From contig NZ_CP146022.1 of assembly GCF_036967205.1 (NCBI RefSeq), positions 3,038,001-3,102,000 of the forward strand: a DNA stretch of 64,000 nt, given 5' to 3'. The position numbers were made by a program, and so were the translations under genes. The notes under the pieces are model-generated. The model saw only the letters and a list, made by a program, of their open reading frames with translations. It ran no database searches and was not told the DNA's origin. Positions 1 to 64,000 of this stretch are shown here, piece by piece (position 1 is the stretch's first letter; each line of letters opens with the position of its first letter). This DNA is from Streptomyces sp. Q6. Its GTDB lineage: Bacteria; Actinomycetota; Actinomycetes; Streptomycetales; Streptomycetaceae.

Positions 1-1928
1 TCGTAGTCTTGGGCGACTTGCCTCGCATCCTCGACAGCCGCTTCAAACCGACCAAGCCGGACCAGGGAGAAGGCGTAGCTGAGCCGTGACCCCAGGGTGA
101 CAGCGTGGTCAGGTCCCAAGTGAAGAGCGCACTCTTGCGGAAGTGGCATCATCGCGCCATCGACCTCAACAGCAAGGTCGGTTATTGGCAGGAACTCAAG
201 CAGGTGAGCTCGAGACTGCAGCGTGAGCGGGTGCTCCTTTCCGAGCACCCGTTCCCGTCCGTCTGTGGCGCGTTGAAGAAGGGTGACGCCCTCCGCCGCA
301 TGCCCAAGCTGCTGCAATGGGTGGTTGAGCCCGAAATAACTGTCCAGTGTGTCGGGGTGGTCGGGCCCGAAGAGGCGTTCCCGGTCCGCAAGCACCCGCC
401 GGAGAATCGCTTCAGACTCCTCGAACCGGCCGAGGCGGAAGAGCGCCCGGCCGGCCCGTGCGTGCGCGGAGAGCACCAACCTGTGTTCCGGACCGAGCTT
501 GGGTTCCGTGATAGTGGCCGCGGTAGAGGCCAACTCCCGGGCTGACAGGTAATCGCCAGTACGGTGGAAGGCGCACGCCAGCCGTACCGCGACATCGAGA
601 GCGCTAGCCACCACGGACGCATCAGCGGCATGGTGTAGCAACGCGAGGATATGCGGTGCGAGGAGGCTCAACCCTAGGTCCTGCGGACCCCGCTCAGGGA
701 TGGTTGGTACAACGGCGTCCAGTAACAAGGTTGCCGTACTGGTGAGCTGCCTTACCTCCTCGTGCGGGATGCCAGCCATCACACTGGCAAGCAGCACAGC
801 ATGGGTTTGAATGCATCGCGTGCTGACGTCAATCATCGTGGTCAGGGACTGATCTAGTAGTCCACGCAGCGCCACTTCGGCCCGCGGTCGAGGGACGACA
901 CTATTGATCTGCGGGTTGTTCAAGAGCGTAAGCGGCAGTGGCTCAGGCCCAAAGCAGGCGAGCAGACGGAGCAGGGAGGCCGATTCCTGCACTCCCTGGG
1001 CTGCGAGTGCGTCGAGAGATAGCTGCCAGGTGCGGGTGATCAGGTGCCGGTCGTCCCGTTGGACCAGAGCTGCAGCCCCTTGGTCGATAAGGCCCACGCG
1101 CTCCTGGCCTTCGAGGTGCTCACCGTATTTCTCCATGGTCCACGGATCGATGACCTGATGGGAGAGGAAGCCACCCGCCAGGGTGAGCGCAAGAGGGAGC
1201 CGTCCGAGCCTGTCCGCGATCTCGGCAGCTTCCTCCAGCGTCCCCGACGTTGGCGCAAGGTCGCACAGCACCTGCGCTGCCGCCTCGCGAGGCAGTACCC
1301 CGACGTGATGCAACTCGGCATGCGGCCACCATTGAGCCGCGGCCCGACGAGTAGTGACCAAGACCGTGCCGCGCGGATTGGCACGCAGCCAGCCGCCATC
1401 CTGCAGGATCTCCGGAGAATCTGCGTTGTCGAGCACCAGCAGCCAAGAAGATTCGGACGCTTCGAGTCGCTCCCATACTAGATCCGCAGGCGCCCGTAAC
1501 CCGCTTCGAGCAGCGTTCAGCTGGCCTTCTGCCGCCCCTCTGTCCGCAGCCACGGCTAGCATGCCGCTGCGTAGACTGGCGCGATCGGCCGCATTGACCC
1601 AAAACCCGATGCGGTCACTTTCTGTCGTTGCGAACTGAAAAAGCGACCGAGCAACTGCGGTCTTACCGCAGCCGCCCATGCCATGAAGCACGTAGACCTG
1701 GTCGCCTACCCCCGGCGCGACTGCGGCTTGAAGAGTTCGCATCAGTTCGCTGCGGTCACGGAGCACCAACGGCGCTCGGCCACCGGTCGGCTGGCGTACT
1801 GATTCAGTTCCCGCCCACGCGCCCGGTCCGACGTCTCCATGGTGGTGGTGTTCGACAATGTGCTGATCGCCGGAAGCTTGGTAGACCCGGCCGTTATGGT
1901 CGGCGCGACCGTCCATGGCGCCCGTCAT
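1..1928 (-). CDS. NB-ARC/TPR (NLR-like) STAND protein, C-terminus cut by window edge
   Basis: I read this as one open frame of 642 codons from ATG 1928 to the left edge, with no stop, so the gene is partial. In order it shows a short N-terminal motif GRVYQASGDQHI (residues about 13-24) followed by a His run, a P-loop GMGGCGKT (about 83-90), a Walker B-like WLLVLDNA (about 163), a GxP-type LGRLPLAL (about 241), then tetratricopeptide repeats from about residue 486 (FxLGRFEESEAILRRVLADRERLFGPDHPDTL type). This is the NB-ARC/TPR layout of bacterial STAND NTPases (NLR-like sensors). Its ATG overlaps the stop of the upstream 136-aa gene (ATGA), so the two are likely co-translated. Third-base use is more A/T-rich than in genes to the right, which suggests acquired DNA. 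The ligand and output are unknown. Confidence 0.9.
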   Translation of the reverse strand, partial: MTGAMDGRADHNGRVYQASGDQHIVEHHHHGDVGPGAWAGTESVRQPTGGRAPLVLRDRSELMRTLQAAVAPGVGDQVYVLHGMGGCGKTAVARSLFQFATTESDRIGFWVNAADRASLRSGMLAVAADRGAAEGQLNAARSGLRAPADLVWERLEASESSWLLVLDNADSPEILQDGGWLRANPRGTVLVTTRRAAAQWWPHAELHHVGVLPREAAAQVLCDLAPTSGTLEEAAEIADRLGRLPLALTLAGGFLSHQVIDPWTMEKYGEHLEGQERVGLIDQGAAALVQRDDRHLITRTWQLSLDALAAQGVQESASLLRLLACFGPEPLPLTLLNNPQINSVVPRPRAEVALRGLLDQSLTTMIDVSTRCIQTHAVLLASVMAGIPHEEVRQLTSTATLLLDAVVPTIPERGPQDLGLSLLAPHILALLHHAADASVVASALDVAVRLACAFHRTGDYLSARELASTAATITEPKLGPEHRLVLSAHARAGRALFRLGRFEESEAILRRVLADRERLFGPDHPDTLDSYFGLNHPLQQLGHAAEGVTLLQRATDGRERVLGKEHPLTLQSRAHLLEFLPITDLAVEVDGAMMPLPQECALHLGPDHAVTLGSRLSYAFSLVRLGRFEAAVEDARQVAQDY

Positions 1929-2335
1929 CGCTCAGAGATGCGCTGGTCGCGGCCGGCCTGGTAGATCCTGGCGTGGCCCGAGGCGGTGGCATGCTGCGTC
2001 ACCTTCGGGGCGGCGCCTGTGTCTGGAGCGAGCTCGTCCAGCAGTCTCCGCAGTTCCTCAGCCACCTCCGGCCGGGCCACAAGAAGTCGTCTGATCCGAC
2101 CTTGCCACTCCGCTTGAAGCTCAGCCTCGACATCTTGATCACTAGCCTGCGAGGCGGCCAGGAGCTCCTCGCGGGTGACATCGAGTTCTGCTGCCACGGC
2201 TTCAGCTCGCTCAGCGTGCTCACGGCGCCAGAGGGACGTGATCCCGTTCCGTACGCGTTCCCAGGCGTCAGTGGCCACCAGTGTGACGATGGTGGTTCCT
2301 GCGCTACTCGCCAGTGCGACGATCTCCGGATCCAC
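1925..2335 (-). CDS. Small helical protein with C-terminal YQAG-type motif; candidate NLR effector partner
   Basis: A 136-aa protein whose stop overlaps the start of the NB-ARC/TPR gene by 4 bp. Residues 4-35 are hydrophobic to amphipathic helix (ALASSAGTTIVTLVATDAW), and about 40-110 are charged helix rich in Glu, Ala and Arg. The last 16 residues carry ARIYQAGRDQRI (122-133), which closely matches the motif near the N-terminus of the next protein. Small all-helical proteins with such a C-terminal motif next to NLR genes are known in actinobacteria as putative membrane-acting effectors whose motif pairs with that of the NLR. That role here is inference; an accessory subunit of the STAND protein is the alternative. 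Confidence 0.8.
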   Translation of the reverse strand: MDPEIVALASSAGTTIVTLVATDAWERVRNGITSLWRREHAERAEAVAAELDVTREELLAASQASDQDVEAELQAEWQGRIRRLLVARPEVAEELRRLLDELAPDTGAAPKVTQHATASGHARIYQAGRDQRISER

Positions 2336-2511
2336 AGTTCCCCCCGACCGTTACCTGACGTCAACGCCTCAACTTTATGGTCTGCTTGATTCGAAGTGGG
2401 GACACTTGGCCGCAACAAGCCCTCCAGTGGCGAGTTTGTGTCACGCGGACCGGATGTTGGCCGCGGTGATCTCGACCGGAGCGGCCATCACTCCCCGCGG
2501 CGCCAATGCCC

Positions 2512-2715
2512 TCACCGGGGTACCTCCAACGTGCCGCCACCGGCGGTCACCGCATGACAGCCACAGCCGCATGTCTCGTAGATCAGAGGTACGTCCGGCG
2601 TGGAGACGGCCGGTGCGAACTGTGCGCATGCGCTGTGCTTGCCGACCGTGCATGCACTCGACTTGTAGGGGACGGGGGTCTCGTGGGAGACGCCGGGGGG
2701 CTTACCCAGCGACAT
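2512..2715 (-). CDS. Small Cys-rich hypothetical protein (67 aa)
   Basis: I choose ATG 2715 because a G-rich stretch (GACGGGGG) lies about 7 nt upstream. The 67-aa product has paired cysteines and histidines: SACTVGKHSAC in the middle and ETCGCGCH near the C-terminus, a pattern that could bind a metal. No family recognised. It stands alone on the minus strand between the NLR pair and the GntR locus. The frame continues upstream without a better start, and the upstream part is compositionally unlike protein. Confidence 0.5.
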   Translation of the reverse strand: MSLGKPPGVSHETPVPYKSSACTVGKHSACAQFAPAVSTPDVPLIYETCGCGCHAVTAGGGTLEVPR

Positions 2716-2813
2716 CAGAAGGCCCCCGTCGGTACGAAACCGACCGGCGGGGTGTGCCGTGTGCTGATCGAGCGGGCAGTACTGCAAATACCGTTGAACA
2801 CGTTGATCAGCTC

Positions 2814-3044
2814 CTACCGCTGATTCCCAGGTCCCCGGACGTCGCCCGTCGCGGGGGTCTCTGTATGTACGGCGGCCCATAACGTGCGGCCGTTGAGGCT
2901 GTTGGCCAGGAGGCCGAATCGGTCGGCCTCAGCCACTGCTTTCAGGGCCTCCCGCCACTTGTCGGCTGGGAGCGAATCCGGTACCTCTGTCTTGATCACC
3001 AGGTGATCGGAGTGCTCTGTGACGCGGGGAGTGAGTCCGAGCAC
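2814..3044 (-). CDS. Small hypothetical protein (76 aa), divergent from GntR gene
   Basis: From GTG 3044 the frame encodes 76 residues with natural composition, including HLVIKTEVPDSLPADKW and a central helix (REALKAVAEADRFGLLANS). No family recognised and no ribosome site is visible at the start. Its 5' end overlaps the 5' end of the divergent GntR gene by 26 bp if both starts are right, so one start may be misplaced or the transcript may be leaderless. Gene plausibility rests on amino-acid composition only. Confidence 0.45.
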   Translation of the reverse strand: MLGLTPRVTEHSDHLVIKTEVPDSLPADKWREALKAVAEADRFGLLANSLNGRTLWAAVHTETPATGDVRGPGNQR

Positions 3045-3819
3045 CGTTAACCGAGCAGCGGTGCCTTCGGCGCGTACGCCCGAAGCCCTTCGCCTCGCCG
3101 ACGAGTTCCGCCGGCTCATCGCGGAGCACATGTGGGCACCCGGGGACCCGCTCCCCTCCCGCACGCAGATCGGTCAGGAACACGGGGTCGGCGAGAACGT
3201 GGTCCGCCGGGCTCAGGAACTCCTGATCTCGCAAGGCGTGCTCGAAGGTCGCGCTGGGTCCGGCACATACGTCGCCGAGCCTCGGCAGCGAGTGCGGGTC
3301 GTACGGTCGTCGGCGCGGGAGCAGCCAGGAGTCGCACCGTTCCGCGCTGACATGAAGGCCCTTGGCCGACAAGGCGACTGGGAGAGCCGGACAGATGCAA
3401 AGGTGCCGGCACCGGCGGACATCGCCGCTCGGCTCGGTCTCGCCGAAGGAGACCTGTGCGTCCGCACCACGTACGAGTTTCTGGCCAACGGCAAGCCGGT
3501 CCAGCTGTCGACGAGTTGGGAGCCGTGCGACCTCACCGCTGGCACCCTCGTCGTTCTCCCCGAGGGCGGACCGCACGCGGGTGCGGGAGTCGTGAACCGG
3601 ATGGCGGCTATCGGGGTCACCGTCAGCCACGCGGTGGAGCAACCGGAGCCGCGCACAGCAACGGCCGAGGAGGCGTCGCTGCTGGGCATCCAGAAGGCCA
3701 CACTGGTCACCCACATCCGGCGGACGTACTACAGCGATCAGGGACGCCCCGTTGAGACGGACATCGTGGTGCCGACCGCGCTTTGCGAGATCGTTTACGA
3801 GATCCCGATCAATCCTTGA
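3019..3819 (+). CDS. GntR-family transcriptional regulator (HutC/UTRA type)
   Basis: A 266-aa regulator. Residues about 20-90 form the GntR winged helix: RLADEFRRLIAEHMWAPGDP, then GENVVRRAQELLISQGVLEG and the wing GSGTYVAEP. Residues about 110-260 form a UTRA ligand-binding domain (FLANGKPVQLSTSWEP, VTHIRRTYYSDQGRPVETD, ending EIPINP). GTG 3019 is preceded by GGAG with a 6-nt gap, which supports this start; GTG 3031 and 3061 are alternatives. Regulators of this kind often control conjugative-element genes in Streptomyces (KorSA type), but no integrase or transfer gene is visible here, so a leftover of such an element is possible. Ligand unknown. Confidence 0.9.
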   Translation: MTRGVSPSTVNRAAVPSARTPEALRLADEFRRLIAEHMWAPGDPLPSRTQIGQEHGVGENVVRRAQELLISQGVLEGRAGSGTYVAEPRQRVRVVRSSAREQPGVAPFRADMKALGRQGDWESRTDAKVPAPADIAARLGLAEGDLCVRTTYEFLANGKPVQLSTSWEPCDLTAGTLVVLPEGGPHAGAGVVNRMAAIGVTVSHAVEQPEPRTATAEEASLLGIQKATLVTHIRRTYYSDQGRPVETDIVVPTALCEIVYEIPINP

Positions 3820-3967
3820 CCGCTCCGCGCCCTTGCAGCCCCAATGACTAACCATCACATCTCCCGCACCCTGTGGTTCCGCAAGGATTTGGCACACGAG
3901 AGCCGGAGACAGTACCCAAGTAGTCGCTTCAACGTCCTGCACCCTATCGATCGACAGGAGCCCCAAA

Positions 3968-4024
3968 GTGGTGACAGCGACAACCAGCCTCGCTACAGCA
4001 ACGGTGCGCGCCGCGACGAAGTAA
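3968..4024 (+). CDS. Possible 18-aa peptide ORF
   Basis: AGGAG (3956-3960) lies 7 nt before GTG 3968. The frame reads 18 codons (VVTATTSLATATVRAATK) to TAA 4022, and a hairpin with a T-run follows 3 nt later. The compact set of ribosome site, tiny ORF and terminator looks organised, but no known leader peptide is recognised. The peptide is Thr/Ala-rich. Confidence 0.3.
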   Translation: MVTATTSLATATVRAATK

Positions 4025-4027
4025 GTC

Positions 4028-4049
4028 AGCCCTGTATATGGGGCTTTTT
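4028..4049 (+). terminator. Rho-independent terminator candidate
   Basis: Arms AGCCC (4028-4032) and GGGCT (4041-4045) enclose an 8-nt A/T-rich loop and run into TTTT. The stem is short for a GC-rich genome, but the T-run is unusual here and fits an intrinsic terminator for the short ORF in front of it. Confidence 0.5.
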
Positions 4050-4605
4050 GTGATCTTGTCTCCTGGCTCCGGGGTACATCGGCGCCTGGCCGCCGACTGT
4101 CGAATGCGTGTCGAAGGCAGCGTTACCACGGGCAAGAAGAGAGAACCGCGCCCAGGTCAGCGACCAGTACCGGATGAACACGCCAGCGCCCTCTGAGCGC
4201 TTGGCCGCAGGTTCGCTCGATGGCCCCAACTCGGTGGGAGCAGCCCGAGGTGTCAGCCGATCGACTACGCACCCGCTGGCGGAAGTACCGCCGCGCGAGT
4301 TGTGGAAGAACTGATCGCGACCCGTGGCTGGTGGCTGGTGACTCGCCTACGGGGCCAGTTGTACAGCAGCGAAGTACAGCGACCAGAGCGACCGTCCACG
4401 CTCGGCGACGGGCGCCATGGGCTCGACTTCGGCCGGTATGACGGTGGCCGACCGTTCTCTCAAGAGCTGTCAGAGCTACGGATAAGAAGGCAGTCGTGCC
4501 GCCTCCGTGCCGGATCGGACAGAGGCCACGGGAGCGCCGAGAGCCGACCGCAGCGGCAAGATGATCAGCCCACGAAGCGACCGAGCACGTCACACCCACT
4601 CACGC

Positions 4606-4634
4606 TTGACATGCGTTTTGAACGCGTTCAAGAT
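4606..4634 (+). promoter_or_regulatory. Promoter with TetR-like palindrome for the 4693 lipoprotein
   Basis: TTGACA (4606-4611), a 17-nt spacer and CAAGAT (4629-4634) form a good housekeeping promoter. A perfect 14-bp palindrome TTGAACGCGTTCAA (4618-4631) covers the spacer and the first half of the -10. This is the size and placement of a TetR-family operator, but no TetR gene is adjacent. The start of the lipoprotein gene is about 60 nt downstream. Confidence 0.6.
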
Positions 4635-4692
4635 CTGGTTCGGCAAGTACAGCGCGCTGGAGTCGTGGCGCCGTGATGATCAGGGGGACAGG

Positions 4693-5082
4693 ATGAGCAG
4701 GGGGACAGTCGGACGGTGGCTAGCCGCTGCACTGGGCGCTGCTTCGGTACTCATCTCCGGGTGTGCGTACTCGGTCGACGCCGACGAGCTTCCCGGCGTG
4801 TACCGCAACAGCAAGACCGGCGGCGAGATCACGCTCGATTCCGACGGCACATTCACCGCCACTGATCTGTCGACAGACGCGCACACCGACCCCGAAGATT
4901 TGCACGGCCACTGGGACTTCGTCGACAGCAGCGGCAGCGACTTCGTCTACCTGGACATCGATGAGCGTGGCATCGGTGAGGTCTCCGGTGTCCAGCTCTA
5001 CGCGCGCGGCGGAGGGAAGGTCGAGTTCAGCCGTCCGGACGGGTCGTGGTCCCTGGCGCTCACGAAGGTGTCCGCCCAGTAG
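4693..5082 (+). CDS. Small secreted lipoprotein (129 aa)
   Basis: ATG 4693 follows GGGGGACAGG. The product starts with a lipoprotein signal: basic N-terminus, hydrophobic core (LAAALGAASVLI) and lipobox ISGC, with Cys at about residue 24. The mature part (about 105 aa) is rich in Asp, Gly and Ser with beta-type stretches (GEITLDSDGTFTATDL, HGHWDF, FVYLDI), as in small extracytoplasmic lipoproteins of Streptomyces. A longer reading from GTG/ATG 4507 would bury the signal peptide and is rejected. Function unknown; probably anchored on the outer face of the membrane. Confidence 0.8.
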   Translation: MSRGTVGRWLAAALGAASVLISGCAYSVDADELPGVYRNSKTGGEITLDSDGTFTATDLSTDAHTDPEDLHGHWDFVDSSGSDFVYLDIDERGIGEVSGVQLYARGGGKVEFSRPDGSWSLALTKVSAQ

Positions 5083-5215
5083 ATCTGGGCGCCGATCGGC
5101 TCCGGGCGGCCGCCCGAGCGCCGAGCACCAGAAGCGCGTAGGGCCGCAGGTTCGGGTCCTGGCGGGGCGCCTTGGTCGGGCTCCGTTTGGGCGGGGCCTT
5201 TGCTGTCGGCCGGCG

Positions 5216-5656
5216 TCAGTGCAGTTTCTGGGCCAGGCCCACGATGATGCCCTCCGGACCACGGATGTAGCAGAGCAGGTAGATGTCCTCGAACCTGGCG
5301 ATCTCGCCGAGGAGTTCGGCGCCGTGGGGGCGTAGGCGGGCGACGGTGTCCTCCAGGTCGTCGACGGCGAACATGACGCGGTGGGTGCCCAGGATGTTGT
5401 GCGGCTTGTCGCGCGGGCCGTCGTGGGTCGCCGCGGGGGTGCGGTAACGCGCCAGTTCGAGGCGGCTGAGTCCGTCCGGGGTGCGGACCATCGCGATGTC
5501 GCAGTGGACGCCGGCCAGGCCCGTGCACTGGTCGGCGACGGGGCCCTCGACCTCTGCCGTGCCCTCCAGTTCCATGCCGAGTTCCACGAAGAACGCCACG
5601 GCGGCGTCCAAGTCCTCGACGACGATGCCGACGTTGTCCATCCGTTGAATCGCCAT
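5216..5656 (-). CDS. VOC family (glyoxalase/bleomycin-resistance fold) protein
   Basis: 146 aa from ATG 5656, with GGGAG about 10 nt upstream. It has the two-repeat VOC fold: MDNVGIVVEDLDAAVAFFVELG at the N-terminus and THRVMFAVDDLEDTVARLR, then GAELLGEI and YIRGPEGIIVGLAQKL at the C-terminus, where glyoxalase-like proteins place a metal-binding Glu. The family includes lyases, dioxygenases and drug-binding proteins, and the substrate cannot be told. It converges with the lipoprotein gene and stands alone. The reading frame continues about 550 nt upstream, but the start chosen matches the family N-terminus. Confidence 0.9.
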   Translation of the reverse strand: MAIQRMDNVGIVVEDLDAAVAFFVELGMELEGTAEVEGPVADQCTGLAGVHCDIAMVRTPDGLSRLELARYRTPAATHDGPRDKPHNILGTHRVMFAVDDLEDTVARLRPHGAELLGEIARFEDIYLLCYIRGPEGIIVGLAQKLH

Positions 5657-6231
5657 GCTCTGCTCACTCCCTCTGCTTGTGCGGTCGCTGATGACCGCTC
5701 CTGCCCCGGGGACGGAGCCGGCGGTCCGTTCTCGACATCCCCCGGACGCCGTCCTCCGGAAGACCTCGATCGTCGCTGAGCCGGGATTCATCCTGCGGGA
5801 CCGACATCGTCGTCGTCGCCGTTCGGGGACCGTGCGTGTCGCGCCGATCCGGTGCCGGGGCGTGCTGCGGCAGCGCTGCGAGGCGAGCAAGGGCCGTCGG
5901 TCCTGGGTCGGCGACGGGCACGGTTCTCTCGCCCACCGGCTCGACGAACCCGGCGCCGCGCCGGTCGCGATACGGACGGTCTTCACCGGCGACGAGACCC
6001 TCGCCCGGACCGCGGAACGCCTTGAGCGGCTCGAGCGGCTTGAGCGCCTTGAGCGGGTCGAGCGGCTTGAGCGGCTCGGTCGTACCGCCAGGTGATCGTC
6101 CGGCGAACACACGCCGCGCACAGCACTCGACCCCGTCGCCGTTCCGCTGGATGGTGAAGGGGTAGCCGTTCCGGCGCATCCGGCGTGTTCCGTCGCGTCC
6201 CGTCCCATCGCGTCCCGTCGAGGAGGACTCC
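5657..6231. other. Intergenic stretch with short GAGCGGCTT-type repeats
   Basis: No convincing gene. At about 6017-6080 a run of near-identical 9-mers of the type GAGCGGCTT/GAGCGGCTC is repeated about seven times, and at about 6186-6222 a CGTCCCRTCG-type repeat follows. Open frames across the repeats encode only monotonous ERLERLERL or PLKPLEPLK strings and are taken as repeat artefacts. AGGAGG just before 6232 is the ribosome site of the next gene. Confidence 0.6.
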
Positions 6232-7668
6232 ATGGATGGTCAGGGAAACAGTGCGGGTGGTGGAAATCCTTATCTGCGGGGGCTGTTCGCGCCTGTCCGG
6301 GAAGAAGTGACCGCGCACCGCCTGTCGGTGACCGGGCGGATCCCGGAGGGCCTCGACGGGCGGTACCTGCGCAACGGGCCCAACCCGCTCGACATCGACG
6401 ACCCGGCCGCGTACCACTGGTTCAGCGGTCCCGGCATGGTGCACGGGGTGCGGCTGCGCGACGGGCGCGCCGAGTGGTACCGCAACCGGTGGGTGCGCAG
6501 CGACGCCACCGCCGCGCTCCTCGGCGAGAAGGCCATCCACGGGCCACGCCACCTCGACATGGACTACGCCCCCAACACGCACGTGCTCAACTTCGCGGGC
6601 CGCTGTCTCGCCACCGTCGAGGGCGGCCCGCTGCCGTACGAGCTCGACGGTGACCTCGCGACCATCGGCCCGTACGACTTCCAGGGCACGCTGCCGGGCG
6701 GGTTCGCCGCGCACACCACGCTCGACCCGGTCAGCGGGGAGCTGCACGCGGTCGCCTACTGCTGGGCGTACCCCTACGTGCAGTACCTGGTCGTGGGCGT
6801 CGACGGTCGCGTCCGGCGGTGCGTGAACGTGCCCGTCGAGGGCCGGCCGATGATGCACGACTTCTCGCTCACCGCCTCGTACGTCCTGCTCTACGACCTG
6901 CCGGTGGTCTTCAACGCGGAGCTCGCGACCTCCCCGTCCTCACTCCCGTACATATGGGATCCCGAGCGCACGCCGCGGCTCGGGGTGCTGCCGCGCAAGG
7001 GGCGGGCCGAGGACATCCGGTGGCTGGAGGTCGAGCCGTGCTTCGTCTTCCACCCCATGAACGCGTACGAGGACGGGGCGGGGCTGATCACCGTGCACCT
7101 CGTGCGCTACGACCGGATGTTCGGCTCGCTCGACAGCCGGGGGCCCGACGAGACGCCACCGAAGTTCGTCCGCTGGACCGTCGACCTCACCGCCGGGACC
7201 GTACGCGAGGACCAACTCGACGAACGGGCCGTGGAGTTCCCGCGCGTCGACCCGCGGCGCGAGACCGGTGCGCATCGGTACGGGTACGGGGTCCTGGAAC
7301 CCGAGGACGGGTACGGGGGTGCCGGGCGGGCCCGTCGCCACCTGCTGACCCCGTCGTCGCCCGCGCCCGAACTCGCCCAGGTCGGGCTCGGCATCGTCAA
7401 GTTCGACCTGGAGCGGGGCGGCAGCGAGGTGCACCTGTTCCATCCGGACGGGGACGTCGGCGAGGGCGTCTTCGTGCCGTCCTCCGCCGGGAGCGCCGAG
7501 GACGACGGCTGGGTCCTCGCGTACACCTTCGATCCCGACCGGGGTGCCACGGACCTCGTGATCCTCTCCGCCCAGGATCTGAGCGGGGGGCCTGTGGCGC
7601 GGGTGCATCTGCCGGTGCGGGTGCCGGTGGGGTTCCATGGGAACTGGGTGCCGGATCGGGAGAGTTGA
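6232..7668 (+). CDS. Carotenoid cleavage oxygenase (RPE65/CCD family)
   Basis: 478 aa, start ATG 6232 with AGGAGG 5 nt before. The family cleaves polyene or stilbene double bonds with a non-heme Fe(II) held by four histidines. All four candidate ligands are visible: AHTTLD (about H160), MHDFSL (about H209), FHPMNAY (about H274) and FHGNW (about H468). The N-terminal signature IPEGLDGRYLRNGPNP and the HWFSGPGMVHGVRLRDG segment are typical. Length is normal. No carotenoid biosynthetic genes lie nearby, so the natural substrate is open. Likely cytosolic. Confidence 0.93.
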   Translation: MDGQGNSAGGGNPYLRGLFAPVREEVTAHRLSVTGRIPEGLDGRYLRNGPNPLDIDDPAAYHWFSGPGMVHGVRLRDGRAEWYRNRWVRSDATAALLGEKAIHGPRHLDMDYAPNTHVLNFAGRCLATVEGGPLPYELDGDLATIGPYDFQGTLPGGFAAHTTLDPVSGELHAVAYCWAYPYVQYLVVGVDGRVRRCVNVPVEGRPMMHDFSLTASYVLLYDLPVVFNAELATSPSSLPYIWDPERTPRLGVLPRKGRAEDIRWLEVEPCFVFHPMNAYEDGAGLITVHLVRYDRMFGSLDSRGPDETPPKFVRWTVDLTAGTVREDQLDERAVEFPRVDPRRETGAHRYGYGVLEPEDGYGGAGRARRHLLTPSSPAPELAQVGLGIVKFDLERGGSEVHLFHPDGDVGEGVFVPSSAGSAEDDGWVLAYTFDPDRGATDLVILSAQDLSGGPVARVHLPVRVPVGFHGNWVPDRES

Positions 7669-7933
7669 GGGGGCCGGGGCAGCCCGAGGGTGATCCTCGG
7701 ACGGCGTTGCGGCCCTGCGCGGTGGCGGGGCGCGCCTCGGGGGCTGGGGCGTGCCCGGGGGGGCTGGGGCGTGCGGGGAGGCTGGGGCGTGCCGGGTGGC
7801 GGTTCGCGTCGCCTGGTGCCTCATGGCGTGGCGTGGCGTTGCGTCGCGTTGCGTGGCAATGCGTTGCGTGGCGTCGCCTGGCACCTCGTGGCGTCGCATG
7901 GCGCCGGATCCGTTGGAGTGTGGCGCCTCGTAG

Positions 7934-7949
7934 TGCCACGTTATGCCAC
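7934..7949 (+). promoter_or_regulatory. Upstream TGCCAC box pair
   Basis: TGCCAC at 7934-7939 and 7944-7949, exactly 10 bp apart. They match the core of the two boxes overlapping the promoter at 8057-8076 and may be extra binding sites for the same RHH protein. Confidence 0.4.
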
Positions 7950-8049
7950 ATCGACGCCATTCGTTTCACTCAGAGATGTGCATGAGGGGTTCAGTGCGCC
8001 GATTTTGCGGCCCCGACCTGCACATACGCCAATCTCGCGCCATTAGAGG

Positions 8050-8085
8050 TTGCGTGTGGCGCCACGATGGTGCCACTATGACGTC
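8050..8085 (+). promoter_or_regulatory. Leaderless promoter overlaid by tandem RHH operator boxes
   Basis: TTGCGT (8050-8055), a 17-nt spacer and CACTAT (8073-8078) put the transcript start at about 8085-8086, the first base of the ATG. The boxes TGGCGCCAC (8057-8065) and TGGTGCCAC (8068-8076) are 11 bp apart and lie inside the spacer and over the -10. RHH dimers usually bind such tandem boxes on one DNA face, so autorepression by the first gene product is likely. Confidence 0.55.
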
Positions 8086-8604
8086 ATGGACCTCACGCCG
8101 TATGTCGACATTCTCCGCCGGGAACTCGCGGTGGCCGCCGAAGCCGGCGGCGACGAAGCTCGCGAGCTGGCCGAGCGGCTCACCGCCCCCCTGGAGTCGG
8201 CCGCCCGACTGACCCTGCTCAATGTGCTTTCCGCCGCGATGGACGAGATCACCCGTGAACTCGCCCCCGGTTCCGTCGACGTACGACTGCGTGGGCTCGA
8301 CCCCGATTTCCAGGTGACGCTGCCGCCCACCGACCGCGGCGCCCCCGCGGAGCCGACCGCGCCGGCCGAGGTCTTCAAGACCTCCGTCCCGGCCGACGGC
8401 GACGAGGGCGGCACCGCCCGCGTCAACCTGCGACTGCCGGCCCACCTCAAGGCGCGCGCCGAGGAGGCCGCGAGCCGCGAGGGCCTGTCGGTCAACGCGT
8501 GGCTGGTGCGCGCCGTGTCGGCCGCGGTCGACGGCGGCGCCCGGCCGCGTACACCGGAGCGGACCACGTCCGTCGGGCAGAGCTTCACGGGCTGGGTGCG
8601 CTAG
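8086..8604 (+). CDS. Ribbon-helix-helix (HicB/CopG-like) regulator
   Basis: 172 aa from ATG 8086 (MDLTPYVDILRRELAVAAEAGG). The C-terminal part, about residues 108-150, is an RHH DNA-binding motif: TARVNLRLPAHLKARAEEAASREGLSVNAWLVRAV. The N-terminal half is a helical partner domain (EARELAERLTAPLESAARLTLLNVLSAAMDEIT). It is the first gene of an operon with a DUF4097 protein and an ABC exporter, and tandem boxes cover its own promoter. It often gets a HicB-antitoxin label, but no toxin gene is adjacent, so it is better seen as an autoregulator of the export operon. Confidence 0.85.
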   Translation: MDLTPYVDILRRELAVAAEAGGDEARELAERLTAPLESAARLTLLNVLSAAMDEITRELAPGSVDVRLRGLDPDFQVTLPPTDRGAPAEPTAPAEVFKTSVPADGDEGGTARVNLRLPAHLKARAEEAASREGLSVNAWLVRAVSAAVDGGARPRTPERTTSVGQSFTGWVR

Positions 8605-8689
8605 CACCGCGCCGGCCCCACGGAACGAGAACGGCACACCACGTCCCACCAGCGGGGACGCCCCAACGAGTCAAGAGGACGGGACAGCC

Positions 8690-9532
8690 ATGCCTACTTT
8701 CGACACCCCCGAAGCGATCTCGGTCACCGCCCACGTGGGCGCCGGTTCCATCCAGTTCACCGCGAGTGACCGCACCGACACCGTCGTCGAGGTGCTGCCG
8801 GGCGACCCCCACCGGGACAAGGACGTACGGGCCGCCGAGCAGACCGAGGTCTCGTTCGCGGGCGGCGCCCTCACCGTGCGAACGAAGGAACGCCGCATGA
8901 TCGGCCCCAGCGGCGTCGTCCGCGTGACGGTCGACCTGCCCACCGGCTCGCGCATCGACACGACCGGCGCCTGGACCCAGGTGCTCGGCGAGGGCCGGCT
9001 CGGCGACGTCCGCGTGAAGATCTCGACCGGCGACGTCCGCTTCGACACCACCGGGCCGCTGCACCTCGCCGTCTCGCACGGCGCGATCACCGTCGACCGG
9101 GTTCAGGGCGACGCGGAGATCACCTCCAGCTCCGGCAGCATCCGGGTCGGGCACGTGGACGGCACGGCCGTCGTGAAGAACTCGCACGGCAGCACCGCCG
9201 TCGGCACCGCCACCGGCGAACTGCGGGTCAGCGGCGCCAACGGCGACATCGACATCCAGCGCGCCGAGAGCTCCGTCGCCGCCGCCACCGCCCACGGCGC
9301 CCTGCGCGTGGCCGAAGTGGTCCGTGGCACGGTCCAGTTGGAGACCTCGTACGGGTCCATCGACATCGGCGTCCGCGAGGGTACGGCCGCCTGGCTCGAC
9401 GCCAGTTCCGGGCAGGGGCAGGTGCGCAACGCGCTCACCGCCTCCGATTCCCCCGAGGAGACCGACGACCGGGTCGAGGTCCGCGCCCGTACCAAGTACG
9501 GCAACATCGACGTCCGCCGCTCCAAGAGCTGA
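8690..9532 (+). CDS. DUF4097 family beta-strand repeat protein
   Basis: 280 aa, start ATG 8690 with GAGGA upstream. From about residue 60 the protein is a regular series of short beta repeats (VKISTGDVRFDTTGPL, AEITSSSGSIRVGHVDGTAVVKN, LRVSGANGDIDIQRAESSVAAAT), the right-handed beta-solenoid style of DUF4097. No signal peptide or membrane segment is seen, so it is probably cytoplasmic. It lies 85 bp behind the RHH gene and before the Drr-type exporter. This gene order is common in Streptomyces, but the job of the DUF4097 protein is unknown. Confidence 0.88.
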   Translation: MPTFDTPEAISVTAHVGAGSIQFTASDRTDTVVEVLPGDPHRDKDVRAAEQTEVSFAGGALTVRTKERRMIGPSGVVRVTVDLPTGSRIDTTGAWTQVLGEGRLGDVRVKISTGDVRFDTTGPLHLAVSHGAITVDRVQGDAEITSSSGSIRVGHVDGTAVVKNSHGSTAVGTATGELRVSGANGDIDIQRAESSVAAATAHGALRVAEVVRGTVQLETSYGSIDIGVREGTAAWLDASSGQGQVRNALTASDSPEETDDRVEVRARTKYGNIDVRRSKS

Positions 9533-9590
9533 GCCGACGCCCCCCTCACCCCGTGCAGCTCATTTCACCCCCGTGCAGCTCCCTTAGCTC

Positions 9591-9640
9591 GTACAGCACG
9601 TCGAGCACGTCGAGCACGTCGAGCACGTAGAGCACTTACA
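9591..9640 (+). repeat. 9-bp tandem repeat (GTCGAGCAC), about 5 copies
   Basis: CACGTCGAG-type units follow one another between the DUF4097 gene and the ABC ATPase gene, then decay into GTAGAGCAC and TTACAGCGC. No coding or hairpin role is apparent. Confidence 0.7.
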
Positions 9641-9710
9641 GCGCTTAGGGGTTCGCCCCGCGCCTCGCGCCTTCTTCTCCGCTTACTCACCCCTCGAACT
9701 GGAGGGCCTC

Positions 9711-10718
9711 ATGCCTTCTTCTGTCATGCCCATGTCTAGGAAAGGCGACGGTCAACTGCCGCCCGCCGCCATCTCCACCGTCGGCCTGCGCAAGTCGTTC
9801 GGCGAGAAGACCGTTCTCGACGGCATCGATCTGCGGATCCCCGCCGGTTCCGTCTTCGCTCTGCTCGGGCCGAACGGTGCCGGGAAGACCACGACCGTGC
9901 AGATCCTGTCCACGCTCCTCGACGCCGACGGCGGGCAGGCGCAGGTCGCCGGGCACGACGTCGCCACGTCGCCGGACGGGGTGCGCGCCGCGATCGGTGT
10001 CACCGGGCAGTTCGCCGCGCTCGACGACATGCTCACCGCCGAGGAGAACCTGCACCTCATGGCCGACCTGCTCCGGCTCGGCAAGCGCGAGGGCAGGAAG
10101 CGCGCCCAGGAACTCCTGGAACGGTTCGACATCGCGGACGTCGCCAAGAACCGCGCCGCCACCTTCTCCGGCGGCATGCGGCGCCGGCTCGACCTCGCCA
10201 TGACGCTCGTCGGCGACCCGCGCGTGATCTTCCTCGACGAGCCGACGACCGGGCTCGACCCGCGCAGCCGCCGCACCATGTGGGAGACCGTCAGGTCGCT
10301 GGTCGCCGGGGGCGTCACCGTCTTCCTCACCACGCAGTACCTGGAGGAGGCCGACCAGCTGGCGGACCGGATCGCCGTGCTCGACGGCGGCCGGATCGTC
10401 GCCGAGGGCACCGCCGACGAGCTCAAGGCGCAGATCCCCGGCAGTCACGTACGCCTGCGGTTCAACGAGTTCGACGAGTACGAGCGCGCCGCCGGCGCCT
10501 TCCCCGCCGCCGCCCGCGACGACGAGAACCTCGCCCTGCGCATCGCGAGCGACGGTGATCTCGCCGCCCTGCGCACCCTGTTCGACCGGCTCGACGCGCA
10601 CGGTGTGCGGGCCGCTGACTTCTCCGTGCACACCCCCGACCTCGACGACGTGTTCCTCGCCCTGACCGGCGACGGCGCGACGGCCGGCTCCCTCCACATC
10701 AAGGAGACCCAGCGATGA
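9711..10718 (+). CDS. ABC transporter ATPase, daunorubicin-resistance (DrrA) type
   Basis: 335 aa, ATG 9711 with GGAGGG 5 nt upstream (ATG 9726 is an alternative). Walker A GPNGAGKTTT (about residues 52-61), Q-loop region GQFAALDDMLTAEENL, signature FSGGMRRRLD, Walker B RVIFLDEPTTGLDP and a late His in TTQYLEEADQLADR are all present. The C-terminal extension LDDVFLALTGDG is typical of DrrA/CcmA-like ATPases. It overlaps the permease gene by 4 bp (ATGA), so the two form an exporter. The family exports drugs or lipids; the substrate is unknown. Confidence 0.93.
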   Translation: MPSSVMPMSRKGDGQLPPAAISTVGLRKSFGEKTVLDGIDLRIPAGSVFALLGPNGAGKTTTVQILSTLLDADGGQAQVAGHDVATSPDGVRAAIGVTGQFAALDDMLTAEENLHLMADLLRLGKREGRKRAQELLERFDIADVAKNRAATFSGGMRRRLDLAMTLVGDPRVIFLDEPTTGLDPRSRRTMWETVRSLVAGGVTVFLTTQYLEEADQLADRIAVLDGGRIVAEGTADELKAQIPGSHVRLRFNEFDEYERAAGAFPAAARDDENLALRIASDGDLAALRTLFDRLDAHGVRAADFSVHTPDLDDVFLALTGDGATAGSLHIKETQR

Positions 10719-11503
10719 GCACCCTCACGTACACCGTGCACGACTCGATGACGATGCTGCGGCGCAACCTCAAACACGCGCTGCGCTACCCCGCCGTGTC
10801 ACTCGGCCCGGCGATGATGCCCATCCTGATGCTGCTGCTCTTCGTGTACGCCTTCGGGGACTCGATCGGCGCGGGGCTGCCCGGCGACGGCGGCCGGTCG
10901 GCCTATCTGGAGTATCTGACGCCCGGCATCATCATCATGGGTGTGGCCGCCGGGGCCATGTCGACGTCGATCGCGGTCTGCCAGGACATGACCGAGGGCA
11001 TCATCAACCGCTTCCGCACCATGAACATCACCCGTTCGTCCTTCATGACGGGTCATGTCCTCGGCAGTGTTCTCACGACCCTGGTGAGTCTGGTCCTGGT
11101 CGTGCTCGTGGCGGTCGCGCTGGGCTTCCGGCCCGACGCCAACCCGGTCGAGTGGCTGGCGGCGGCCGGACTGCTCACGGCCATCGCCTTCGCGGTGGCG
11201 TGGCTGTCGGCGGCGCTCGGGCTCATCTCCAAGACGGTCGAGTCCGCGAGCAACAAGCCCCTGCTCATCCAGTTCCTGCCGTTCATCGGCTCCGCTTTCG
11301 TGCCGGCCGAGTCGATGGCACCGGGCCTGCGCTGGTTCGCCGAAAACCAGCCGTTCACGCCGATGACCGAGACGCTGCGCGGGCTGCTCACCGGCTCGGA
11401 GATCGGCAACGACGGCTGGGTCTCGCTCGCCTGGTGCGTCGGGATCACGCTGGTCGGCTACCTCTGGTCGCGGTCGCTGTTCGCCCGCACCACCAAGCGC
11501 TGA
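10715..11503 (+). CDS. ABC-2 type exporter permease (DrrB type)
   Basis: 262 aa, six predicted membrane segments: SLGPAMMPILMLLLFVYAF, GIIIMGVAAGAMSTS, LTTLVSLVLVVLVAVALGF, LLTAIAFAVAWLSAALGLI, LLIQFLPFIGSAFVPAESM, and a C-terminal WVSLAWCVGITLVGYLW. The EGIINRFRTMNITRSS loop is the conserved ABC-2 coupling segment. It partners the overlapping ATPase gene and ends the operon, followed by a hairpin terminator at 11536-11570. Confidence 0.92.
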   Translation: MSTLTYTVHDSMTMLRRNLKHALRYPAVSLGPAMMPILMLLLFVYAFGDSIGAGLPGDGGRSAYLEYLTPGIIIMGVAAGAMSTSIAVCQDMTEGIINRFRTMNITRSSFMTGHVLGSVLTTLVSLVLVVLVAVALGFRPDANPVEWLAAAGLLTAIAFAVAWLSAALGLISKTVESASNKPLLIQFLPFIGSAFVPAESMAPGLRWFAENQPFTPMTETLRGLLTGSEIGNDGWVSLAWCVGITLVGYLWSRSLFARTTKR

Positions 11504-11535
11504 GTCCTTCGGCTCTGCGCGACCGCCTGAGCTTC

Positions 11536-11570
11536 CTGAAAGCGCCCGCCGGGACGGTGGGTGCTTTCAG
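11536..11570 (+). terminator. Hairpin terminator of the Drr operon
   Basis: Arms CTGAAAGCGCCC (11536-11547) and GGGTGCTTTCAG (11559-11570) pair over 12 bp with one G-T wobble around an 11-nt loop. It lies between convergent genes and can serve both strands. Confidence 0.8.
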
Positions 11571-11574
11571 CTTG

Positions 11575-11661
11575 AGTGGGGTGGGGGTAGGGGTGGGATC
11601 GGGGGTGGGGTTGGCGGTGGGGGTGGGGTGGAGTGGGCCGGGGTGGGGATCAGGTTGGGGG
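11575..11661 (+). repeat. G-rich tract (GGGGTGGG runs)
   Basis: About 85 bases of G runs of 3-5 broken by single T or A, between the Drr terminator and the 3' end of the acyl-CoA synthetase gene. The run density allows G-quadruplex folding on the plus strand. Similar tracts lie at 13706, 16301 and 18166. Confidence 0.7.
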
Positions 11662-11666
11662 CTGGG

Positions 11667-13601
11667 TCACGCGCCGTCGTACAGCTTCTCGATCTCGCGC
11701 TCGTACGCCGTCATGACGGCCCGCCGCTTGATCTTCAGGGACGGGGTGAGCAGGCCGTTGTCCTCGGTGAACTCGCCCTCCACCAGCGTGAATCTGCGGA
11801 TGGACTCGGCCCGCGAGACGGCCTGGTTGGCGTAGTCGACGGCCTTCTGGACGGCGGCGACCATTCGCGGGTCGCCGATAACCTCGGAGAGCGGTGTGTC
11901 GGCGGGGAGCTTGCGCATGCTCAACCAGTGCGCCACGGACTCCGGTTCAAGAGTGATGAGCGCGGCCACGTAGGAACGGTTGTCGCCGACCACCAGGCAC
12001 TGGCCGACGGGCGACCGGCTGCGCAGCCTGTCCTCCAGGACGGCCGGTGAGACGTTCTTGCCGCCGCTGGTGACGAGGATGTCCTTCTTGCGGCCCGTGA
12101 TGGTCAGGTAGCCCTCGTCGTCGAGCGCGCCGAGGTCACCGGTCGTGAACCACCCGTCCGCGTCCAGGACTTGGTCGGTCGCCTCCTTGTTCTGCCAGTA
12201 CGCGCCGAAGACGATGCCACCCTTGATGAGCACCTCTCCGTCGTCGGCGATCCGGACGGCGGTGCCGGGGACGGGCAGGCCGACGGTGCCGGGCCGGGGC
12301 CGCAGCGGCGGGGTGATCGTGGCCGCCGCGGTCGTCTCGGTCAGGCCGTAGCCCTCGTAGATGACGATTCCGGCGGCGTAGAAGAAGAGGTTGAGGTCGC
12401 GGTCCAGGGGCGAGCCGCCGCTGATCGCGTACCGCAGCCTGCCGCCCAACTCCTTGCGGACGCGCCGGTATACGAGCACATCGTAGAGGCCGGCGGCGAT
12501 CCTCAGGCCGAAGCCTGGGCCCTGCCCCGCCTCCAGGAAACGGGCGAGGTGCGCCTGCGCGAACCGGACGGCGATCCGGTCGGCCCGGTCGAAGGAGGCG
12601 CCGCGGCCGATCTTCTCGGCGGTGGCCCGGCCGGTGTCGTGGATCTTCTCGAAGAGGTACGGCACGCCGACCACGAACGTCGGCCGGAACGAACGGAGTT
12701 CGGGTCGCAACTCGTCCGGCTTGATGCTCGCGCAGTGTCCGAGTTCGATCCGGGCGAGCAGGCAGGCGATCTGGATCGTACGGCCCAGGATGTGCGCGAG
12801 CGGCAGGAAGAGGAGGGTGGAGGCGACCTGCCCGGTGATGGCCTTGAAGATGGGGTGCAGCAGTTCGACGGTGTTGGCGGCCTCCGCGTGGAGGTTGCCG
12901 TGGGTGAGGACGCAGCCCTTGGGTTTGCCGGTGGTGCCGGAGGTGTAGCAGATCGTCGCGACGCTGTCGGGGGTCAGGGCCGCGCGGCGCCGGGTGACCT
13001 CCTCGTCGCTGATCTCCCGTCCCTGCGTGGCGAGTTCGAGGACGGCGCCCGCGTCCAGCTGCCAGATCCGGGGGCGGTCGGGCTCGGGCAGGGCGGCCAG
13101 CGCGGTCTCGGCCGTGGCGGCGTTCTCGGGGGTCTCCACGATCAGCATCCGGGCGCCCGAGTCCCGCGCGATCCACTCGATCTGCTCGGGCGACGACGTG
13201 GCGTAGATGGGGACGGTGCGGCCGCCCGCCGCCCAGATCGCGAAGTCGAGGACCTCCCACTCGTAGCGCGTACGGGACATCAGCGCGACGCCCCCGCCCG
13301 GTTCCAGGCCCGCCGCTATCAGGCCCTTCGCCGCGGCGGTCACCTCCCGGGCGAACGCTGCGGCGGTGACCGGGCGCCACTCCCCCGCCTCCTTGCGGCG
13401 CAGGACGACGGCGTCCGGGACCTCCTCTGCGTTCACGAAAGGGATGTCGGCGGGGGTCCCACCATCGTGCGGCGGGGCGGCGAGTGCGGCTACCCGCGCC
13501 TCGCGCACCGTGCCGTGCTCGTCCCTGACCAGCTCGACCTTCGCGCGGTCGGCCAGGTCCGTCCGCTTCCTGGCCCGCTTCAGATCCTTGCGTACGCCCA
13601 T
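11667..13601 (-). CDS. Long-chain fatty-acid--CoA ligase (FadD15-like)
   Basis: 644 aa from ATG 13601. It activates a fatty acid to acyl-AMP and then acyl-CoA. Motifs in order: P-loop-like ATICYTSGTTGKPKGCVLTHGN, YEGYGLTETTAAATI, TTGDLGALDDEGYLTITGRKKDILVTSGGKNVSP with the C-terminal catalytic region. Length and the N-terminal ARKRTDLADRAKVELVRDEHG segment match the actinobacterial FadD15 group. It lies downstream of the TetR gene in the same direction, and a CTTAC-N6-GTAAG box at 13666-13681 is 65 bp before the start. The same box occurs before the SCP2/acyl-CoA dehydrogenase pair, so joint control is likely. Confidence 0.93.
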   Translation of the reverse strand: MGVRKDLKRARKRTDLADRAKVELVRDEHGTVREARVAALAAPPHDGGTPADIPFVNAEEVPDAVVLRRKEAGEWRPVTAAAFAREVTAAAKGLIAAGLEPGGGVALMSRTRYEWEVLDFAIWAAGGRTVPIYATSSPEQIEWIARDSGARMLIVETPENAATAETALAALPEPDRPRIWQLDAGAVLELATQGREISDEEVTRRRAALTPDSVATICYTSGTTGKPKGCVLTHGNLHAEAANTVELLHPIFKAITGQVASTLLFLPLAHILGRTIQIACLLARIELGHCASIKPDELRPELRSFRPTFVVGVPYLFEKIHDTGRATAEKIGRGASFDRADRIAVRFAQAHLARFLEAGQGPGFGLRIAAGLYDVLVYRRVRKELGGRLRYAISGGSPLDRDLNLFFYAAGIVIYEGYGLTETTAAATITPPLRPRPGTVGLPVPGTAVRIADDGEVLIKGGIVFGAYWQNKEATDQVLDADGWFTTGDLGALDDEGYLTITGRKKDILVTSGGKNVSPAVLEDRLRSRSPVGQCLVVGDNRSYVAALITLEPESVAHWLSMRKLPADTPLSEVIGDPRMVAAVQKAVDYANQAVSRAESIRRFTLVEGEFTEDNGLLTPSLKIKRRAVMTAYEREIEKLYDGA

Positions 13602-13665
13602 GACGGCTCCCGGTCGCGCGACTGACTGACTCGCCCCTGCCCGTTCGTACTTACTGGGACGTCAA

Positions 13666-13681
13666 CTTACTCACGCGTAAG
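13666..13681 (-). promoter_or_regulatory. TetR operator candidate upstream of the acyl-CoA ligase
   Basis: CTTACTCACGCGTAAG: 5-bp arms with a 6-bp spacer, identical in arms and spacing to the box at 14564 next to the TetR gene. A further half-site CTTAC occurs about 15 bp away at 13650. Confidence 0.6.
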
Positions 13682-13705
13682 GGAAATTCAATGGCCTGGA
13701 GTGAA

Positions 13706-13811
13706 TTGGGGTGGGTGGGGTGGGGTGGGGTGGGTGGAGCGGGGTGGGGTGGGTGGAGCGGGGTGAGGTGGAGTGGGGTGGGTGGAGTGGGGTGAGGTGG
13801 AGTGGGGTGCT
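13706..13811 (+). repeat. G-rich tract (GGGGTGGGTGGAG repeats)
   Basis: About 100 bases of GGGGTGGG and GGTGGAGYGGGG units between the TetR stop and the acyl-CoA ligase promoter. It can form G-quadruplexes on the plus strand. Confidence 0.75.
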
Positions 13812-14534
13812 TTACGGGAGCCAGACCTTGCCGTCCAAGACGTCTCGCATGCCCACCCAGACCATGTTCATCAGGCGCAGAGTGATGCCCTCCGGCGACT
13901 GGCCGGGGTGGCGCTCCATCCAGTCCGTGAGCGAGTCGGCCGCACCCACCAGCGCGTGCGCCACGAAGTCCGCGTCCTCGTCACCGAGTTGAGCGGCCCG
14001 GTGGCCGCGATCGGCGCCGTCGGCGCGGTCCGCGCCCGGGATCGCGCCGTCTCCCGTGCTTTCCCTGATGCCGTCCCTGATCAGGCTCGCGACCTCGGAC
14101 ATCACCGCGCGGCGCGCCTCCGCCACGGCCGCGGCGATCGCCTCGCTCAGTTCGGACGCCTGCCGGTGCAGCACCACCCAGCTGTCGCGGTGCTCCGCGA
14201 CGAACACGAAGAACGCCGACAGGCCCGCGTACAGGCGCAGTTCGGGCGCGGGGCCCGCGCCTCGCGCCGCCTCCTGGAACGCCGCGACGAGCCGTGCCGC
14301 CTCGCGGCGCAGACACGCCAGGAAGAGACCTTCCTTCGAGTCCAGGTACAGGTACACCATCGGCTTGGAGATCCCGGCCAGTTCGGCGATCTCGTCGACG
14401 GACGAGGCGTGGTAGCCGCGCTTGGCGAAGACCCGTACGGCCACGTCGATGATCTGCTGCTCGCGCTCGTGGCGCGGCACGCGCTTCCTTCGCGCTGCCG
14501 TGCGCCCTTGAGTCGCTTCCGATGTCCCCGTCAC
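13812..14534 (-). CDS. TetR/AcrR family regulator of the fatty-acid genes
   Basis: 240 aa. The N-terminal helix-turn-helix is complete: REQQIIDVAVRVFAKRGYHASSVDEIAELAGISKPMVYLYLDSKEGLFLACL (residues about 24-75). The rest is a helical ligand domain. It is divergent from the SCP2/acyl-CoA dehydrogenase genes, and two abutting 16-bp boxes lie between them. The same box precedes the acyl-CoA ligase gene, so it probably represses lipid degradation until an acyl-CoA ligand binds (inference from TetR-type fatty-acid regulators). Confidence 0.92.
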   Translation of the reverse strand: MTGTSEATQGRTAARRKRVPRHEREQQIIDVAVRVFAKRGYHASSVDEIAELAGISKPMVYLYLDSKEGLFLACLRREAARLVAAFQEAARGAGPAPELRLYAGLSAFFVFVAEHRDSWVVLHRQASELSEAIAAAVAEARRAVMSEVASLIRDGIRESTGDGAIPGADRADGADRGHRAAQLGDEDADFVAHALVGAADSLTDWMERHPGQSPEGITLRLMNMVWVGMRDVLDGKVWLP

Positions 14535-14563
14535 TCTTGTCAGCCTACCTACGTCGCCGTAAC

Positions 14564-14595
14564 CTTACCAATCAGTAAGTTTACTATCAGGTAAG
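14564..14595 (+). promoter_or_regulatory. Tandem TetR operators between TetR and SCP2 genes
   Basis: CTTACCAATCAGTAAG (14564-14579) is followed without gap by TTTACTATCAGGTAAG (14580-14595). Both have 5-bp arms and a 6-bp spacer. The second overlaps the ribosome site AAGGAG of the SCP2 gene. The place between divergent genes fits repression of both. Confidence 0.65.
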
Positions 14596-14607
14596 GAGAG
14601 TGGCTCC

Positions 14608-15075
14608 ATGAGTGGTGCCGACGAGATCGCGGCTCTCGACTTCTCGAGCGTCACGCCGGAGGAGTTCGCCCGGATCGTGAAGGGCCTGTCCGCCCAGCAG
14701 ATCAACGAGATCGCCGAGGACACCACGCTGCGCGCCCGCATCCTCAAGGAGGTCTTCGGACGCATGGAGCGGCAGTTCAAGCCCGACGTCGCCGGCTCCC
14801 TGGAAGCGCTGATCCGCTGGAAGGTGACAGGCCAGGGCGAGAGCCCCGAGGCGGTCTACGAGACGAAGATCTCCGGCGGCACCTGCACGGTCACCGAAGG
14901 CCGCTCGGACGCCGAACCCCGCGTCACGCTGATCATGGGCGACGCCGACTTCCTGAAGCTCGTCTCCGGCAACTCCTCGCCGGTCACGATGTTCATGATG
15001 CGCAAGGTGAAGATCGCGGGCGATGTCGCGCTCGCGTCCGGACTCACCCGCTACTTCGACATCCCGAAGGCGTGA
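14608..15075 (+). CDS. SCP2 sterol-binding domain protein
   Basis: 155 aa. The central part, GRMERQFKPDVAGSLEALIRWKVTG, GEGSPEAVYETKISGGTCTVTEG-like region and PRVTLIMGDADFLKLVSGNSSPVTMFMMRKVKIAGDVALA, is the SCP2 fold that carries lipids or acyl-CoA in a hydrophobic tunnel. It starts at ATG 14608 behind AAGGAG. It lies 7 bp before the acyl-CoA dehydrogenase gene and divergent from TetR, so it may present the acyl substrate. Binding partner inferred. Confidence 0.9.
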   Translation: MSGADEIAALDFSSVTPEEFARIVKGLSAQQINEIAEDTTLRARILKEVFGRMERQFKPDVAGSLEALIRWKVTGQGESPEAVYETKISGGTCTVTEGRSDAEPRVTLIMGDADFLKLVSGNSSPVTMFMMRKVKIAGDVALASGLTRYFDIPKA

Positions 15076-15082
15076 TGCCACC

Positions 15083-16300
15083 GTGGCCTTCTCCCTCGAA
15101 CTGAGCGAGGAACAACGGGACCTGCGCGACTGGGTGCACGGCTTCGCCGTCGACGTCGTACGCCCCGCGGCCGCCGAATGGGACGAACGCGAGGAGACGC
15201 CCTGGCCGGTGATCCGGGAGGCCGCGAAAATCGGCCTGTACGGGTTCGAGTCGCTGGCGGAGATGTTCGGCGACCCGAGCGGGATCTCCCTCCAGATCGC
15301 CAACGAAGAGCTGTTCTGGGGCGACGCCGGCATCGGCATGGCGCTGTTCGGCACCTCGCTCGCGGTGGCCGGGATCTTCTCCTCCGGCACGCCCGACCAG
15401 CTCGCCGAGTGGGTCCCGCAGTGTTACGGCGACGAGGCGGACCCCAAGGTCGCCGCGTTCTGCGTCTCCGAACCCCAGGCCGGGTCCGACGTGTCGGCCA
15501 TGCGGACGCGGGCCCGCTACGACGCGGCGAAGGACGAATGGGTGATCAGCGGCCAGAAAGCCTGGATCACCAATGGCGGCATCGCCGACGTGCACGTCGT
15601 CGTCGCCTCCGTCGAACCCGAACTGGGCGCCCGCGGGCAGGCCGCCTTCATCGTTCCCCCGGGCACCGCCGGCCTCGAAGGCGGCCGGAAGATAAGGAAG
15701 TTGGGGCTTCGGGCCTCCCACACCGCCGATGTGTTCCTGGACGACGTACGGGTCCCCGGGCACTGCCTGCTCGGCGGCAAGGAGAAGCTGGACGCGCGGC
15801 TGGCACGGGCCCGTGAGGGCGGACGGAGCGGCGGGCGCGGCCAGGCCGCCATGTCGACGTTCGAAGTGAGCCGCCCCACGGTCGGCGCCCAGGCCCTCGG
15901 AATCGCCCGCGCCGCCTACGAGTACGCCCTCGCCTACGCCGGTGACCGCGAAGCCTTCGGCCGGCCGATCATCGAGAACCAGTCGATCGCCTTCGCCCTC
16001 GCCGACCTGCGCACCGAGATCGAGGCCTGCCGGCTGCTCATCTGGCAGGCCTCCTGGATGGCCCGCAACGACAAGGTCTTCGACGCCGCCCAGGGCTCCA
16101 TGTCGAAGCTCCGTGCCGGGGAACTCGCGGTCGCCGCCGGCGAGAAGGCGGTTCAGGTGCTGGGCGGGGCCGGGTACAGCCGGGAGCACCCCGTCGAGCG
16201 CATGTACCGGGACGCGAAGATCTACACCATCTTCGAAGGGACCAGTGAGATCCAGCGGCTGGTGATCGCTCGGGCCATCTCGGGGCGGCAGATTCGGTAG
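15083..16300 (+). CDS. Acyl-CoA dehydrogenase
   Basis: 405 aa from GTG 15083, with no ribosome site, so probably coupled to the SCP2 gene that ends 7 bp before. FAD-dependent oxidation of acyl-CoA to enoyl-CoA. The first signature AFCVSEPQAGSDVSAM, substrate/FAD stretch WITNGGIADVHVV, and the second signature VLGGAGYSREHPVERMYRDAKIYTIFEGTSEIQ with its catalytic-type Glu are all present. A Gly/Arg-rich loop at about residues 245-258 (AREGGRSGGRGQAA) is longer than in most relatives. Natural chain length of the substrate unknown. Confidence 0.93.
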   Translation: MAFSLELSEEQRDLRDWVHGFAVDVVRPAAAEWDEREETPWPVIREAAKIGLYGFESLAEMFGDPSGISLQIANEELFWGDAGIGMALFGTSLAVAGIFSSGTPDQLAEWVPQCYGDEADPKVAAFCVSEPQAGSDVSAMRTRARYDAAKDEWVISGQKAWITNGGIADVHVVVASVEPELGARGQAAFIVPPGTAGLEGGRKIRKLGLRASHTADVFLDDVRVPGHCLLGGKEKLDARLARAREGGRSGGRGQAAMSTFEVSRPTVGAQALGIARAAYEYALAYAGDREAFGRPIIENQSIAFALADLRTEIEACRLLIWQASWMARNDKVFDAAQGSMSKLRAGELAVAAGEKAVQVLGGAGYSREHPVERMYRDAKIYTIFEGTSEIQRLVIARAISGRQIR

Positions 16301-16393
16301 GTGGGGCGGGGTCGGTGGGCGCGGGGCGGTGGGCGGGCGCGGTGGCGGTGGCGGTGGGCGGTGGGCGGTGGCGGTGGGCGGTGGCGGTGGCGT
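16301..16393 (+). repeat. G-rich tract (GGTGGCGGTGGGC repeats)
   Basis: The whole 96-nt gap between the convergent acyl-CoA dehydrogenase and vWA genes is GGTGGC and GGTGGGC repeats, able to form G-quadruplexes. No hairpin terminator is seen in this gap. Confidence 0.75.
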
Positions 16394-16396
16394 TTT

Positions 16397-17980
16397 CTAT
16401 TGTGGCTTCAGGCCTGCTGCCTGTCGGATCGCCTGGGCCATTGCCCGTACGTCCGCGTCCTCTGTCTCCTCCGCCAAGTCGCGGCAGAGCACCGCCAGTT
16501 CTGTCAGCGACGGCTCTTCCGGGAACGCCTTGTCCGATCCGTCTCCCAGCCTCTGCGCGAAGTACGCCGCCACCGCGTCGACCCGCAGGCGGGGTTCCGT
16601 CCCGTCCGACCAGAGATCCTGATCCAGGTCGGACACGGCCACGGTGCCGGACTCCTCCCGGGGCGCACGGCTCTCGGGGTCCAGCCAGCGGACCGTCGCC
16701 TTGGCGACCCGGCCCGACGCGCCCTCGCCGAGCTTCACCGCGTACAGGGCCGTCACCGTGTGGCCGGGGCCGATCTCACCGCCGTCCACGCGATCGTCGC
16801 GGAAGTCGTCGTCGGCGACGCGGCGGTTCTCGTAGCCGAGGAGCCGGAAGTCCGTGACGTTGCGCCGGTCGAAGGCGACCTGCGCCTTCGCATCCCTCGC
16901 CCTCAACTCGACGTTCGCCGGCAGCTGTTGGACGAACACCTTGCGCGCGTCCGCCGGCGTCGACACGTACGTCGTGTGGCCGTCCCCCTTGTCGGCCAGT
17001 TGCTCCATGAGCGCGTCCCCGTAGTCGCTGCCGACGCCCACCCCGAAGAGCGTGATCCCGTGCTCGCGGCGGGCGTCCGCGATGCGCTCCAGGATCACGT
17101 CGGCCTCGGTCTGGCCCGTGTTGGCGAGCGCGTCGGACAGGAGGACGACCCGGTTCGTCGCACCGGAGCGCACGCCCTCCACGGCCGTGTCGTAACCGGT
17201 GCGGATCCCCGCGTCCAGATTGGTCGAATCCGTGGGTTCCAGGGTGTCCACGGCATCGAGGACCCGGTCGCGGGCCTCGCCGTCACGAGCGCCCAGGAGT
17301 GTCATCGGCAGCACGGTCTCGGCCGTGTCGCTGAACGTGACCAGAGCGATCGAGTCGTCCGCGCCGAGTTGTCCGGTGAGCGTCGCCAACGACTCCTTGA
17401 CCAGGTCCAGGCGGCCCGGCTCCGCCATGGAACCGGAGATGTCCACCACGAACGTCAGCGCCGCCGGTGGGCGTTCGCCCGAGGACGGGGCCTGCGCCGT
17501 CGCGAGGCCCACCCGCATCAGGCGCCAGCCGTCGGCGCCGGTGCGGGCGCCGTCCATCGTCACGGAGAAGCCGTTGCCCTCGGGGCGCGGGTAGTTCTGC
17601 CGGAAGCTGTTGACGAACTCCTCCACCCTCACCGTTCCCGCGTCCGGCAGGCGGCCCTCCTCCAGGGAGCGGCGGGCGTAGCCGTAGGAGGCCGTGTCGA
17701 CGTCCAGGGCGAACGTGGAGAGGTGGTTCGGGTTCGCCTCGGGAGTTTTGTCCTTGCCTTCCGGTGCCACGGACGGCGCGGGTTCGTCCGCGTTGCCGTT
17801 GTTCCCGCTGCTGCTGTTTCCGGTGCCGCCGTGGAAACCTCGCGCCTTGTCCGTCGCCGAGTCCGCCGAGTCCCCCGGGCCGCCGCAACCCGTGAGCAGC
17901 AGTCCGCCTGCCAGTGCCGCGGCGAGCAGTGCCCCGCCGCGGCGTCGTAGGGAATCCGCTCCCGTCCTGTCGAACCTCAT
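16397..17980 (-). CDS. von Willebrand factor A domain lipoprotein (YfbK-like)
   Basis: 527 aa from ATG 17980, chosen because GGGAGGGGCGGGCC stands just before it (a longer frame begins at 18028). A lipoprotein signal is visible (LLAAALAGGLLLTGC). After a Gly/Asn linker comes the vWF N-terminal segment (NHLSTFALDVDTASYGYARRSLEEGRLPD), then the vWA domain with the MIDAS motif DISGSM and the later T and D residues (SLATLTGQLGADDSIALVTF, VVLLSDALANTGQTEAD). The C-terminal part (about 380-527) is the DUF3520 type. It binds a divalent ion and probably a protein partner outside the membrane. Partner unknown. Confidence 0.92.
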   Translation of the reverse strand: MRFDRTGADSLRRRGGALLAAALAGGLLLTGCGGPGDSADSATDKARGFHGGTGNSSSGNNGNADEPAPSVAPEGKDKTPEANPNHLSTFALDVDTASYGYARRSLEEGRLPDAGTVRVEEFVNSFRQNYPRPEGNGFSVTMDGARTGADGWRLMRVGLATAQAPSSGERPPAALTFVVDISGSMAEPGRLDLVKESLATLTGQLGADDSIALVTFSDTAETVLPMTLLGARDGEARDRVLDAVDTLEPTDSTNLDAGIRTGYDTAVEGVRSGATNRVVLLSDALANTGQTEADVILERIADARREHGITLFGVGVGSDYGDALMEQLADKGDGHTTYVSTPADARKVFVQQLPANVELRARDAKAQVAFDRRNVTDFRLLGYENRRVADDDFRDDRVDGGEIGPGHTVTALYAVKLGEGASGRVAKATVRWLDPESRAPREESGTVAVSDLDQDLWSDGTEPRLRVDAVAAYFAQRLGDGSDKAFPEEPSLTELAVLCRDLAEETEDADVRAMAQAIRQAAGLKPQ

Positions 17981-18165
17981 GGCCCGCCCCTCCCGGTCAG
18001 CCGTACGCCGGTGTCGGGTGTGCCTCACCGGCGTCTTGTGACTGTGACGCGCGGGGCGGGTCGAGTGTTCGTTCCGAGCGGTTGCTCCTTGGCCTCAAAG
18101 GGGTTACGGCGGGCGGGTGTTGTGACCGGTGGGTGATCCTCCGGTGATTCGTTCGTCTTGTTTGG

Positions 18166-18201
18166 TGTTGGGGGCGGGGTGTGGGGTGGGGGGTGTGGGG
18201 C
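18166..18201 (+). repeat. G-rich tract
   Basis: GGGGGCGGGGTGTGGGGTGGGGGGTGTGGGG-like run just behind the 3' end of the ABC permease gene. It is the fourth such tract in 7 kb. Confidence 0.7.
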
Positions 18202-18203
18202 TT

Positions 18204-19091
18204 TTACGAGACCACGTCTTTGCGTGCGAAGTTTCGGAACGCCAGCGCGAACAGGACCACCGCGTACGCCACCGAGACCGCCGTCCCCTGGATCATGCCG
18301 CTCCACTCCGGCTGCGGCTGGATCATGTCCGCCCAGGCGAACTGCCAGTGCGCGGGCAGGAAATCGCGCCAGTCGCCCAGCGCCGTGACCGCGTCCAGGA
18401 CGTTGCCGACGATGGTCAGGAAGACCGCGCCGCCCACCGCGCCGAGGGGGTTGTCCGTCTTCGTCGACAGCCAGAACGCGAGCCCCGCCGTGACCAGTTG
18501 GGACACGAAGACGTACGCGATCACCACGAGAAGGCGCTGGGCCGCCGTACCCGCGTCGAGCGCGCCGCCCGTCGGGATCTCCAGCGGGCCCCAGCCGTAC
18601 GCGGCCGTGCCCACGCCGAGCGCGACCAGCGGGAGCAGCACCATCGCGGCGAGGCTGAGGCCCAGGGCGACGGTCAGCTTGGACCACAGGAGGCGGGCGC
18701 GCGGGACGGGGGCGGCGAGGAGGTAGCGCAGGCTGGACCAGTTCGCCTCGGAGGCGATGGTGTCGCCGCAGAAGAGGGCGACCGGGATGACGAGCAGGAA
18801 GCCGGCGGAGACGAACAGGCAGGTCGCCGCGAAGTTCGCGCCGGACGCTGTAGCCGTGTCCATCAGGGTCACCGCGCCGTTGCGGCCGCCGGGGTCGCCG
18901 CCGATCGCGAAGGCGATGACCAGGATGAACGGGAGCAGGGCCAGTACGGCTGCCATGGCCAGGGTGCGGCGGCGCTTCACCTGGCGGATCAGCTCCACGC
19001 GGAGCGGGAGGGTGCGGCCGGGGCGGTAGCCGTCGGCCGTCTCCGCCACCGGGGTCGGGGCCGGGGCTGGGGGTGTTTGCGTGGCACTCAT
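18204..19091 (-). CDS. ABC-2 type transporter permease
   Basis: 295 aa from ATG 19091, preceded by GGAGG. Six membrane segments are visible, e.g. TLAMAAVLALLPFILVIAFAIGG, CLFVSAGFLLVIPVALFCGDTIASE, LGLSLAAMVLLPLVALGVGTAAYGW, LLVVIAYVFVSQLVTAGLAFWL and the last, VSVAYAVVLFALAFRNFARKDVV. The N-terminus is Pro-rich. Its ATPase is most likely the C-terminal domain of the hydrolase fusion encoded 421 bp upstream on the same strand. The repeat-filled gap between them is unusual for an operon. Confidence 0.88.
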   Translation of the reverse strand: MSATQTPPAPAPTPVAETADGYRPGRTLPLRVELIRQVKRRRTLAMAAVLALLPFILVIAFAIGGDPGGRNGAVTLMDTATASGANFAATCLFVSAGFLLVIPVALFCGDTIASEANWSSLRYLLAAPVPRARLLWSKLTVALGLSLAAMVLLPLVALGVGTAAYGWGPLEIPTGGALDAGTAAQRLLVVIAYVFVSQLVTAGLAFWLSTKTDNPLGAVGGAVFLTIVGNVLDAVTALGDWRDFLPAHWQFAWADMIQPQPEWSGMIQGTAVSVAYAVVLFALAFRNFARKDVVS

Positions 19092-19132
19092 GCTGGGCCT
19101 CCGGGTGTGCGCCCTTGGGTAGGTCGTGGGGC

Positions 19133-19251
19133 GGGGACGTGCCGGGGAACCTCCTCGGCCGGATGGGTCTCGCCGTTCCCGGACGACCAATGTCGTGGCG
19201 TCCCGCGCTGCGTTCCTGCGGAGTCCTGCGGGGGTACCCCGGCACGTCCCC
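19133..19251 (+). repeat. Palindromic element, copy A (119 bp)
   Basis: Ends GGGGACGTGCCGGGG (19133-19147) and CCCCGGCACGTCCCC (19237-19251) are perfect inverted repeats, extended to 19 bp with one mismatch. Inside are the conserved blocks CTCCTCGGCCGGATGGGTC, GACGACCAATGTCG and TGCGGAGTCCTGCGGGGG, shared with copies B (29653) and C (35932). No ORF for a transposase; size and shape resemble a MITE or a structured RNA. Confidence 0.85.
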
Positions 19252-19500
19252 TCATGTCCGTGAGCGGCTGCGGGAGCGTGCGTGCGGCGGAACCGACGGT
19301 GCGTCCCCTCGCGTGCGCGGGCGGCTGCGGGAGCGTGCGTGCGGCGGAACCGACGGTACGTCCCCTCGCGTGCGCGGGCGGCTGCGGGAGCGTGCGTGCG
19401 GCGGTACCGGCGGTACGTCCCCTCGCGTGCGCGGACGGCTGCCGGAATGCTGCGGGGGTGCCGGTACGTCCCCTCTTGTTCGTGGGCGGTTGTGGGGGGC
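19245..19500 (+). repeat. 57-bp tandem repeat array
   Basis: CGTCCCCT marks the unit starts at 19245, 19302, 19359 and 19416 (period 57), then 19467 (51). Units contain GCGGCTGCGGGAGCGTGCG and GCGGCGGAACCGACGG and are nearly identical in the middle. The first unit is shared with the right flank of the palindromic element, and a diverged single unit flanks copy C too. Confidence 0.85.
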
Positions 19501-19512
19501 GGGTGGCTGTTG

Positions 19513-22212
19513 TCATGTCTGGGGGGCTCCGATCAGCGTCAGGAACGCGTCCTCCAGGCGGCGGTGCGGGCCCAGGGCGTTGACGGGGACGTCCAGGCGC
19601 ACCAGGTCCGTCAGGAGGCGGTGCGGCGTGCCGGTCGGTCCCAGGCGGACCAGGAGGCCGGCGTCCACCCTGGTCGCTGTCTCCACGCCCTCCAGGGCTC
19701 CGACCTTCTCCACCAGCGGGTCCGGGATCTGGGTCACCAGGCCTACGAGGAGGGTGCCGCCGGAGCCGACGATGTCCGCCACCGGGCCCGCCTGGACCAG
19801 GCGTCCTCGGTCCATGACGACCAAGTGCGTGCAGGACTGTTCGACCTCGGCGAGGAGGTGGCTGGAGACGATGACCGTGCGGCCGCCCTGCGCGTAGCGG
19901 ATCATCACCTCGCGCATCTCGCGGATCTGCGGCGGGTCGAGGCCGTTGGTCGGCTCGTCGAGGATGAGGAGGTCCGGGAGGCCGAGCATGGCCTGGGCGA
20001 TGGCCAGGCGCTGGCGCATGCCCTGGGAGTACGTGCGGACGGCGCGGGCCAGGGCGTCGCCGAGGCCCGCGATCTCCAGTGCCTCTTCCATGTGCGCGTC
20101 CTGCGCCGGGCGGCCGGTGGCCTTCCAGTACAGCTCCAGGTTCTCCCGGCCGGAGAGGTGCGGGAGGAAACCCGCGCCCTCCACGAACGCGCCGACCCTG
20201 GAGAGGACGGGCGCGCCCGGGCGGATCGCGTGGCCGAAGACCCGGATCTCGCCGGCGTCCGGGCGGATGAGGCCCATGAGCATGCGCAGGGTCGTCGTCT
20301 TGCCCGCGCCGTTCGGTCCGAGGAGGCCGAGGACCTGGCCCTTCTCCACGGTGAAGGAGACGTCACGGACCGCGTACCGGTCGGTCGACTTCGCGTACCG
20401 CTTGCTCAAGTCCGTGATCTGGAGGGGGACTTCTGCCAGTGCGGGGTCGGGGGCGGGCGCCGTCGTGCGCCTGCGGGCCGTCAGGAGCAGGGCCGCCGCG
20501 ATGACGACCGCGCCGATCGGCAGCCACCACACCCAGGACGGCAAGGGAGCCGCCGCCGTCTCCACGTCGGGCGCGGTGGGCAGGCTCAGGGCTCCGTCGT
20601 GCAGCGAGACCTGGTACGTGGCGGGCTTCGCCGGGGACGCGTAGCCGAGGTCGGTCGCCGAGAGGACGAGCCGGAGCCGGTGCCCCTTCTGCACCTCGTG
20701 GTCGATGGCCGGGAGCGTGATCGTGACGTTCTTGCCGTTGCCGCCCGCCCCGGTCACCTTGATCGGTGTGACGAGTTGGGAGGGCAGTACCTCGCGGGTA
20801 CCGGCGGGGCCCGCGTCGTACACCTTCGCGAAGAGGACGGCCGTGCCGGTGGACGACTTGACGTGTGCCCGCACCGTGGGTGAGCCGGTGATCCGCACCT
20901 CGTTGCGCAGCGGTGCCGAGTCGAAGCGCGCGAACTGACCGGGGAAGTCGAGGGAGAGGCCGAAGCCGAGCGACGAGAGCCTGGACACGCTGCCCAGGCC
21001 CGGGACCGCCGAGATCGACGGGGGGCCGCCGCCCGGCGGGTTCTCGAACGTCTCCGTGGCCGACTTCAGCGGTACCGCGACGCGCTTGTCGCCGCGCAGG
21101 CCCGGATACGTCTCCCCGCTCGCGCCACGCAGCGTGGCCGCGCCGTCCGTCGAGTCGACGCCGCCGGTGCGGGTGACGCGGAACGCCGGGCCGGTGTCGG
21201 CACTCTTGTCCTGCTTCAGGTAGCGGTCGAACCAGGAGGCGACGCGGGTCTCGGTCCGCGCGACCTCCATGTCGCCGCCGTCATGGCCGCCGGCGAGCCA
21301 GTCGACGTCGACCGGTGCCCCGTTCGCCTTGATCTGGCGGGCCATCTCGTCGGCCTGCCCGAGGGGGAAGAGTGAGTCGGTCTGGCCCTGCGCGATCAGC
21401 GTGGGCACCTTGATGCGGTTCCCCACGGCGACCGGGCTGCGCTCGGCGAGGAGCTTCCTCGCCGCCGCGTCCGGTTCACCGGAGACCGCCACGCGCTGGT
21501 ACATGTCGCACAGCTGCTTCTGGAAGCGGCCGCACTGGAGACCGGCCTCGCTGGTACGCGCGCCGATGTCGGCGGACCCGGAGGTGAAGAAGATCCCGGC
21601 CCACAGCTTCTTGAAGACGCCGTCCGGGAAGAGGGCGTCGGCGAGGTTCCAGTACGTGATCTGCGGAGCGATCGCGTCGACCCGGTCGTCGTGTCCGGCG
21701 GCGAGGAGGGAGACCGCGCCGCCGTACGAGGCGCCGGTGACGCCGACGCGCGGGTCGCCCGGCTTGTCGAGCCGGACCTCGGGCCGCTTCGCGAGCCAGT
21801 CGATCATCCGCGAGACGTCCGCGACCTCGCCCTTCGGGTCGTTGAGCCCGATCTTGCCGTTGGATCGGCCGAAGCCGCGCGCCGACCAGGTCAGTACCGC
21901 GTACCCGTCCCTGGAGAGCTTCTCGGCCTCTGCGCGCAGGTCGGCCTTGCTGCCGCCGAAGCCGTGGGCGAGCAGTACGGCGGGGCGCTTGTCCGTGGGG
22001 CTTCCCGAGGTGAAGTACGAGGTGTCGATGCGGACGCCGCCGCCCATCGGCATCATCCGGTCCTGCCGCTGTACCGCGGGTTCGCCGTCGGACGCGGCCG
22101 CGGCGGACCAGGTCCCCGCGCCCGCGAGCACCACAAGCGCGGCCGTGGCGGCGATCCACCGCCGTGGCCGTCCTCGTACCCGCTCGCGCCATGCGCCCAG
22201 TCGTAGATCCAT
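19513..22212 (-). CDS. Alpha/beta-hydrolase (CocE/X-Pro type) fused to an ABC ATPase
   Basis: 899 aa from ATG 22212. Residues about 18-40 are a signal anchor (RRWIAATAALVVLAGAGTWSAAAA). About 50-330 is an alpha/beta hydrolase with nucleophile elbow GASYGG and AHGFGGSKADL, and about 330-545 a beta domain of the X-Pro dipeptidyl-peptidase C-terminal kind. A second membrane segment follows (WVWWLPIGAVVIAAALLLTA, about 568-587), then an ABC ATPase from about 610: Walker A LGPNGAGKTTT, signature YSQGMRQRLAIAQ, Walker B LLILDEPTNGLDP. The topology puts the hydrolase outside and the ATPase inside. The permease encoded downstream is the likely partner. Substrate unknown. Confidence 0.9.
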   Translation of the reverse strand: MDLRLGAWRERVRGRPRRWIAATAALVVLAGAGTWSAAAASDGEPAVQRQDRMMPMGGGVRIDTSYFTSGSPTDKRPAVLLAHGFGGSKADLRAEAEKLSRDGYAVLTWSARGFGRSNGKIGLNDPKGEVADVSRMIDWLAKRPEVRLDKPGDPRVGVTGASYGGAVSLLAAGHDDRVDAIAPQITYWNLADALFPDGVFKKLWAGIFFTSGSADIGARTSEAGLQCGRFQKQLCDMYQRVAVSGEPDAAARKLLAERSPVAVGNRIKVPTLIAQGQTDSLFPLGQADEMARQIKANGAPVDVDWLAGGHDGGDMEVARTETRVASWFDRYLKQDKSADTGPAFRVTRTGGVDSTDGAATLRGASGETYPGLRGDKRVAVPLKSATETFENPPGGGPPSISAVPGLGSVSRLSSLGFGLSLDFPGQFARFDSAPLRNEVRITGSPTVRAHVKSSTGTAVLFAKVYDAGPAGTREVLPSQLVTPIKVTGAGGNGKNVTITLPAIDHEVQKGHRLRLVLSATDLGYASPAKPATYQVSLHDGALSLPTAPDVETAAAPLPSWVWWLPIGAVVIAAALLLTARRRTTAPAPDPALAEVPLQITDLSKRYAKSTDRYAVRDVSFTVEKGQVLGLLGPNGAGKTTTLRMLMGLIRPDAGEIRVFGHAIRPGAPVLSRVGAFVEGAGFLPHLSGRENLELYWKATGRPAQDAHMEEALEIAGLGDALARAVRTYSQGMRQRLAIAQAMLGLPDLLILDEPTNGLDPPQIREMREVMIRYAQGGRTVIVSSHLLAEVEQSCTHLVVMDRGRLVQAGPVADIVGSGGTLLVGLVTQIPDPLVEKVGALEGVETATRVDAGLLVRLGPTGTPHRLLTDLVRLDVPVNALGPHRRLEDAFLTLIGAPQT

Positions 22213-22359
22213 ACGACAACGGTAGGGGGCGCCACCGACAAGCACGGCAGCCCCCGGTCGGAACCGGGTGACCTCCCCGGGGAGTAGGGTCCGCCCTCGC
22301 CGTACCGCGTACGTGGTAGACGGCGTGGGCCGGTGGACCGTGCCGGGTAGGACGTCCCC

Positions 22360-22782
22360 ATGCGTATCGTCCGCGCCACCACGCCGACCCAACTCCTCGC
22401 CGCCGCCGACCTCTTCGACGCGCCCCCGCGCCCGGAGTGGGCCGCCGACTTCCTCTCCGCCCCCGGCCATCACCTCTGTCTCGCCTACGAAGAGGTGGAG
22501 GGCGGTGACACCCCTGTGGGGTTCATCAGTGGGGTGGAGACCGTCCATCCGGACAAAGGGCGCGAGATGTTTCTTTACGAGCTTTCCGTGGACGAGGAGT
22601 ACCGGCGGCGCGGTATCGGCCGCGCCCTCATCCGTACGCTCGCCGACCTCGCCTCGGAACTCGGCTGCTACGACATGTGGGTCGGCGTCGACACGGACAA
22701 CACCGTCGCTCTCGCGGCCTACCGCGGCGCGGGCGGTCGCGACGACGGGCCGTGTCGCGTCCTCACGTGGGACTTCCCCTAG
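22360..22782 (+). CDS. GNAT N-acetyltransferase (AAC(3)-I-like)
   Basis: 140 aa. The acetyl-CoA motif RRRGIGRALIRTLADLASELG (about residues 86-106) and LYELSVDEEYR before it are typical GNAT motif A. The N-terminal VRATTPTQLLAAADLFD and C-terminal DTDNTVALAAYRGAGGR follow the aminoglycoside 3-N-acetyltransferase I group. Resistance cannot be claimed from sequence alone. It stands alone, divergent from the hydrolase fusion and convergent with the APC permease, sharing a hairpin terminator. Confidence 0.85.
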   Translation: MRIVRATTPTQLLAAADLFDAPPRPEWAADFLSAPGHHLCLAYEEVEGGDTPVGFISGVETVHPDKGREMFLYELSVDEEYRRRGIGRALIRTLADLASELGCYDMWVGVDTDNTVALAAYRGAGGRDDGPCRVLTWDFP

Positions 22783-22784
22783 GC

Positions 22785-22815
22785 GGCCCGGCCGCCCCGT
22801 GGAGACGGCCGGGCC
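22785..22815 (+). terminator. Bidirectional hairpin terminator
   Basis: Perfect 10-bp arms GGCCCGGCCG (22785-22794) and CGGCCGGGCC (22806-22815) with an 11-nt loop, between the convergent GNAT and APC genes. Confidence 0.8.
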
Positions 22816-22884
22816 GGGGTGATGCAGGGGCGTGCGCCTGTTCCGCTGTGCGCAGGGTGGGTGCGGTGGGCCGCCGCCCGTCCC

Positions 22885-24291
22885 TTACGCCTGCGCGTCC
22901 TCCGGCAGCGACACCAGCCAGCGCGTCTCGCGGCGCGGGCGCAGGTACAGCGCCCAGTAGACGGTCGCCGCGGCCGTGATGCCGCCCGTCCACAGCAGGT
23001 ACGAGGTCTCCTGCTGGCTGAGGATGTACGCCATCACCGCGATCAGGACGACCGGGACGGCGGGCCACAGCGGCATCCGCCAGGCCGACTGCTCGCGGTG
23101 GCTGCCGCGTCGGGAGAGCAGCGCGGCCACGGCGACGAGCAGGTACATGCCGGTGACGGAGACGCCCGTCACGCCGTACAGGGTGTCGAGGTTGACGAAG
23201 CACAGGGCCGCGCCGGGGACGCCGACGACCAGCGTGGCGACCCAGGGCGAGCCGAATCGGCCGAGCTTGGCGAGGCCGCGGTTGACCGGCTCGGGCCAGG
23301 CCTTGTCGCGGGCGGAGGCGAACAGGACGCGGGAGTTCTGGATGACCATGACGATGCCCGCGTTGATGATCGCGAGGGCGACGCAGAGGGAGACGAACGT
23401 GCCGACGGCCGAGTTCGACCAGGCCTCGACCATGCCGCTGATGTCGCCGGAGGTGAGGGCCGAGAGGTCCTTGGCGCCCAGGGTGATCGCGACGACCGGG
23501 ACCAGGATGATCACCGTCGAGATGGCGAGGGTGGCGAGGACCGTGCGGGCGACGGACGTACGCGGGTTCTCCAGCTCCTCGGAGAGGTAGACGGCGGTGG
23601 AGAAGCCCTGGGTGATGAAGAGGGCGATGGCGAGCCCGGAGACGACGAGCATGGCCGTCACCGTGTCGGCGTGGCCGTTGCCGCCCGCGACCTCCATGGA
23701 GATCAGCGAGCCGGCGCCGCGCTCGGAGTGCGCGAAGCCGAGGACGGCGACGACGGCCGCCGCGATGACTTCCAGGACGAGGAAGACGCCGGTGATCCAG
23801 GCGTTGGCCCGCAGGTCGAGCAGGCCCGCGAGGGTGGCGAGCAGCATGACGCCGGCGCCCGCGAGCGACGGGTTCAGATGCACGAGCGGGGCGAGGTAGT
23901 CGGCCGTGCCCATGGCGATCACGGGCGGCACGATCATCACGACGAGGAGGGAGAGGACGAAGACCAGCCAGCCGGCGAGGCGGCCCGCGAGAGTCGACAC
24001 CATGGCGTACTCGCCGCCCGCGCTGGGGATGAGCGTGCCCAGCTCCGAGTAGCAGAACGCGACGCCGATACAGAGCAGCGAGCCGATCGCGATGGTGAGG
24101 GCGGTGGCCGTGCCGAGCGTGCCGAACAGGTCGGGGACGACGACGAAGAGCGTGGAGGCGGGCGTCACGCACGACAGCGTGAGCAGGGTGCCGCCGACGA
24201 CGCCGATGGAACGCTTGAGCTTCTGGGGCGGTGCCGTGTTCGGCAGGGGCTCCACCGTGGGGGACGCGGTGGGGCGAAGCATGTCGGTCAT
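22885..24291 (-). CDS. APC superfamily amino acid permease
   Basis: 468 aa with about 12 membrane segments, e.g. IGVVGGTLLTLSCVTPASTLFVVV, ALTIAIGSLLCIGVAFCYSELG, WLVFVLSLLVVMIVPPVIAMG and ALFITQGFSTAVYLSEELENP. The motif IPSAGGEYAMVSTLAGR in the early loop is the conserved APC consensus, and the GFSTAVYLSEE segment is typical of TM6. Inner-membrane uptake or exchange of an amino acid or amine; substrate not evident. ATG 24291 is used; ATG 24282 is the alternative. Stand-alone gene with its own promoter region. Confidence 0.92.
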   Translation of the reverse strand: MTDMLRPTASPTVEPLPNTAPPQKLKRSIGVVGGTLLTLSCVTPASTLFVVVPDLFGTLGTATALTIAIGSLLCIGVAFCYSELGTLIPSAGGEYAMVSTLAGRLAGWLVFVLSLLVVMIVPPVIAMGTADYLAPLVHLNPSLAGAGVMLLATLAGLLDLRANAWITGVFLVLEVIAAAVVAVLGFAHSERGAGSLISMEVAGGNGHADTVTAMLVVSGLAIALFITQGFSTAVYLSEELENPRTSVARTVLATLAISTVIILVPVVAITLGAKDLSALTSGDISGMVEAWSNSAVGTFVSLCVALAIINAGIVMVIQNSRVLFASARDKAWPEPVNRGLAKLGRFGSPWVATLVVGVPGAALCFVNLDTLYGVTGVSVTGMYLLVAVAALLSRRGSHREQSAWRMPLWPAVPVVLIAVMAYILSQQETSYLLWTGGITAAATVYWALYLRPRRETRWLVSLPEDAQA

Positions 24292-24788
24292 GGAGCGGTT
24301 CCGATCGACTTGTGCGGCAGGTGGTTCGGGCGGGAGCGCTATCGCCTCCGAAGGCTCTTGCGGTGCTGAGGGGGTGGTGCTGCATCCGCTCCCGGCGCGT
24401 TATGGAACCCCGCCGATATCCGGAACGTCAACGGCCGTTTCCCTGCGGATTCCGCACTCGTGACCTTGTGCAACTACCGGCGCTTCTTTACCTGTTCGCA
24501 AAGTCGGCCGAGTTCCATGCTTCGAATCGGTTAGTTGATCTTGCTATCCAAGGTCAACTGCATCATTTACTTGCGTCGCCCCATTCATCCCCTACGTATG
24601 GGAACCGCAGCCGGAGCCTCGAACTTCGCCGGAATTTGTCCGCAGTCCGGACACTCGGGCGGGCGCCGCACAGTGCGTTCATGTCCGCTATGCCCCTCGG
24701 ATTGGCCGGTGTCCCCGGCCCCGCTAGAGTCCGCTCCTCATCACGCACACACAGAAAGCGCGCAGGAAGCGCATAGGGGGCGGACCGT
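24292..24788. other. Divergent control region, APC permease / lipoprotein
   Basis: About 500 bases without a gene and with an AT-richer middle. Contains a 10-bp inverted repeat with one wobble pair, GTTGATCTTG/CAAGGTCAAC (24534-24558), and the lipoprotein promoter at 24702-24730. Confidence 0.65.
24702..24730 (+). promoter_or_regulatory. Promoter of the LppX-like lipoprotein
   Basis: TTGGCC (24702-24707), 17-nt spacer, TAGAGT (24725-24730). Spacing is ideal and the -10 matches the actinobacterial TANNNT form. The ATG lies about 52 nt after the expected start of transcription. Confidence 0.6.
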
Positions 24789-25637
24789 ATGAAGCACACA
24801 CGAGTGTCGGCATGGGCCGGAATCACCGTGGCCGCACTGGCCGCGACAACCGCGTGCGGGTCGCAGGCCGCACAGAAGACCGCCGACGCCGTGAGCCACG
24901 CCGACACGATCATGGCGGCGCTGACCCGGGCCTCCGACAAGACCAAGGCGCTCGGCTCGGCCCAGGTGGAGACGACGACGCGGCTCACCGCGACCGGCGG
25001 CACACCGATCTCCATGGACGGCACGTACTCCTGGGGCGACGGCGCCGCGCTCGACGTGCAGATGGACACGAAGGCCGCCCAGATGCAGACGCTCCAGGAC
25101 GACCCGAAGCTCACCGTGAAGATGGTCGACGGCGCGTACTACTACGAGATCGACCCGCAGGCCGACGGCCCGCTCAAGGGCAAGCACTGGATGCGCATCG
25201 ACGTCGCCGCCGTCATGGGCGAGACGGGCGCCAACAACGTCGCGGACAACGCCGACCCGACCGCCGGCCTGCGCTACATCGGCGCCTCGAAGAAGGTCAA
25301 GGACCTCGGCGAGGAGACCATGCTCGGCAAGAAGACGCACCACTACCGGGGCACCGTCGGCGCGCAGGAGATCAACGCCTCCACGAACATGACCGCCGCC
25401 GAGAAGAAGGCCGCCATCAAGGCCCTCGGCACCAGCGGCGGCTCCATGACCTGCGACGTCTGGGTCGACGGGGAGGACCTTCCCGTGCGCATGTTCCAGC
25501 GCGGCGGCGGCATGGAAGTGACCATGGACTTCCTCAAGTTCGGTGCCACGAAGCCGGTCGAGGCGCCGCCCGCCTCCGACACCGGCGACCTCACCGAACA
25601 GGTCCAGGAGCAGCGCGACCAGTCACTGGGGCAGTGA
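24789..25637 (+). CDS. LppX/LprG-like lipoprotein
   Basis: 282 aa with a lipoprotein signal ([23 protein letters not shown], Cys at residue 23). The rest alternates long beta strands ([72 protein letters not shown]) as in the half-barrel LppX/LprG family, which binds lipids between membrane and envelope. GTG/ATG choice is clear: GGGGGCGG stands just before ATG 24789. The function in Streptomyces is not established. The gene is alone between its promoter and a strong terminator. Confidence 0.85.
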
Positions 25638-25653
25638 ACCGCGACGCGCGTAC

Positions 25654-25693
25654 GTGAAGGGGCCCGGCCGTGGTGACGGCCGGGCCCCTTCAC
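25654..25693 (+). terminator. Strong bidirectional terminator
   Basis: Perfect 18-bp arms GTGAAGGGGCCCGGCCGT (25654-25671) and its complement (25676-25693) around a 4-nt loop, between convergent genes. Confidence 0.9.
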
Positions 25694-25709
25694 ATGGCGT
25701 ACGCGGGGA

Positions 25710-27245
<1,536 letters not shown>

Positions 27246-27265
27246 GGGGCAACTCCAGTGCGGTG

Positions 27266-29155
27266 TCAGAGGTGGCGGCGTCGGGCGGTGACGTGCCGGT
27301 CGTACTCCTCGCGGGCCTTGACCGCCGACGGTCGGTCGGCCGTCTCGGCCACGGGAACATCCCACCACGCCTGCGCGGGAGGCGGGCCCGACACTGTGTC
27401 TGCCGTTTCGGTCTCGACGTAGACACATGTGGGACGGGTGGCCGCCCGGGTCGCGGCGAGCGCTTCGCGCAGCTCACGGACGGTCTTCGCCCGGTGTACG
27501 ACCATGCCGAGCGCGGCCGCGTTGGCGGCCAGGTCGACGGGCAGCGGGCCGCCCGCGTACGGCGCCCCGTCCTCGCCGTCGTACCGGTAGGCCGTCGCGA
27601 AACCCTCGGCACCGACCGACGCGGAGAGCCCGCCGATCGACGCGTACCCGTGGTTCTGCACGATGACGACCTTGATCGGGACGCCCTCCTGCACCGCTGT
27701 CACCAGCTCCGTCGGCATCATCAGGTACGTGCCGTCGCCGACCAGCGCCCACACCGGCCTGCCGGGCGCGGCGAGGGCGACACCGATCGACGCGGGGATC
27801 TCGTAGCCCATGCAGGAATAGCCGTACTCCACGTGGTACTGGTCGCGGGAACGCGTGCGCCAGAGTTTGTGCAGGTCGCCGGGGAGCGATCCGGCCGCGT
27901 TGACGAGGATGTCGTCCTCCGTCGCCAACTCGTCCAGCGCGCCGAGCACTTGGGTCTGCGTCGGCCGTACGAGATCGTCTTCGGCGGCGTAGCACGCGTC
28001 GACGCGATGCTCCCAGCGCTCCTTGTCGTCGGTGTACTCGGTGACGTACGCGGGCTCTGCCCTGACCTTCTTCCCGAGCGCCTCGCGCAGCGCCGTCAGG
28101 CCCGTGCGGGCGTCGGCCACCAGCGGGCTCGCGGCCAGTTTGTGCGCGTCGAACGCGGCGATGTTCAGGTTCAGGAAGCGGACGTTCGGCGCGCTGAACA
28201 GGGTGTGGGACGCCGTGGTGAAGTCCGTGAAGCGGGTGCCCACGCCGATCACCAGGTCCGCGGTGCGCGCCAGCTCGTTCGCCGTGGCCGTGCCCGTGTG
28301 CCCGATGCCGCCGACATCACAGGGGTGATCGTGGCGCAGGGCGCCCTTGCCCGCCTGCGTGGCGGCCACGGGGATGCCCGTCGTGTCCGCGAACGCTGCG
28401 AGTGCGTCCTCCGCTCCGCTGTGGCGGACACCGCCGCCCGCGACGATCAGCGGTCGCCGCGCCCGCTTCAACCGGCTCACCGCTTCGGCCAGTTCGGCGG
28501 CGTCGGGTGCGGGCCTGCGGACGTGCCAGGTGCGGTCCGCGAAGAACTCCTCCGGCCAGTCGTACGCTTCCGCCTGCACGTCCTGCGGCAGCGCCAGCGT
28601 GACCGCGCCCGTCTCCACGGGGTCGGCGAGCACCCGCATCGCCTGGAGCGCCGCCGGGATCAGCTGCTCGGGCCGCGCGATCCGGTCGAAGTACTTGGAC
28701 ACCGGGCGCAGGCAGTCGTTGACCGACACGTCACCCGCGTACGGGACCTCGAGCTGTTGCAGCACCGGGTCGGCGGGGCGACCTGCGAAGACGTCTCCGG
28801 GGAGGAGGAGCACGGGGAGGTGGTTGATCGTCGCCAGGGCGGCGCCCGTGACCAGGTTCGTGGCACCCGGGCCGATGGACGTCGTCACGGCGTGGGCCGA
28901 CAGGCGGTCGCTCTGGCGTGCGTAGCCGACCGCCGCGTGCACCATCGCCTGCTCGTTGCGACCCTGGTGGAACGGCATGTCGTCGCCGTACTGGAGCAGT
29001 GCCTGGCCGAGGCCCGCCACGTTGCCGTGGCCGAAGATGCCCCAGGTCGCTCCGATCAGGCGGTGGCGGGCGCCGTCACGTTCCGTGTACTGGTGGGCGA
29101 GGAAGCGCACGAGCGCCTGGGCCACGGTGAGGCGGGTGGTCGCGCTGGTGTTCAT
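27266..29155 (-). CDS. iolD: 3D-(3,5/4)-trihydroxycyclohexane-1,2-dione hydrolase
   Basis: 629 aa, TPP-dependent. It opens the ring of trihydroxycyclohexanedione in myo-inositol catabolism. N-terminal LTVAQALVRFLAHQYTERDG and GATWGIFGHGNVAGLGQAL, with the PFHQGRNEQAMVHAAVGYARQ segment and its catalytic-type Glu, are diagnostic for IolD. The TPP motif is GDGTYLMMPTELVTAVQEGVPIKVVIVQNHGY. ATG 29155 overlaps the stop of the iolB remnant (ATGA). The genes iolC, iolE and iolG are not adjacent, so the pathway is split or decayed in this strain. Confidence 0.93.
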   Translation of the reverse strand: MNTSATTRLTVAQALVRFLAHQYTERDGARHRLIGATWGIFGHGNVAGLGQALLQYGDDMPFHQGRNEQAMVHAAVGYARQSDRLSAHAVTTSIGPGATNLVTGAALATINHLPVLLLPGDVFAGRPADPVLQQLEVPYAGDVSVNDCLRPVSKYFDRIARPEQLIPAALQAMRVLADPVETGAVTLALPQDVQAEAYDWPEEFFADRTWHVRRPAPDAAELAEAVSRLKRARRPLIVAGGGVRHSGAEDALAAFADTTGIPVAATQAGKGALRHDHPCDVGGIGHTGTATANELARTADLVIGVGTRFTDFTTASHTLFSAPNVRFLNLNIAAFDAHKLAASPLVADARTGLTALREALGKKVRAEPAYVTEYTDDKERWEHRVDACYAAEDDLVRPTQTQVLGALDELATEDDILVNAAGSLPGDLHKLWRTRSRDQYHVEYGYSCMGYEIPASIGVALAAPGRPVWALVGDGTYLMMPTELVTAVQEGVPIKVVIVQNHGYASIGGLSASVGAEGFATAYRYDGEDGAPYAGGPLPVDLAANAAALGMVVHRAKTVRELREALAATRAATRPTCVYVETETADTVSGPPPAQAWWDVPVAETADRPSAVKAREEYDRHVTARRRHL

Positions 29156-29520
29156 CGGTGTCCCTCCGTGACGTCGTCCGGGTGGAAGCAGATCTTCCAC
29201 TCTCGCTCCTTTCCCGGTCCCGCCGTCACATTCAGGTCGTACGTGGCGTGGCCGGCTGTGCCGCTGACGCCCGCGCCGTCCCCCTCGGCGGGAACCTCCG
29301 GCGCGGGGCCGTAGCGGACGGGGAGTCGTCGACCGCACCTCGCTCCTGCCAGGGCGAAGCGGCCTCCCGCACCGGAGGCGATCTCTGCGCGGGTGTCGCG
29401 CGGGACGCGCGCGAGGTCGCTCGCGTCGCTGAACACGCTTGCCCTGCCGCGTAGTTCGATGATCCGCCCTGGTAGGTGAACAGAGCAACCGCCTGTCAGG
29501 GGCAGAACGAGGTGGGTCAC
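29152..29520 (-). pseudogene. iolB: Truncated 5-deoxy-glucuronate isomerase (iolB remnant)
   Basis: Only 122 codons remain, read from GTG 29520. VLPLTGGCSVHLPGRIIELRGRASVFSDASDLARVPRD matches the middle of the N-terminal cupin of IolB, and YDLNVTAGPGKEREWKICFHPDD matches the C-terminal end, so the gene start and a central block (about half of the roughly 280-300 residues, including the metal-binding PPHKHD region) are missing. The stop still overlaps the iolD start (ATGA), preserving old operon coupling. The 119-bp palindromic element lies 130 bp upstream, and the frame opens into it. The product cannot be a working isomerase. Confidence 0.75.
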
Positions 29521-29894
29521 GTGTCCACTCTCCCTCTTCCGCGGTGCGGTCGCCCGGCCTTCGGCGGTGCGGTCGTCCGGCGGCCTGGTCGATTCGGTCG
29601 CCGCCCGTGCCGGGCGGGGCCCCTGGACCGGGCGTCGACCGGTGGGTGGGGCGGGGCCGCGGTGGGGTGCCTCCTCGGCCGGATGGGTCGCATCGCCCCC
29701 GGACGACCAAAGTCGCGTGCGGGTGCGCTGAATGCCTGCGGAGTCCTGCGGGGGCACCCCACCGCGTCCCCTCGACTCGTTCTCCCTCCGTCCCCCGGTG
29801 CCACCGGAGGACGAGATTTCAGGGCCGGCCGCCACAGGCCGCTCGCCGCGCCCGGGGCTACCTCAGGCCGCGCGGCGTGTAGCAGTATCGACGG
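29521..29894. other. Gap between iolB remnant and AraC gene
   Basis: No gene. It contains palindromic element copy B (29653-29771). The rest shows no further recognisable signal; the AraC promoter presumably lies near 29850-29890. Confidence 0.7.
29653..29771 (+). repeat. Palindromic element, copy B (119 bp)
   Basis: Ends GGGGCCGCGGTGGGGTGCC (29653-29671) and GGCACCCCACCGCGTCCCC (29753-29771) pair over 19 bp with one mismatch. The arm sequence differs from copies A and C, but both arms have changed together. Internal blocks CTCCTCGGCCGGATGGGTCG, GGACGACCAAAGTCG and TGCGGAGTCCTGCGGGGG match copy A. Same length and orientation as copy A. Confidence 0.85.
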
Positions 29895-30914
29895 ATGAGT
29901 TCTCGCGCCCCGGGTACCTCACGTTCCGCCATTCGTCCCGCCCGCTGCCCGAACGGCACCTGGGAGACCGCGTCCGCGCGCCCGCACCCCCGATTGCGCC
30001 CCGGCGTCATCGGCTACCGCGGCTTCCGGCTCGACTTTCCCGAGCCGCGCTCCCGCCTGGAGGCTCCGATCGGCGCGGTGACGCTGATGCTCGGCTTCCG
30101 GGGGTCGGTGCGGATCACGGAGGCGGGCGGCGGCTGGGTCGGGGTGGGCAGGGACCGGGGCCCGCGCCCCACCGGGCTGCGTACGGTCGAGCTGACCTCC
30201 GTCCTGTCGGGCCTGACGACGACCCCGGCCCTCGGCGAGCACTCCGGCCGACTCGCGGGCGTGGAAGTACTGTTGACGCCCTGGGCCGCCTTCCGGATCT
30301 TCGGTACGGAGCTCCACGAGTTGTCCCGTTGGAAGGTTCACCCGGATGAACTGGGGGCGCTGCGCGCCGGGGTGGTAGAGGAACTCTCCTGTGTATTGGG
30401 GGAGTTGTCCTCGTGGCGGGCTCGGTTCCGGCTGCTGGACGCCACCTTGGGGGGCTGGCTGGAGACCGGGCCGCACTGCGCGAGCGGCACCGTACACGCC
30501 TGGTACGCGCTGACGCACAGCGGCGGCGCACTCCCCGTCACCCGGCTCGCCGACGAAGTCGGCTGGAGCGTACGGCACTTGGAGAACCGCTTCCGGGAAC
30601 AGATCGGCCTCAGCCCGAAGTCCGCGGCGCGGGTGCTGCGCCTCCAGCGGGCCCGGCGGCTGCTCTGCGCGGGCAGCACCCAGGCCGAGACCGCGGCGGC
30701 CTGCGGGTATTACGACCAGGCGCACCTGAGCGGCGAGTTCAAGGCGATGACCGGGTGCACTCCTCGCGAGTTCGCCCTGGCACGCGGCGCGCGGACCGAT
30801 CCGGGCGGGCCGCCGGCCACCGACCGGCTGAACGGGGAGGCGACGAGCCTGGTCCTGCGCCGCGACACCCGGTCCGGTAGTACGCATTTCTCCAAGACCG
30901 GCGGTATGTGCTGA
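29895..30914 (+). CDS. AraC family transcriptional regulator
   Basis: 339 aa. The C-terminal third has the two AraC helix-turn-helix units: LPVTRLADEVGWSVRHLENRFREQIGLSPKSAARVLRLQRARRLL and the second, TQAETAAACGYYDQAHLSGEFKAMTGCTPREF. The N-terminal about 190 residues are a ligand or dimer domain of DUF6597 type (TLMLGFRGSVRITEAGGG). It is divergent from the iol remnant, but control of it is not shown. Start ATG 29895; the N-terminal 30 residues are unconserved in style and a later start is possible. Confidence 0.88.
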   Translation: MSSRAPGTSRSAIRPARCPNGTWETASARPHPRLRPGVIGYRGFRLDFPEPRSRLEAPIGAVTLMLGFRGSVRITEAGGGWVGVGRDRGPRPTGLRTVELTSVLSGLTTTPALGEHSGRLAGVEVLLTPWAAFRIFGTELHELSRWKVHPDELGALRAGVVEELSCVLGELSSWRARFRLLDATLGGWLETGPHCASGTVHAWYALTHSGGALPVTRLADEVGWSVRHLENRFREQIGLSPKSAARVLRLQRARRLLCAGSTQAETAAACGYYDQAHLSGEFKAMTGCTPREFALARGARTDPGGPPATDRLNGEATSLVLRRDTRSGSTHFSKTGGMC

Positions 30915-31354
30915 CGGCACCCTTGTCCCTTCAGGCCAACTGGCCGGGGGGAGCGGGGAGTGGGGCGGGCCTGGCGCAGCAGGTCCGCCCCACCGCGCCT
31001 TGTCCCTTGCCTTGTCCGTTGGCCTGCTCCCTTGCGTTGTCCGTTGACCTGATCCCTTGCCTTGTCCGTTGACCTGCTCCCTTGCGTTGCCTCTCGCCTT
31101 GCCCCTTGCGTTGTCTCTCGCCTTGTACCTTTTCGCGCCGGTGTATGCGCCCGCAGCGCGCCCCCTTTGCATCACTCACGTCACAAACGCCCCCTTCCTG
31201 TCACGCTTGTCCGCCCTACGCGGGTTCTGCGTCACAGGGGCCCCACAGGCCCTCCCTTCACCTCGGTGCACCTCGTTCTCCGGGCACAGGGTGAGTGATC
31301 GCCGACGGCCACCCCCGAGCCGTCGTCGCGACACCCGCCAGGGAGGAGCCACTG
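30915..31354. other. Intergenic region with 25-bp repeats
   Basis: No supported gene. It carries a 25-bp tandem repeat (31012-31086) that decays into CTTGCGTTGYCTCTCGCCTTG variants up to about 31130. TTGAC occurs in two units. The ribosome site GGGAGGAG of the next gene lies at 31341-31348. Confidence 0.6.
31012..31086 (+). repeat. 25-bp tandem repeat, 3 copies
   Basis: Units begin TTGTCCGTTG at 31012, 31037 and 31062 and differ at only three positions. Degenerate copies follow. Much less GC-rich than the surroundings. Confidence 0.8.
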
Positions 31355-31555
31355 ATGACCGACCGCAGGCTCTGGTCGTACAAGGACATCGCCGCGCACA
31401 TCCGGGTCCAGCCCGATACGGTCCGCTCATACCGCAAACACGGGCTGCTGCCGCCCCCGGACCATGTGGAGGGCGGCAAACCCTTCTGGTACGCCGACAC
31501 GGTGAGAGCGTGGGTGGCCTCCCGCCCCGGCAACCGGGGCCGCGCGACCGACTGA
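31355..31555 (+). CDS. Small helix-turn-helix (MerR/excisionase-like) protein
   Basis: 66 aa from ATG 31355 behind GGGAGGAG. The protein is essentially one winged-helix unit: WSYKDIAAHIRVQPDTVRSYRKHGLLPPPDHVEGGKPFWYADTVRAWVASRPG, the HTH_17 form used by MerR-type regulators and phage excisionases. No integrase is adjacent. Small proteins of this kind are common in Streptomyces, and their targets are generally unknown. Confidence 0.85.
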   Translation: MTDRRLWSYKDIAAHIRVQPDTVRSYRKHGLLPPPDHVEGGKPFWYADTVRAWVASRPGNRGRATD

Positions 31556-31678
31556 GCCGTGCAATGAGCAGAAAGCCCTGAATCCGCTGGATGCGCTGGA
31601 TGCGCGGTGGACGCTTAGGGCTCGTGGAGGCTCGTGGAGGGGGCTGGGGCCGATCCCAGCCCTTCTTCCGGGCCCTAG

Positions 31679-31726
31679 CGATCGCCCTGTCGATCGCCCT
31701 GTCGATGGCCCTGTCGATGGCCGTAT
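31679..31726 (+). repeat. 12-bp tandem repeat, 4 copies
   Basis: GATCGCCCTGTC twice, then GATGGCCCTGTC and GATGGCCGTATC, between the HTH gene and the 3' end of the dehydrogenase gene. Non-coding as far as can be seen. Confidence 0.7.
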
Positions 31727-31810
31727 CCAGCGCGCCAGCGAGCGCCGCGAGGGAGGTCCTGGTCCTGTGGAGCCGACCGGTCGGAGCCCCCGGGCGGGAG
31801 GCGGGAGGCT

Positions 31811-32851
31811 CTATCGGGTCCGGTGCGGGGCGACGACCGTCACGCCCGCCCCGGCGCCCGTGCCCATCCCCGCGAGCGCGGCTCCCGCCTCCTCCAGCGT
31901 GATCACCGACGTCACCAGGAGGTCGGGGCGCAGTACCCCGCCCCGCACCAGCTCCAGCATCCCGGGGTACGTATGCGCCGCCATCCCATGGCTCCCGATC
32001 AGCTCCAGCTCCCACGCGACCGCCCGCCCCATCGGCACGACCGGATCCTCGGGCAGCAGCCCCACCTGCACATGCCGCCCGCGCCGCCGCAGCGAACGCA
32101 CCGACGCCGCACAGGTGGCCGCCGACCCGAGCGCGTCCAGTGACAGATGCGCGCCGCCACCCGTCACCTCCCGTACGGCGTCGGCCACATCGCCCGTACT
32201 CCGCGCGTCCAGGGCCTCGGCGGCCCCGAATTTCCTGGCCAGTTCGAGCGCTCCGGGAGCGACGTCCACCGCCACCACCCGCGCTCCGGCCGCCGCCGCG
32301 ATCATCACCGCGGACAGGCCGACCCCGCCGCACCCGTGCACGGCCACCCACTCGCCGGCCGCGACCCGCCCCTGCTGCACCACGGCCCGGAACGCGGTGG
32401 CGAACCGGCAGCCCAGGCCCGCGGCGGTGGCGAAGGACATGTCGTCCGGCATGGCCACCAGGTTCACGTCGGCGTGGTCGAGGGCGACGTACTCCGCAAA
32501 CGAACCCCAGTGCGTGAAGCCCGGCTGGGTCTGCCGCTCGCACACCTGCTGATCCCCGGCCGCGCACGCGGCGCAGCTCCCGCACGCGCACACGAACGGC
32601 ACCGTCACCCGGTCCCCGGCCCGCCACTCGCGCACATCCGCGCCCACGGACTCGACCACACCGGCGAGTTCGTGGCCGGGAACGTGCGGCAGCACGATGT
32701 CCGGGTCGTGCCCCATCCACCCGTGCCAGTCGCTGCGGCACACCCCGGTCGCCTCCACGCGCACGACCACGCCGCGCGCCGCGGCCACCGGATCCGGCAC
32801 CTCCCGTACCTCGGCCGGCTCTCCGAACCGCTCGAACACGACGGCACGCAT
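31811..32851 (-). CDS. Zinc-dependent alcohol dehydrogenase (MDR family)
   Basis: 346 aa from ATG 32851 (five residues longer if ATG 32866 is used). Catalytic zinc ligands [10 protein letters not shown] and [17 protein letters not shown], the structural zinc loop [17 protein letters not shown] with four Cys, and the Rossmann motif [20 protein letters not shown] are all intact. Substrate is an alcohol or aldehyde of unknown kind. Stand-alone gene on the minus strand, followed upstream by the antiporter gene on the same strand across a short gap. Confidence 0.92.
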
Positions 32852-32916
32852 CGGCCACCACCCCATTCCCGTACGACGATCAGTACCCCCACGCTACGAG
32901 GCCCAGGGATCGCCCC

Positions 32917-34131
32917 TCACCAGGACTCGGCTCCCTTGGTGGGGCCCTTCGGCATGGCCCGTTCGCCCTTGCCGGCCCGCAGTTTCAGCCCGGTCAGCGG
33001 GAAGACGAGGACCGACACCATGCCGGCCCCGACGAGCGCAGCGGCCTCCTCGGTGTCGAGCACCCCGTCGCCGACTCCGATCGTGGTGATGGCGACGACG
33101 AGCGGCAGCGCCGTGGACGAGAAGACGGTGAGTGCCCGCCGGTCGCGTACGCCCAGGTCACCCGGCGCGAGCGCGTACACGGGTCCGCCGCGCACCAGCA
33201 GGAACAGCGCCAGGAACACCGGGAGCATGATCAGCGCCCGGCCGCCGCTGAGCAGGGCGTCCAGATCGAACTCGATGCCGGTGACGACGAAGAAGATCGG
33301 GACGAGGAAGCCGAAGCCCATGGCCTCGACCTTCTCGACGACCTCGTGCGCGCTCTCGGGCGCGGCGCCGTGCAGCACGAGCCGTACGACCATGCCCGCG
33401 GCGAACGCGCCGAGCAGCATGTCCACGCCGAGCGCCGTGGAGGCGCCGAGCATCACGGCGAGCAGCAGTACGACGAGCCGGACCGCGAACTGTCCGCTGC
33501 TGTGCAGGGTCTTGGCGATGACCCGCGCGAACCACAGCGGCCGCGGCCGCATCGCCCAGTACACGGCCCCGGCGATGATCACCGCGAAGGCGGCGAGCAG
33601 CGCGGCGGACTCGACCGGCGAGCGCCCGCTGAGCAGCAGCGCCATCGCGATGATCGGCCCGAACTCCCCCACGGAGCCGAACGCCATCATCACGGACCCG
33701 AAGCGCGAGTGCAGGTCCCCCGAGTCCCGCAGCACCGGCAGGATCGTGCCCAGGGCGGTGCTGACGAGCGCGGTCCCGATGTAGACGCCCTTCGCGTACG
33801 ACCATCCGGCCAGCGCGCAGGCGAGCAGGAGCCCGAACGCCATGGAGATCACCCACGCCCACACGGCGCGCTTGAGGGTGTCGCCGCGGACCTTGTCGAA
33901 CTCGATCTCGTACCCGGCGAGGAAGATCAGCATCGCGAGCCCCAGGTCGGACAGGGCGTCGATGGTCTCTCCCCCGGCCGCCCACCCCAGGACGTCGGGC
34001 CCCACGACGATCCCCAGCAGGATCTCGAAGATCACCAGCGGAACGGGCAGCCAGCGCCCCACCCCGTAGGCCAGAAGGGGTGCGAGCACCGCGACGGCCA
34101 TGATCAGAATCAACGTCCCGTACTGCGACAT
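32917..34131 (-). CDS. Cation:proton antiporter (CPA2/Kef type)
   Basis: 404 aa, 12-13 membrane segments from the first residues (TLILIMAVAVLAPLLAYGVG, VIFEILLGIVVGPDVLGW). AMLIFLAGYEIEFDKVRGD and ALVSTALGTILPVLRDSG follow the Kef/NhaP2 consensus for ion-binding helices, and LSGRSPVESAALLAAFAVIIAGAVYWA is normal. There is no C-terminal TrkA-N domain. It probably exchanges K+ or Na+ for H+ across the inner membrane. Divergent from the PrsW gene. Confidence 0.9.
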   Translation of the reverse strand: MSQYGTLILIMAVAVLAPLLAYGVGRWLPVPLVIFEILLGIVVGPDVLGWAAGGETIDALSDLGLAMLIFLAGYEIEFDKVRGDTLKRAVWAWVISMAFGLLLACALAGWSYAKGVYIGTALVSTALGTILPVLRDSGDLHSRFGSVMMAFGSVGEFGPIIAMALLLSGRSPVESAALLAAFAVIIAGAVYWAMRPRPLWFARVIAKTLHSSGQFAVRLVVLLLAVMLGASTALGVDMLLGAFAAGMVVRLVLHGAAPESAHEVVEKVEAMGFGFLVPIFFVVTGIEFDLDALLSGGRALIMLPVFLALFLLVRGGPVYALAPGDLGVRDRRALTVFSSTALPLVVAITTIGVGDGVLDTEEAAALVGAGMVSVLVFPLTGLKLRAGKGERAMPKGPTKGAESW

Positions 34132-34206
34132 AACGGGTTCCTACCATAAACTTCGGGCAAATCGCCCAAGCCCACAGCCAGTTACGTACGCACCGAGGGA
34201 GTCGTC

Positions 34207-35151
34207 GTGACGCACCCCCAGCCCCCAGGGGCCCCGCAGGCCCGCATCCCCCAGCAGCCGCCACCCCCCGGCCCTCAGATCCGTCCGGGCCTGTGGAAGC
34301 GCTGCCTCTGGGGCGGCCTGGCCCTCTGGGTCCTGACGGCGATCGTCACCTACGCCACGAAGAACACCACGCTCCTCCCCACCCTGATCATGCTCGGCAG
34401 CTTCCTGGTGCCGGCCACCTTCGTCCTGTGGGCGTACGAGCGTCACGGCCGTGACCTGGGCGTGAACGTGATCCTGGGCTGCTTCCTGGTGGGCGGCATC
34501 CTCGGCGTGCTGGGCGCCTCGGTGATGGAGTACTACCTCCTGCACCCCTCCCTCTGGATGTTCGTGGGCGTGGGCCTGATCGAGGAAGCGGTGAAGCTCC
34601 TCGCCCTCATGTACGTGCTGCACCGCTACCCGCGCATCCACGGGCTGCGGGCGGGCCTGGTCCTGGGCGCCACGGTCGGCTTCGGCTTCGCGGCGTTCGA
34701 GAGCGCGGGGTACGCGTTCAACGCGGCGGTCAGCATGAAGGGCATCGACCTGCGCTCGCTCCTGGAGACCGAGGTACTGCGCGGCCTGCTCGCCCCGTTC
34801 GGCCACGGCCTGTGGACGGCGATCGCGGGCGCCACCCTGCTCTCCTTCCGCAAGCCGAACGGGCGCTACCGTTTCGCGGCCCCGGTGATCGTCACCTATC
34901 TGGGTGTCTCGCTCCTGCACGCCCTGTGGGACTCGATGCACGGCATCGCGATCTGGCTGGTGGCCCGCCTCACCACCTCGGGCCTGGACCGCAGCCTCTT
35001 CGCGGAGGGCTACATCCCCAGCCCCACCGACACCCAGCAGCATCTCTTCACGCTCTTCTCGGTCGGCGGCCTGCTCCTGATCTCGCTTCTCGGCATCGCC
35101 TGGGTCCGCTCGCTGGCCCGCCGCGATCCATCTTGGAAAAATACCCCCTAG
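34207..35151 (+). CDS. PrsW family intramembrane metalloprotease
   Basis: 314 aa from GTG 34207, with GAGGGAG 6 nt before. After a Pro-rich cytosolic tail it has about eight membrane segments. The three PrsW motifs are visible: GLIEEAVKLLALMYVL (EExxK), FGFAAFESAGYAFN, and HGLWTAIAGATLLS with a later SLLHALWDS, which supply Glu and His for zinc. In Bacillus, PrsW cuts an anti-sigma factor; the target here is unknown. Its stop codon TAG lies inside the CsoR-type box of the copper genes. Confidence 0.92.
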   Translation: MTHPQPPGAPQARIPQQPPPPGPQIRPGLWKRCLWGGLALWVLTAIVTYATKNTTLLPTLIMLGSFLVPATFVLWAYERHGRDLGVNVILGCFLVGGILGVLGASVMEYYLLHPSLWMFVGVGLIEEAVKLLALMYVLHRYPRIHGLRAGLVLGATVGFGFAAFESAGYAFNAAVSMKGIDLRSLLETEVLRGLLAPFGHGLWTAIAGATLLSFRKPNGRYRFAAPVIVTYLGVSLLHALWDSMHGIAIWLVARLTTSGLDRSLFAEGYIPSPTDTQQHLFTLFSVGGLLLISLLGIAWVRSLARRDPSWKNTP

Positions 35152-35163
35152 GGGTATAGAGTC
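35133..35163 (+). promoter_or_regulatory. CsoR-type copper operator and promoter
   Basis: ATACCCCCTAGGGGTAT (35141-35157) matches the actinobacterial CsoR box. TTGGAA (35133-35138) and TATAGA (35155-35160, 16-nt spacer) or TAGAGT (18 nt) frame it, so the repressor would block RNA polymerase until Cu(I) binds. The box contains the stop codon of prsW. Confidence 0.8.
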
Positions 35164-35230
35164 GAGTGCGTCAGGAGATGCCGGGGGCACCCGGCAGCCC
35201 CGCCATGGCCCGTCTACCAAGGAGAACGAC

Positions 35231-35554
35231 ATGAGCGCCCAGACCGAGCTCCCCCAGATCGGAACCGACTCCGCCGAGGCCGCCGGGTCCTGCTGCGGCG
35301 GCGCCTGTCACTCGGACGCCACGCCCGAGGCCACCGAGGGTGCGATCACGACCGTGTACCAGGTCAAGGGCATGACGTGCGGCCACTGCGAGGGCGCGGT
35401 CTCCAGCGAGATCTCGGAGATCGAGGGCGTCTCCTCGGTGAAGGCGGTGGCCGCCACCGGCCAGGTGACCGTGATCTCCGCGGCTCCCCTGGACGAGGAG
35501 AAGGTCCGCGCGGCAGTGGACGAGGCGGGCTACGAACTCATCACCCAGCCGTAA
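35231..35554 (+). CDS. copZ: Copper chaperone (CopZ-like) with Cys-rich N-terminus
   Basis: 107 aa. Residues about 40-105 form one heavy-metal-associated domain with [15 protein letters not shown], the Cu(I)-binding CxxC. The N-terminal extension has an extra metal-binding-like cluster CCGGACH at about residues 20-26, not found in short CopZ proteins. It follows the CsoR-type promoter and precedes the copper ATPase, so it most likely delivers Cu(I) to it in the cytosol. Whether the N-terminal cluster also holds copper is inference. Confidence 0.9.
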
Positions 35555-35666
35555 AGACACAGGCCACCCAACCGTAAAGACCCACAAGCACACCCCACGC
35601 ACACACCACACGGACACCGGGGCCGGGGCACTCCCCCGGCCCCGTCGCCGTAGTCTCGAAAGCACC

Positions 35667-38081
35667 ATGACGGACGCACCACAGCAGCCCCTCACCCTCG
35701 ACCTGGCGATCGGGGGCATGACCTGCGCGTCCTGCTCCGCCCGCATCGAGAAGAAGCTCAATCGCCTGGAGGGCGTGACCGCGACGGTCAACCTGGCCAC
35801 GGAAAAGGCCAAGGTCACCCACGCCCTCGAGGTCGACCCGGCACTGCTGATCACGACGATCACCAAACTCGGCTACACAGCGACCCCGCTGGAGAGCCCA
35901 CGGACACTCCCGCAGTCGCCCACCGACGTGAGGGGACGTGCCGGGGTACCCCCGCAGGACTCCGCAGGAACACAGCCCGGGACGCGCGACATCGGTCGTC
36001 AGGAAACGACACGACCGATCCGGCCGAGGAGGTACCCCGGCACGTCCCCGCCCCCACTCGACCGGGCGGCGACGACACCCCCCTCCGCGAAGCCGCCCGT
36101 AACACCACCCGGAACACCACCGGGCCAGCGCCTGAAGATCGCGGCGGTACTCACGGCCCCCGTGGTGGCCCTCTCCATGATCCCGGCGCTCCAGTTCGAC
36201 AACTGGCAGTGGCTCTCACTCACCCTCGCCTCACCGGTGGTCGTCTGGGCCGGCCTCCCCTTCCACCGCGCCGCGTGGACGAACCTGCGCCACGGCGCCG
36301 CCACGATGGACACCCTCGTCTCGCTCGGCACCCTCGCCGCCTACGGCTGGTCCCTGTGGGCCCTGTTCCTCGGCGACGCCGGCATGAACGGCATGCGCCA
36401 CGGCTTCAGCCTCACCGGCACCCCCGCCGACGCCTCCTCCACGATCTACCTCGAAGTGGCATCGGGCGTGGTCACGTTCATCCTCATCGGCCGCTACCTG
36501 GAGGCCCGCGCGAAACGCAGCGCGGGGGCGGCCCTGCGCGCCCTGCTCGAACTGGGCGCGAAGGACGTCACCCTGCTCGACGCCGACAACACGGAGACCC
36601 GTGTCCCGGCGGACCGCCTCCAGCCCGGCGACCGCTTCGTCGTACGCCCCGGAGAGAAGATCGCCACGGACGGCAGGGTCGTCGAGGGCACATCGGCCGT
36701 GGACGCGTCCATCCTCACGGGAGAGTCGCTCCCCGAGGACGTCACCGTCGGGGACCCGGTCACGGGTGCGACCGTCAACGCGGGCGGCCGTCTGGTCGTC
36801 GAGGCCACCCACGTCGGCGCCGACACCCAACTCGCCCGCATGGCCCGCCTGGTCGAGGACGCCCAGACCGGAAAGGCCCAGGTCCAGCGCCTGGCCGACC
36901 GCATCTCCGCGATCTTCGTCCCGGCGGTGCTGGCGATCGCGGTCGCCACCCTGCTCGTACGGCTTCTCGTCACGGGCGACACCACGGCGGCGTTCACCTC
37001 GGCCGTGGCGGTCCTGATCATCGCCTGCCCGTGCGCGCTCGGACTCGCGACGCCCACGGCGCTCATGGTCGGCACCGGTCGCGGCGCCCAGCTGGGCATC
37101 CTCATCAAGGGTCCCGAGGTCCTGGAGTCGACCCGCACGGTGGACACGATCGTGCTGGACAAGACCGGCACGGTCACCACGGGCCGCATGACCTTGGAGT
37201 CGACGCACCCCTCGGAGGACGTGAACGACAAGGATCTCCTCCGTCTGGCGGGAGCGTTGGAGCACGCCTCCGAGCACCCGGTGGCCCGCGCCGTGGCGAG
37301 GGCCGCGGCCGATCAGGCGGGCGAGCTCCCTCCGGTCACCGACTTCTCCAGCGTCCCCGGCCTGGGCGTGCGCGGCACGGTGGAGGGCCACACGGTCCTG
37401 GCAGGACGCGCCCGCCTCCTGACCCAGGAGGGCTTCACCCTGCCGCCCCCGCTCAGGGAGTCCCTGCGCGCGGCGGAGGCGACCGGCGGCACGGCGATCA
37501 CCGTCGCCTGGGACGGTGCGGCCCGCGGTGTCCTCACGGTCGCCGACGCGGTGAAGGAGACCAGCGCTCAGGCGGTGACGGAACTGCGCGCCCTGGGCCT
37601 GACGCCGATGCTGCTCACCGGCGACAACCGCGCCGCCGCCGAGTCGGTCGCCCGCGCGGTCGGCATCGCCCCGGAGGACGTGATCGCGGAGGTGCTGCCC
37701 GAGGAGAAGGTGAGGACCATCGAGCGACTTCAGGCCGAGGGCCGGGGCGTGGCGATGGTGGGCGACGGAGTGAACGACGCCGCCGCGCTGGCCACCGCCG
37801 ATCTCGGCCTGGCCATGGGCACGGGCACGGATGCGGCGATCGAGGCGGGCGACCTGACGCTCGTACGCGGTGATCTGCGGGTGGCGGCCGACGCGATCCG
37901 GCTCTCCCGCCGCACCCTCACCACGATCAAGGGCAACCTCTGGTGGGCCTTCGGCTACAACCTCGCCGCGCTTCCGCTGGCCGCCGCGGGGCTCCTGAAC
38001 CCGATGATCGCGGGTGCCGCAATGGCGTTCTCATCGGTCTTCGTTGTGACCAATAGTCTCCGCCTGCGCAAATTCACCTAG
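35667..38081 (+). CDS. copA: Copper-exporting P1B-type ATPase with a palindromic element in its linker
   Basis: 804 aa. N-terminal metal domain [12 protein letters not shown] (about residues 18-29), then an abnormally long Arg/Pro-rich linker (about 75-153). Next come the membrane core with CPC (about 454-456 in [16 protein letters not shown]), the TGES actuator motif, phosphorylation site DKTGTVT (about 498), and [10 protein letters not shown] (about 699). These are diagnostic for Cu(I) export. The linker residues about 89-128 are encoded by palindromic element copy C, read through without stop (it includes GVPPQDSAG). The catalytic parts look intact, so the pump probably works. It belongs to the CsoR-controlled unit with copZ. 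Confidence 0.93.
35932..36049 (-). repeat. Palindromic element, copy C (118 bp), inside copA
   Basis: Perfect 19-bp ends GGGGACGTGCCGGGGTACC (35932-35950) and its complement (36031-36049). Inner hairpin CGGTCGT/ACGACCG on the minus strand. Orientation is opposite to copies A and B. About 30 bp of the left flank (from 35905) also matches the right flank and 57-bp unit next to copy A. Confidence 0.9.
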
Positions 38082-38160
38082 TAGGCCCTGGACCTCCACA
38101 CAATCCACACGGCACAATTGCAGCACTCTCACTCAGGGGGCCGGGATCCACAGATCGGGC

Positions 38161-38212
38161 CTCTTGCGTACACACGGGACATATGCAAGAGACGCAGATC
38201 ACATTGATGTGA
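38161..38212 (+). promoter_or_regulatory. Two inverted repeats in the copA-gltA gap
   Basis: CTCTTGC (38161) pairs with GCAAGAG (38185) across 17 bp, and the near-palindrome TCACATTGATGTGA (38199-38212; 6-bp arms) follows. Both lie in AT-richer DNA, suggesting protein-binding sites, but there is no confirmed gene to control. Confidence 0.35.
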
Positions 38213-38437
38213 ACGTAACCCTTTGCAGGTCTCGTGAGTCTAAGGAGCGATACAGGAAACGTCTTGGGGGACGTCTCCGTGTCGAGCGGGACCGTCTTGG
38301 GGGACGGCCCCGACTGCGTTGGCCGGGACACGTGCACCGGGGAGCTTGAGCGGCCCACCCGTGCGTACGTGTTCCGGCGACCGACGCACCGCAGACGCCC
38401 GGACGGATCCCGTGGGGGGAATCCGCACCGGGAAAAG

Positions 38438-38488
38438 GAAAGCGCCCCGACTGCCGGCCCGTGGGGGGACCGGCAGCGGGGCGCTTTC
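38438..38488 (-). terminator. Long two-stem terminator behind gltA
   Basis: Outer arms GAAAGCGCCCCG (38438-38449) and CGGGGCGCTTTC (38477-38488), inner arms CTGCCGG (38451-38457) and CCGGCAG (38470-38476). It can serve both gltA and transcripts from the copper unit. Confidence 0.85.
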
Positions 38489-38556
38489 TCTTACGCTCCT
38501 GCCGCGGTGCTACGACGACCGCGGCGCTACGCCGCGACGCGGCTCAGCAGCGACAC

Positions 38557-39846
38557 TCAGCGCTGCTCGACCGGGACGAAGTCCCGCTCGACGACACCGG
38601 TGTAGATCTGACGCGGGCGCCCGATACGCGATCCGGGCTCCTTGATCATCTCGTGCCACTGGGCGATCCAGCCCGGCAGACGACCCAGGGCGAACAGGAC
38701 CGTGAACATCTCGGTCGGGAAGCCCATGGCCCGGTAGATCAGGCCGGTGTAGAAGTCGACGTTCGGGTAGAGCTTGCGCTCGACGAAGTAGTCGTCGGCC
38801 AGCGCGTGCTCTTCCAGCTTCAGCGCGATGTCGAGCAGCTCGTCGCTCTTGCCGAGCGCCGAGAGGACGTCGTGCGCCGCCGCCTTGATGATCTTCGCCC
38901 GGGGGTCGAAGTTCTTGTAGACGCGGTGCCCGAAGCCCATGAGCTTCACGCCGTCTTCCTTGTTCTTCACCTTGCGGATGAAGGTGTCGACGTCGCCGCC
39001 GGAGGCCTGGATGCCCTCGAGCATCTCCAGGACCGACTGGTTGGCGCCGCCGTGCAGCGGGCCCCACAGCGCGGAGATACCGGCGGAGATCGACGCGAAC
39101 ATGTTCGCCTGCGACGAGCCGACCAGACGCACGGTGGACGTCGAGCAGTTCTGCTCGTGGTCCGCGTGCAGGATGAGCAGCTTGTCCAGCGCGGAGACGA
39201 CCGTCGGGTCCAGGTCGTACTCGGCGGCCGGCACCGAGAAGGTCATGCGCAGGAAGTTCTCGACGTAGCCGAGGTCGTTGCGCGGGTAGACCACCGGGTG
39301 GCCGACCGACTTCTTGTACGCGTACGCCGCGATCGTCGGAAGCTTGGCGAGCAGGCGGATCGTCGACAGGTTGCGCTGCTGCTCGTCGAACGGGTTGTGG
39401 CTGTCCTGGTAGAAGGTGGACAGCGCGGAGACGACCGACGACAGCATGGCCATCGGGTGGGCGTCGCGCGGGAACCCGTCGTAGAACCGCTTGACGTCCT
39501 CGTGCAGCAGCGTGTGCTGCGTGATGTCGTTCTTGAAGGTGGAGAGCTCGTCCACGGTCGGGAGCTCGCCGTTGATCAGCAGGTAGGCCACCTCGGTGAA
39601 GGTGGAACGCTCCGCCAGCTGCTCGATCGGGTAGCCGCGGTACCGGAGAATGCCCTGCTCACCGTCGAGGTAGGTGATCGCGGATTTATAGGCGGCGGTG
39701 TTGCCGTATCCGCTGTCGAGGGTCACCAGTCCGGTCTGGGCCCGGAGCTTCCCGATGTCGAAGCCCTTGTCGCCGACGGTGCTGTCGATCACCGGGTAGG
39801 TGTATTCGCCATCGCCGTACCGCAGTACTACAGAGTTGTCGCTCAC
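38557..39846 (-). CDS. gltA: Citrate synthase (type II)
   Basis: 429 aa from GTG 39846 with GAGGGACGAGAC upstream. It condenses oxaloacetate and acetyl-CoA in the TCA cycle. The full hexameric-type sequence is present: N-terminal domain YPVIDSTVGDKGFDIGKLRAQTG, catalytic His stretch LILHADHEQNCSTSTVRLVGSS, WGPLHGGANQSVLEMLEGI, and GFGHRVYKNFDPRAKIIK. Length is normal. The frame extends upstream, but the region before GTG lacks conserved sequence. A 16-bp AT-rich palindrome lies about 190 bp upstream (40036). Confidence 0.96.
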   Translation of the reverse strand: MSDNSVVLRYGDGEYTYPVIDSTVGDKGFDIGKLRAQTGLVTLDSGYGNTAAYKSAITYLDGEQGILRYRGYPIEQLAERSTFTEVAYLLINGELPTVDELSTFKNDITQHTLLHEDVKRFYDGFPRDAHPMAMLSSVVSALSTFYQDSHNPFDEQQRNLSTIRLLAKLPTIAAYAYKKSVGHPVVYPRNDLGYVENFLRMTFSVPAAEYDLDPTVVSALDKLLILHADHEQNCSTSTVRLVGSSQANMFASISAGISALWGPLHGGANQSVLEMLEGIQASGGDVDTFIRKVKNKEDGVKLMGFGHRVYKNFDPRAKIIKAAAHDVLSALGKSDELLDIALKLEEHALADDYFVERKLYPNVDFYTGLIYRAMGFPTEMFTVLFALGRLPGWIAQWHEMIKEPGSRIGRPRQIYTGVVERDFVPVEQR

Positions 39847-40035
39847 GTCTCGTCCCTCACCGACGTAGTGCCTCTTCTTCGAGGTGCCCTGACTGTCTCT
39901 ACCATCCCCCACTTGGCCCAGCAGAGTGCACTCGGGGTCGACCATTGGGCCTATTGGCGGCACTGAGTGCCGCCAACCTGCTCATCCTGCCCCCTTCGCC
40001 CTGGTTCCGGAAGTGGTCTGTGACCTTCACGACGA

Positions 40036-40051
40036 ATTTGATCGATCAAAT
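40036..40051. promoter_or_regulatory. 16-bp perfect palindrome at the recD2 stop / upstream of gltA
   Basis: ATTTGATCGATCAAAT, perfectly symmetric and AT-rich in a GC-rich genome. It overlaps the stop codon of the helicase gene (TGA, 40046-40048) and is 190 bp before gltA. It is a candidate operator for gltA, not a terminator. Confidence 0.45.
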
Positions 40052-42307
40052 CTTTTGAAGGTGCGCACCGGCCAGCCGGAAAGCGAGTGCGGTACAGCGT
40101 CTACCCGCGGAAACCGTGCGCACAGCCTGGCCGAGCGCCTTGCGTGAGCCGACCAGGACGACGAGCCGCTTCGCACGCGTGACCGCCGTGTAGAGGAGGT
40201 TCCGCTGAAGCATCATCCAGGCCCCGGTCGTGACCGGGATCACCACGCACGGATACTCGCTGCCCTGCGAACGATGGATGGTGACAGCGTAGGCATGGGC
40301 GAGCTCGTCGAGCTCGTCGAAGTCGTAGGACACCTCTTCGTCCTCGTCGGTGCGGACGGTGAGTTTCTGCTCGTCGGCGTCGAGGGAGGTGACGACCCCG
40401 ACCGTGCCGTTGAACACGCCGTTCGCCCCCTTGTCGTAGTTGTTCCTGATCTGCGTGACCTTGTCGCCGACGCGGAAGACGCGGCCGCCGAACCGCTTCT
40501 CGGGCAGCTCGGGGCGGCCCGGTGTGATCGCCTGCTGGAGGAGGCCGTTGAGCGCGCCCGCGCCGGCCGGGCCGCGGTGCATCGGGGTGAGCACCTGGAT
40601 GTCGCGCCGCGGATCGAGGCCGAACTTGGCCGGAATGCGCCGGGCGGCGACGTCGACGGTCAGCCGCCCCGCCTCCTCCGTGTCCTCCTCCACGAAGAGG
40701 AAGAAGTCCTTCAGGCCCTGGGTGAGGGGCGGCGTACCGGAGTTGATCCGGTGGGCGTTCGTGACCACGCCGGACTCCTGGGCCTGGCGGAAGATGCGGG
40801 TCAGCCGGACGGCCGGCACCGGGCTGTCCGGCGCCAGCATGTCGCGCAGGACCTCCCCCGCGCCGACGCTCGGCAGCTGGTCCACATCGCCGACGAAGAG
40901 CAGGTGTGCACCCGGTGCCACGGCCTTCACCAGCTTGTTGGCGAGCAGCAGATCCAGCATCGACGCCTCGTCCACGACGACGAGATCCGCGTCGAGCGGC
41001 CGGTCCTTGTCGTACGCGGCGTCGCCCCCCGGTTTCAGTTCGAGCAGGCGGTGGACGGTCGAGGCCTCCGCTCCCGTCAGCTCGGCGAGGCGCTTGGCGG
41101 CCCGGCCGGTCGGCGCGGCGAGGACGACCTTCGCCTTCTTCGCGCGCGCCAGCTCCACGATCGAGCGCACCGTGAACGACTTGCCGCAGCCGGGCCCGCC
41201 GGTGAGCACCGCGACCTTCTCGCTCAGCGCGAGCCTCACGGCCTGCTCCTGCTCGGGCGCGAGCGTCGCTCCCGTGCGGTCCGCGAGCCAGGCGAGGGCC
41301 TTGTCCCAGGCCACGTCCCGGAACGCGGGCATCCGGTCGTCGTCGGTGCGCAGGAGTCTCAACAGCTGCGCGGAGAGCGACAGTTCGGCTCGGTGGAAGG
41401 GGACCAGGTACACGGCCGTGACCGGCTGCCCGTCGGCTCCGGGCACCTGTTCCCGTACGACGCCGACGTCCCCGGTGTGCTCGTCGGGCAGGGTCAGTTC
41501 GGCGAGGCACTCGATGACGAGGCCCGTGTCGACCTGGAGCAGCTTCACCGCGTCGGCGATGAGGCGCTCCTCGGGCAGGAAGCAGTGGCCCTGGTCGGTG
41601 GACTGCGACAGGGCGTACTGGAGACCGGCCTTCACGCGCTCGGGGCTGTCGTGCGGGATGCCGACGGACTGGGCGATGCGGTCGGCGGTGAGGAAGCCAA
41701 TGCCCCAGACGTCCGAGGCGAGCCGGTACGGCTGGTTCTTGACGACGGAGATCGACGCGTCGCCGTACTTCTTGTAGATGCGCACGGCGATGGAGGTGGA
41801 GACGCCGACGGTCTGGAGGAACACCATCACCTCTTTGATGGCCTTCTGCTCCTCCCACGCGTCGGCGATCTTCTTGGTGCGCTTGGGTCCGAGCCCCGGC
41901 ACCTCGATGAGGCGCTTCGGGTCCTGCTCGATGATGTCGAGGGTGTCGACCCCGAAGTGCTGTGTGATGCGGTCGGCGAAGACCGGCCCGATCCCCTTGA
42001 CCAGTCCGGAGCCGAGGTAGCGGCGGATTCCCTGGATGGTCGCGGGCAGGATCGTCGTGTAGTTCTCGACGGTGAACTGTTTGCCGTACTGCGGATGCGA
42101 GCCCCACCAGCCCTCCATCCGCAGCGACTCCCCCGCCTGCGCGCCGAGCAGCGACCCGACGACGGTCAGCAGATCGCCGGCGCCTCTGCCGGTGTCCACC
42201 CGCGCGACCGTGTACCCGGTCTCCTCATTGGCGTACGTGATCCGCTCGAGGACCCCCTCGAGCCGCGCCATCGGCCGCGCCCCGGCAGCCGCCTGCTGCT
42301 TCGACAT
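40046..42307 (-). CDS. recD2: RecD2-like ATP-dependent DNA helicase (SF1)
   Basis: 753 aa from ATG 42307. The N-terminal helix-hairpin-helix part (GLVKGIGPVFADRITQHFG, LIEVPGLGPKRTKKIADAW) distinguishes RecD2 from RecD of RecBCD. The SF1B motor follows: Walker A LTGGPGCGKSFTVRSI, Walker B LVVVDEASMLDLLLANKL, GDVDQLPSVGAGEVLRD, and the C-terminal motif TIHRSQGSEYPCVVIPV. It is a 5'-3' helicase for repair or recombination. No recB or recC is near, as expected for RecD2. Confidence 0.94.
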   Translation of the reverse strand: MSKQQAAAGARPMARLEGVLERITYANEETGYTVARVDTGRGAGDLLTVVGSLLGAQAGESLRMEGWWGSHPQYGKQFTVENYTTILPATIQGIRRYLGSGLVKGIGPVFADRITQHFGVDTLDIIEQDPKRLIEVPGLGPKRTKKIADAWEEQKAIKEVMVFLQTVGVSTSIAVRIYKKYGDASISVVKNQPYRLASDVWGIGFLTADRIAQSVGIPHDSPERVKAGLQYALSQSTDQGHCFLPEERLIADAVKLLQVDTGLVIECLAELTLPDEHTGDVGVVREQVPGADGQPVTAVYLVPFHRAELSLSAQLLRLLRTDDDRMPAFRDVAWDKALAWLADRTGATLAPEQEQAVRLALSEKVAVLTGGPGCGKSFTVRSIVELARAKKAKVVLAAPTGRAAKRLAELTGAEASTVHRLLELKPGGDAAYDKDRPLDADLVVVDEASMLDLLLANKLVKAVAPGAHLLFVGDVDQLPSVGAGEVLRDMLAPDSPVPAVRLTRIFRQAQESGVVTNAHRINSGTPPLTQGLKDFFLFVEEDTEEAGRLTVDVAARRIPAKFGLDPRRDIQVLTPMHRGPAGAGALNGLLQQAITPGRPELPEKRFGGRVFRVGDKVTQIRNNYDKGANGVFNGTVGVVTSLDADEQKLTVRTDEDEEVSYDFDELDELAHAYAVTIHRSQGSEYPCVVIPVTTGAWMMLQRNLLYTAVTRAKRLVVLVGSRKALGQAVRTVSAGRRCTALAFRLAGAHLQKI

Positions 42308-42474
42308 GATCCGACGGTAGCGGCGACGTCTGACAACGGGGGCGGAACCCGGAACCGTGAGCGCCGGACGACGCGTCCTGGGGCCGACCGATGAGTTTCT
42401 CCCCGCCGCCCGGTCATACAGGCGACCGTGACAGGAACCGGCCGTCACAGGCCCCGGCAGACAGGACCGCACTC

Positions 42475-42687
42475 ATGACCACCGTCAAGGGCCCCGCCTC
42501 CTACTTCCCGTCCATCGAGAAGAAGTACGGGCAGCCCGTCTCCCACTGGCAGGACGCCATCCGTTCCTCGCCGCTCACCCGGCACATGGAGCTGGTGAAC
42601 TGGCTGAAGAGCGCGTACGGGATCGGGCACGGGCACGCCAACGCGCTGGTGGCGCACACGCTCGCCGAGGACCGCGCCGGGCAGTGA
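42475..42687 (+). CDS. DUF4287 small protein
   Basis: 70 aa from ATG 42475. The chain KGPASYFPSIEKKYGQPVSHWQDAI, TRHMELVNWLKSAYGIGHGHANALVAH matches DUF4287, a small helical domain often seen near DUF5655 proteins and of unknown function. It is followed by the DUF5701 gene on the same strand. The frame extends upstream of this ATG but without a plausible start. Confidence 0.85.
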   Translation: MTTVKGPASYFPSIEKKYGQPVSHWQDAIRSSPLTRHMELVNWLKSAYGIGHGHANALVAHTLAEDRAGQ

Positions 42688-42789
42688 GCGTGCCGGTCCA
42701 CCCTGACGCTCAGGGAACTCACAGGGAGGGGTGCCGCGTTGGGACCACAGCACGCCGCGACCGTGCACGCCACGAACCGAGGGAGTTCC

Positions 42790-43548
42790 GTGACCGAATC
42801 CGCCGCAGCATCCACCACCGCACCGACCACCGCACCCACGACCGCTCCCGCTGCCGCGTCCGCGGCCGCCCTGCCCCCGCTGCCGTCACCCGCCGCCCAG
42901 GCCGAGCGTCTGATCGAGCTCGGCGTGCACGACATCGCCGGACTGTCCGCCGCCGACGTGCGGGCCTTCGGTAAGGAGGCGGAGGAGCGGGGCGGTGACG
43001 TCCTGCTCGTCGTCCATCCCGACCGCGCCCCCGCCTCGGCCCTCGCCCCGCTGCTGCGTCGCGGCGACAAGCCGGGATTCGTCGTCGTCGACATGACCGA
43101 CGTGGACCGGTTCACCCCGATCGAGTCGGTCGACGTGCCCGACGCCCCGCTCTATCTCGTGGCCCGGCCCGACCGCGGTGACGACATGGCGGACTGGAGT
43201 CCGGGCGAGGCGCTTCCCGCGCTCACCGAGCGGGACCGGACCCCGCTGCTCCTCACGGAGGGGATCCACTGGGTGCTCCAGCAGCCCGGGGTGCTGGACC
43301 GGAACCACTGCTTCATGACGATCGGCTCCCGGCTGCCCAAGGCCGACGGCACCCTCGACGCCCGTACCCCGGCGATCTGGATCAGCAACGGCACGGGACG
43401 CGACGGCCGCGAGCGCCGCGACGCCCCCAAGGTCGGCTGGTGCTGGGCGGGCAACCGGCACACCTGGCTGGGCTTCGCCTCGACCACCCACCGCGCCGCC
43501 GGCGGCAAGAACGCCGACAGGACCGGCAGCGACGACGACCAGGCGTGA
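42790..43548 (+). CDS. DUF5701 family protein
   Basis: 252 aa from GTG 42790, with GGGAG 4 nt before. After an Ala/Thr-rich N-terminus the sequence QAERLIELGVHDIAGLSAADVRAFGKEAEERGGDVLLVVHPDRAPASALAPLLRRGDKPGFVVVDMTDVDRFTPIESVDVPDAPLYLVARPDRGDDM is typical of the actinobacterial DUF5701 group. No catalytic motif is recognised. Soluble, cytosolic, function unknown. It converges with the next gene at 10 bp distance. Confidence 0.82.
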   Translation: MTESAAASTTAPTTAPTTAPAAASAAALPPLPSPAAQAERLIELGVHDIAGLSAADVRAFGKEAEERGGDVLLVVHPDRAPASALAPLLRRGDKPGFVVVDMTDVDRFTPIESVDVPDAPLYLVARPDRGDDMADWSPGEALPALTERDRTPLLLTEGIHWVLQQPGVLDRNHCFMTIGSRLPKADGTLDARTPAIWISNGTGRDGRERRDAPKVGWCWAGNRHTWLGFASTTHRAAGGKNADRTGSDDDQA

Positions 43549-43557
43549 CCCCCTGAC

Positions 43558-44133
43558 TCAGATCCCGCCCATCGGCTCCACGTCCACCTTCACCGGCGTC
43601 CCCCACACCCGCACGACCTCGTAGTCCGTGAACTCGTGGACCAGGCGGTACGCCATCGCCGCGTCGGGGCGGCGGCGCTGGGCCGCCAGATAGAGGTCCG
43701 CCTCGCGGCGGTCGTGGCGCGGGGTGCCGCAGAGCTGCCACACCTGGCCGGTCCACATCTCGGGGATCCAGCGCTGCTGCGGCTGCGGGCGGTCCTCGCG
43801 CGTGCCGTAGCGCGACATCACCGCGCCCTGCTGCTCGCCGCGCGGGCGGGCGGGCCCGCCGCCGTACTCCGAGCGGCGGGCCTGCCTGCGGCGCGTCTCG
43901 CACAGCAGGCACAGGTCGGGCGCCGTCTCGTCGACCGCGCCCTGGGGGTGCTCGGGGCAGCGGGTCGTGGGCGCGGCGCCGGCGACCGTGCCGTCGAGCA
44001 GCTCCAGGGCGCGCTTCACGTCGCCCCGCACCTCGTGGAGCTTGGTGTCCGACGTGTCGCCGGTGAGGCCGTCACCGTGCTCGCCGAGCAGGCGCAGGGC
44101 GCGGCCGAGTGCGGTGAGCTGCGCGTGGTTCAC
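43558..44133 (-). CDS. Conserved hypothetical protein with CxxC pairs
   Basis: 191 aa. It has an N-terminal helix (AQLTALGRALRLLGEHGDGL), a Cys pair RCPEHP and LCLLCETRRRQARR (about residues 59 and 74-77) that could bind zinc, and a C-terminal WIPEMWTGQVWQLCGTPRHDRREADLYLAAQRRRPDAAMAYRLVHEFTDYEVVRVWG. Not recognised beyond Streptomyces-type conservation. It is divergent from the rbs operon and about 240 bp from its first gene. Confidence 0.75.
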   Translation of the reverse strand: MNHAQLTALGRALRLLGEHGDGLTGDTSDTKLHEVRGDVKRALELLDGTVAGAAPTTRCPEHPQGAVDETAPDLCLLCETRRRQARRSEYGGGPARPRGEQQGAVMSRYGTREDRPQPQQRWIPEMWTGQVWQLCGTPRHDRREADLYLAAQRRRPDAAMAYRLVHEFTDYEVVRVWGTPVKVDVEPMGGI

Positions 44134-44281
44134 GGTTCCTGGCTCCGTTCGTCGCTGGGTCCGCGTACCTCGTGACCCGTGCCTTCCACCATGGCACGCC
44201 GCACCGACAACGCCCCCTCCTTCACCCCTCCCTCATCACGATCCGGTCACGACAACCGGAACCCCTCTTGCCAGACTCCCG

Positions 44282-44317
44282 TGTAATCGATTCCAATCCC
44301 TCATGTAATCGATTCCA
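44282..44317 (+). promoter_or_regulatory. Twin LacI-type operators of the rbs operon
   Basis: TGTAATCGATTCCA occurs at 44282-44295 and again at 44304-44317, 22 bp apart, i.e. two helical turns. Each is a near-palindrome around CG (12 of 14 symmetric), the classic LacI/RbsR form. They lie 60-100 bp before rbsR. Confidence 0.75.
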
Positions 44318-44378
44318 CGCACATGTGCGACCTACTCGTCGCACATGAGCTCCCGCAGCCACAAGGAGGTGGTCTGTG

Positions 44379-45416
44379 ATGTCGTCGAGCGCGAGCATCA
44401 AGGATGTCGCCGCCGCGGCCGGAGTCTCGGTCGCGACCGTCTCCCGCGTCCTCAACAGTCATCCGTCCGTCAGCCCGGACGCGCGCACCCGCGTGCTGGC
44501 CGCCGTGGAATCCCTCGGCTACCGGCCGAACGCCGTCGCCCGCTCCCTGCGCACCGACCAGACCCGCACCCTCGGCCTGGTCATCAGCGACGTGCTGAAC
44601 CCGTACTTCACCGAGCTCGCCCGCTCCGTCGAGGAGGAGGCCCGCGCGCTCGGCTACAGCGTGATCATCGGGAACGCCGACGAGCGCCCCGACCTCCAGG
44701 ACCACCACGTCCAGAACCTGCTCGACCGGCGCATCGACGGCCTCCTGGTCTCCCCCACCGACGGCGGCTCCCCGCTGATGCTCGGCGCCGTCCGCGCGGG
44801 CACGCCGATGGTCTTCGTCGACCGGTGGATCCCCGGCGTCGACGTCCCCGTCGTGCGGTCCGACGGCCGCGCCGCCATCCGCGACCTCGTCGCCCATCTG
44901 CACCGGCTCGGCCACCGCCGCCTCGCGATCATCGCGGGCCCGGCCGCGACGACCACCGGCAGCGAACGCGTCGACGCCTTCCGCGAGGCCCTCGCCCGGT
45001 ACGCGATCGAGCTGCCCGACGCCTACATCGGCCAGGGCGACTTCCAGGCGGACAGCGGGCGCCGCGTCACGGAGGGGTTCCTGGACCTCCCCGAGCCGCC
45101 CGACGTCGTGTTCGCCGCCGACAACCTGATGGCGCTCGGCGCGCTCGACGCCGTCCGCGCGCGCGGGCTGCGCGTCCCGCACGACATCGCGCTCGCCGCC
45201 TTCGACGACATCCCCTGGTTCGTGCACACCGATCCGCCGGTCACGGCGATCGCCCAGCCGACCAAGGACCTGGGCCGGGCCGCCGTGCGCGCCCTGGTCG
45301 ACCGCATCGAGGGGCGCGTCCCCGAGTCGGTCACCCTCCCCGCCCACCTCGTCGTACGCCGGTCGTGCGGCGAGCCCTCTGGACCGCGTACCTCAACGGA
45401 GAGGAGCACCCGGTGA
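44379..45416 (+). CDS. rbsR: LacI family ribose operon repressor
   Basis: 345 aa. AAGGAGG (44364-44370) serves ATG 44379, or GTG one codon before. LacI helix-turn-helix ASIKDVAAAAGVSVATVSRVLNSHPSVSPDARTRVLAAVESLGYRPNAVARSL (residues about 5-58), then the sugar-binding fold (LGLVISDVLNPYFTELARSVEEEA, LAIIAGPAATTTGSERVDAF, LAAFDDIPWFVHTDPPVTAI). It heads the ribose operon, overlaps rbsA by 4 bp (GTGA), and two operator boxes lie upstream, so it represses its own operon until the sugar binds. Confidence 0.9.
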   Translation: MSSSASIKDVAAAAGVSVATVSRVLNSHPSVSPDARTRVLAAVESLGYRPNAVARSLRTDQTRTLGLVISDVLNPYFTELARSVEEEARALGYSVIIGNADERPDLQDHHVQNLLDRRIDGLLVSPTDGGSPLMLGAVRAGTPMVFVDRWIPGVDVPVVRSDGRAAIRDLVAHLHRLGHRRLAIIAGPAATTTGSERVDAFREALARYAIELPDAYIGQGDFQADSGRRVTEGFLDLPEPPDVVFAADNLMALGALDAVRARGLRVPHDIALAAFDDIPWFVHTDPPVTAIAQPTKDLGRAAVRALVDRIEGRVPESVTLPAHLVVRRSCGEPSGPRTSTERSTR

Positions 45417-46960
45417 AACCGGCAGGCAACCCGGACGAGTTGCTGCGTATCGAAGGGATACGGAAGACCTTCCCCGGCGTGGTCGCGCTCGACAGCGTCG
45501 ACTTCGATCTGCGCCGCGGCGAGGTGCACGTCCTGCTCGGTGAGAACGGGGCCGGGAAGAGCACGCTGATCAAGATGCTCTCCGGTGCCTACACGCCCGA
45601 CGAGGGCCGCGTCACCGTCGGCGGCGAGCAGGTCCGTATCCATGGTGCGCAGGACGCCGAGCGGCTCGGCATCGCGACGATCTACCAGGAGTTCAACCTG
45701 GTCCCGGATCTGACCGTCGCCGAGAACATCTTCCTGGGGCGCCAGCCCCGCCGCTTCGGTCTCATCGACCGGAAGAAGATGGAGCAGGACGCCGAGGCGC
45801 TCCTCGCGCGCGTGGGCGTGAACGTGTCGCCCCGCGCGCGCGTGCGCGAACTGGGCATCGCCCGGCTCCAGATGGTCGAGATCGCGAAGGCGCTCAGCCT
45901 GGACGCACGGGTGCTGATCATGGACGAGCCGACCGCCGTGCTGACCTCCGAGGAGGTCGAGAAGCTGTTCGCCATCGTGCGGGCGCTGCGCGAGGACGGG
46001 GTCGGCATCGTCTTCATCACCCACCACCTGGAGGAGATCGCCGCTCTCGGCGACCGCGTCACCGTCATCAGGGACGGGCGGAGCGTCGGCCAGGTGCCCG
46101 CCTCCACCGCCGAGGACGAGCTCGTCCGCCTCATGGTGGGACGGTCGATCGAGCAGCAGTACCCGCGCGAACGCCCGGACACGGGCGGCGCGTTGCTGAA
46201 GGTCGAGGGTCTGACGCGCGACGGCGTCTTCCACGACGTGAGCTTCGAGGTGCGGGCCGGTGAGGTCGTCGGCATCGCCGGGCTCGTCGGCGCGGGGCGG
46301 ACCGAGGTGGTCCGGGCGGTCTTCGGGGCCGATCCGTACGACAAGGGGTCGGTGGAGGTCGCGGGCGCGGCGCTCCCCCGGCACGACGTGAACGCCGCCA
46401 TGGCCGCGGGGGTCGGGCTGGTGCCCGAGGACCGCAAGGGGCAGGGCCTCGTCCTCGATCAGTCGGTCGAGGAGAATCTGGGGCTCGTCACGATGCGGGC
46501 CGCGACGCGCGGCGGGTTCGTCGACCTCAAGGGGCAGCACGCGGCCGCCGTGCGCATCGCGTCGCAGTTGGGCGTGCGCATGGCGGGGCTCGGTCAGCAC
46601 GTGCGCACGCTGTCCGGCGGCAATCAGCAGAAGGTCGTCATCGGCAAGTGGCTGCTCGCGGACATCAAGGTGCTCATCCTCGACGAGCCGACGCGCGGGA
46701 TCGACGTGGGCGCCAAGGTCGAGATCTACCAGTTGATCAATGAGCTGACCGCCGCGGGCCACGCCGTCCTGATGATCTCCAGCGATCTGCCGGAGGTGCT
46801 CGGCATGAGCGACCGCGTGCTGGTGATGGCCCAGGGCCGGATCGCCGGTGAACTCGCCGCCGACGACGCCACGCAGGACTCCGTGATGGCGCTCGCCGTC
46901 AGCAACCAGAACCACGACTCGTCCGAGGAGGAGGGCTCCCGTGACCACGACAAGCACTGA
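45413..46960 (+). CDS. rbsA: Ribose ABC transporter ATPase (two ABC domains)
   Basis: 515 aa from GTG 45413, ribosome site GGAGAGGAG. Domain 1 (about 8-240): Walker [16 protein letters not shown], Walker [21 protein letters not shown]. Domain 2 (about 255-505): [19 protein letters not shown] (degenerate P-loop, as usual), [21 protein letters not shown], signature [28 protein letters not shown]. This is the RbsA/MglA pattern of two unequal ABC halves. It drives ribose import with the next gene. Inner face of the membrane. Confidence 0.95.
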
Positions 46961-48893
46961 CACGCTCAAGAAGACACAGGCCAAGAACGGGAGTCTGCTG
47001 CGGCTGCTCCTCGACAACGGCGCGCTCACCGCGCTCGTCGTCCTCGTCATCGTGATGTCGCTGCTCTCGGGTGACTTCCTGACCACGCAGAACCTGCTGA
47101 ACGTGGGGGTGCAGGCGGCCGTGACCGCCATCCTCGCGTTCGGTGTCACCTTCGTCATCGTCTCGGCGGGCATCGACCTGTCGGTCGGTTCGGTGGCGGC
47201 TCTGTCGGCGACCGTCCTCGCCTGGGCGGCCACGAACGAGGGCGTGCCCGTCGCGATAGCGGTCGTCCTCGCCGTGCTCACCGGTGTGGCGTGCGGTTTC
47301 GTGAACGGTGCGCTGATCTCGTACGGCAAACTGCCGCCGTTCATCGCGACGTTGGCGATGCTGTCGGTCGGCCGCGGTCTGTCGCTCGTCATCTCGCAGG
47401 GCTCGCCGATCCCGTTCCCCGAGTCGGTGTCCACGCTGGGTGACACGCTCGGCGGCTGGCTGCCGGTGCCCGTCATCGTGATGGTCGTGATGGGTGTCGT
47501 CACGGCGGTCGTGCTGGGGCGGACGTTCATCGGCCGGTCCATGTACGCGATCGGTGGCAACGAGGAGGCCGCGCGCCTGTCCGGGCTGCGTGTGAAGCGG
47601 CAGAAGCTCGTCATCTACGGCCTGTCGGGGCTGTTCGCGGCCGTCGCGGGCATCGTGCTCGCCTCGCGTCTGGTCTCCGCGCAGCCGCAGGCCGCTCAGG
47701 GGTACGAGCTGGACGCCATCGCCGCGGTCGTCATCGGCGGCGCCTCGCTGGCCGGTGGCACGGGCAAGGCGTCGGGCACGTTCATCGGCGCGCTGATCCT
47801 CGCGGTGCTGCGCAACGGCCTCAACCTCCTGTCCGTGTCGGCGTTCTGGCAGCAGGTCGTCATCGGTGTGGTGATCGCGCTCGCGGTGCTGCTCGACACG
47901 GCGCGCAGGAAGGCCGGTGCGCAGCCGGCCGCGGCGGGTGCCGGTGCGGGCGGGCCGAAGCAGCGGATGCAGTACGTGATCGCGGCCGTCGTCGCCGCGG
48001 CGATCGTCGGCGGTCTCGCGCTGTGGAACAACGGTTCGTCGTCGGGCGGCACGAAGGATCTGAAGCTCGGCATGGCGGTCTCCACGCTCAACAACCCGTT
48101 CTTCACCGAGATGCGGGCGGGCGCGCAGGCGGAGGCCAAGAAGCGGGGCGTCGAGCTGACGGTCACGGACGCGCAGAACGACGCGTCGCAGCAGGCGAAC
48201 CAGTTGCAGAACTTCACGAGCGAGGGCATGGGCGCGGTGATCGTCAACCCGGTGGACTCCGACGCGGTCGGTCCGTCCGTGCGCGGTGCCGTCAAGGCGG
48301 GCATTCCCGTCGTCGCCGCCGACCGCGGGGTGAACAAGGCAAAGACCGCCACGCTCGTCGCCTCCGACAACGTCGCGGGCGGCAAACAGGCCGCGAAGAC
48401 GCTGGCCGACAAGCTCGGCGGCAAGGGCACCATCGTGATCCTCCAGGGCCAGGCCGGTACGTCGGCGAGCCGGGAGCGCGGTGCCGGGTTCGCCGCCGGG
48501 ATCAAGCGGTACCCGGGCATCAAGGTCGTCGCGAAGCAGCCCGCCGACTTCGACCGCACCAAGGGGCTCGACGTCATGACGAACCTGCTCCAGTCGCACC
48601 CCGACATCGACGGTGTCTTCGCCGAGAACGACGAGATGGCGCTCGGCGCGGTGAAGGCGCTCGGCTCCAAGGCGGGCAGGTCCGTGGACGTCGTCGGGTT
48701 CGACGGGACGCCGGACGGGTTCAAGGCGGTGCGGGCCGGGACGCTGTACGCGTCGGTGGCCCAGCAGCCGCGCGAGCTCGGCAGGATGGCCGTCCAGAAC
48801 GCGATCAAGGCGGCGCGGGACGAGAAGATCGCCGGTGCGGTGAAGGTGCCGGTGAAGGTCGTGACGTCGAAGAACGTCGCCGACTTCGAGTGA
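46941..48893 (+). CDS. rbsCB: Ribose ABC permease fused to the ribose-binding protein
   Basis: 650 aa from GTG 46941, overlapping rbsA by 20 bp. Residues about 20-325 are the RbsC-type permease with about 9 membrane segments ([79 protein letters not shown]). A linker with one more membrane span ([17 protein letters not shown], about 350-366) leads to a periplasmic-binding domain (about 374-650): [43 protein letters not shown]. RbsC and RbsB are separate in most bacteria. Here the binder is tethered to the outer face, which suits a Gram-positive. Confidence 0.93.
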
Positions 48894-48944
48894 CCTGTAC
48901 CGGTTCGCATATCTTCGAGTGACGTACGAAGAAGGGCACAACGC

Positions 48945-49844
48945 ATGAACACCTACGACCTCCTCGTCGTCGGCTCCGCCAATGCCGACCTGGTGGTGGG
49001 CGTCGACCGGCGTCCCGCCGCCGGTGAGACCGTCCTCGGCTCCGACCTGGTGGTCCATCCGGGCGGCAAGGGCGCCAACCAGGCCGTCGCCGCCGCCCGG
49101 CTCGGTGCCCGTACGGCACTGCTCGCGCGCGTCGGCGACGACGGGCACGGCAGGCTGCTGCGCGACTCGATGGAGTCGGCCGGTGTCGACACGTCCGGTG
49201 TGCTGGTCGGCGGGGCGCCCACCGGCGTCGCGCTGATCACCGTCGACCCGTCGGGCGACAACTCGATCGTGGTGTCGCCGGGCGCGAACGGGCGGCTGAC
49301 GCCGGACGACGTACGGGCGGCGGGCGGGTTGTTCGCCGGCGCCAAGGTCGTCTCCGTGATGCTGGAGATCCCGCTGGAGTCGGTCGCCGAGGTCGCCCGG
49401 TCGGTCGCCGACGGGGCCCGGCTGGTGCTGAACCCGTCGCCGCCCGCGCCGCTGCCGGACGAGGTCCTCGCGGCCTGCGACCCGCTGATCGTGAACGAGC
49501 ACGAGGCGCGGGTGGTCCTCGGCGCGGAGCCCGACGGTGAGCCGGAGGACTGGGCGCGGGACCTGCTCGCGCTCGGCCCGCGCTCGGTCGTCATCACGCT
49601 CGGGTCCGAGGGCGCGCTGGTCGCGGACGCGTCCGGGGCGCGGCGGGTGGCGTCGGTGCGGGTGAAGGCCGTGGACACGACGGGCGCGGGTGACGCGTTC
49701 ACGGCGGCGCTCGCGTGGCGGCTCGGCACCGGTGAGTCGCTGGCGGACGCCGCGGCCTACGCGGCGCGGGTCGGCGCGGCCGCGGTCACGAAGGAGGGCG
49801 CGCAGGCGTCGTACCCGACGGCGGACGAGGTCGCTTCGCTGTGA
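48945..49844 (+). CDS. rbsK: Ribokinase
   Basis: 299 aa, PfkB family. N-terminal VVGSANADLVVGVDRRPAAGETV and GGKGANQAVAAARLGA (PfkB motif 1), and the C-terminal DTTGAGDAFTAALAWRLG with catalytic Asp (PfkB motif 2). It phosphorylates ribose at O5 after import. It lies 51 bp after rbsCB and overlaps rbsD by 4 bp (GTGA), so all five rbs genes are one unit. Confidence 0.94.
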   Translation: MNTYDLLVVGSANADLVVGVDRRPAAGETVLGSDLVVHPGGKGANQAVAAARLGARTALLARVGDDGHGRLLRDSMESAGVDTSGVLVGGAPTGVALITVDPSGDNSIVVSPGANGRLTPDDVRAAGGLFAGAKVVSVMLEIPLESVAEVARSVADGARLVLNPSPPAPLPDEVLAACDPLIVNEHEARVVLGAEPDGEPEDWARDLLALGPRSVVITLGSEGALVADASGARRVASVRVKAVDTTGAGDAFTAALAWRLGTGESLADAAAYAARVGAAAVTKEGAQASYPTADEVASL

Positions 49845-50230
49845 AGAGGGCCGGGATACTCAACCGTCATCTGGCGGGCGCGCTGGCCGAGTTGGGGCAC
49901 GGGGACGGGGTCCTCGTGTGTGATGCGGGGATGCCGATCCCGGCGGGGCCGCGCGTGGTCGACCTCGCCTTCCGGGCGGGGGTGCCGTCGTTCGCCGAGG
50001 TCCTCGACGGGCTGCTGGACGAGCTGGTGGTGGAGGCGGGCACCGCGGCCCACGAGGTGCGCTCCGCGAACCCGTCCGCGGCCGGGCTCCTCGAGTCCCG
50101 GGTGCCGTCGCTCGGTTTCGTCACGCACGAGGAGTTGAAGGCGCTGTCGGCGTCGGCGCGGCTCGTCGTGCGGACCGGGGAGGCGCGGCCGTACGCGAAC
50201 GTGCTGCTGCGCTGCGGAGTCTTCTTCTAG
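49841..50230 (+). CDS. rbsD: D-ribose pyranase
   Basis: 129 aa from GTG 49841. RbsD interconverts pyranose and furanose ribose before phosphorylation. MKRAGILNRHLAGALAELGHGDGVLVCDAGMPIP at the N-terminus and VVRTGEARPYANVLLRCGVFF at the end are the family signatures, with the catalytic His in LNRHLA. Length normal. Last gene of the operon, followed by a palindromic terminator. Confidence 0.94.
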   Translation: MKRAGILNRHLAGALAELGHGDGVLVCDAGMPIPAGPRVVDLAFRAGVPSFAEVLDGLLDELVVEAGTAAHEVRSANPSAAGLLESRVPSLGFVTHEELKALSASARLVVRTGEARPYANVLLRCGVFF

Positions 50231-50267
50231 CGTCTGCCGGCGTTCGCGGCGGCCCGGAGATTGCTAC

Positions 50268-50297
50268 GAGGGGCCCGGTCCGCGGACCGGGCCCTCG
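50268..50297 (+). terminator. rbs operon terminator
   Basis: Perfect symmetric stem of GGGCCCGGTCCG (50271-50282) with CGGACCGGGCCC (50283-50294), extended by flanking GAG and CTC. Perfect 12-bp arms meet without a separate loop. Confidence 0.8.
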
Positions 50298-50311
50298 ACG
50301 CTTCCCCTCCT

Positions 50312-50358
50312 CGTCAGAACTTCCGATCCCCCCAGATCCCCCTCCAAAAGTTCTGACG
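50312..50358. promoter_or_regulatory. 11-bp inverted repeat before the DUF937 gene
   Basis: CGTCAGAACTT (50312-50322) and AAGTTCTGACG (50348-50358) are perfect complements separated by a C-rich 25-bp spacer. No T-run follows, so an operator or an attenuator-like stem is as likely as a terminator. Confidence 0.4.
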
Positions 50359-50463
50359 CTCCCTAGACCCGCCATGTCCCGGAAAGGTTGCACGGTTGCG
50401 GAGCGTTTTCTTCGCGGGATTTTCAGCGTGCCGACATAAGTGAGCAGTCGTAGCGTTTGGGGC

Positions 50464-50868
50464 ATGAGCGAACAATCGGGTGACAAGCCGCTGGAACAGG
50501 ACGTCCTCGACGAGCTCGGCGACGACCGTCTCCAGGAGCTCGCCGGTGTGCTCGGCACGGATGCCGCCGGTGCGCGGGAGGTCGTGGGCGGCACGGTGTC
50601 CGAGGTATCCGGCGGCCTGAAGGACCTGCCCACGGCTCCCGAGGTGCCGCAGGAGCCGCAGCTCCAGGGCGTCGCGACGCTCGGCGGGCTCGGCGGGATG
50701 GCGTCCGGCGGGCTGGTGGCGGGCGTCCTGGCGAAGATGAGCCGCCCGGTGGCGAACGCGGTCGCGAAGAAGACGGGGCTGCCTGCGGCGAACGTGGCGC
50801 GGGGCATCGAGATGCTGATCCCGGTGATCCTGGCGGTCGTGAGCAAGCGGGCGGCGCGCAAGCGCTAG
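50464..50868 (+). CDS. DUF937 family protein
   Basis: 134 aa from ATG 50464. DVLDELGDDRLQELAGVLGTDAAGAREVVGGTVSEVSGGL and MASGGLVAGVLAKMSRPVANAVAKKTGLPAANVARGIEMLIPVILAVVSKRA fit DUF937 (YidB-like), with the conserved helical core and a Gly-rich middle. Function unknown. Ends in Lys/Arg. Followed by a strong terminator at 50897. Confidence 0.85.
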   Translation: MSEQSGDKPLEQDVLDELGDDRLQELAGVLGTDAAGAREVVGGTVSEVSGGLKDLPTAPEVPQEPQLQGVATLGGLGGMASGGLVAGVLAKMSRPVANAVAKKTGLPAANVARGIEMLIPVILAVVSKRAARKR

Positions 50869-50896
50869 GAGGACTTTGTCAGGTGGTGTCCGGAGG

Positions 50897-50928
50897 GTTT
50901 CCCCGCGCCCCTGGGGGCGCGGGGAAAC
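50897..50928 (+). terminator. Bidirectional terminator
   Basis: Perfect 15-bp arms GTTTCCCCGCGCCCC (50897-50911) and GGGGCGCGGGGAAAC (50914-50928) with a 2-nt loop, between convergent genes. Confidence 0.9.
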
Positions 50929-50940
50929 GGCGGCGGTCGC

Positions 50941-51780
50941 TCAGCAGGCGTGCCGCGTGAACCGGGCCGACGTCTCCGCGAGGACCTCGCGGCCGTCGCG
51001 TGCCCACAGCCCGTCGTTGAACAGCTCGACCTCGATCGGCCCGGTGTATCCCTGGTCCTCGACGAGTCCGCGCCAGTACCGCATGTCGATCGATCCGTCG
51101 CCGATCTGCCCGCGTCCGTTGAGGACGCCCTCGGGCAACGGCGTGGTCCAGTCGGCGAGTTGGAACGTCGCGATACGTCCCTGCGCCCCGGCCCGCGCGA
51201 TCTGCGCGGGCGCCTGGTCGTCCCACCAGATGTGGTAGGTGTCGACGCACACGCCGACCTGGTCGGCCGGGAAGCGCTCGGCGATGTCCAGGGCCTGGGC
51301 CAGGGTCGAGACGACGCAGCGGTCGGCCGCGTACATCGGGTGCAGCGGCTCGATCGCGAGGCGCACCCCGCGCTCGGCGGCGTACGGGGCGAGCTCGACG
51401 AGCGCGTCCGCGATCCGCTCCCGGGCGCCCACCAGGTCGTACGAGCCCTCCGGCAGCCCGCCGGAGACCAGGACGAGGACGTCCGTGCCGAGGGTCACCG
51501 CCTCGTCGACGGCGCGCTTGTTGTCGTCGACGGCCGCCGTGCGCTCGGCCTCGTCGAGGGCGGTGAGGAACCCGCCGCGGCAGTGCGTGGTGACGGTGAG
51601 ACCGGCGTCGCGCAGCAGCTTGGCGGCGGCCTCGACGCCGTACTCCTGCACGGGCGCGCGCCAGGTACCGATGTTGCGGACGCCCGACTCGGTGCACGCC
51701 TCGACCAGTTCGGGCAGACCGAGCTGCTTGACCGTCATCTGGTTGATGGAGAACCGCGGGTCGGCGGTGGTGGCGGTCAT
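50941..51780 (-). CDS. Sugar phosphate isomerase/epimerase (xylose isomerase-like TIM barrel)
   Basis: 279 aa from ATG 51780. SINQMTVKQLGLPELVEACTESGVRNIGTWRAPVQEYG at the N-terminus, LVLVSGGLPEGSYDLVGARERIADALVELAPYAAERGVRLAIEPLHPMYAADRCVVSTL and VGVCVDTYHIWWD in the middle, IEVELFNDGLWARDGREVL at the end: an AP_endonuc_2/IolE-like barrel with metal ligands Glu, Asp, His and Glu. Third gene of an overlapping operon with DUF993 and Gfo/Idh (4-bp overlaps). It probably isomerises a keto-sugar or inosose-like substrate made by the oxidoreductase. Confidence 0.88.
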   Translation of the reverse strand: MTATTADPRFSINQMTVKQLGLPELVEACTESGVRNIGTWRAPVQEYGVEAAAKLLRDAGLTVTTHCRGGFLTALDEAERTAAVDDNKRAVDEAVTLGTDVLVLVSGGLPEGSYDLVGARERIADALVELAPYAAERGVRLAIEPLHPMYAADRCVVSTLAQALDIAERFPADQVGVCVDTYHIWWDDQAPAQIARAGAQGRIATFQLADWTTPLPEGVLNGRGQIGDGSIDMRYWRGLVEDQGYTGPIEVELFNDGLWARDGREVLAETSARFTRHAC

Positions 51781-52934
51781 GCGGTCACTCCGTACAGGGC
51801 GAGCAGGTTCTTCATGCGGGTCTCGGCCAGCTCCGGGTTCGGGAACAGGCCGAGCCCGTCGGCGAGTTCGTACGCCTTCGCGAAGTGCGGCAGCGAGCGC
51901 GCGGACTGGAGGCCGCCGACCATGGTGAAGTGGTCCTGGTGGCCGGCGAGCCAGGCCAGGAAGACGACGCCGGTCTTGTAGAAGCGGGTCGGCGCCTGGA
52001 AGAGGTGGCGGGACAACTCGACGGTGGGGTCGAGGAGTTCGCGGAATCCCTTGGTGTCGCCGGTGTCGAGGACGCGGACGGCCTGCGCGGCGAGCGGGCC
52101 CAGCGGGTCGAAGATGCCGAGCAGGGCGTGCGAGAAGCCCCGGTCGTCGCCCGCGATCAGCTCCGGGTAGTTGAAGTCGTCGCCGGTGTAGCAGCGCACG
52201 CCCTTGGGGAGGCGGCGGCGCAGGTCGACCTCGCGCTGGGCGTCGAGCAGGGAGACCTTGATGCCGTCGATCTTGTCGGGGTGCGCGGCGATGACGTCGA
52301 GGAACGTCTCCGTCGCGGCGTCCAGGTCGGCGGAGCCCCAGTAGCCGTCCAGGGCCGGGTCGAACATCGGGCCGAGCCAGTGCAGGACGACCGGTTCGGT
52401 CGCCTGGCGCAGCAGGTGCCCGTACACGTCGAGGTAGTCCTCGGGGCCCCGGGCGACGGAGGCGAGCGCCCGCGACGCCATGAGGATCGCCTGCGCGCCC
52501 GCGCCCTCGACGAGCGCGAGCTGCTCCTCGTACGCGGCCTTGACCCCGGCCAGGTCCCCTGCGGGTGTGGTGAGTTGGTCGGTGCCGACGCCGCAGGCGA
52601 TGAGTCCGCCGACGGCCTTCGCCTCGGCGGCCGAACGCGTGATGAGTTCGGCGGCGCCCGCCCAGTCCAGGCCCATGCCGCGCTGCGCGGTGTCCATCGC
52701 CTCGGCGACGCCGAGCCCGTGGGACCACAGGTGGCGGCGGAAGGCGAGGGTGGCGTCCCAGTCGACGGCGGCCGGCGAGTCCGGGGTCGTGTCGGCGAAC
52801 GGGTCGGCGACGACGTGCGCCGCCGAGAAGACGACGCGGGAGGCGAGCTTCGCGCCCGTGTCGAAGGCGAGGGGCTCGGTGCGGGGCTCGTACGCCCTCA
52901 TCTCGCCACCCGCGGAGGGGAGGTGGAGGGTCAC
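51777..52934 (-). CDS. DUF993 family (dihydrodipicolinate synthase-like) protein
   Basis: 385 aa from GTG 52934 (GGAG 8 nt before). SAAHVVADPFADTTPDSPAAVDWDATLAFRRHLWSHGLGVAEAMDTAQRGMGLDWAGAAELI and HPDKIDGIKVSLLDAQREVDLRRRLPKGVRCYTGDDFNYPELI show the DUF993 barrel, with a Lys in DGIKVSLL at the position used for a Schiff base in aldolases. A lyase on a sugar acid is plausible, not proven. It overlaps both neighbours by 4 bp. Confidence 0.87.
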   Translation of the reverse strand: MTLHLPSAGGEMRAYEPRTEPLAFDTGAKLASRVVFSAAHVVADPFADTTPDSPAAVDWDATLAFRRHLWSHGLGVAEAMDTAQRGMGLDWAGAAELITRSAAEAKAVGGLIACGVGTDQLTTPAGDLAGVKAAYEEQLALVEGAGAQAILMASRALASVARGPEDYLDVYGHLLRQATEPVVLHWLGPMFDPALDGYWGSADLDAATETFLDVIAAHPDKIDGIKVSLLDAQREVDLRRRLPKGVRCYTGDDFNYPELIAGDDRGFSHALLGIFDPLGPLAAQAVRVLDTGDTKGFRELLDPTVELSRHLFQAPTRFYKTGVVFLAWLAGHQDHFTMVGGLQSARSLPHFAKAYELADGLGLFPNPELAETRMKNLLALYGVTA

Positions 52935-54088
52935 AGCGAGATCTCCGGGACGTCGAGGCGGCGGCCCTCGGCGGACGACTTCAGGCCGAGCTCGGCCATC
53001 TGGACGCCGCGCGCGCCGGCGAGCAGGTCCCAGTGGTACTCGGCGCCCGCGTACACGTGCTTGAGGAAGAGCTCCCACTGGACCTTGAAGCCGTTGTCGA
53101 ACTCCTGGTTGTCCGGGACCTCCTGCCACTGGTCGCGGAAGGAGTAGGTCGCCGGGAGGTCCGGGTTCCAGACCGGCTTCGGGGTGGCACTGCGGTGCTG
53201 GACGCGGCAGTTGCGCAGCCCGGCGACGGCGGAGCCCTCGGTGCCGTCGACCTGGAACTCGACGAGTTCGTCGCGGTTGACGCGCACGTCCCAGGAGGAG
53301 TTGATCTGGGCGACGATGCCGCCCTCGATCTGGAAGATGCCGTACGCGGAGTCGTCGGCGGTGGCGTCGTAGGGCTTGCCGTGCTCGTCCCAGCGGGTCG
53401 GGACGTGGGTGGTGGCGAGCGCGTTGACGGAGGTGACGCGGCCGAACAGCTCGTGCAGGACGTACTCCCAGTGCGGGAACATGTCGACGACGATGCCGCC
53501 GCCGTCCTCGGAGCGGTAGTTCCAGGAGGGGCGCTGGGCCTCCTGCCAGTCGCCCTCGAAGACCCAGTAGCCGAACTCGCCGCGCACGGACAGGATCCGT
53601 CCGAAGAAGCCGCCGTCGATGAGCCGCTTCAGCTTGAGCAGGCCCGGCAGGAACAACTTGTCCTGGACGACACCGGACTTGACGCCCGCCTCGCGCGCCA
53701 GGCGGGCCAGCTCGATGGCGCCCTCCAGGCCGGTGGCGGTCGGCTTCTCCGTGTAGACGTGCTTCCCGGCGGCGATCGCCTTCTTGAGGACCTCCTCGCG
53801 GCCGGAGGTCATCGCGGCGTCGAAGAAGATGTCGACGCTGTCGTCGGCGAGGACGGCGTCGATGTCGGTGGAGACGTTCGCCTCGTCCAGACCGTGCTTC
53901 TGCGCGAGGGCCTTCAGGGCGTACTCGCGGCGGCCGACGAGAACCGGCTCGGGCCACAGCACCGTGCCGTCGCCGAGGTCGAGCCCACCCTGCTCGCGCA
54001 GGGCGAGGACGGAACGGACGAGGTGCTGGCGGTAGCCCATGCGCCCCGTCACCCCGTTCATGGCGATGCGCACCGTCTTGCGTGTCAC
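52931..54088 (-). CDS. Gfo/Idh/MocA family oxidoreductase
   Basis: 385 aa. NAD(P)-binding start VRIAMNGVTGRMGYRQHLVRSVLAL, then DIFFDAAMTSGREEVLKKAIAAGKHVYTEKPTA with the EKP motif that carries the catalytic Lys of this family, and VFEGDWQEAQRPSWNYRSEDGGGIVVDMFPHWEYVL at the C-terminal side. It probably oxidises a sugar or cyclitol hydroxyl. First gene of the three-gene operon and divergent from its LacI gene; a GCAAGCGCTTTC box lies between them. Confidence 0.92.
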   Translation of the reverse strand: MTRKTVRIAMNGVTGRMGYRQHLVRSVLALREQGGLDLGDGTVLWPEPVLVGRREYALKALAQKHGLDEANVSTDIDAVLADDSVDIFFDAAMTSGREEVLKKAIAAGKHVYTEKPTATGLEGAIELARLAREAGVKSGVVQDKLFLPGLLKLKRLIDGGFFGRILSVRGEFGYWVFEGDWQEAQRPSWNYRSEDGGGIVVDMFPHWEYVLHELFGRVTSVNALATTHVPTRWDEHGKPYDATADDSAYGIFQIEGGIVAQINSSWDVRVNRDELVEFQVDGTEGSAVAGLRNCRVQHRSATPKPVWNPDLPATYSFRDQWQEVPDNQEFDNGFKVQWELFLKHVYAGAEYHWDLLAGARGVQMAELGLKSSAEGRRLDVPEISL

Positions 54089-54278
54089 GTGAGTCCCTTC
54101 GTCCTTCTTCGTCGGTCGTCGCTCAGCGGTTTCCGGCAGTCCGTCGCTCCGGCCCTTGGGGGGCGTCGCCGGGAAGCCGTCACGCTGAAGTCGTTGCCAT
54201 GTTTTGCGCGTCTTGTCCGCTCGTGCGACCGGGGCCGTGTCCGGCGCGCACGAAACCGCGCCCGCCGGATCCTTCGTA

Positions 54279-54290
54279 GCAAGCGCTTTC
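54279..54290. promoter_or_regulatory. LacI-type operator between the Gfo/Idh and LacI genes
   Basis: GCAAGCGCTTTC around the palindrome AAGCGCTT, matching the GNAAGCGCTTNC consensus of LacI-family operators. It sits in the 312-bp divergent gap. Confidence 0.65.
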
Positions 54291-54400
54291 TATCTGAGAA
54301 GAAGCTAGCCTCTGCACAGCCGCTCGGACAAGAGCGGGTACGAGACAGGGGCCGACGACCCGGGCCCGCGTGTCGACAGAGGCCAACGGAGGCTGACTCG

Positions 54401-55450
54401 ATGACCGTGACCCTGGCGGATGTGGCCGCCCGCGCGCAGGTGTCCCCCGCGACCGTCTCCCGCGTACTGAACGGCAACTACCCGGTCGCCGCGGCCACCC
54501 GTGAGCGGGTCCTGAAGGCCGTGGACGAACTGGACTACGTCCTCAACGGCCCCGCGAGCGCCCTCGCCGCGTCCACCTCGGACCTGGTCGGGGTCCTCGT
54601 CAACGACATCGCCGACCCCTTCTTCGGGATCATGGCGTCGGCCGTGCAGTCGGAGATCATGGGCCCCGGCGGCCGGGCGGGCGGCGAGCGGCTCGCGGTG
54701 GTCTGCAACACGGGCGGCGACCCGGAGCGCGAGCTCACCTACCTCACCCTGCTCCAGCGTCAGCGCGCGGCGGCGGTCGTCCTCACGGGCGGCGCGATCG
54801 AGAACGCGGACCATGTCGCCGCCGTGGCGGGGAAGTTGCGGCGGCTGGCCGAGGCGGGCACGCGGGTCGTGCTGTGCGGGCGGCCGCCGGTCCCGGACAC
54901 CGACGCGGTGGCGCTGACCTTCGACAACCGGGGCGGTGGACGGGAGTTGACGGAGCATCTGCTCACGCTCGGGCACCGCCGCATCGGTTACGTGGCGGGC
55001 CCCGAGGAGCGCACGACGACCCGTGACCGGCTGGAGGGACACCGCGAGGCGCTGGCCGCGGCGGGCGTGCCCGAGTCGGAGGGGCTGGTGGCGCACGGCT
55101 CGTACGACCGCACGTCCGGCTACACGGCGACGACCGAACTCCTGCGCAAGGACCCGGAGTTGACGGCCGTGGTCGCCGCGAACGACACGGTGGCGCTCGG
55201 CGCGTGCGCGGCCCTGCGCGAGGCGGGCCTGCGCATCCCCGAGGACGTCTCGGTCGCGGGCTTCGACGACCTTCCGTTCAGCGTGGACGCGGTGCCGGCG
55301 CTGACGACCGTACGGCTGCCGCTGGCGGAGGCGGCGGCGCGGGCGGGGCGGATCGCGATGGGCCGGGAGGCGGCTCCGGCCGGTCGGGTGGACGTCGTGC
55401 GCGGGGAGCTGATGGTGCGGGGTTCGACGGGTGCGCCGCGTGGCAGGTGA
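54401..55450 (+). CDS. LacI family regulator of the Gfo/Idh operon
   Basis: 349 aa from ATG 54401. The HTH is clear: MTVTLADVAARAQVSPATVSRVLNGNYPVAAATRERVLKAVDELDYVLNGPASALA. The effector domain follows (LVGVLVNDIADPFFGIMASAVQSEI, RLAVVCNTGGDPERELTYLTLL, YVAGPEERTTTRDRLEGHREALAAAGV, VSVAGFDDLPFSVDAVPALTTVRL). It is divergent from the operon and probably represses it through the operator between. It overlaps the next membrane gene by 20 bp. Confidence 0.9.
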   Translation: MTVTLADVAARAQVSPATVSRVLNGNYPVAAATRERVLKAVDELDYVLNGPASALAASTSDLVGVLVNDIADPFFGIMASAVQSEIMGPGGRAGGERLAVVCNTGGDPERELTYLTLLQRQRAAAVVLTGGAIENADHVAAVAGKLRRLAEAGTRVVLCGRPPVPDTDAVALTFDNRGGGRELTEHLLTLGHRRIGYVAGPEERTTTRDRLEGHREALAAAGVPESEGLVAHGSYDRTSGYTATTELLRKDPELTAVVAANDTVALGACAALREAGLRIPEDVSVAGFDDLPFSVDAVPALTTVRLPLAEAAARAGRIAMGREAAPAGRVDVVRGELMVRGSTGAPRGR

Positions 55451-55850
55451 GTACGGCACCTCCTCCGACGCCGCTCACGGCCCCGACGACTCTCTCGGCG
55501 GGGCCGGGCCGCTGCGCGTCTGGGTCCCGCCGGTCGTGGCCAATCTGGCGCTGGGGATACCGGCGCTCGTCCCCCTCTTCAGCCTTTCCTGGCTGCTGAC
55601 GAACTGGTTCGGCACGGACTGCGCCCGGTTCGACGAGCTGACCGCGGCCGGTGCGACGCCGCTCTGCGACTACCACACGCTCGACCACGGCCCGGTGATC
55701 ATGGCTCTCGCCGTGGTGTCCGCGCTGCTGCTGACCCTGTTCGTGGTCCTGAGCAACCGGGGCCTGGCCCGCCGCAGGCCCACGGGGGTCTGCCCGCGCA
55801 CGGTGCCGCTGGTCCTGTTGCCGTTCGCGGCGCTGTGGACGCTGACGTGA
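55431..55850 (+). CDS. Small membrane protein
   Basis: 139 aa from GTG 55431, sharing 20 bp with the LacI gene. Three hydrophobic segments: VVANLALGIPALVPLFSLSWLLT (about 34-56), GPVIMALAVVSALLLTLFVVLSN (about 86-108) and VPLVLLPFAALWTL (about 124-137). Between the first two is a loop with two Cys (CARFDEL, LCDYHTLDHG). Not recognised; the overlap suggests co-transcription with lacI. Confidence 0.7.
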   Translation: MRRVAGEYGTSSDAAHGPDDSLGGAGPLRVWVPPVVANLALGIPALVPLFSLSWLLTNWFGTDCARFDELTAAGATPLCDYHTLDHGPVIMALAVVSALLLTLFVVLSNRGLARRRPTGVCPRTVPLVLLPFAALWTLT

Positions 55851-56098
55851 CCCGGCGCCGCGTCACGCGAGCGGATCGACCTCGGTCCCGACGCCACCGC
55901 TGAACTCCGCTGCCCGGTAAGCCGACCGGGCCGGCGCGATCCTGCCTGGGCAGCCCCACGGGCGCGCGGACCGTGTACGGGCGGGGATCGGCGGGGGCCA
56001 GGCACTCCCCCCAACGTCGTCACCCCGCACAGCACATGGCCGTCCAGCGAGCCCAGGACGCTCGCCATGCGGGCAGGACCGACCGGTCAGCCCGCCGC

Positions 56099-56857
56099 TC
56101 AGCCCGCCGGCAAGATCTCCACGCCGAGCCCCGCGACCTGCGCGACGACAGGATGGCGCGGATCCGCGTCGGTGATCACGCCGGTCACCTTCGACCAGGG
56201 CAGCACGCGGAAGCGGGAGGCCGTGCCGATCTTCTCGGACGAGGCGAGGATGTACGTCTCGGCGGCCCGCGCCGCCAGAGCCCGCTTCATCGCCGCTTCC
56301 TCGGCGTCGCCGGTGGTGAGCCCGGCCTCGGCGTGGACGCCGGTGACGCCGATCAGGCAGAGGTCGGCGGAGACGTTCTGCGCGGCCTCGACGGCCGCGG
56401 CGCCGCAGGTGACCGCCGAGTGCTTGAACAGGCGGCCGCCGAGGAGATAGAGCTCGGCGCGCGGGTGGTCGAGCAGGGCCGCGGCGATCGTCGGGCTGTG
56501 GGTGATGACGGTGCAGTCGAGGTCCTGCGGGAGCGCGCGGGCGACGGCGAGGGCGGTGGTGCCGCCGTCGAGGATCAGCGCGCTCTGCGGGCGTACGAGC
56601 CCCGCCGCGACGGCGGCGACCTTCTCCTTGCCGTCGGGGGCGACGGCCTGCCGGGCGGCGTAGTCGACGACGGCGGGCGACGCGGGCAGCGCGCCGCCGT
56701 AGACCCGCTGGCACAGTCCCTCGGCGGCGAGATCGCGCAGGTCGCGCCGGACGCTGTCCTCGGAGATGCCCAGCTCGGCGGCGACGCTCTTCGCCACGAC
56801 CTTGCCCTCGCGGGCGAGCAGGCCGAGCAGGTGGTCCCGTCGTTCGGCAGCCAGCAT
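56099..56857 (-). CDS. DeoR family transcriptional regulator
   Basis: 252 aa from ATG 56857. N-terminal HTH MLAAERRDHLLGLLAREGKVVAKSVAAELGISEDSVRRDLRDLAAEGLCQRVYGGAL. The DeoR sensor domain follows with LDGGTTALAVARALPQDLDCTVITHSPTIAAALLDHP and DLCLIGVTGVHAEAGLTTGDAEEAAMKRALAARA, which binds a phosphosugar. It is divergent from the DUF4406-like gene, with three 10-bp direct repeats between them. It may control the DUF4406/Nudix pair. Confidence 0.92.
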   Translation of the reverse strand: MLAAERRDHLLGLLAREGKVVAKSVAAELGISEDSVRRDLRDLAAEGLCQRVYGGALPASPAVVDYAARQAVAPDGKEKVAAVAAGLVRPQSALILDGGTTALAVARALPQDLDCTVITHSPTIAAALLDHPRAELYLLGGRLFKHSAVTCGAAAVEAAQNVSADLCLIGVTGVHAEAGLTTGDAEEAAMKRALAARAAETYILASSEKIGTASRFRVLPWSKVTGVITDADPRHPVVAQVAGLGVEILPAG

Positions 56858-56874
56858 GGGCACTCCCCGATTCA

Positions 56875-56904
56875 CGTTCTTTCGCGTTCTTGCACGTTTC
56901 TGCA
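56875..56904 (+). promoter_or_regulatory. Three 10-bp direct repeats, DeoR operator candidate
   Basis: ACGTTCTTTC, GCGTTCTTGC and ACGTTTCTGC follow each other at 56875, 56885 and 56895, so period 10. DeoR-family proteins commonly use direct repeats on one helix face. A -10-like TATGGT (56907-56912) follows. Confidence 0.65.
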
Positions 56905-56920
56905 TGTATGGTAGCGCACC

Positions 56921-57316
56921 ATGACCACCCCCACGGCCGAGAAGCCGATGATGATCCTGATCGCAGGCCCCTACCGTTCCGGCACGGACGGCGACCCCCA
57001 GGCCATGGCCGCGAACCTGGCCAGCCTGGAGTCCGCGGCCTGGCCGGTCTTCGCCGCGGGCCACCTCCCGGTGATCGGCGAGTGGATCGCCCTGCCCGTC
57101 CTGAGCTCCGCGGGGGCGGGTCCGACCGACCCGCTGGCCGACGACGTGCTCTACCCGACCGCCCATCGCCTGCTCGCCCGCTGCGACGCCGTGCTGCGGC
57201 TGCCCGGCGACTCCGCCGGTGCCGACCAGGACGTCGCCCTGGCCCGCCGCCGCGGCCTGCCCGTCTTCCACGACGTGGCCGAGATCCCGCGCGTCGCTCC
57301 GCAGGAGACCGCGTGA
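56921..57316 (+). CDS. DUF4406-like (nucleoside 2-deoxyribosyltransferase fold) protein
   Basis: 131 aa. MMILIAGPYRSGTDGDPQAMAANLASLESAAWPVFAAGHLPVIGEWIALPVL and LARCDAVLRLPGDSAGADQDVALARRRGLPVFHDVAEIP have the fold of nucleoside 2-deoxyribosyltransferases, with the GPYR and D-x(n)-SAGADQDV motifs. If active, it would cut or exchange a nucleoside or NAD-like bond. -10 TATGGT at 56907 would place the start of transcription at the ATG, so the mRNA may be leaderless. It overlaps the Nudix gene by 4 bp. Confidence 0.82.
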   Translation: MTTPTAEKPMMILIAGPYRSGTDGDPQAMAANLASLESAAWPVFAAGHLPVIGEWIALPVLSSAGAGPTDPLADDVLYPTAHRLLARCDAVLRLPGDSAGADQDVALARRRGLPVFHDVAEIPRVAPQETA

Positions 57317-57993
57317 CCGCCGCCCCGACCGGCCACCGCCCCGGCGTCGACGTCCCCGACCACCGCGGGCGCACCGCCCTCGACCGGGCCGGACGCGACC
57401 TGGACCGCAACCCCGACGTGGTGGTCCGCGACGTGGAACTCACCTCCCAGGGCTGGCACGTCCTGCGCCGCACCACCTTCGACTACCGTCGCGGGGACGG
57501 GCGTTGGGAGACCCAGCAGCGCGAGACGTACGACCGCGGCGACGGCGCCGTGATCCTCCCGTACGACACCGAACGCGGCACGGTGCTGCTCACCCGCCAG
57601 TTCCGCTACCCGGCCTACGTCAACGAGCACCCCGACGGCATGCTCGTGGAAGCGGCGGCGGGACTGCTCGACGCGGACGATCCGCCGGCCGCCATCCGCC
57701 GCGAGGCCGCCGAGGAACTGGGCGTCACGCTCGGCCCCCTCACCCCGGTGCTCGCCGCCTACATGAGCCCCGGCTCCGTCACCGAGCGCCTGCACTTCTT
57801 CGCCGCCCCCTACACCCCTGCCGACCGCACCGGCAGCGGCGGCGGCCTGGAGGAGGACGGCGAGGACATCGAGGTCCTCGAACTCCCCTTCCGCGAGGCC
57901 CTGTCCATGATCCGCGACGGCCGCGTCGCGGACGCCAAGACGATCATGCTCCTCCAATGGGCGGCGCTGGACGGGCCGTTCGCGGCGCTCTGA
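57313..57993 (+). CDS. NudK-like Nudix hydrolase
   Basis: 226 aa from GTG 57313 (GTGA overlap). Nudix box AGLLDADDPPAAIRREAAEELGV with REAAEE, then YMSPGSVTERLHFFAAPYTP, the extra stretch that marks the NudK/ADP-ribose pyrophosphatase group. It hydrolyses GDP-mannose, ADP-ribose or a like sugar nucleotide to sugar phosphate. The pair with the deoxyribosyltransferase-like gene suggests a nucleotide-sugar salvage or cleanup step under DeoR. The DUF4406 link is inference. Confidence 0.9.
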   Translation: MTAAPTGHRPGVDVPDHRGRTALDRAGRDLDRNPDVVVRDVELTSQGWHVLRRTTFDYRRGDGRWETQQRETYDRGDGAVILPYDTERGTVLLTRQFRYPAYVNEHPDGMLVEAAAGLLDADDPPAAIRREAAEELGVTLGPLTPVLAAYMSPGSVTERLHFFAAPYTPADRTGSGGGLEEDGEDIEVLELPFREALSMIRDGRVADAKTIMLLQWAALDGPFAAL

Positions 57994-58320
57994 TCGAGAG
58001 CCTCCGCGACTCCGCTGGAGACCCGCATGTCCGGGTACCGCTCTGGTTCATGTGGGACGGGCGGGAGTTCCTGTGGGACGGGCGGGCCGTGCGGACGTGC
58101 ACCGGTGCGGGCTCCGCGACGGCGCGCGACGTCCGCGCGGAGCCGCCCGTGCGCCTGGCGCCGCGAGCCGGAGCACCGCGGCGGGGTCGTCATACGCGAC
58201 GGGGGCCGGCGGGACCGGCGCCGCCGCGAGGCCATGGACGCGGGTACCTCCCGGGCGTACGCTGAGCGCCACCGCGAACGTCTGACTGAGTCAATCATCC
58301 GTGCCGCGAGTGCCGCGAGG
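57994..58320 (+). pseudogene. Possible decayed PPOX-family flavin reductase remnant
   Basis: No intact gene lies in this 332-nt gap. A frame from about 57994 reads DSAGDPHVRVPLWFMWDGREFLWDGRAVRTC, close to the PPOX-family start (xPHVxPLWFxWDGxxL), and RDVRAEPPVRLA, close to RxLRxDPRVxL. Another frame then reads GGVVIRDGG, so at least one frameshift is needed. It could be a dead F420 or flavin oxidase. The right end (58283-58293) carries TGACTGAGTCA, a possible MarR operator. Confidence 0.4.
58283..58293. promoter_or_regulatory. Possible MarR autoregulatory palindrome
   Basis: TGACTGAGTCA, an 11-bp palindrome 32 nt before the MarR-GNAT start. Size and place fit, but it is short. Confidence 0.35.
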
Positions 58321-58325
58321 TGACC

Positions 58326-59261
58326 ATGACCGTGCACGACATCCGGTCCTTCAACCGCTTCTACACGAACGTCATCGGCGCGCTCGACTACGGCCGCCAC
58401 CTGTACGCCCCGTACACGCTCACCGAGTCCCGCGTCCTGTACGAGCTGGCGCACACCGAGCACGTCGACGCCGCCGATCTGCGCGTCCGGCTCTCCCTGG
58501 ACGCCGGATATCTGAGCCGGATCCTCGGCAAGTTCGAGCGTGCGGGGCTGGTCGAGCGCGGCTCGTCGGACCGGGACCCGCGGCGCCGCCGCGTCACCCT
58601 CACCGCGCGCGGCCGGAGCGCCGCCGAACTGCTCGACGAGCGCGCCCAGGAGCAGGTCGGCACGCTCCTCGCCGCCGTCCCGCCGGCCGACCGCGACCGG
58701 CTCTCCGAGGCGCTGCGCACCGTGCGCGAACTGCTCGGCGACGGCCGAGCCGCCCCGCACCCCGACAACGTGCTGCTGCGCGAGCCGGGTCCGGGCGACC
58801 TCGGCTGGATCGTGGCGCGCAACGCGGCGGTGTACGCCGCCGAGTTCGGCTGGAACACCGACTACGAGGGGCTCGTCGCGCGGATCGTCGCCGACTTCGC
58901 CGAGGACCACGATCCGCATCTGGAGCGGGTGTGGATCGCCGAGCTGGACGGGCGCCCGGTCGGGTGCGTGATGTGCGTACGGGACGAGGCACCCGGCACG
59001 GCCCGGCTGCGGCTGCTCCTGGTCGAGCCGCACGCGCGCGGCCTCGGCATCGGCGACCGGCTGGTGCGCTCGTGCGTCGACTTCGCGCGCGGGGTCGGCT
59101 ACCGGGAGCTGATCCTGTGGACCAACGACATCCTGGCGGCGGCCCGCTCCCTCTATCTGCGGCACGGTTTCGTACTCGTGGGAGAGAAGCCGCACCGGTC
59201 GTTCGGCGCCGATCTCGTCGGACAGGACTGGCGACTCGCGCTGCACGGCGCCCCTGAGTGA
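58326..59261 (+). CDS. MarR-GNAT fusion protein
   Basis: 311 aa from ATG 58326 (GTG 58320 is an alternative). Residues about 1-145 are a MarR winged helix (FNRFYTNVIGALDYGRHLYAPYTLTESRVLYELAHTEHVDAADLRVRLSLDAGYLSRILGKFERAGLVERGSSDRDPRRRRVTLTARG). About 155-311 are a GNAT acetyltransferase with RLRLLLVEPHARGLGIGDRLVRSCVDFAR (acetyl-CoA motif). This fusion is frequent in Streptomyces; the acetyltransferase probably acts on a ligand or metabolite linked to the regulator. Targets unknown. Confidence 0.92.
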   Translation: MTVHDIRSFNRFYTNVIGALDYGRHLYAPYTLTESRVLYELAHTEHVDAADLRVRLSLDAGYLSRILGKFERAGLVERGSSDRDPRRRRVTLTARGRSAAELLDERAQEQVGTLLAAVPPADRDRLSEALRTVRELLGDGRAAPHPDNVLLREPGPGDLGWIVARNAAVYAAEFGWNTDYEGLVARIVADFAEDHDPHLERVWIAELDGRPVGCVMCVRDEAPGTARLRLLLVEPHARGLGIGDRLVRSCVDFARGVGYRELILWTNDILAAARSLYLRHGFVLVGEKPHRSFGADLVGQDWRLALHGAPE

Positions 59262-59290
59262 CGGGCGGGGTCGCGGGTAGGGTCCGAGCC

Positions 59291-60091
59291 ATGAAACTGG
59301 CCTTCTCCACCCTCGGTGTCCCCGGTCTCCCGCTGACCGACGTCCTCCGCCTCGCCACCGCGCACGGCTACCACGGTGTGGAGCTGCGCGCGCATCCCGA
59401 GGAGCCGGTCCACCCGGGCATCGGCCCGGCCGAACGGGCCGACGTCGCCGCCGAGTTCAAGGCGGCGGGCGTCGAGGTCCTGGGCGTCGCCGGGTACGCG
59501 CGGGTGGCGGCGCCCGGCGACGACGAGCCGGTCCTGGACGACGTACGGGCACTGGTGGATCTCGCGCGTGATCTGGGGGCGCCGTTCGTACGGGTCTTCC
59601 CCGGGGGCGGCGACGAGCAGGGCCCCGAGGAGGCGGACGCGACGGCGGCCCGGCGGCTCGGGGTCGCCGCCGAGTACGCGGCCGACCGGGGCGTACGGGT
59701 GCTCCTGGAGACGCACGACTCCCACCGCACCGGCGCCGCGGCCTCCCGCGTCGTCGGCCCCGTCGGGCACCGGCACGTGGGGGTGCTGTGGGACGTCATG
59801 CACACCTGGCTGGGCGGCGAGCAGCCCGCCGTCTCCTACGCGGCGCTCGCGCCGTACCTCGGCTATGTCCAGGTGAAGGACATCGCGGGCCCGGACGACA
59901 CGACACCGCTGCCGCTCGGGGACGGCGTACTGCCGCTCGGCGAGTGCGTGGAGGTGCTCAGCCGGGAGGGCTGGGACGGGTGGCTGTGCTGGGAGTACGA
60001 GGCGCGCTGGTACGAGGCCGCCGCCCCGCTGCCGGGACTGCTGGAAGCGGGGCGCGACCACCTGGCCCGGTTGCTCAACGAGTCGGCGTAG
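59291..60091 (+). CDS. Sugar phosphate isomerase/epimerase (TIM barrel)
   Basis: 266 aa from ATG 59291. MKLAFSTLGVPGLPLTDVLRLATAHGYHGVELRAHPEEPVHPG and LLETHDSHRTGAAASRVVGPVGHRHVGVLWDVMHTWLGGEQPAV, YVQVKDIAGPDDTTPLPLGDGVLPLGECVEVL show the AP_endonuc_2 barrel with metal ligands Glu, Asp/His and the terminal EYEARWY. Convergent with the EamA gene with a 17-bp overlap of the 3' ends. It is alone on this strand and its substrate is unknown. Confidence 0.88.
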   Translation: MKLAFSTLGVPGLPLTDVLRLATAHGYHGVELRAHPEEPVHPGIGPAERADVAAEFKAAGVEVLGVAGYARVAAPGDDEPVLDDVRALVDLARDLGAPFVRVFPGGGDEQGPEEADATAARRLGVAAEYAADRGVRVLLETHDSHRTGAAASRVVGPVGHRHVGVLWDVMHTWLGGEQPAVSYAALAPYLGYVQVKDIAGPDDTTPLPLGDGVLPLGECVEVLSREGWDGWLCWEYEARWYEAAAPLPGLLEAGRDHLARLLNESA

Positions 60092-61001
60092 GGCTCGGCG
60101 CGGGGATCGGGGCGGGCCCGCCGACCGGTACCGCCCCGCTCTTGCGCGGGGCGGCGCCGAAGGAGGTCAGGGCCACGCCGCCGACCAGCAGGGCCGCCGC
60201 GCACCACCGCAGGGGGCTGATCGACTCCCCCAGGAAGACGGCCGCGGACGACATGCCGAAGACGGGGACCAGGAGGGAGTACGGGGCGACCGTCGACGCG
60301 TCGTAGCGCTGGAGGAGGTGGCTCCAGGCGCTGAAGCCGAAGAGGGTCGTCACGAAGGCCACGAAGACGATCGCGCCGATGCCGGGCACGTCCAGCGAGG
60401 TCAGGGCGTGGACGTCGGCCGTCGGGCCCTCGAAGAGCAGGGAGAGCGCGAGGAGCGGCAGGACCGGCACCGCGCTCGACCAGACCATGAAGGTGAACGG
60501 GGCGTCGGGGGACGCCTTGCGGGTCAGGACGTTGGAGACGCCCCAGAACGCCGCCGCGACGAGGACCAGCGCGAACGCGCCCAGCGGCCCCGAGCCGCCC
60601 TCGTCGACCGCCGCCACCGCGATGCCCGCGAGGGCCACGGTCATGCCCCCTACGCGCACGGGGCGCGGGCGTTCGCCCAGGAACGCGAAGGCGATCAGGG
60701 CGGTGAAGACCGCCTGCACCTGGAGGACGAGCGAGGACAGGCCCGCGGGCATCCCGGTGTTCATGCCGATGAAGAGCAGCCCGAACTTGCCGACGCCGAG
60801 CGCGAGCCCCACCCCGACGATCCACCGCCACGGCACGCTCGGCCGTCCGACGAGGAACACCGCGGGCACGGCGGCGAGCAGGAAGCGCAGGGCGCAGAAG
60901 AGCAGCGGCGGGAAGTGGTCGAGGCCGATGTCGATGACGACGAAGTTGACGCCCCACAGGGCGGCGACGAGGACGGCGAGGCCGGTGTGCGCAGGTCTCA
61001 T
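60075..61001 (-). CDS. EamA/DMT family exporter
   Basis: 308 aa from ATG 61001 (ATG 61028 gives nine more residues). Ten membrane segments in two EamA repeats: TGLAVLVAALWGVNFVVIDIG at the start, LFCALRFLLAAVPAVFLVG, and the second repeat with FALVLVAAAFWGVSNVLTRKAS, GAIVFVAFVTTLFGFSAWSHLL, PYSLLVPVFGMSSAAVFLGESI. It exports metabolites or amino acids and is divergent from a LysR gene with a shared operator, the usual layout. Confidence 0.92.
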   Translation of the reverse strand: MRPAHTGLAVLVAALWGVNFVVIDIGLDHFPPLLFCALRFLLAAVPAVFLVGRPSVPWRWIVGVGLALGVGKFGLLFIGMNTGMPAGLSSLVLQVQAVFTALIAFAFLGERPRPVRVGGMTVALAGIAVAAVDEGGSGPLGAFALVLVAAAFWGVSNVLTRKASPDAPFTFMVWSSAVPVLPLLALSLLFEGPTADVHALTSLDVPGIGAIVFVAFVTTLFGFSAWSHLLQRYDASTVAPYSLLVPVFGMSSAAVFLGESISPLRWCAAALLVGGVALTSFGAAPRKSGAVPVGGPAPIPAPSPTPTR

Positions 61002-61024
61002 GCGTCGAGGATCACGCCGCACGA

Positions 61025-61055
61025 CCATGTAGCACCAGCGATGTTTGCTACATGG
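61025..61055. promoter_or_regulatory. LysR operator between eamA and lysR
   Basis: CCATGTAGCA (61025-61034) and TGCTACATGG (61046-61055): perfect 10-bp inverted repeat with 11-bp spacer, in the gap between divergent genes. Contains the T-N11-A LysR box form. Confidence 0.75.
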
Positions 61056-61089
61056 TTGGATGAAGCGTTACTGAAAGGTGGGTCCGGGG

Positions 61090-61999
61090 ATGCTCGATCT
61101 CCAGCGGCTGCGCGCCCTGCACGCGGTCTCCGTCCACGGCACGGTCGGCGCCGCCGCGGCCGCCCTCGGCTACACCCCCTCCGCCGTGTCCCAGCAGATC
61201 GCGAAGCTGGAGCGGGAGACCAGGACGGTGCTTCTCGAACGGGAGGGGCGGGGCGTCAGGCTCACCGACGAAGCGCTGCAACTCGCCGCCACCGCGCGGG
61301 AGTTGATGGCGATCATGGAGCGCGCCGAGACCGGCATCGAGGAGCGGCGCGGAGTGCCCGCGGGGCGGTTGACGATCGCCGCGTTCGCCTCGGCGGCGCG
61401 CGGCCTGCTGCCCGCGGTGCTCGCCGATCTCGCCGGGCGGCATCCCGCGCTCGACGTGCGGATGACCGAGGTCGACCCGCATCTGTCGGTGGACCTCGTG
61501 GCGAAGGGCGCCGTCGATCTCGCGGTCGCGCACGACTGGGACATCGCGCCGCTGCCCGCCCCGGCCGGGGTCGAACAGGCCGTCATCGGGATCGACCTGT
61601 GCGATCTGCTGGTCCCCGCCGGGCATCCGCTCGCCGGGCGGACGTCGGTGCGGCGGGAGGAGCTGGGCCACGAGCGGTGGGTGTCGCAGCCGCCGGGGCG
61701 GGTGTGCCACGACTGGCTCGTCCGGACGATGCGGACGGCCGGGTTCGAGCCGGAGATCGCGCACCAGGCGGACGAGAACCCGACGCTGGTCGCGCTCGTC
61801 GCGGCGGGGCTCGGGATCGCGGTCATCCCCCGGCTCGGGCGCGGGCCGCTGCCGCCCGAGGCGGTCGCGGTGGGCCTCGACCCGATGCCCCGGCGACGGC
61901 TGTACGCGCTGTGGCGCGCGGGGACGGCGCGACGCCCGCGGTGCGGGCGGTGGTCGGGGCGCTGCGCGAGCAGGGCGCGCCTGCCTGGTGCGCGACTGA
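61090..61999 (+). CDS. LysR family regulator with a disrupted C-terminal end
   Basis: From ATG 61090, MLDLQRLRALHAVSVHGTVGAAAAALGYTPSAVSQQIAKLERETRTVLLEREGRGV is the LysR helix-turn-helix (residues 1-57), and the effector domain follows to about residue 283 (LYALWRAGTARRP). At about 61936 the expected end (AVRAVVGALREQG) continues in another frame, and then RACLVRD-stop (TGA 61997-61999) in the third, so two 1-nt losses fit. In the original frame the protein would run on for about 180 residues of Pro/Thr/Arg repeats to 62547. Either sequence errors or a real shift. It controls the divergent EamA gene by location. Confidence 0.75.
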
Positions 62000-62661
62000 C
62001 CACGATCGCCACCGCGATCGCCACCGCGGCCGATCCCCCGACCGACCCCGCGACCGGAACCGCGACCGATACCCCGACCGACACCGCCGCCGATCGCGAC
62101 CGCCACCGATACCGGGCCGACACCGCCGCGACATCCCGGCCGACACCCCGGCCGATACCGCGGCGGATCGCGACCGACACCCCGACCCGCCACCGCCACC
62201 ACGGCCCGCCACCGCCACCGATCGCGACTGCCCGCCACCGACCACCACCGACCGCGCCGGAACGCGCCGGATCGCGCCTGGTCGCCACCGTCGCGGAGGG
62301 TGGATCTCGCCGTGCGGCACCCCACCCGCCCCCCGGCCCTCTCCTCGCCACCTCCACACCAACTTCTCTGAACCTTCAAAAGACGGGAACCCATCGGAGG
62401 GCCCGACCGTCCAACAGACACCTGCCGGTGAGTCTCCGCAGTGCGGTGTCGGCATCGCTGCTGGCTGCGAACGCTGACCACCCTCTCCGCCGCCTGCGGC
62501 CGGCAGCCTGCCGTCACCGGCGCGCCCCCCTCCAACAGCGCCGGTGACGGCCCCTCCCCCTGCGGGCCGCTTCCGCCAACTCCCTTGACTGGCAATAACT
62601 TTCCGGATATTCGTTGCGCGCGGAAGTTTCCTTCACTGCTGTTTCTCCGGAAGGGGAGCAA
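62000..62661. other. Low-complexity gap before the GH3 gene
   Basis: From 62000 to about 62290 the DNA is degenerate GACCGACACC/GATCGCCACC-type repeats. Then about 62340-62660 is more mixed, with the promoter of the GH3 gene presumably at the AT-rich part near 62585-62640. Frames open across it give only Pro/Arg/Asp repeats. Confidence 0.6.
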
Positions 62662-64000
62662 GTGCGCAACCGCCAGTCCAGCAAGGGTTTCTCCAGACGT
62701 ACGCTGCTCGCCGCGGCCACCGCGGGTGTCGCCGCCGCGGGCCTGAGCGCCGCTCCCGTCCAGGCCGCCGCGGACGACCGCGACAAGGCCCTCAAACGCG
62801 TCATCTCCGGGATGTCCCTGGAGGAGAAGGTCGGCCAGCTCTTCGTCATGCGGGTGTACGGCCACTCGGCCACCGCCCCCGACCAGGCCGACATCGACGC
62901 CAACCTCAAGGAGATCGGCGTCCGCACGGCCGCCGAGCTGATCGACAAGTACAAGCTCGGCGGCATCATCTACTTCGCGTGGGCGCACAACGTCCGCGAC
63001 CCGCACCAGATCGCCGACCTCAGCAACGGGATACAGCAGGCCGGGCTCCGACAGCCGTCCCGCATACCGCTGTTGATCGCCACCGACCAGGAGCACGGCA
63101 TCGTCTGCCGGGTCGGCAAGCCCGCCACCCTGTTCCCCGGCGCGATGGCGCTCGGCGCGGGCGGCTCCCACTCCGACGCGCGCAAGGCGGGACAGATAGC
63201 CGGCGCCGAACTGCGCTCGGTCGGCATCGTCCAGGACTACGCGCCCGACGCCGACGTCAACGTCAACCCGGCCAACCCGGTCATCGGCGTCCGCTCCTTC
63301 GGCGCCGACCCTCAGGCCGTCGCCGCGATGGTCGCCGCCCAGGTCAAGGGGTACCAGTCGGCCGGCATCGCCTCGACCGCCAAGCACTTCCCCGGGCACG
63401 GCGACACCGCGACCGACTCCCACACCGGCCTGCCCGTCATCACGCACACGCGCGAGCAGTGGGAGCAGCTGGACAAGCCGTCGTTCGAGGCCGCGATCGC
63501 CGCCGGCATCGACTCGATCATGACGGCCCACATCGTCGTACCGGCCCTGGACCCGGCCGAGGACCCGGCGACGCTGTCCCGCCCCATCCTCACCGGCATC
63601 CTGCGCGAACAGCTCGGCTACGACGGTGTCGTGGTCACCGACTCGCTCGGCATGGAGGGCGTGCGGACCAAGTACGGCGACGAACGCGTCCCCGTCCTCG
63701 CGCTCAAGGCGGGCGTCGACCAGCTCCTCAACCCGCCGACCCTGGCCGTCTCCTGGAACGCGGTCCTGAACGCCGTGCGCAGCGGCGAGCTGACCGAGGA
63801 GCGGCTCGACGAGTCGATCCTGCGCATCCTGCGCCTGAAGGCCAAGCTGGGTCTCTTCAAGGAGCCGTACGTCACCCATCGCGGCGTCGACCGCACGGTG
63901 GGGACGGCCGCGCACCTGGCCGCCGCCGACCGGATCGCCGAGCGTACGACGACGCTCCTGGTGAACAAGGAGGGCCTGCTCCCGCTGTCCCCGCGGACGC
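62662..64000 (+). CDS. Glycoside hydrolase family 3 enzyme (Tat-exported), C-terminus cut by window edge
   Basis: Read from GTG 62662 (AAGGGGAG upstream) to the edge: 446 codons, open at the right. A Tat signal is visible (SKGFSRRTLLAAATAGVAAAG, ending AAPVQAAA). The GH3 N-domain follows: SGMSLEEKVGQLFVMRVYG, LLIATDQEHGIVCRVG, STAKHFPGHGDT (NagZ-type His/Asp motif) and the nucleophile region GVVVTDSLGMEGV. This is a beta-N-acetylhexosaminidase/glucosidase type acting outside the cell, perhaps on murein or chitin fragments. The rest of the protein is beyond the window. Confidence 0.92.
   Translation, partial: MRNRQSSKGFSRRTLLAAATAGVAAAGLSAAPVQAAADDRDKALKRVISGMSLEEKVGQLFVMRVYGHSATAPDQADIDANLKEIGVRTAAELIDKYKLGGIIYFAWAHNVRDPHQIADLSNGIQQAGLRQPSRIPLLIATDQEHGIVCRVGKPATLFPGAMALGAGGSHSDARKAGQIAGAELRSVGIVQDYAPDADVNVNPANPVIGVRSFGADPQAVAAMVAAQVKGYQSAGIASTAKHFPGHGDTATDSHTGLPVITHTREQWEQLDKPSFEAAIAAGIDSIMTAHIVVPALDPAEDPATLSRPILTGILREQLGYDGVVVTDSLGMEGVRTKYGDERVPVLALKAGVDQLLNPPTLAVSWNAVLNAVRSGELTEERLDESILRILRLKAKLGLFKEPYVTHRGVDRTVGTAAHLAAADRIAERTTTLLVNKEGLLPLSPRT

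What the first reader, a model, noticed from the sequence alone, without database searches (positions are those of the whole stretch)
1..2335. NLR-effector pair with a shared amyloid-like motif
The small protein (1925-2335) ends in ARIYQAGRDQRI, and the overlapping NB-ARC/TPR protein has GRVYQASGDQHI near its N-terminus: 7 of 12 positions identical. Actinobacterial NLR genes are known to pair with small helical effector genes through matching amyloid signalling (BASS) motifs, proposed to drive immune cell death. The effector's hydrophobic start suits membrane damage. The ligand and role here are undescribed.
Basis: partly seen in the sequence, partly recalled or inferred. Interest (0 to 1): 0.85.

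Follow-up and report, generated by a model that had tools for sequence, protein, structure and literature searches.

The report
Bacterial immune-sensor and death-effector gene pair
Two overlapping Streptomyces genes encode a likely immune sensor and a small partner protein that carry a similar short, probably amyloid-forming tag, a known kind of bacterial alarm pair; related pairs suggest that such tags are also used by membrane proteins in place of the sensor.

Summary
In detail: 7 of 12 residues match, in two genes overlapping by 4 nt; the NLR gene runs past the window edge (715 aa). Of 64 full-length effector loci (window's own included; sampling favours this motif) all contain YQAGRDQ, and 57 have a matching motif in the next frame; 55 of 57 junctions read ATGA or GTGA. 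Conversely, 18 of 24 NLR matches that reach the N-terminus have the effector directly upstream. A profile of the effector domain finds domains with tails like published BASS3 (11 of 14 core residues), so I call it Bell-type. AlphaFold2 gives five helices and a low-confidence tail holding the motif; no PDB fold matches. The NLR is NB-ARC plus TPR. This is an NLR/Bell/BASS-type amyloid signalling pair, a new member of a known kind; class BASS1 is a guess, since the profiles were not available. Amyloid, ligand and cell death are untested. By-product: in 20 related loci (9 partner families) the neighbour is a membrane protein, not an NLR, with an effector-like motif at its N-terminus. NLR-independent amyloid signalling is a stated open question (PMC7889193).

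The parts
1925..2335 (-). effector gene, 136 aa, GTG start, Bell-type protein
   Evidence: the listed close relatives match from residue 1 or 2; dN/dS about 0.2
2021..2335 (-). effector helical (Bell-type) domain, residues 1-105; helices 3-20, 25-39, 41-63, 67-87, 91-102
   Evidence: AlphaFold2 mean pLDDT 90-96 per ten residues up to residue 100; invariant V17, W25, W36, L51, W77 in 24 rows
2276..2329 (-). first, moderately hydrophobic helix (residues 3-20)
1937..1972 (-). effector-side motif ARIYQAGRDQRI (residues 122-133), in a tail modelled with pLDDT under 50 (106-136)
1925..1928 (-). 4-nt overlap of effector stop and NLR start (ATGA)
   Evidence: sequence; ATGA or GTGA at the junction in 55 of 57 pairs
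1..1928 (-). NLR gene (continues beyond the window edge; full 715 aa, L003:7781-9928)
1857..1892 (-). NLR-side motif GRVYQASGDQHI (residues 13-24)
1101..1700 (-). NB-ARC domain (residues 77-276)
   Evidence: Pfam NB-ARC 7.1e-9
1..593 (-). TPR region from residue 446 (continues outside window)
   Evidence: Pfam TPR_12 5.7e-26, TPR_10 1.3e-22
4195..4215 (+). attachment-site-like repeat of part of the tRNA-Arg gene (20 of 21 identical to L003:6103-6123), far end of a presumed 6.1-kb mobile remnant holding the pair

Best explanation
The two genes form an NLR-controlled amyloid signalling pair. Shown: the overlapping two-gene unit, NB-ARC/TPR sensor, helical effector domain (predicted), and similar motifs at the sensor's N-terminus and the effector's C-terminus, conserved as a pair. 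Inferred: the sensor binds an invader-derived ligand through its TPRs and oligomerises through NB-ARC; the clustered N-terminal motifs fold into a beta-arch amyloid seed; the seed templates the effector tail; the gathered helical domains then disturb the membrane and kill or arrest the cell or hyphal compartment, as fungal HET-S/NWD2 and HELLP/PNT1 do.
For: Motif pair in 57 of 64 effector loci; 55 of 57 junctions ATGA/GTGA. 18 of 24 NLR matches reaching the N-terminus have the effector directly upstream. Among 45 kept of 52 N-domain relatives, cognate effector-tail/next-gene similarity sums to 1808, against a maximum of 1579 in 20,000 permutations. The same domain carries BASS3-like tails (L118, L120: 11 of 14 core residues identical to the Frankia BASS3 peptide printed in PMC8086366). 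In 24 aligned relatives YQAGRDQ is invariant while the domain has five invariant columns (sampling favours the motif). AlphaFold2: helical domain, unstructured motif tail. NB-ARC and TPR. Passages of PMC7889193: BASS at NLR N-termini and Bell C-termini of adjacent or overlapping genes, hypothesised to induce cell death.
Against: No direct evidence of amyloid, membrane action or defence. No PDB fold match (best Foldseek E 4.6), so HeLo/MLKL-like structure is unsupported. The first helix is only moderately hydrophobic. 6 of 24 NLRs lack the adjacent effector, and 7 of 64 effectors lack the partner motif, 5 of them with no NLR motif next to them. Among 74 further effector relatives 25 had no matching neighbour by score. 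Motif classes largely follow the domain tree (12 changes, minimum 5; FastTree, few columns), so co-variation is not independent of descent. NLR and effector motifs differ systematically (effector R versus partner G in 46 of 57). The two best BASS3-like relatives are not paired with NLRs.
Confidence: 0.77

Rival explanations
1. The shared motif is a non-amyloid docking tag: the NLR holds or recruits the effector by ordinary heterotypic binding, perhaps keeping it inactive as an antitoxin would.
For: The two sides differ systematically (R versus G at one core position, A/S/T next to it); the overlapping junction suits coupled translation and a stoichiometric complex.
Against: The same domain family carries several unlike tails that are often matched in the neighbour, including one like the published amyloid BASS3; the motif is short, Q/G-containing and in an unstructured tail.
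Confidence: 0.15
2. The pair is a regulatory or peptide-modification (FxSxx-COOH type) accessory unit unrelated to immunity.
For: The NLR scores 299.4 bits against NCBIfam FxSxx_TPR, cutoff 300.
Against: Below the cutoff, though only just; the matched stretch (58-573) leaves out the N-terminal motif. FxSxx peptides and radical-SAM genes nearby were not searched for.
Confidence: 0.06
3. The similarity is a chance or local duplication artefact.
For: The motif is only 12 residues, 7 identical.
Against: The motif pair recurs in 57 of 64 loci, in Streptomyces and in named records of Kitasatospora, Actinophytocola, Micromonospora and [Actinomadura] parvosata (L039, L057, L060, L073), with purifying selection on the effector.
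Confidence: 0.01

Closest known systems
Bacterial BASS/Bell/NLR amyloid signalosomes (Dyrka et al. 2020, J Mol Biol, not held; described in passages of PMC7889193 and PMC8086366 and in parts 1, 2 and 4 of 6 of PMC12261475)
   Same: Overlapping NLR and small helical-effector genes, motif at NLR N-terminus and effector C-terminus, filamentous actinobacterium
   Different: BASS class not confirmed here; the string YQAGRD is in the text of no held paper (figures and supplements not searched). PMC12261475 reports a BASS1 at residues 9-27 of an NB-ARC protein of Streptomyces sp. 76 (passage), about where the motif lies here (13-24), hence my guess of BASS1
Fungal PNT1/HELLP (PP motif, NB-ARC-TPR NLR)
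   Same: NB-ARC/TPR sensor with N-terminal amyloid motif next to a cell-death effector gene (PMC7889193, passages)
   Different: No sequence homology of motif or effector domain tested or shown; fungal; effector fold match not found in the PDB
NCBIfam FxSxx_TPR (NF040586)
   Same: NB-ARC/TPR chain matches over residues 58-573
   Different: 0.6 bits below the curated cutoff; the N-terminal motif lies outside the match

Membership tests
BASS/Bell/NLR amyloid pair | adjacent or overlapping NLR and small effector genes | tested here: met
   4-nt overlap in the window; ATGA/GTGA junction in 55 of 57 pairs; effector directly upstream of 18 of 24 NLR matches
BASS/Bell/NLR amyloid pair | similar short motif at effector C-terminus and NLR N-terminus | tested here: met
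BASS/Bell/NLR amyloid pair | effector has the Bell domain | tested here: met
   indirect: the N-domain profile finds domains bearing BASS3-like tails (L118 E 1.5e-9, L120 E 3.3e-9), though those two lie beside membrane proteins; the published Bell profile itself was not available
BASS/Bell/NLR amyloid pair | NLR architecture (NTPase plus repeats) | tested here: met
   NB-ARC and TPR
BASS/Bell/NLR amyloid pair | matches one of BASS1-10 profiles | not testable with these tools
   profiles and the 2020 paper not held
BASS/Bell/NLR amyloid pair | motifs form prion-like amyloid and the NLR side seeds the effector side | not testable with these tools
   needs peptides or expression
HeLo/MLKL fold | structural match to solved four-helix HeLo/MLKL domains | tested here: not met
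   13 Foldseek hits in the PDB, best E 4.6, none of this class; second aligner unavailable; viral library not searched
FxSxx_TPR | score above curated cutoff | tested here: not met
   299.4 against 300

The most novel reading that the evidence does not exclude
The same Bell-type effector plus amyloid-motif module is also wired to sensors that are not NLRs. In 20 related loci (5 of 52; 15 of 74; nine partner families) the next gene encodes a membrane protein with an effector-like motif at its N-terminus: single-pass proteins with a presumed outer domain (ricin-type lectin in 3), coiled-coil-like proteins with C-terminal membrane helices, and short multi-pass proteins. Outside ligands could then trigger the intracellular amyloid directly, without an NTPase: an NLR-independent, receptor-type amyloid death pathway in bacteria.
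Probability: 0.45. Interest if true: 0.78.

Novelty: new member of a known kind. Interest (0 to 1): 0.48.

Why it matters
The pair is a clean, testable example of amyloid immune signalling in a filamentous bacterium; only one effector-domain match was found in its genome. [quoted passage not shown] Membrane partners with matching motifs give ready-made candidates.

Tried and rejected
Rejected: chance similarity. A third conserved gene: the upstream genes most widely shared (each with hits in nine other loci) are synteny of one group of loci at variable distance. HeLo/MLKL structural match: none. Filing under FxSxx_TPR: below cutoff. A specific BASS number: the 2020 paper is not held, YQAGRD is in the text of no held paper, and the five related papers (passages; parts 1, 2 and 4 of one) print no BASS1 sequence in what I read; BASS1 stays a guess. 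Motif swapping as independent proof: classes mostly follow the domain tree. 'The motif is unique in its genome': a search with the effector tail found itself and one match at E 1.38, but it also missed the known NLR-side copy, so it cannot show absence. Pfam and PHROGs found no integrase in the two reading frames tried; tblastn of a 65-aa piece matched five plasmid records, two of them annotated site-specific integrase (52.8% and 44.2%).

Rows dropped: 9 of 73 loci without a full-length effector; 7 of 52 before the permutation test; L068 from the alignments, because its effector has an in-frame stop, though it stays among the 64; 4 of 28 NLR matches that lack the N-terminus; 5 of the 57 places were not fetched again. 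One record is counted twice among the 64 (L036 = L041), and L198 and L249 of the 74 repeat loci of the 64.

Full report
What is there. The window is G000:C1:3038001-3102000 of an 8.95-Mb genome. The genus is most likely Streptomyces: a congeneric genome, G301, has a contig of the same length (969,901), with its hit at nearly the same place, as plasmid NZ_CP030074.1 of Streptomyces cadmiisoli. The effector ORF (1925-2335, minus strand) and the NLR ORF overlap by four bases. The NLR continues outside the window and is 715 aa long, with NB-ARC at residues 77-276 and TPRs from about residue 446. The effector has no match in Pfam, NCBIfam or PADLOC above a cutoff; the best E-values were 0.22, 0.023 and none.

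Is the motif pair real? Effector relatives occur in 260 of 392 congeneric genomes (own included) at E up to 0.001 and at 43 loci of the GTDB contig set, mostly Streptomyces, with Kitasatospora, Nonomuraea, Actinomadura, Actinophytocola and Micromonospora, some only as fragments. Of 73 loci examined, window included, 64 hold a full-length effector; all 64 contain YQAGRDQ, but the sampling favours this. A matching motif follows in the next reading frame in 57 of 64. The seven without: L017, L023, L056, L058 and L065 show no NLR motif next to the effector; L068 has a broken effector; L069 has a divergent NLR further on. Of the 57, 55 show ATGA or GTGA at the junction, pointing to translational coupling. 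L009's NLR frame stops after about 75 residues. From the other side, 26 of 150 genomes (own included) hold an NLR match at E up to 1e-60. Of 28 such matches 24 include the N-terminus; 22 of 24 carry the motif by pattern, and the other two (L152, L159) carry a degenerate form by eye; 18 of 24 have the effector directly upstream (within 33 nt), six do not.

What the effector is. In an alignment of 24 relatives YQAGRDQ is invariant; in the domain V17, W25, W36, L51 and W77 are. AlphaFold2 gives helices at 3-20, 25-39, 41-63, 67-87 and 91-102 with high confidence and an unstructured, low-confidence tail from 106. Foldseek finds no solved relative. A profile of the domain alone, searched in 41 genomes, gave 57 matches in 30 genomes at E up to 0.01. 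The 52 regions read from these showed that the same domain carries different tails: the YQAGRDQ class, a VIQAG class, a GGNV class and BASS3-like tails among others (class labels are mine). L118 and L120 end in AVQTGDGNVQVNRF and AVQSGDGNVQVNRF before their last few residues, 11 of 14 identical to the core of the Frankia BASS3 peptide in PMC8086366; three other BASS3-like tails match at 9, 6 and 6 of 14. I therefore call the domain Bell-type, by homology to a carrier of a BASS3-like motif. In 45 kept loci of 52, an effector's tail resembles the start of its own neighbour more than others' neighbours: sum 1808 against at most 1579 in 20,000 permutations. Relatedness is not removed in that test. 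In 18 of the 45 the cognate ranks within the top 5 percent; in many others no matching neighbour was found.

How it probably works. By analogy to NLR/Bell and fungal NLR/HeLo pairs (PMC7889193, passages), ligand-driven clustering of the NLR would seed a beta-arch amyloid that recruits effector tails. The membrane-attack step is inferred: the first helix has a best 19-residue Kyte-Doolittle mean of 1.48, under the 1.6 commonly used for a membrane span (recalled). An asymmetry deserves attention: one core position is R in 57 of 57 effectors but G in 46, R in 10 and H in 1 of the partner motifs. I speculate that this limits self-seeding of one side.

Setting. A tRNA-Arg gene lies at L003:6067-6141. 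A 21-base piece of it (L003:6103-6123) recurs at window 4195-4215 with one mismatch; none was found in 100-200 shuffles. A fragment resembling site-specific integrases lies beside the tRNA and a GntR/UTRA regulator at window 3019-3819. The pair thus seems to sit in a degraded 6.1-kb integrative element, as defence cargo often does (the latter from general knowledge).

A wider finding. Partners of the same effector family are not all NLRs. Besides NB-ARC/TPR and nSTAND1/WD40 proteins, 20 loci have a membrane protein as next gene with an effector-like N-terminal motif: 5 of 52 and 15 of 74. In that set of 74, 14 neighbours were P-loop NLRs, 8 nSTAND1, and 25 showed no match by score. The 20 fall into nine partner families by blastp. 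Three have a ricin-type lectin domain. Ten of the other 17 were also scanned with Pfam, L082 and L090 and eight, and none passes a curated cutoff; seven (L188, L208, L211, L228, L231, L233 and no domain claim is made for these) were not scanned. Own-pair similarity sums to 1199 against at most 1109 in 20,000 permutations, and in 19 of 20 loci none of 200 shuffles of the partner's first 60 residues reached the observed score. L090, L231 and L233 score no higher with their own partner than the median of others. Partner frames in the set of 74 were chosen by best score, which favours matches. Positive charges favour a cytoplasmic N-terminus in 10 of 12 single-pass cases (L118 tied, L082 opposite). 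PMC7889193 asks whether signalling amyloids exist outside NLR pathways. Passages of PMC8195603, PMC12881547 and PMC10907252 found by amyloid, BASS, Bell and lectin terms describe no such pairs, and the titles and abstract starts listed show none. The 2020 BASS paper was not available, so I cannot say that it does not mention them.

Verdict. The window's pair is a new member of a known kind; the membrane-partner variants are the more novel lead.

Noticed in passing
L082:608-1306, L090, L117, L118, L120, L185, L187, L188, L193, L194, L199, L202, L208, L211, L213, L221, L224, L228, L231, L233: Bell-type effectors next to membrane proteins that carry an effector-like motif at the N-terminus, in place of NLRs; three have ricin-type lectin domains.
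   Followed up: partly
L003:6067-7082 and window 3019-4215: tRNA-Arg, integrase-like fragment, GntR/UTRA regulator and a 21-base attachment-like repeat seem to bound a degraded 6.1-kb integrative element holding the pair.
   Followed up: partly
57 motif pairs; window 1857-1892 and 1937-1972: The core position before the D is R in all 57 effectors but G in 46 of 57 partners, a systematic side-specific difference.
   Followed up: no
L168/L173 (G086), L169/L174 (G131), L170/L172/L175 (G120): Three genomes hold an NLR with the motif but no adjacent effector and also an effector with the motif and no NLR motif nearby, suggesting pairing at a distance; effectors are common and the G120 contigs are short, so this may be coincidence or assembly breaks.
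   Followed up: partly
L127, L106, L098, L116, L119, L125: Other effector-tail/neighbour motif similarities of classes that I could not assign to a published BASS family.
   Followed up: no
L210:914-2395(-): Neighbour with the motif and TPRs but no NTPase domain matched by Pfam, another possible non-NLR architecture.
   Followed up: no
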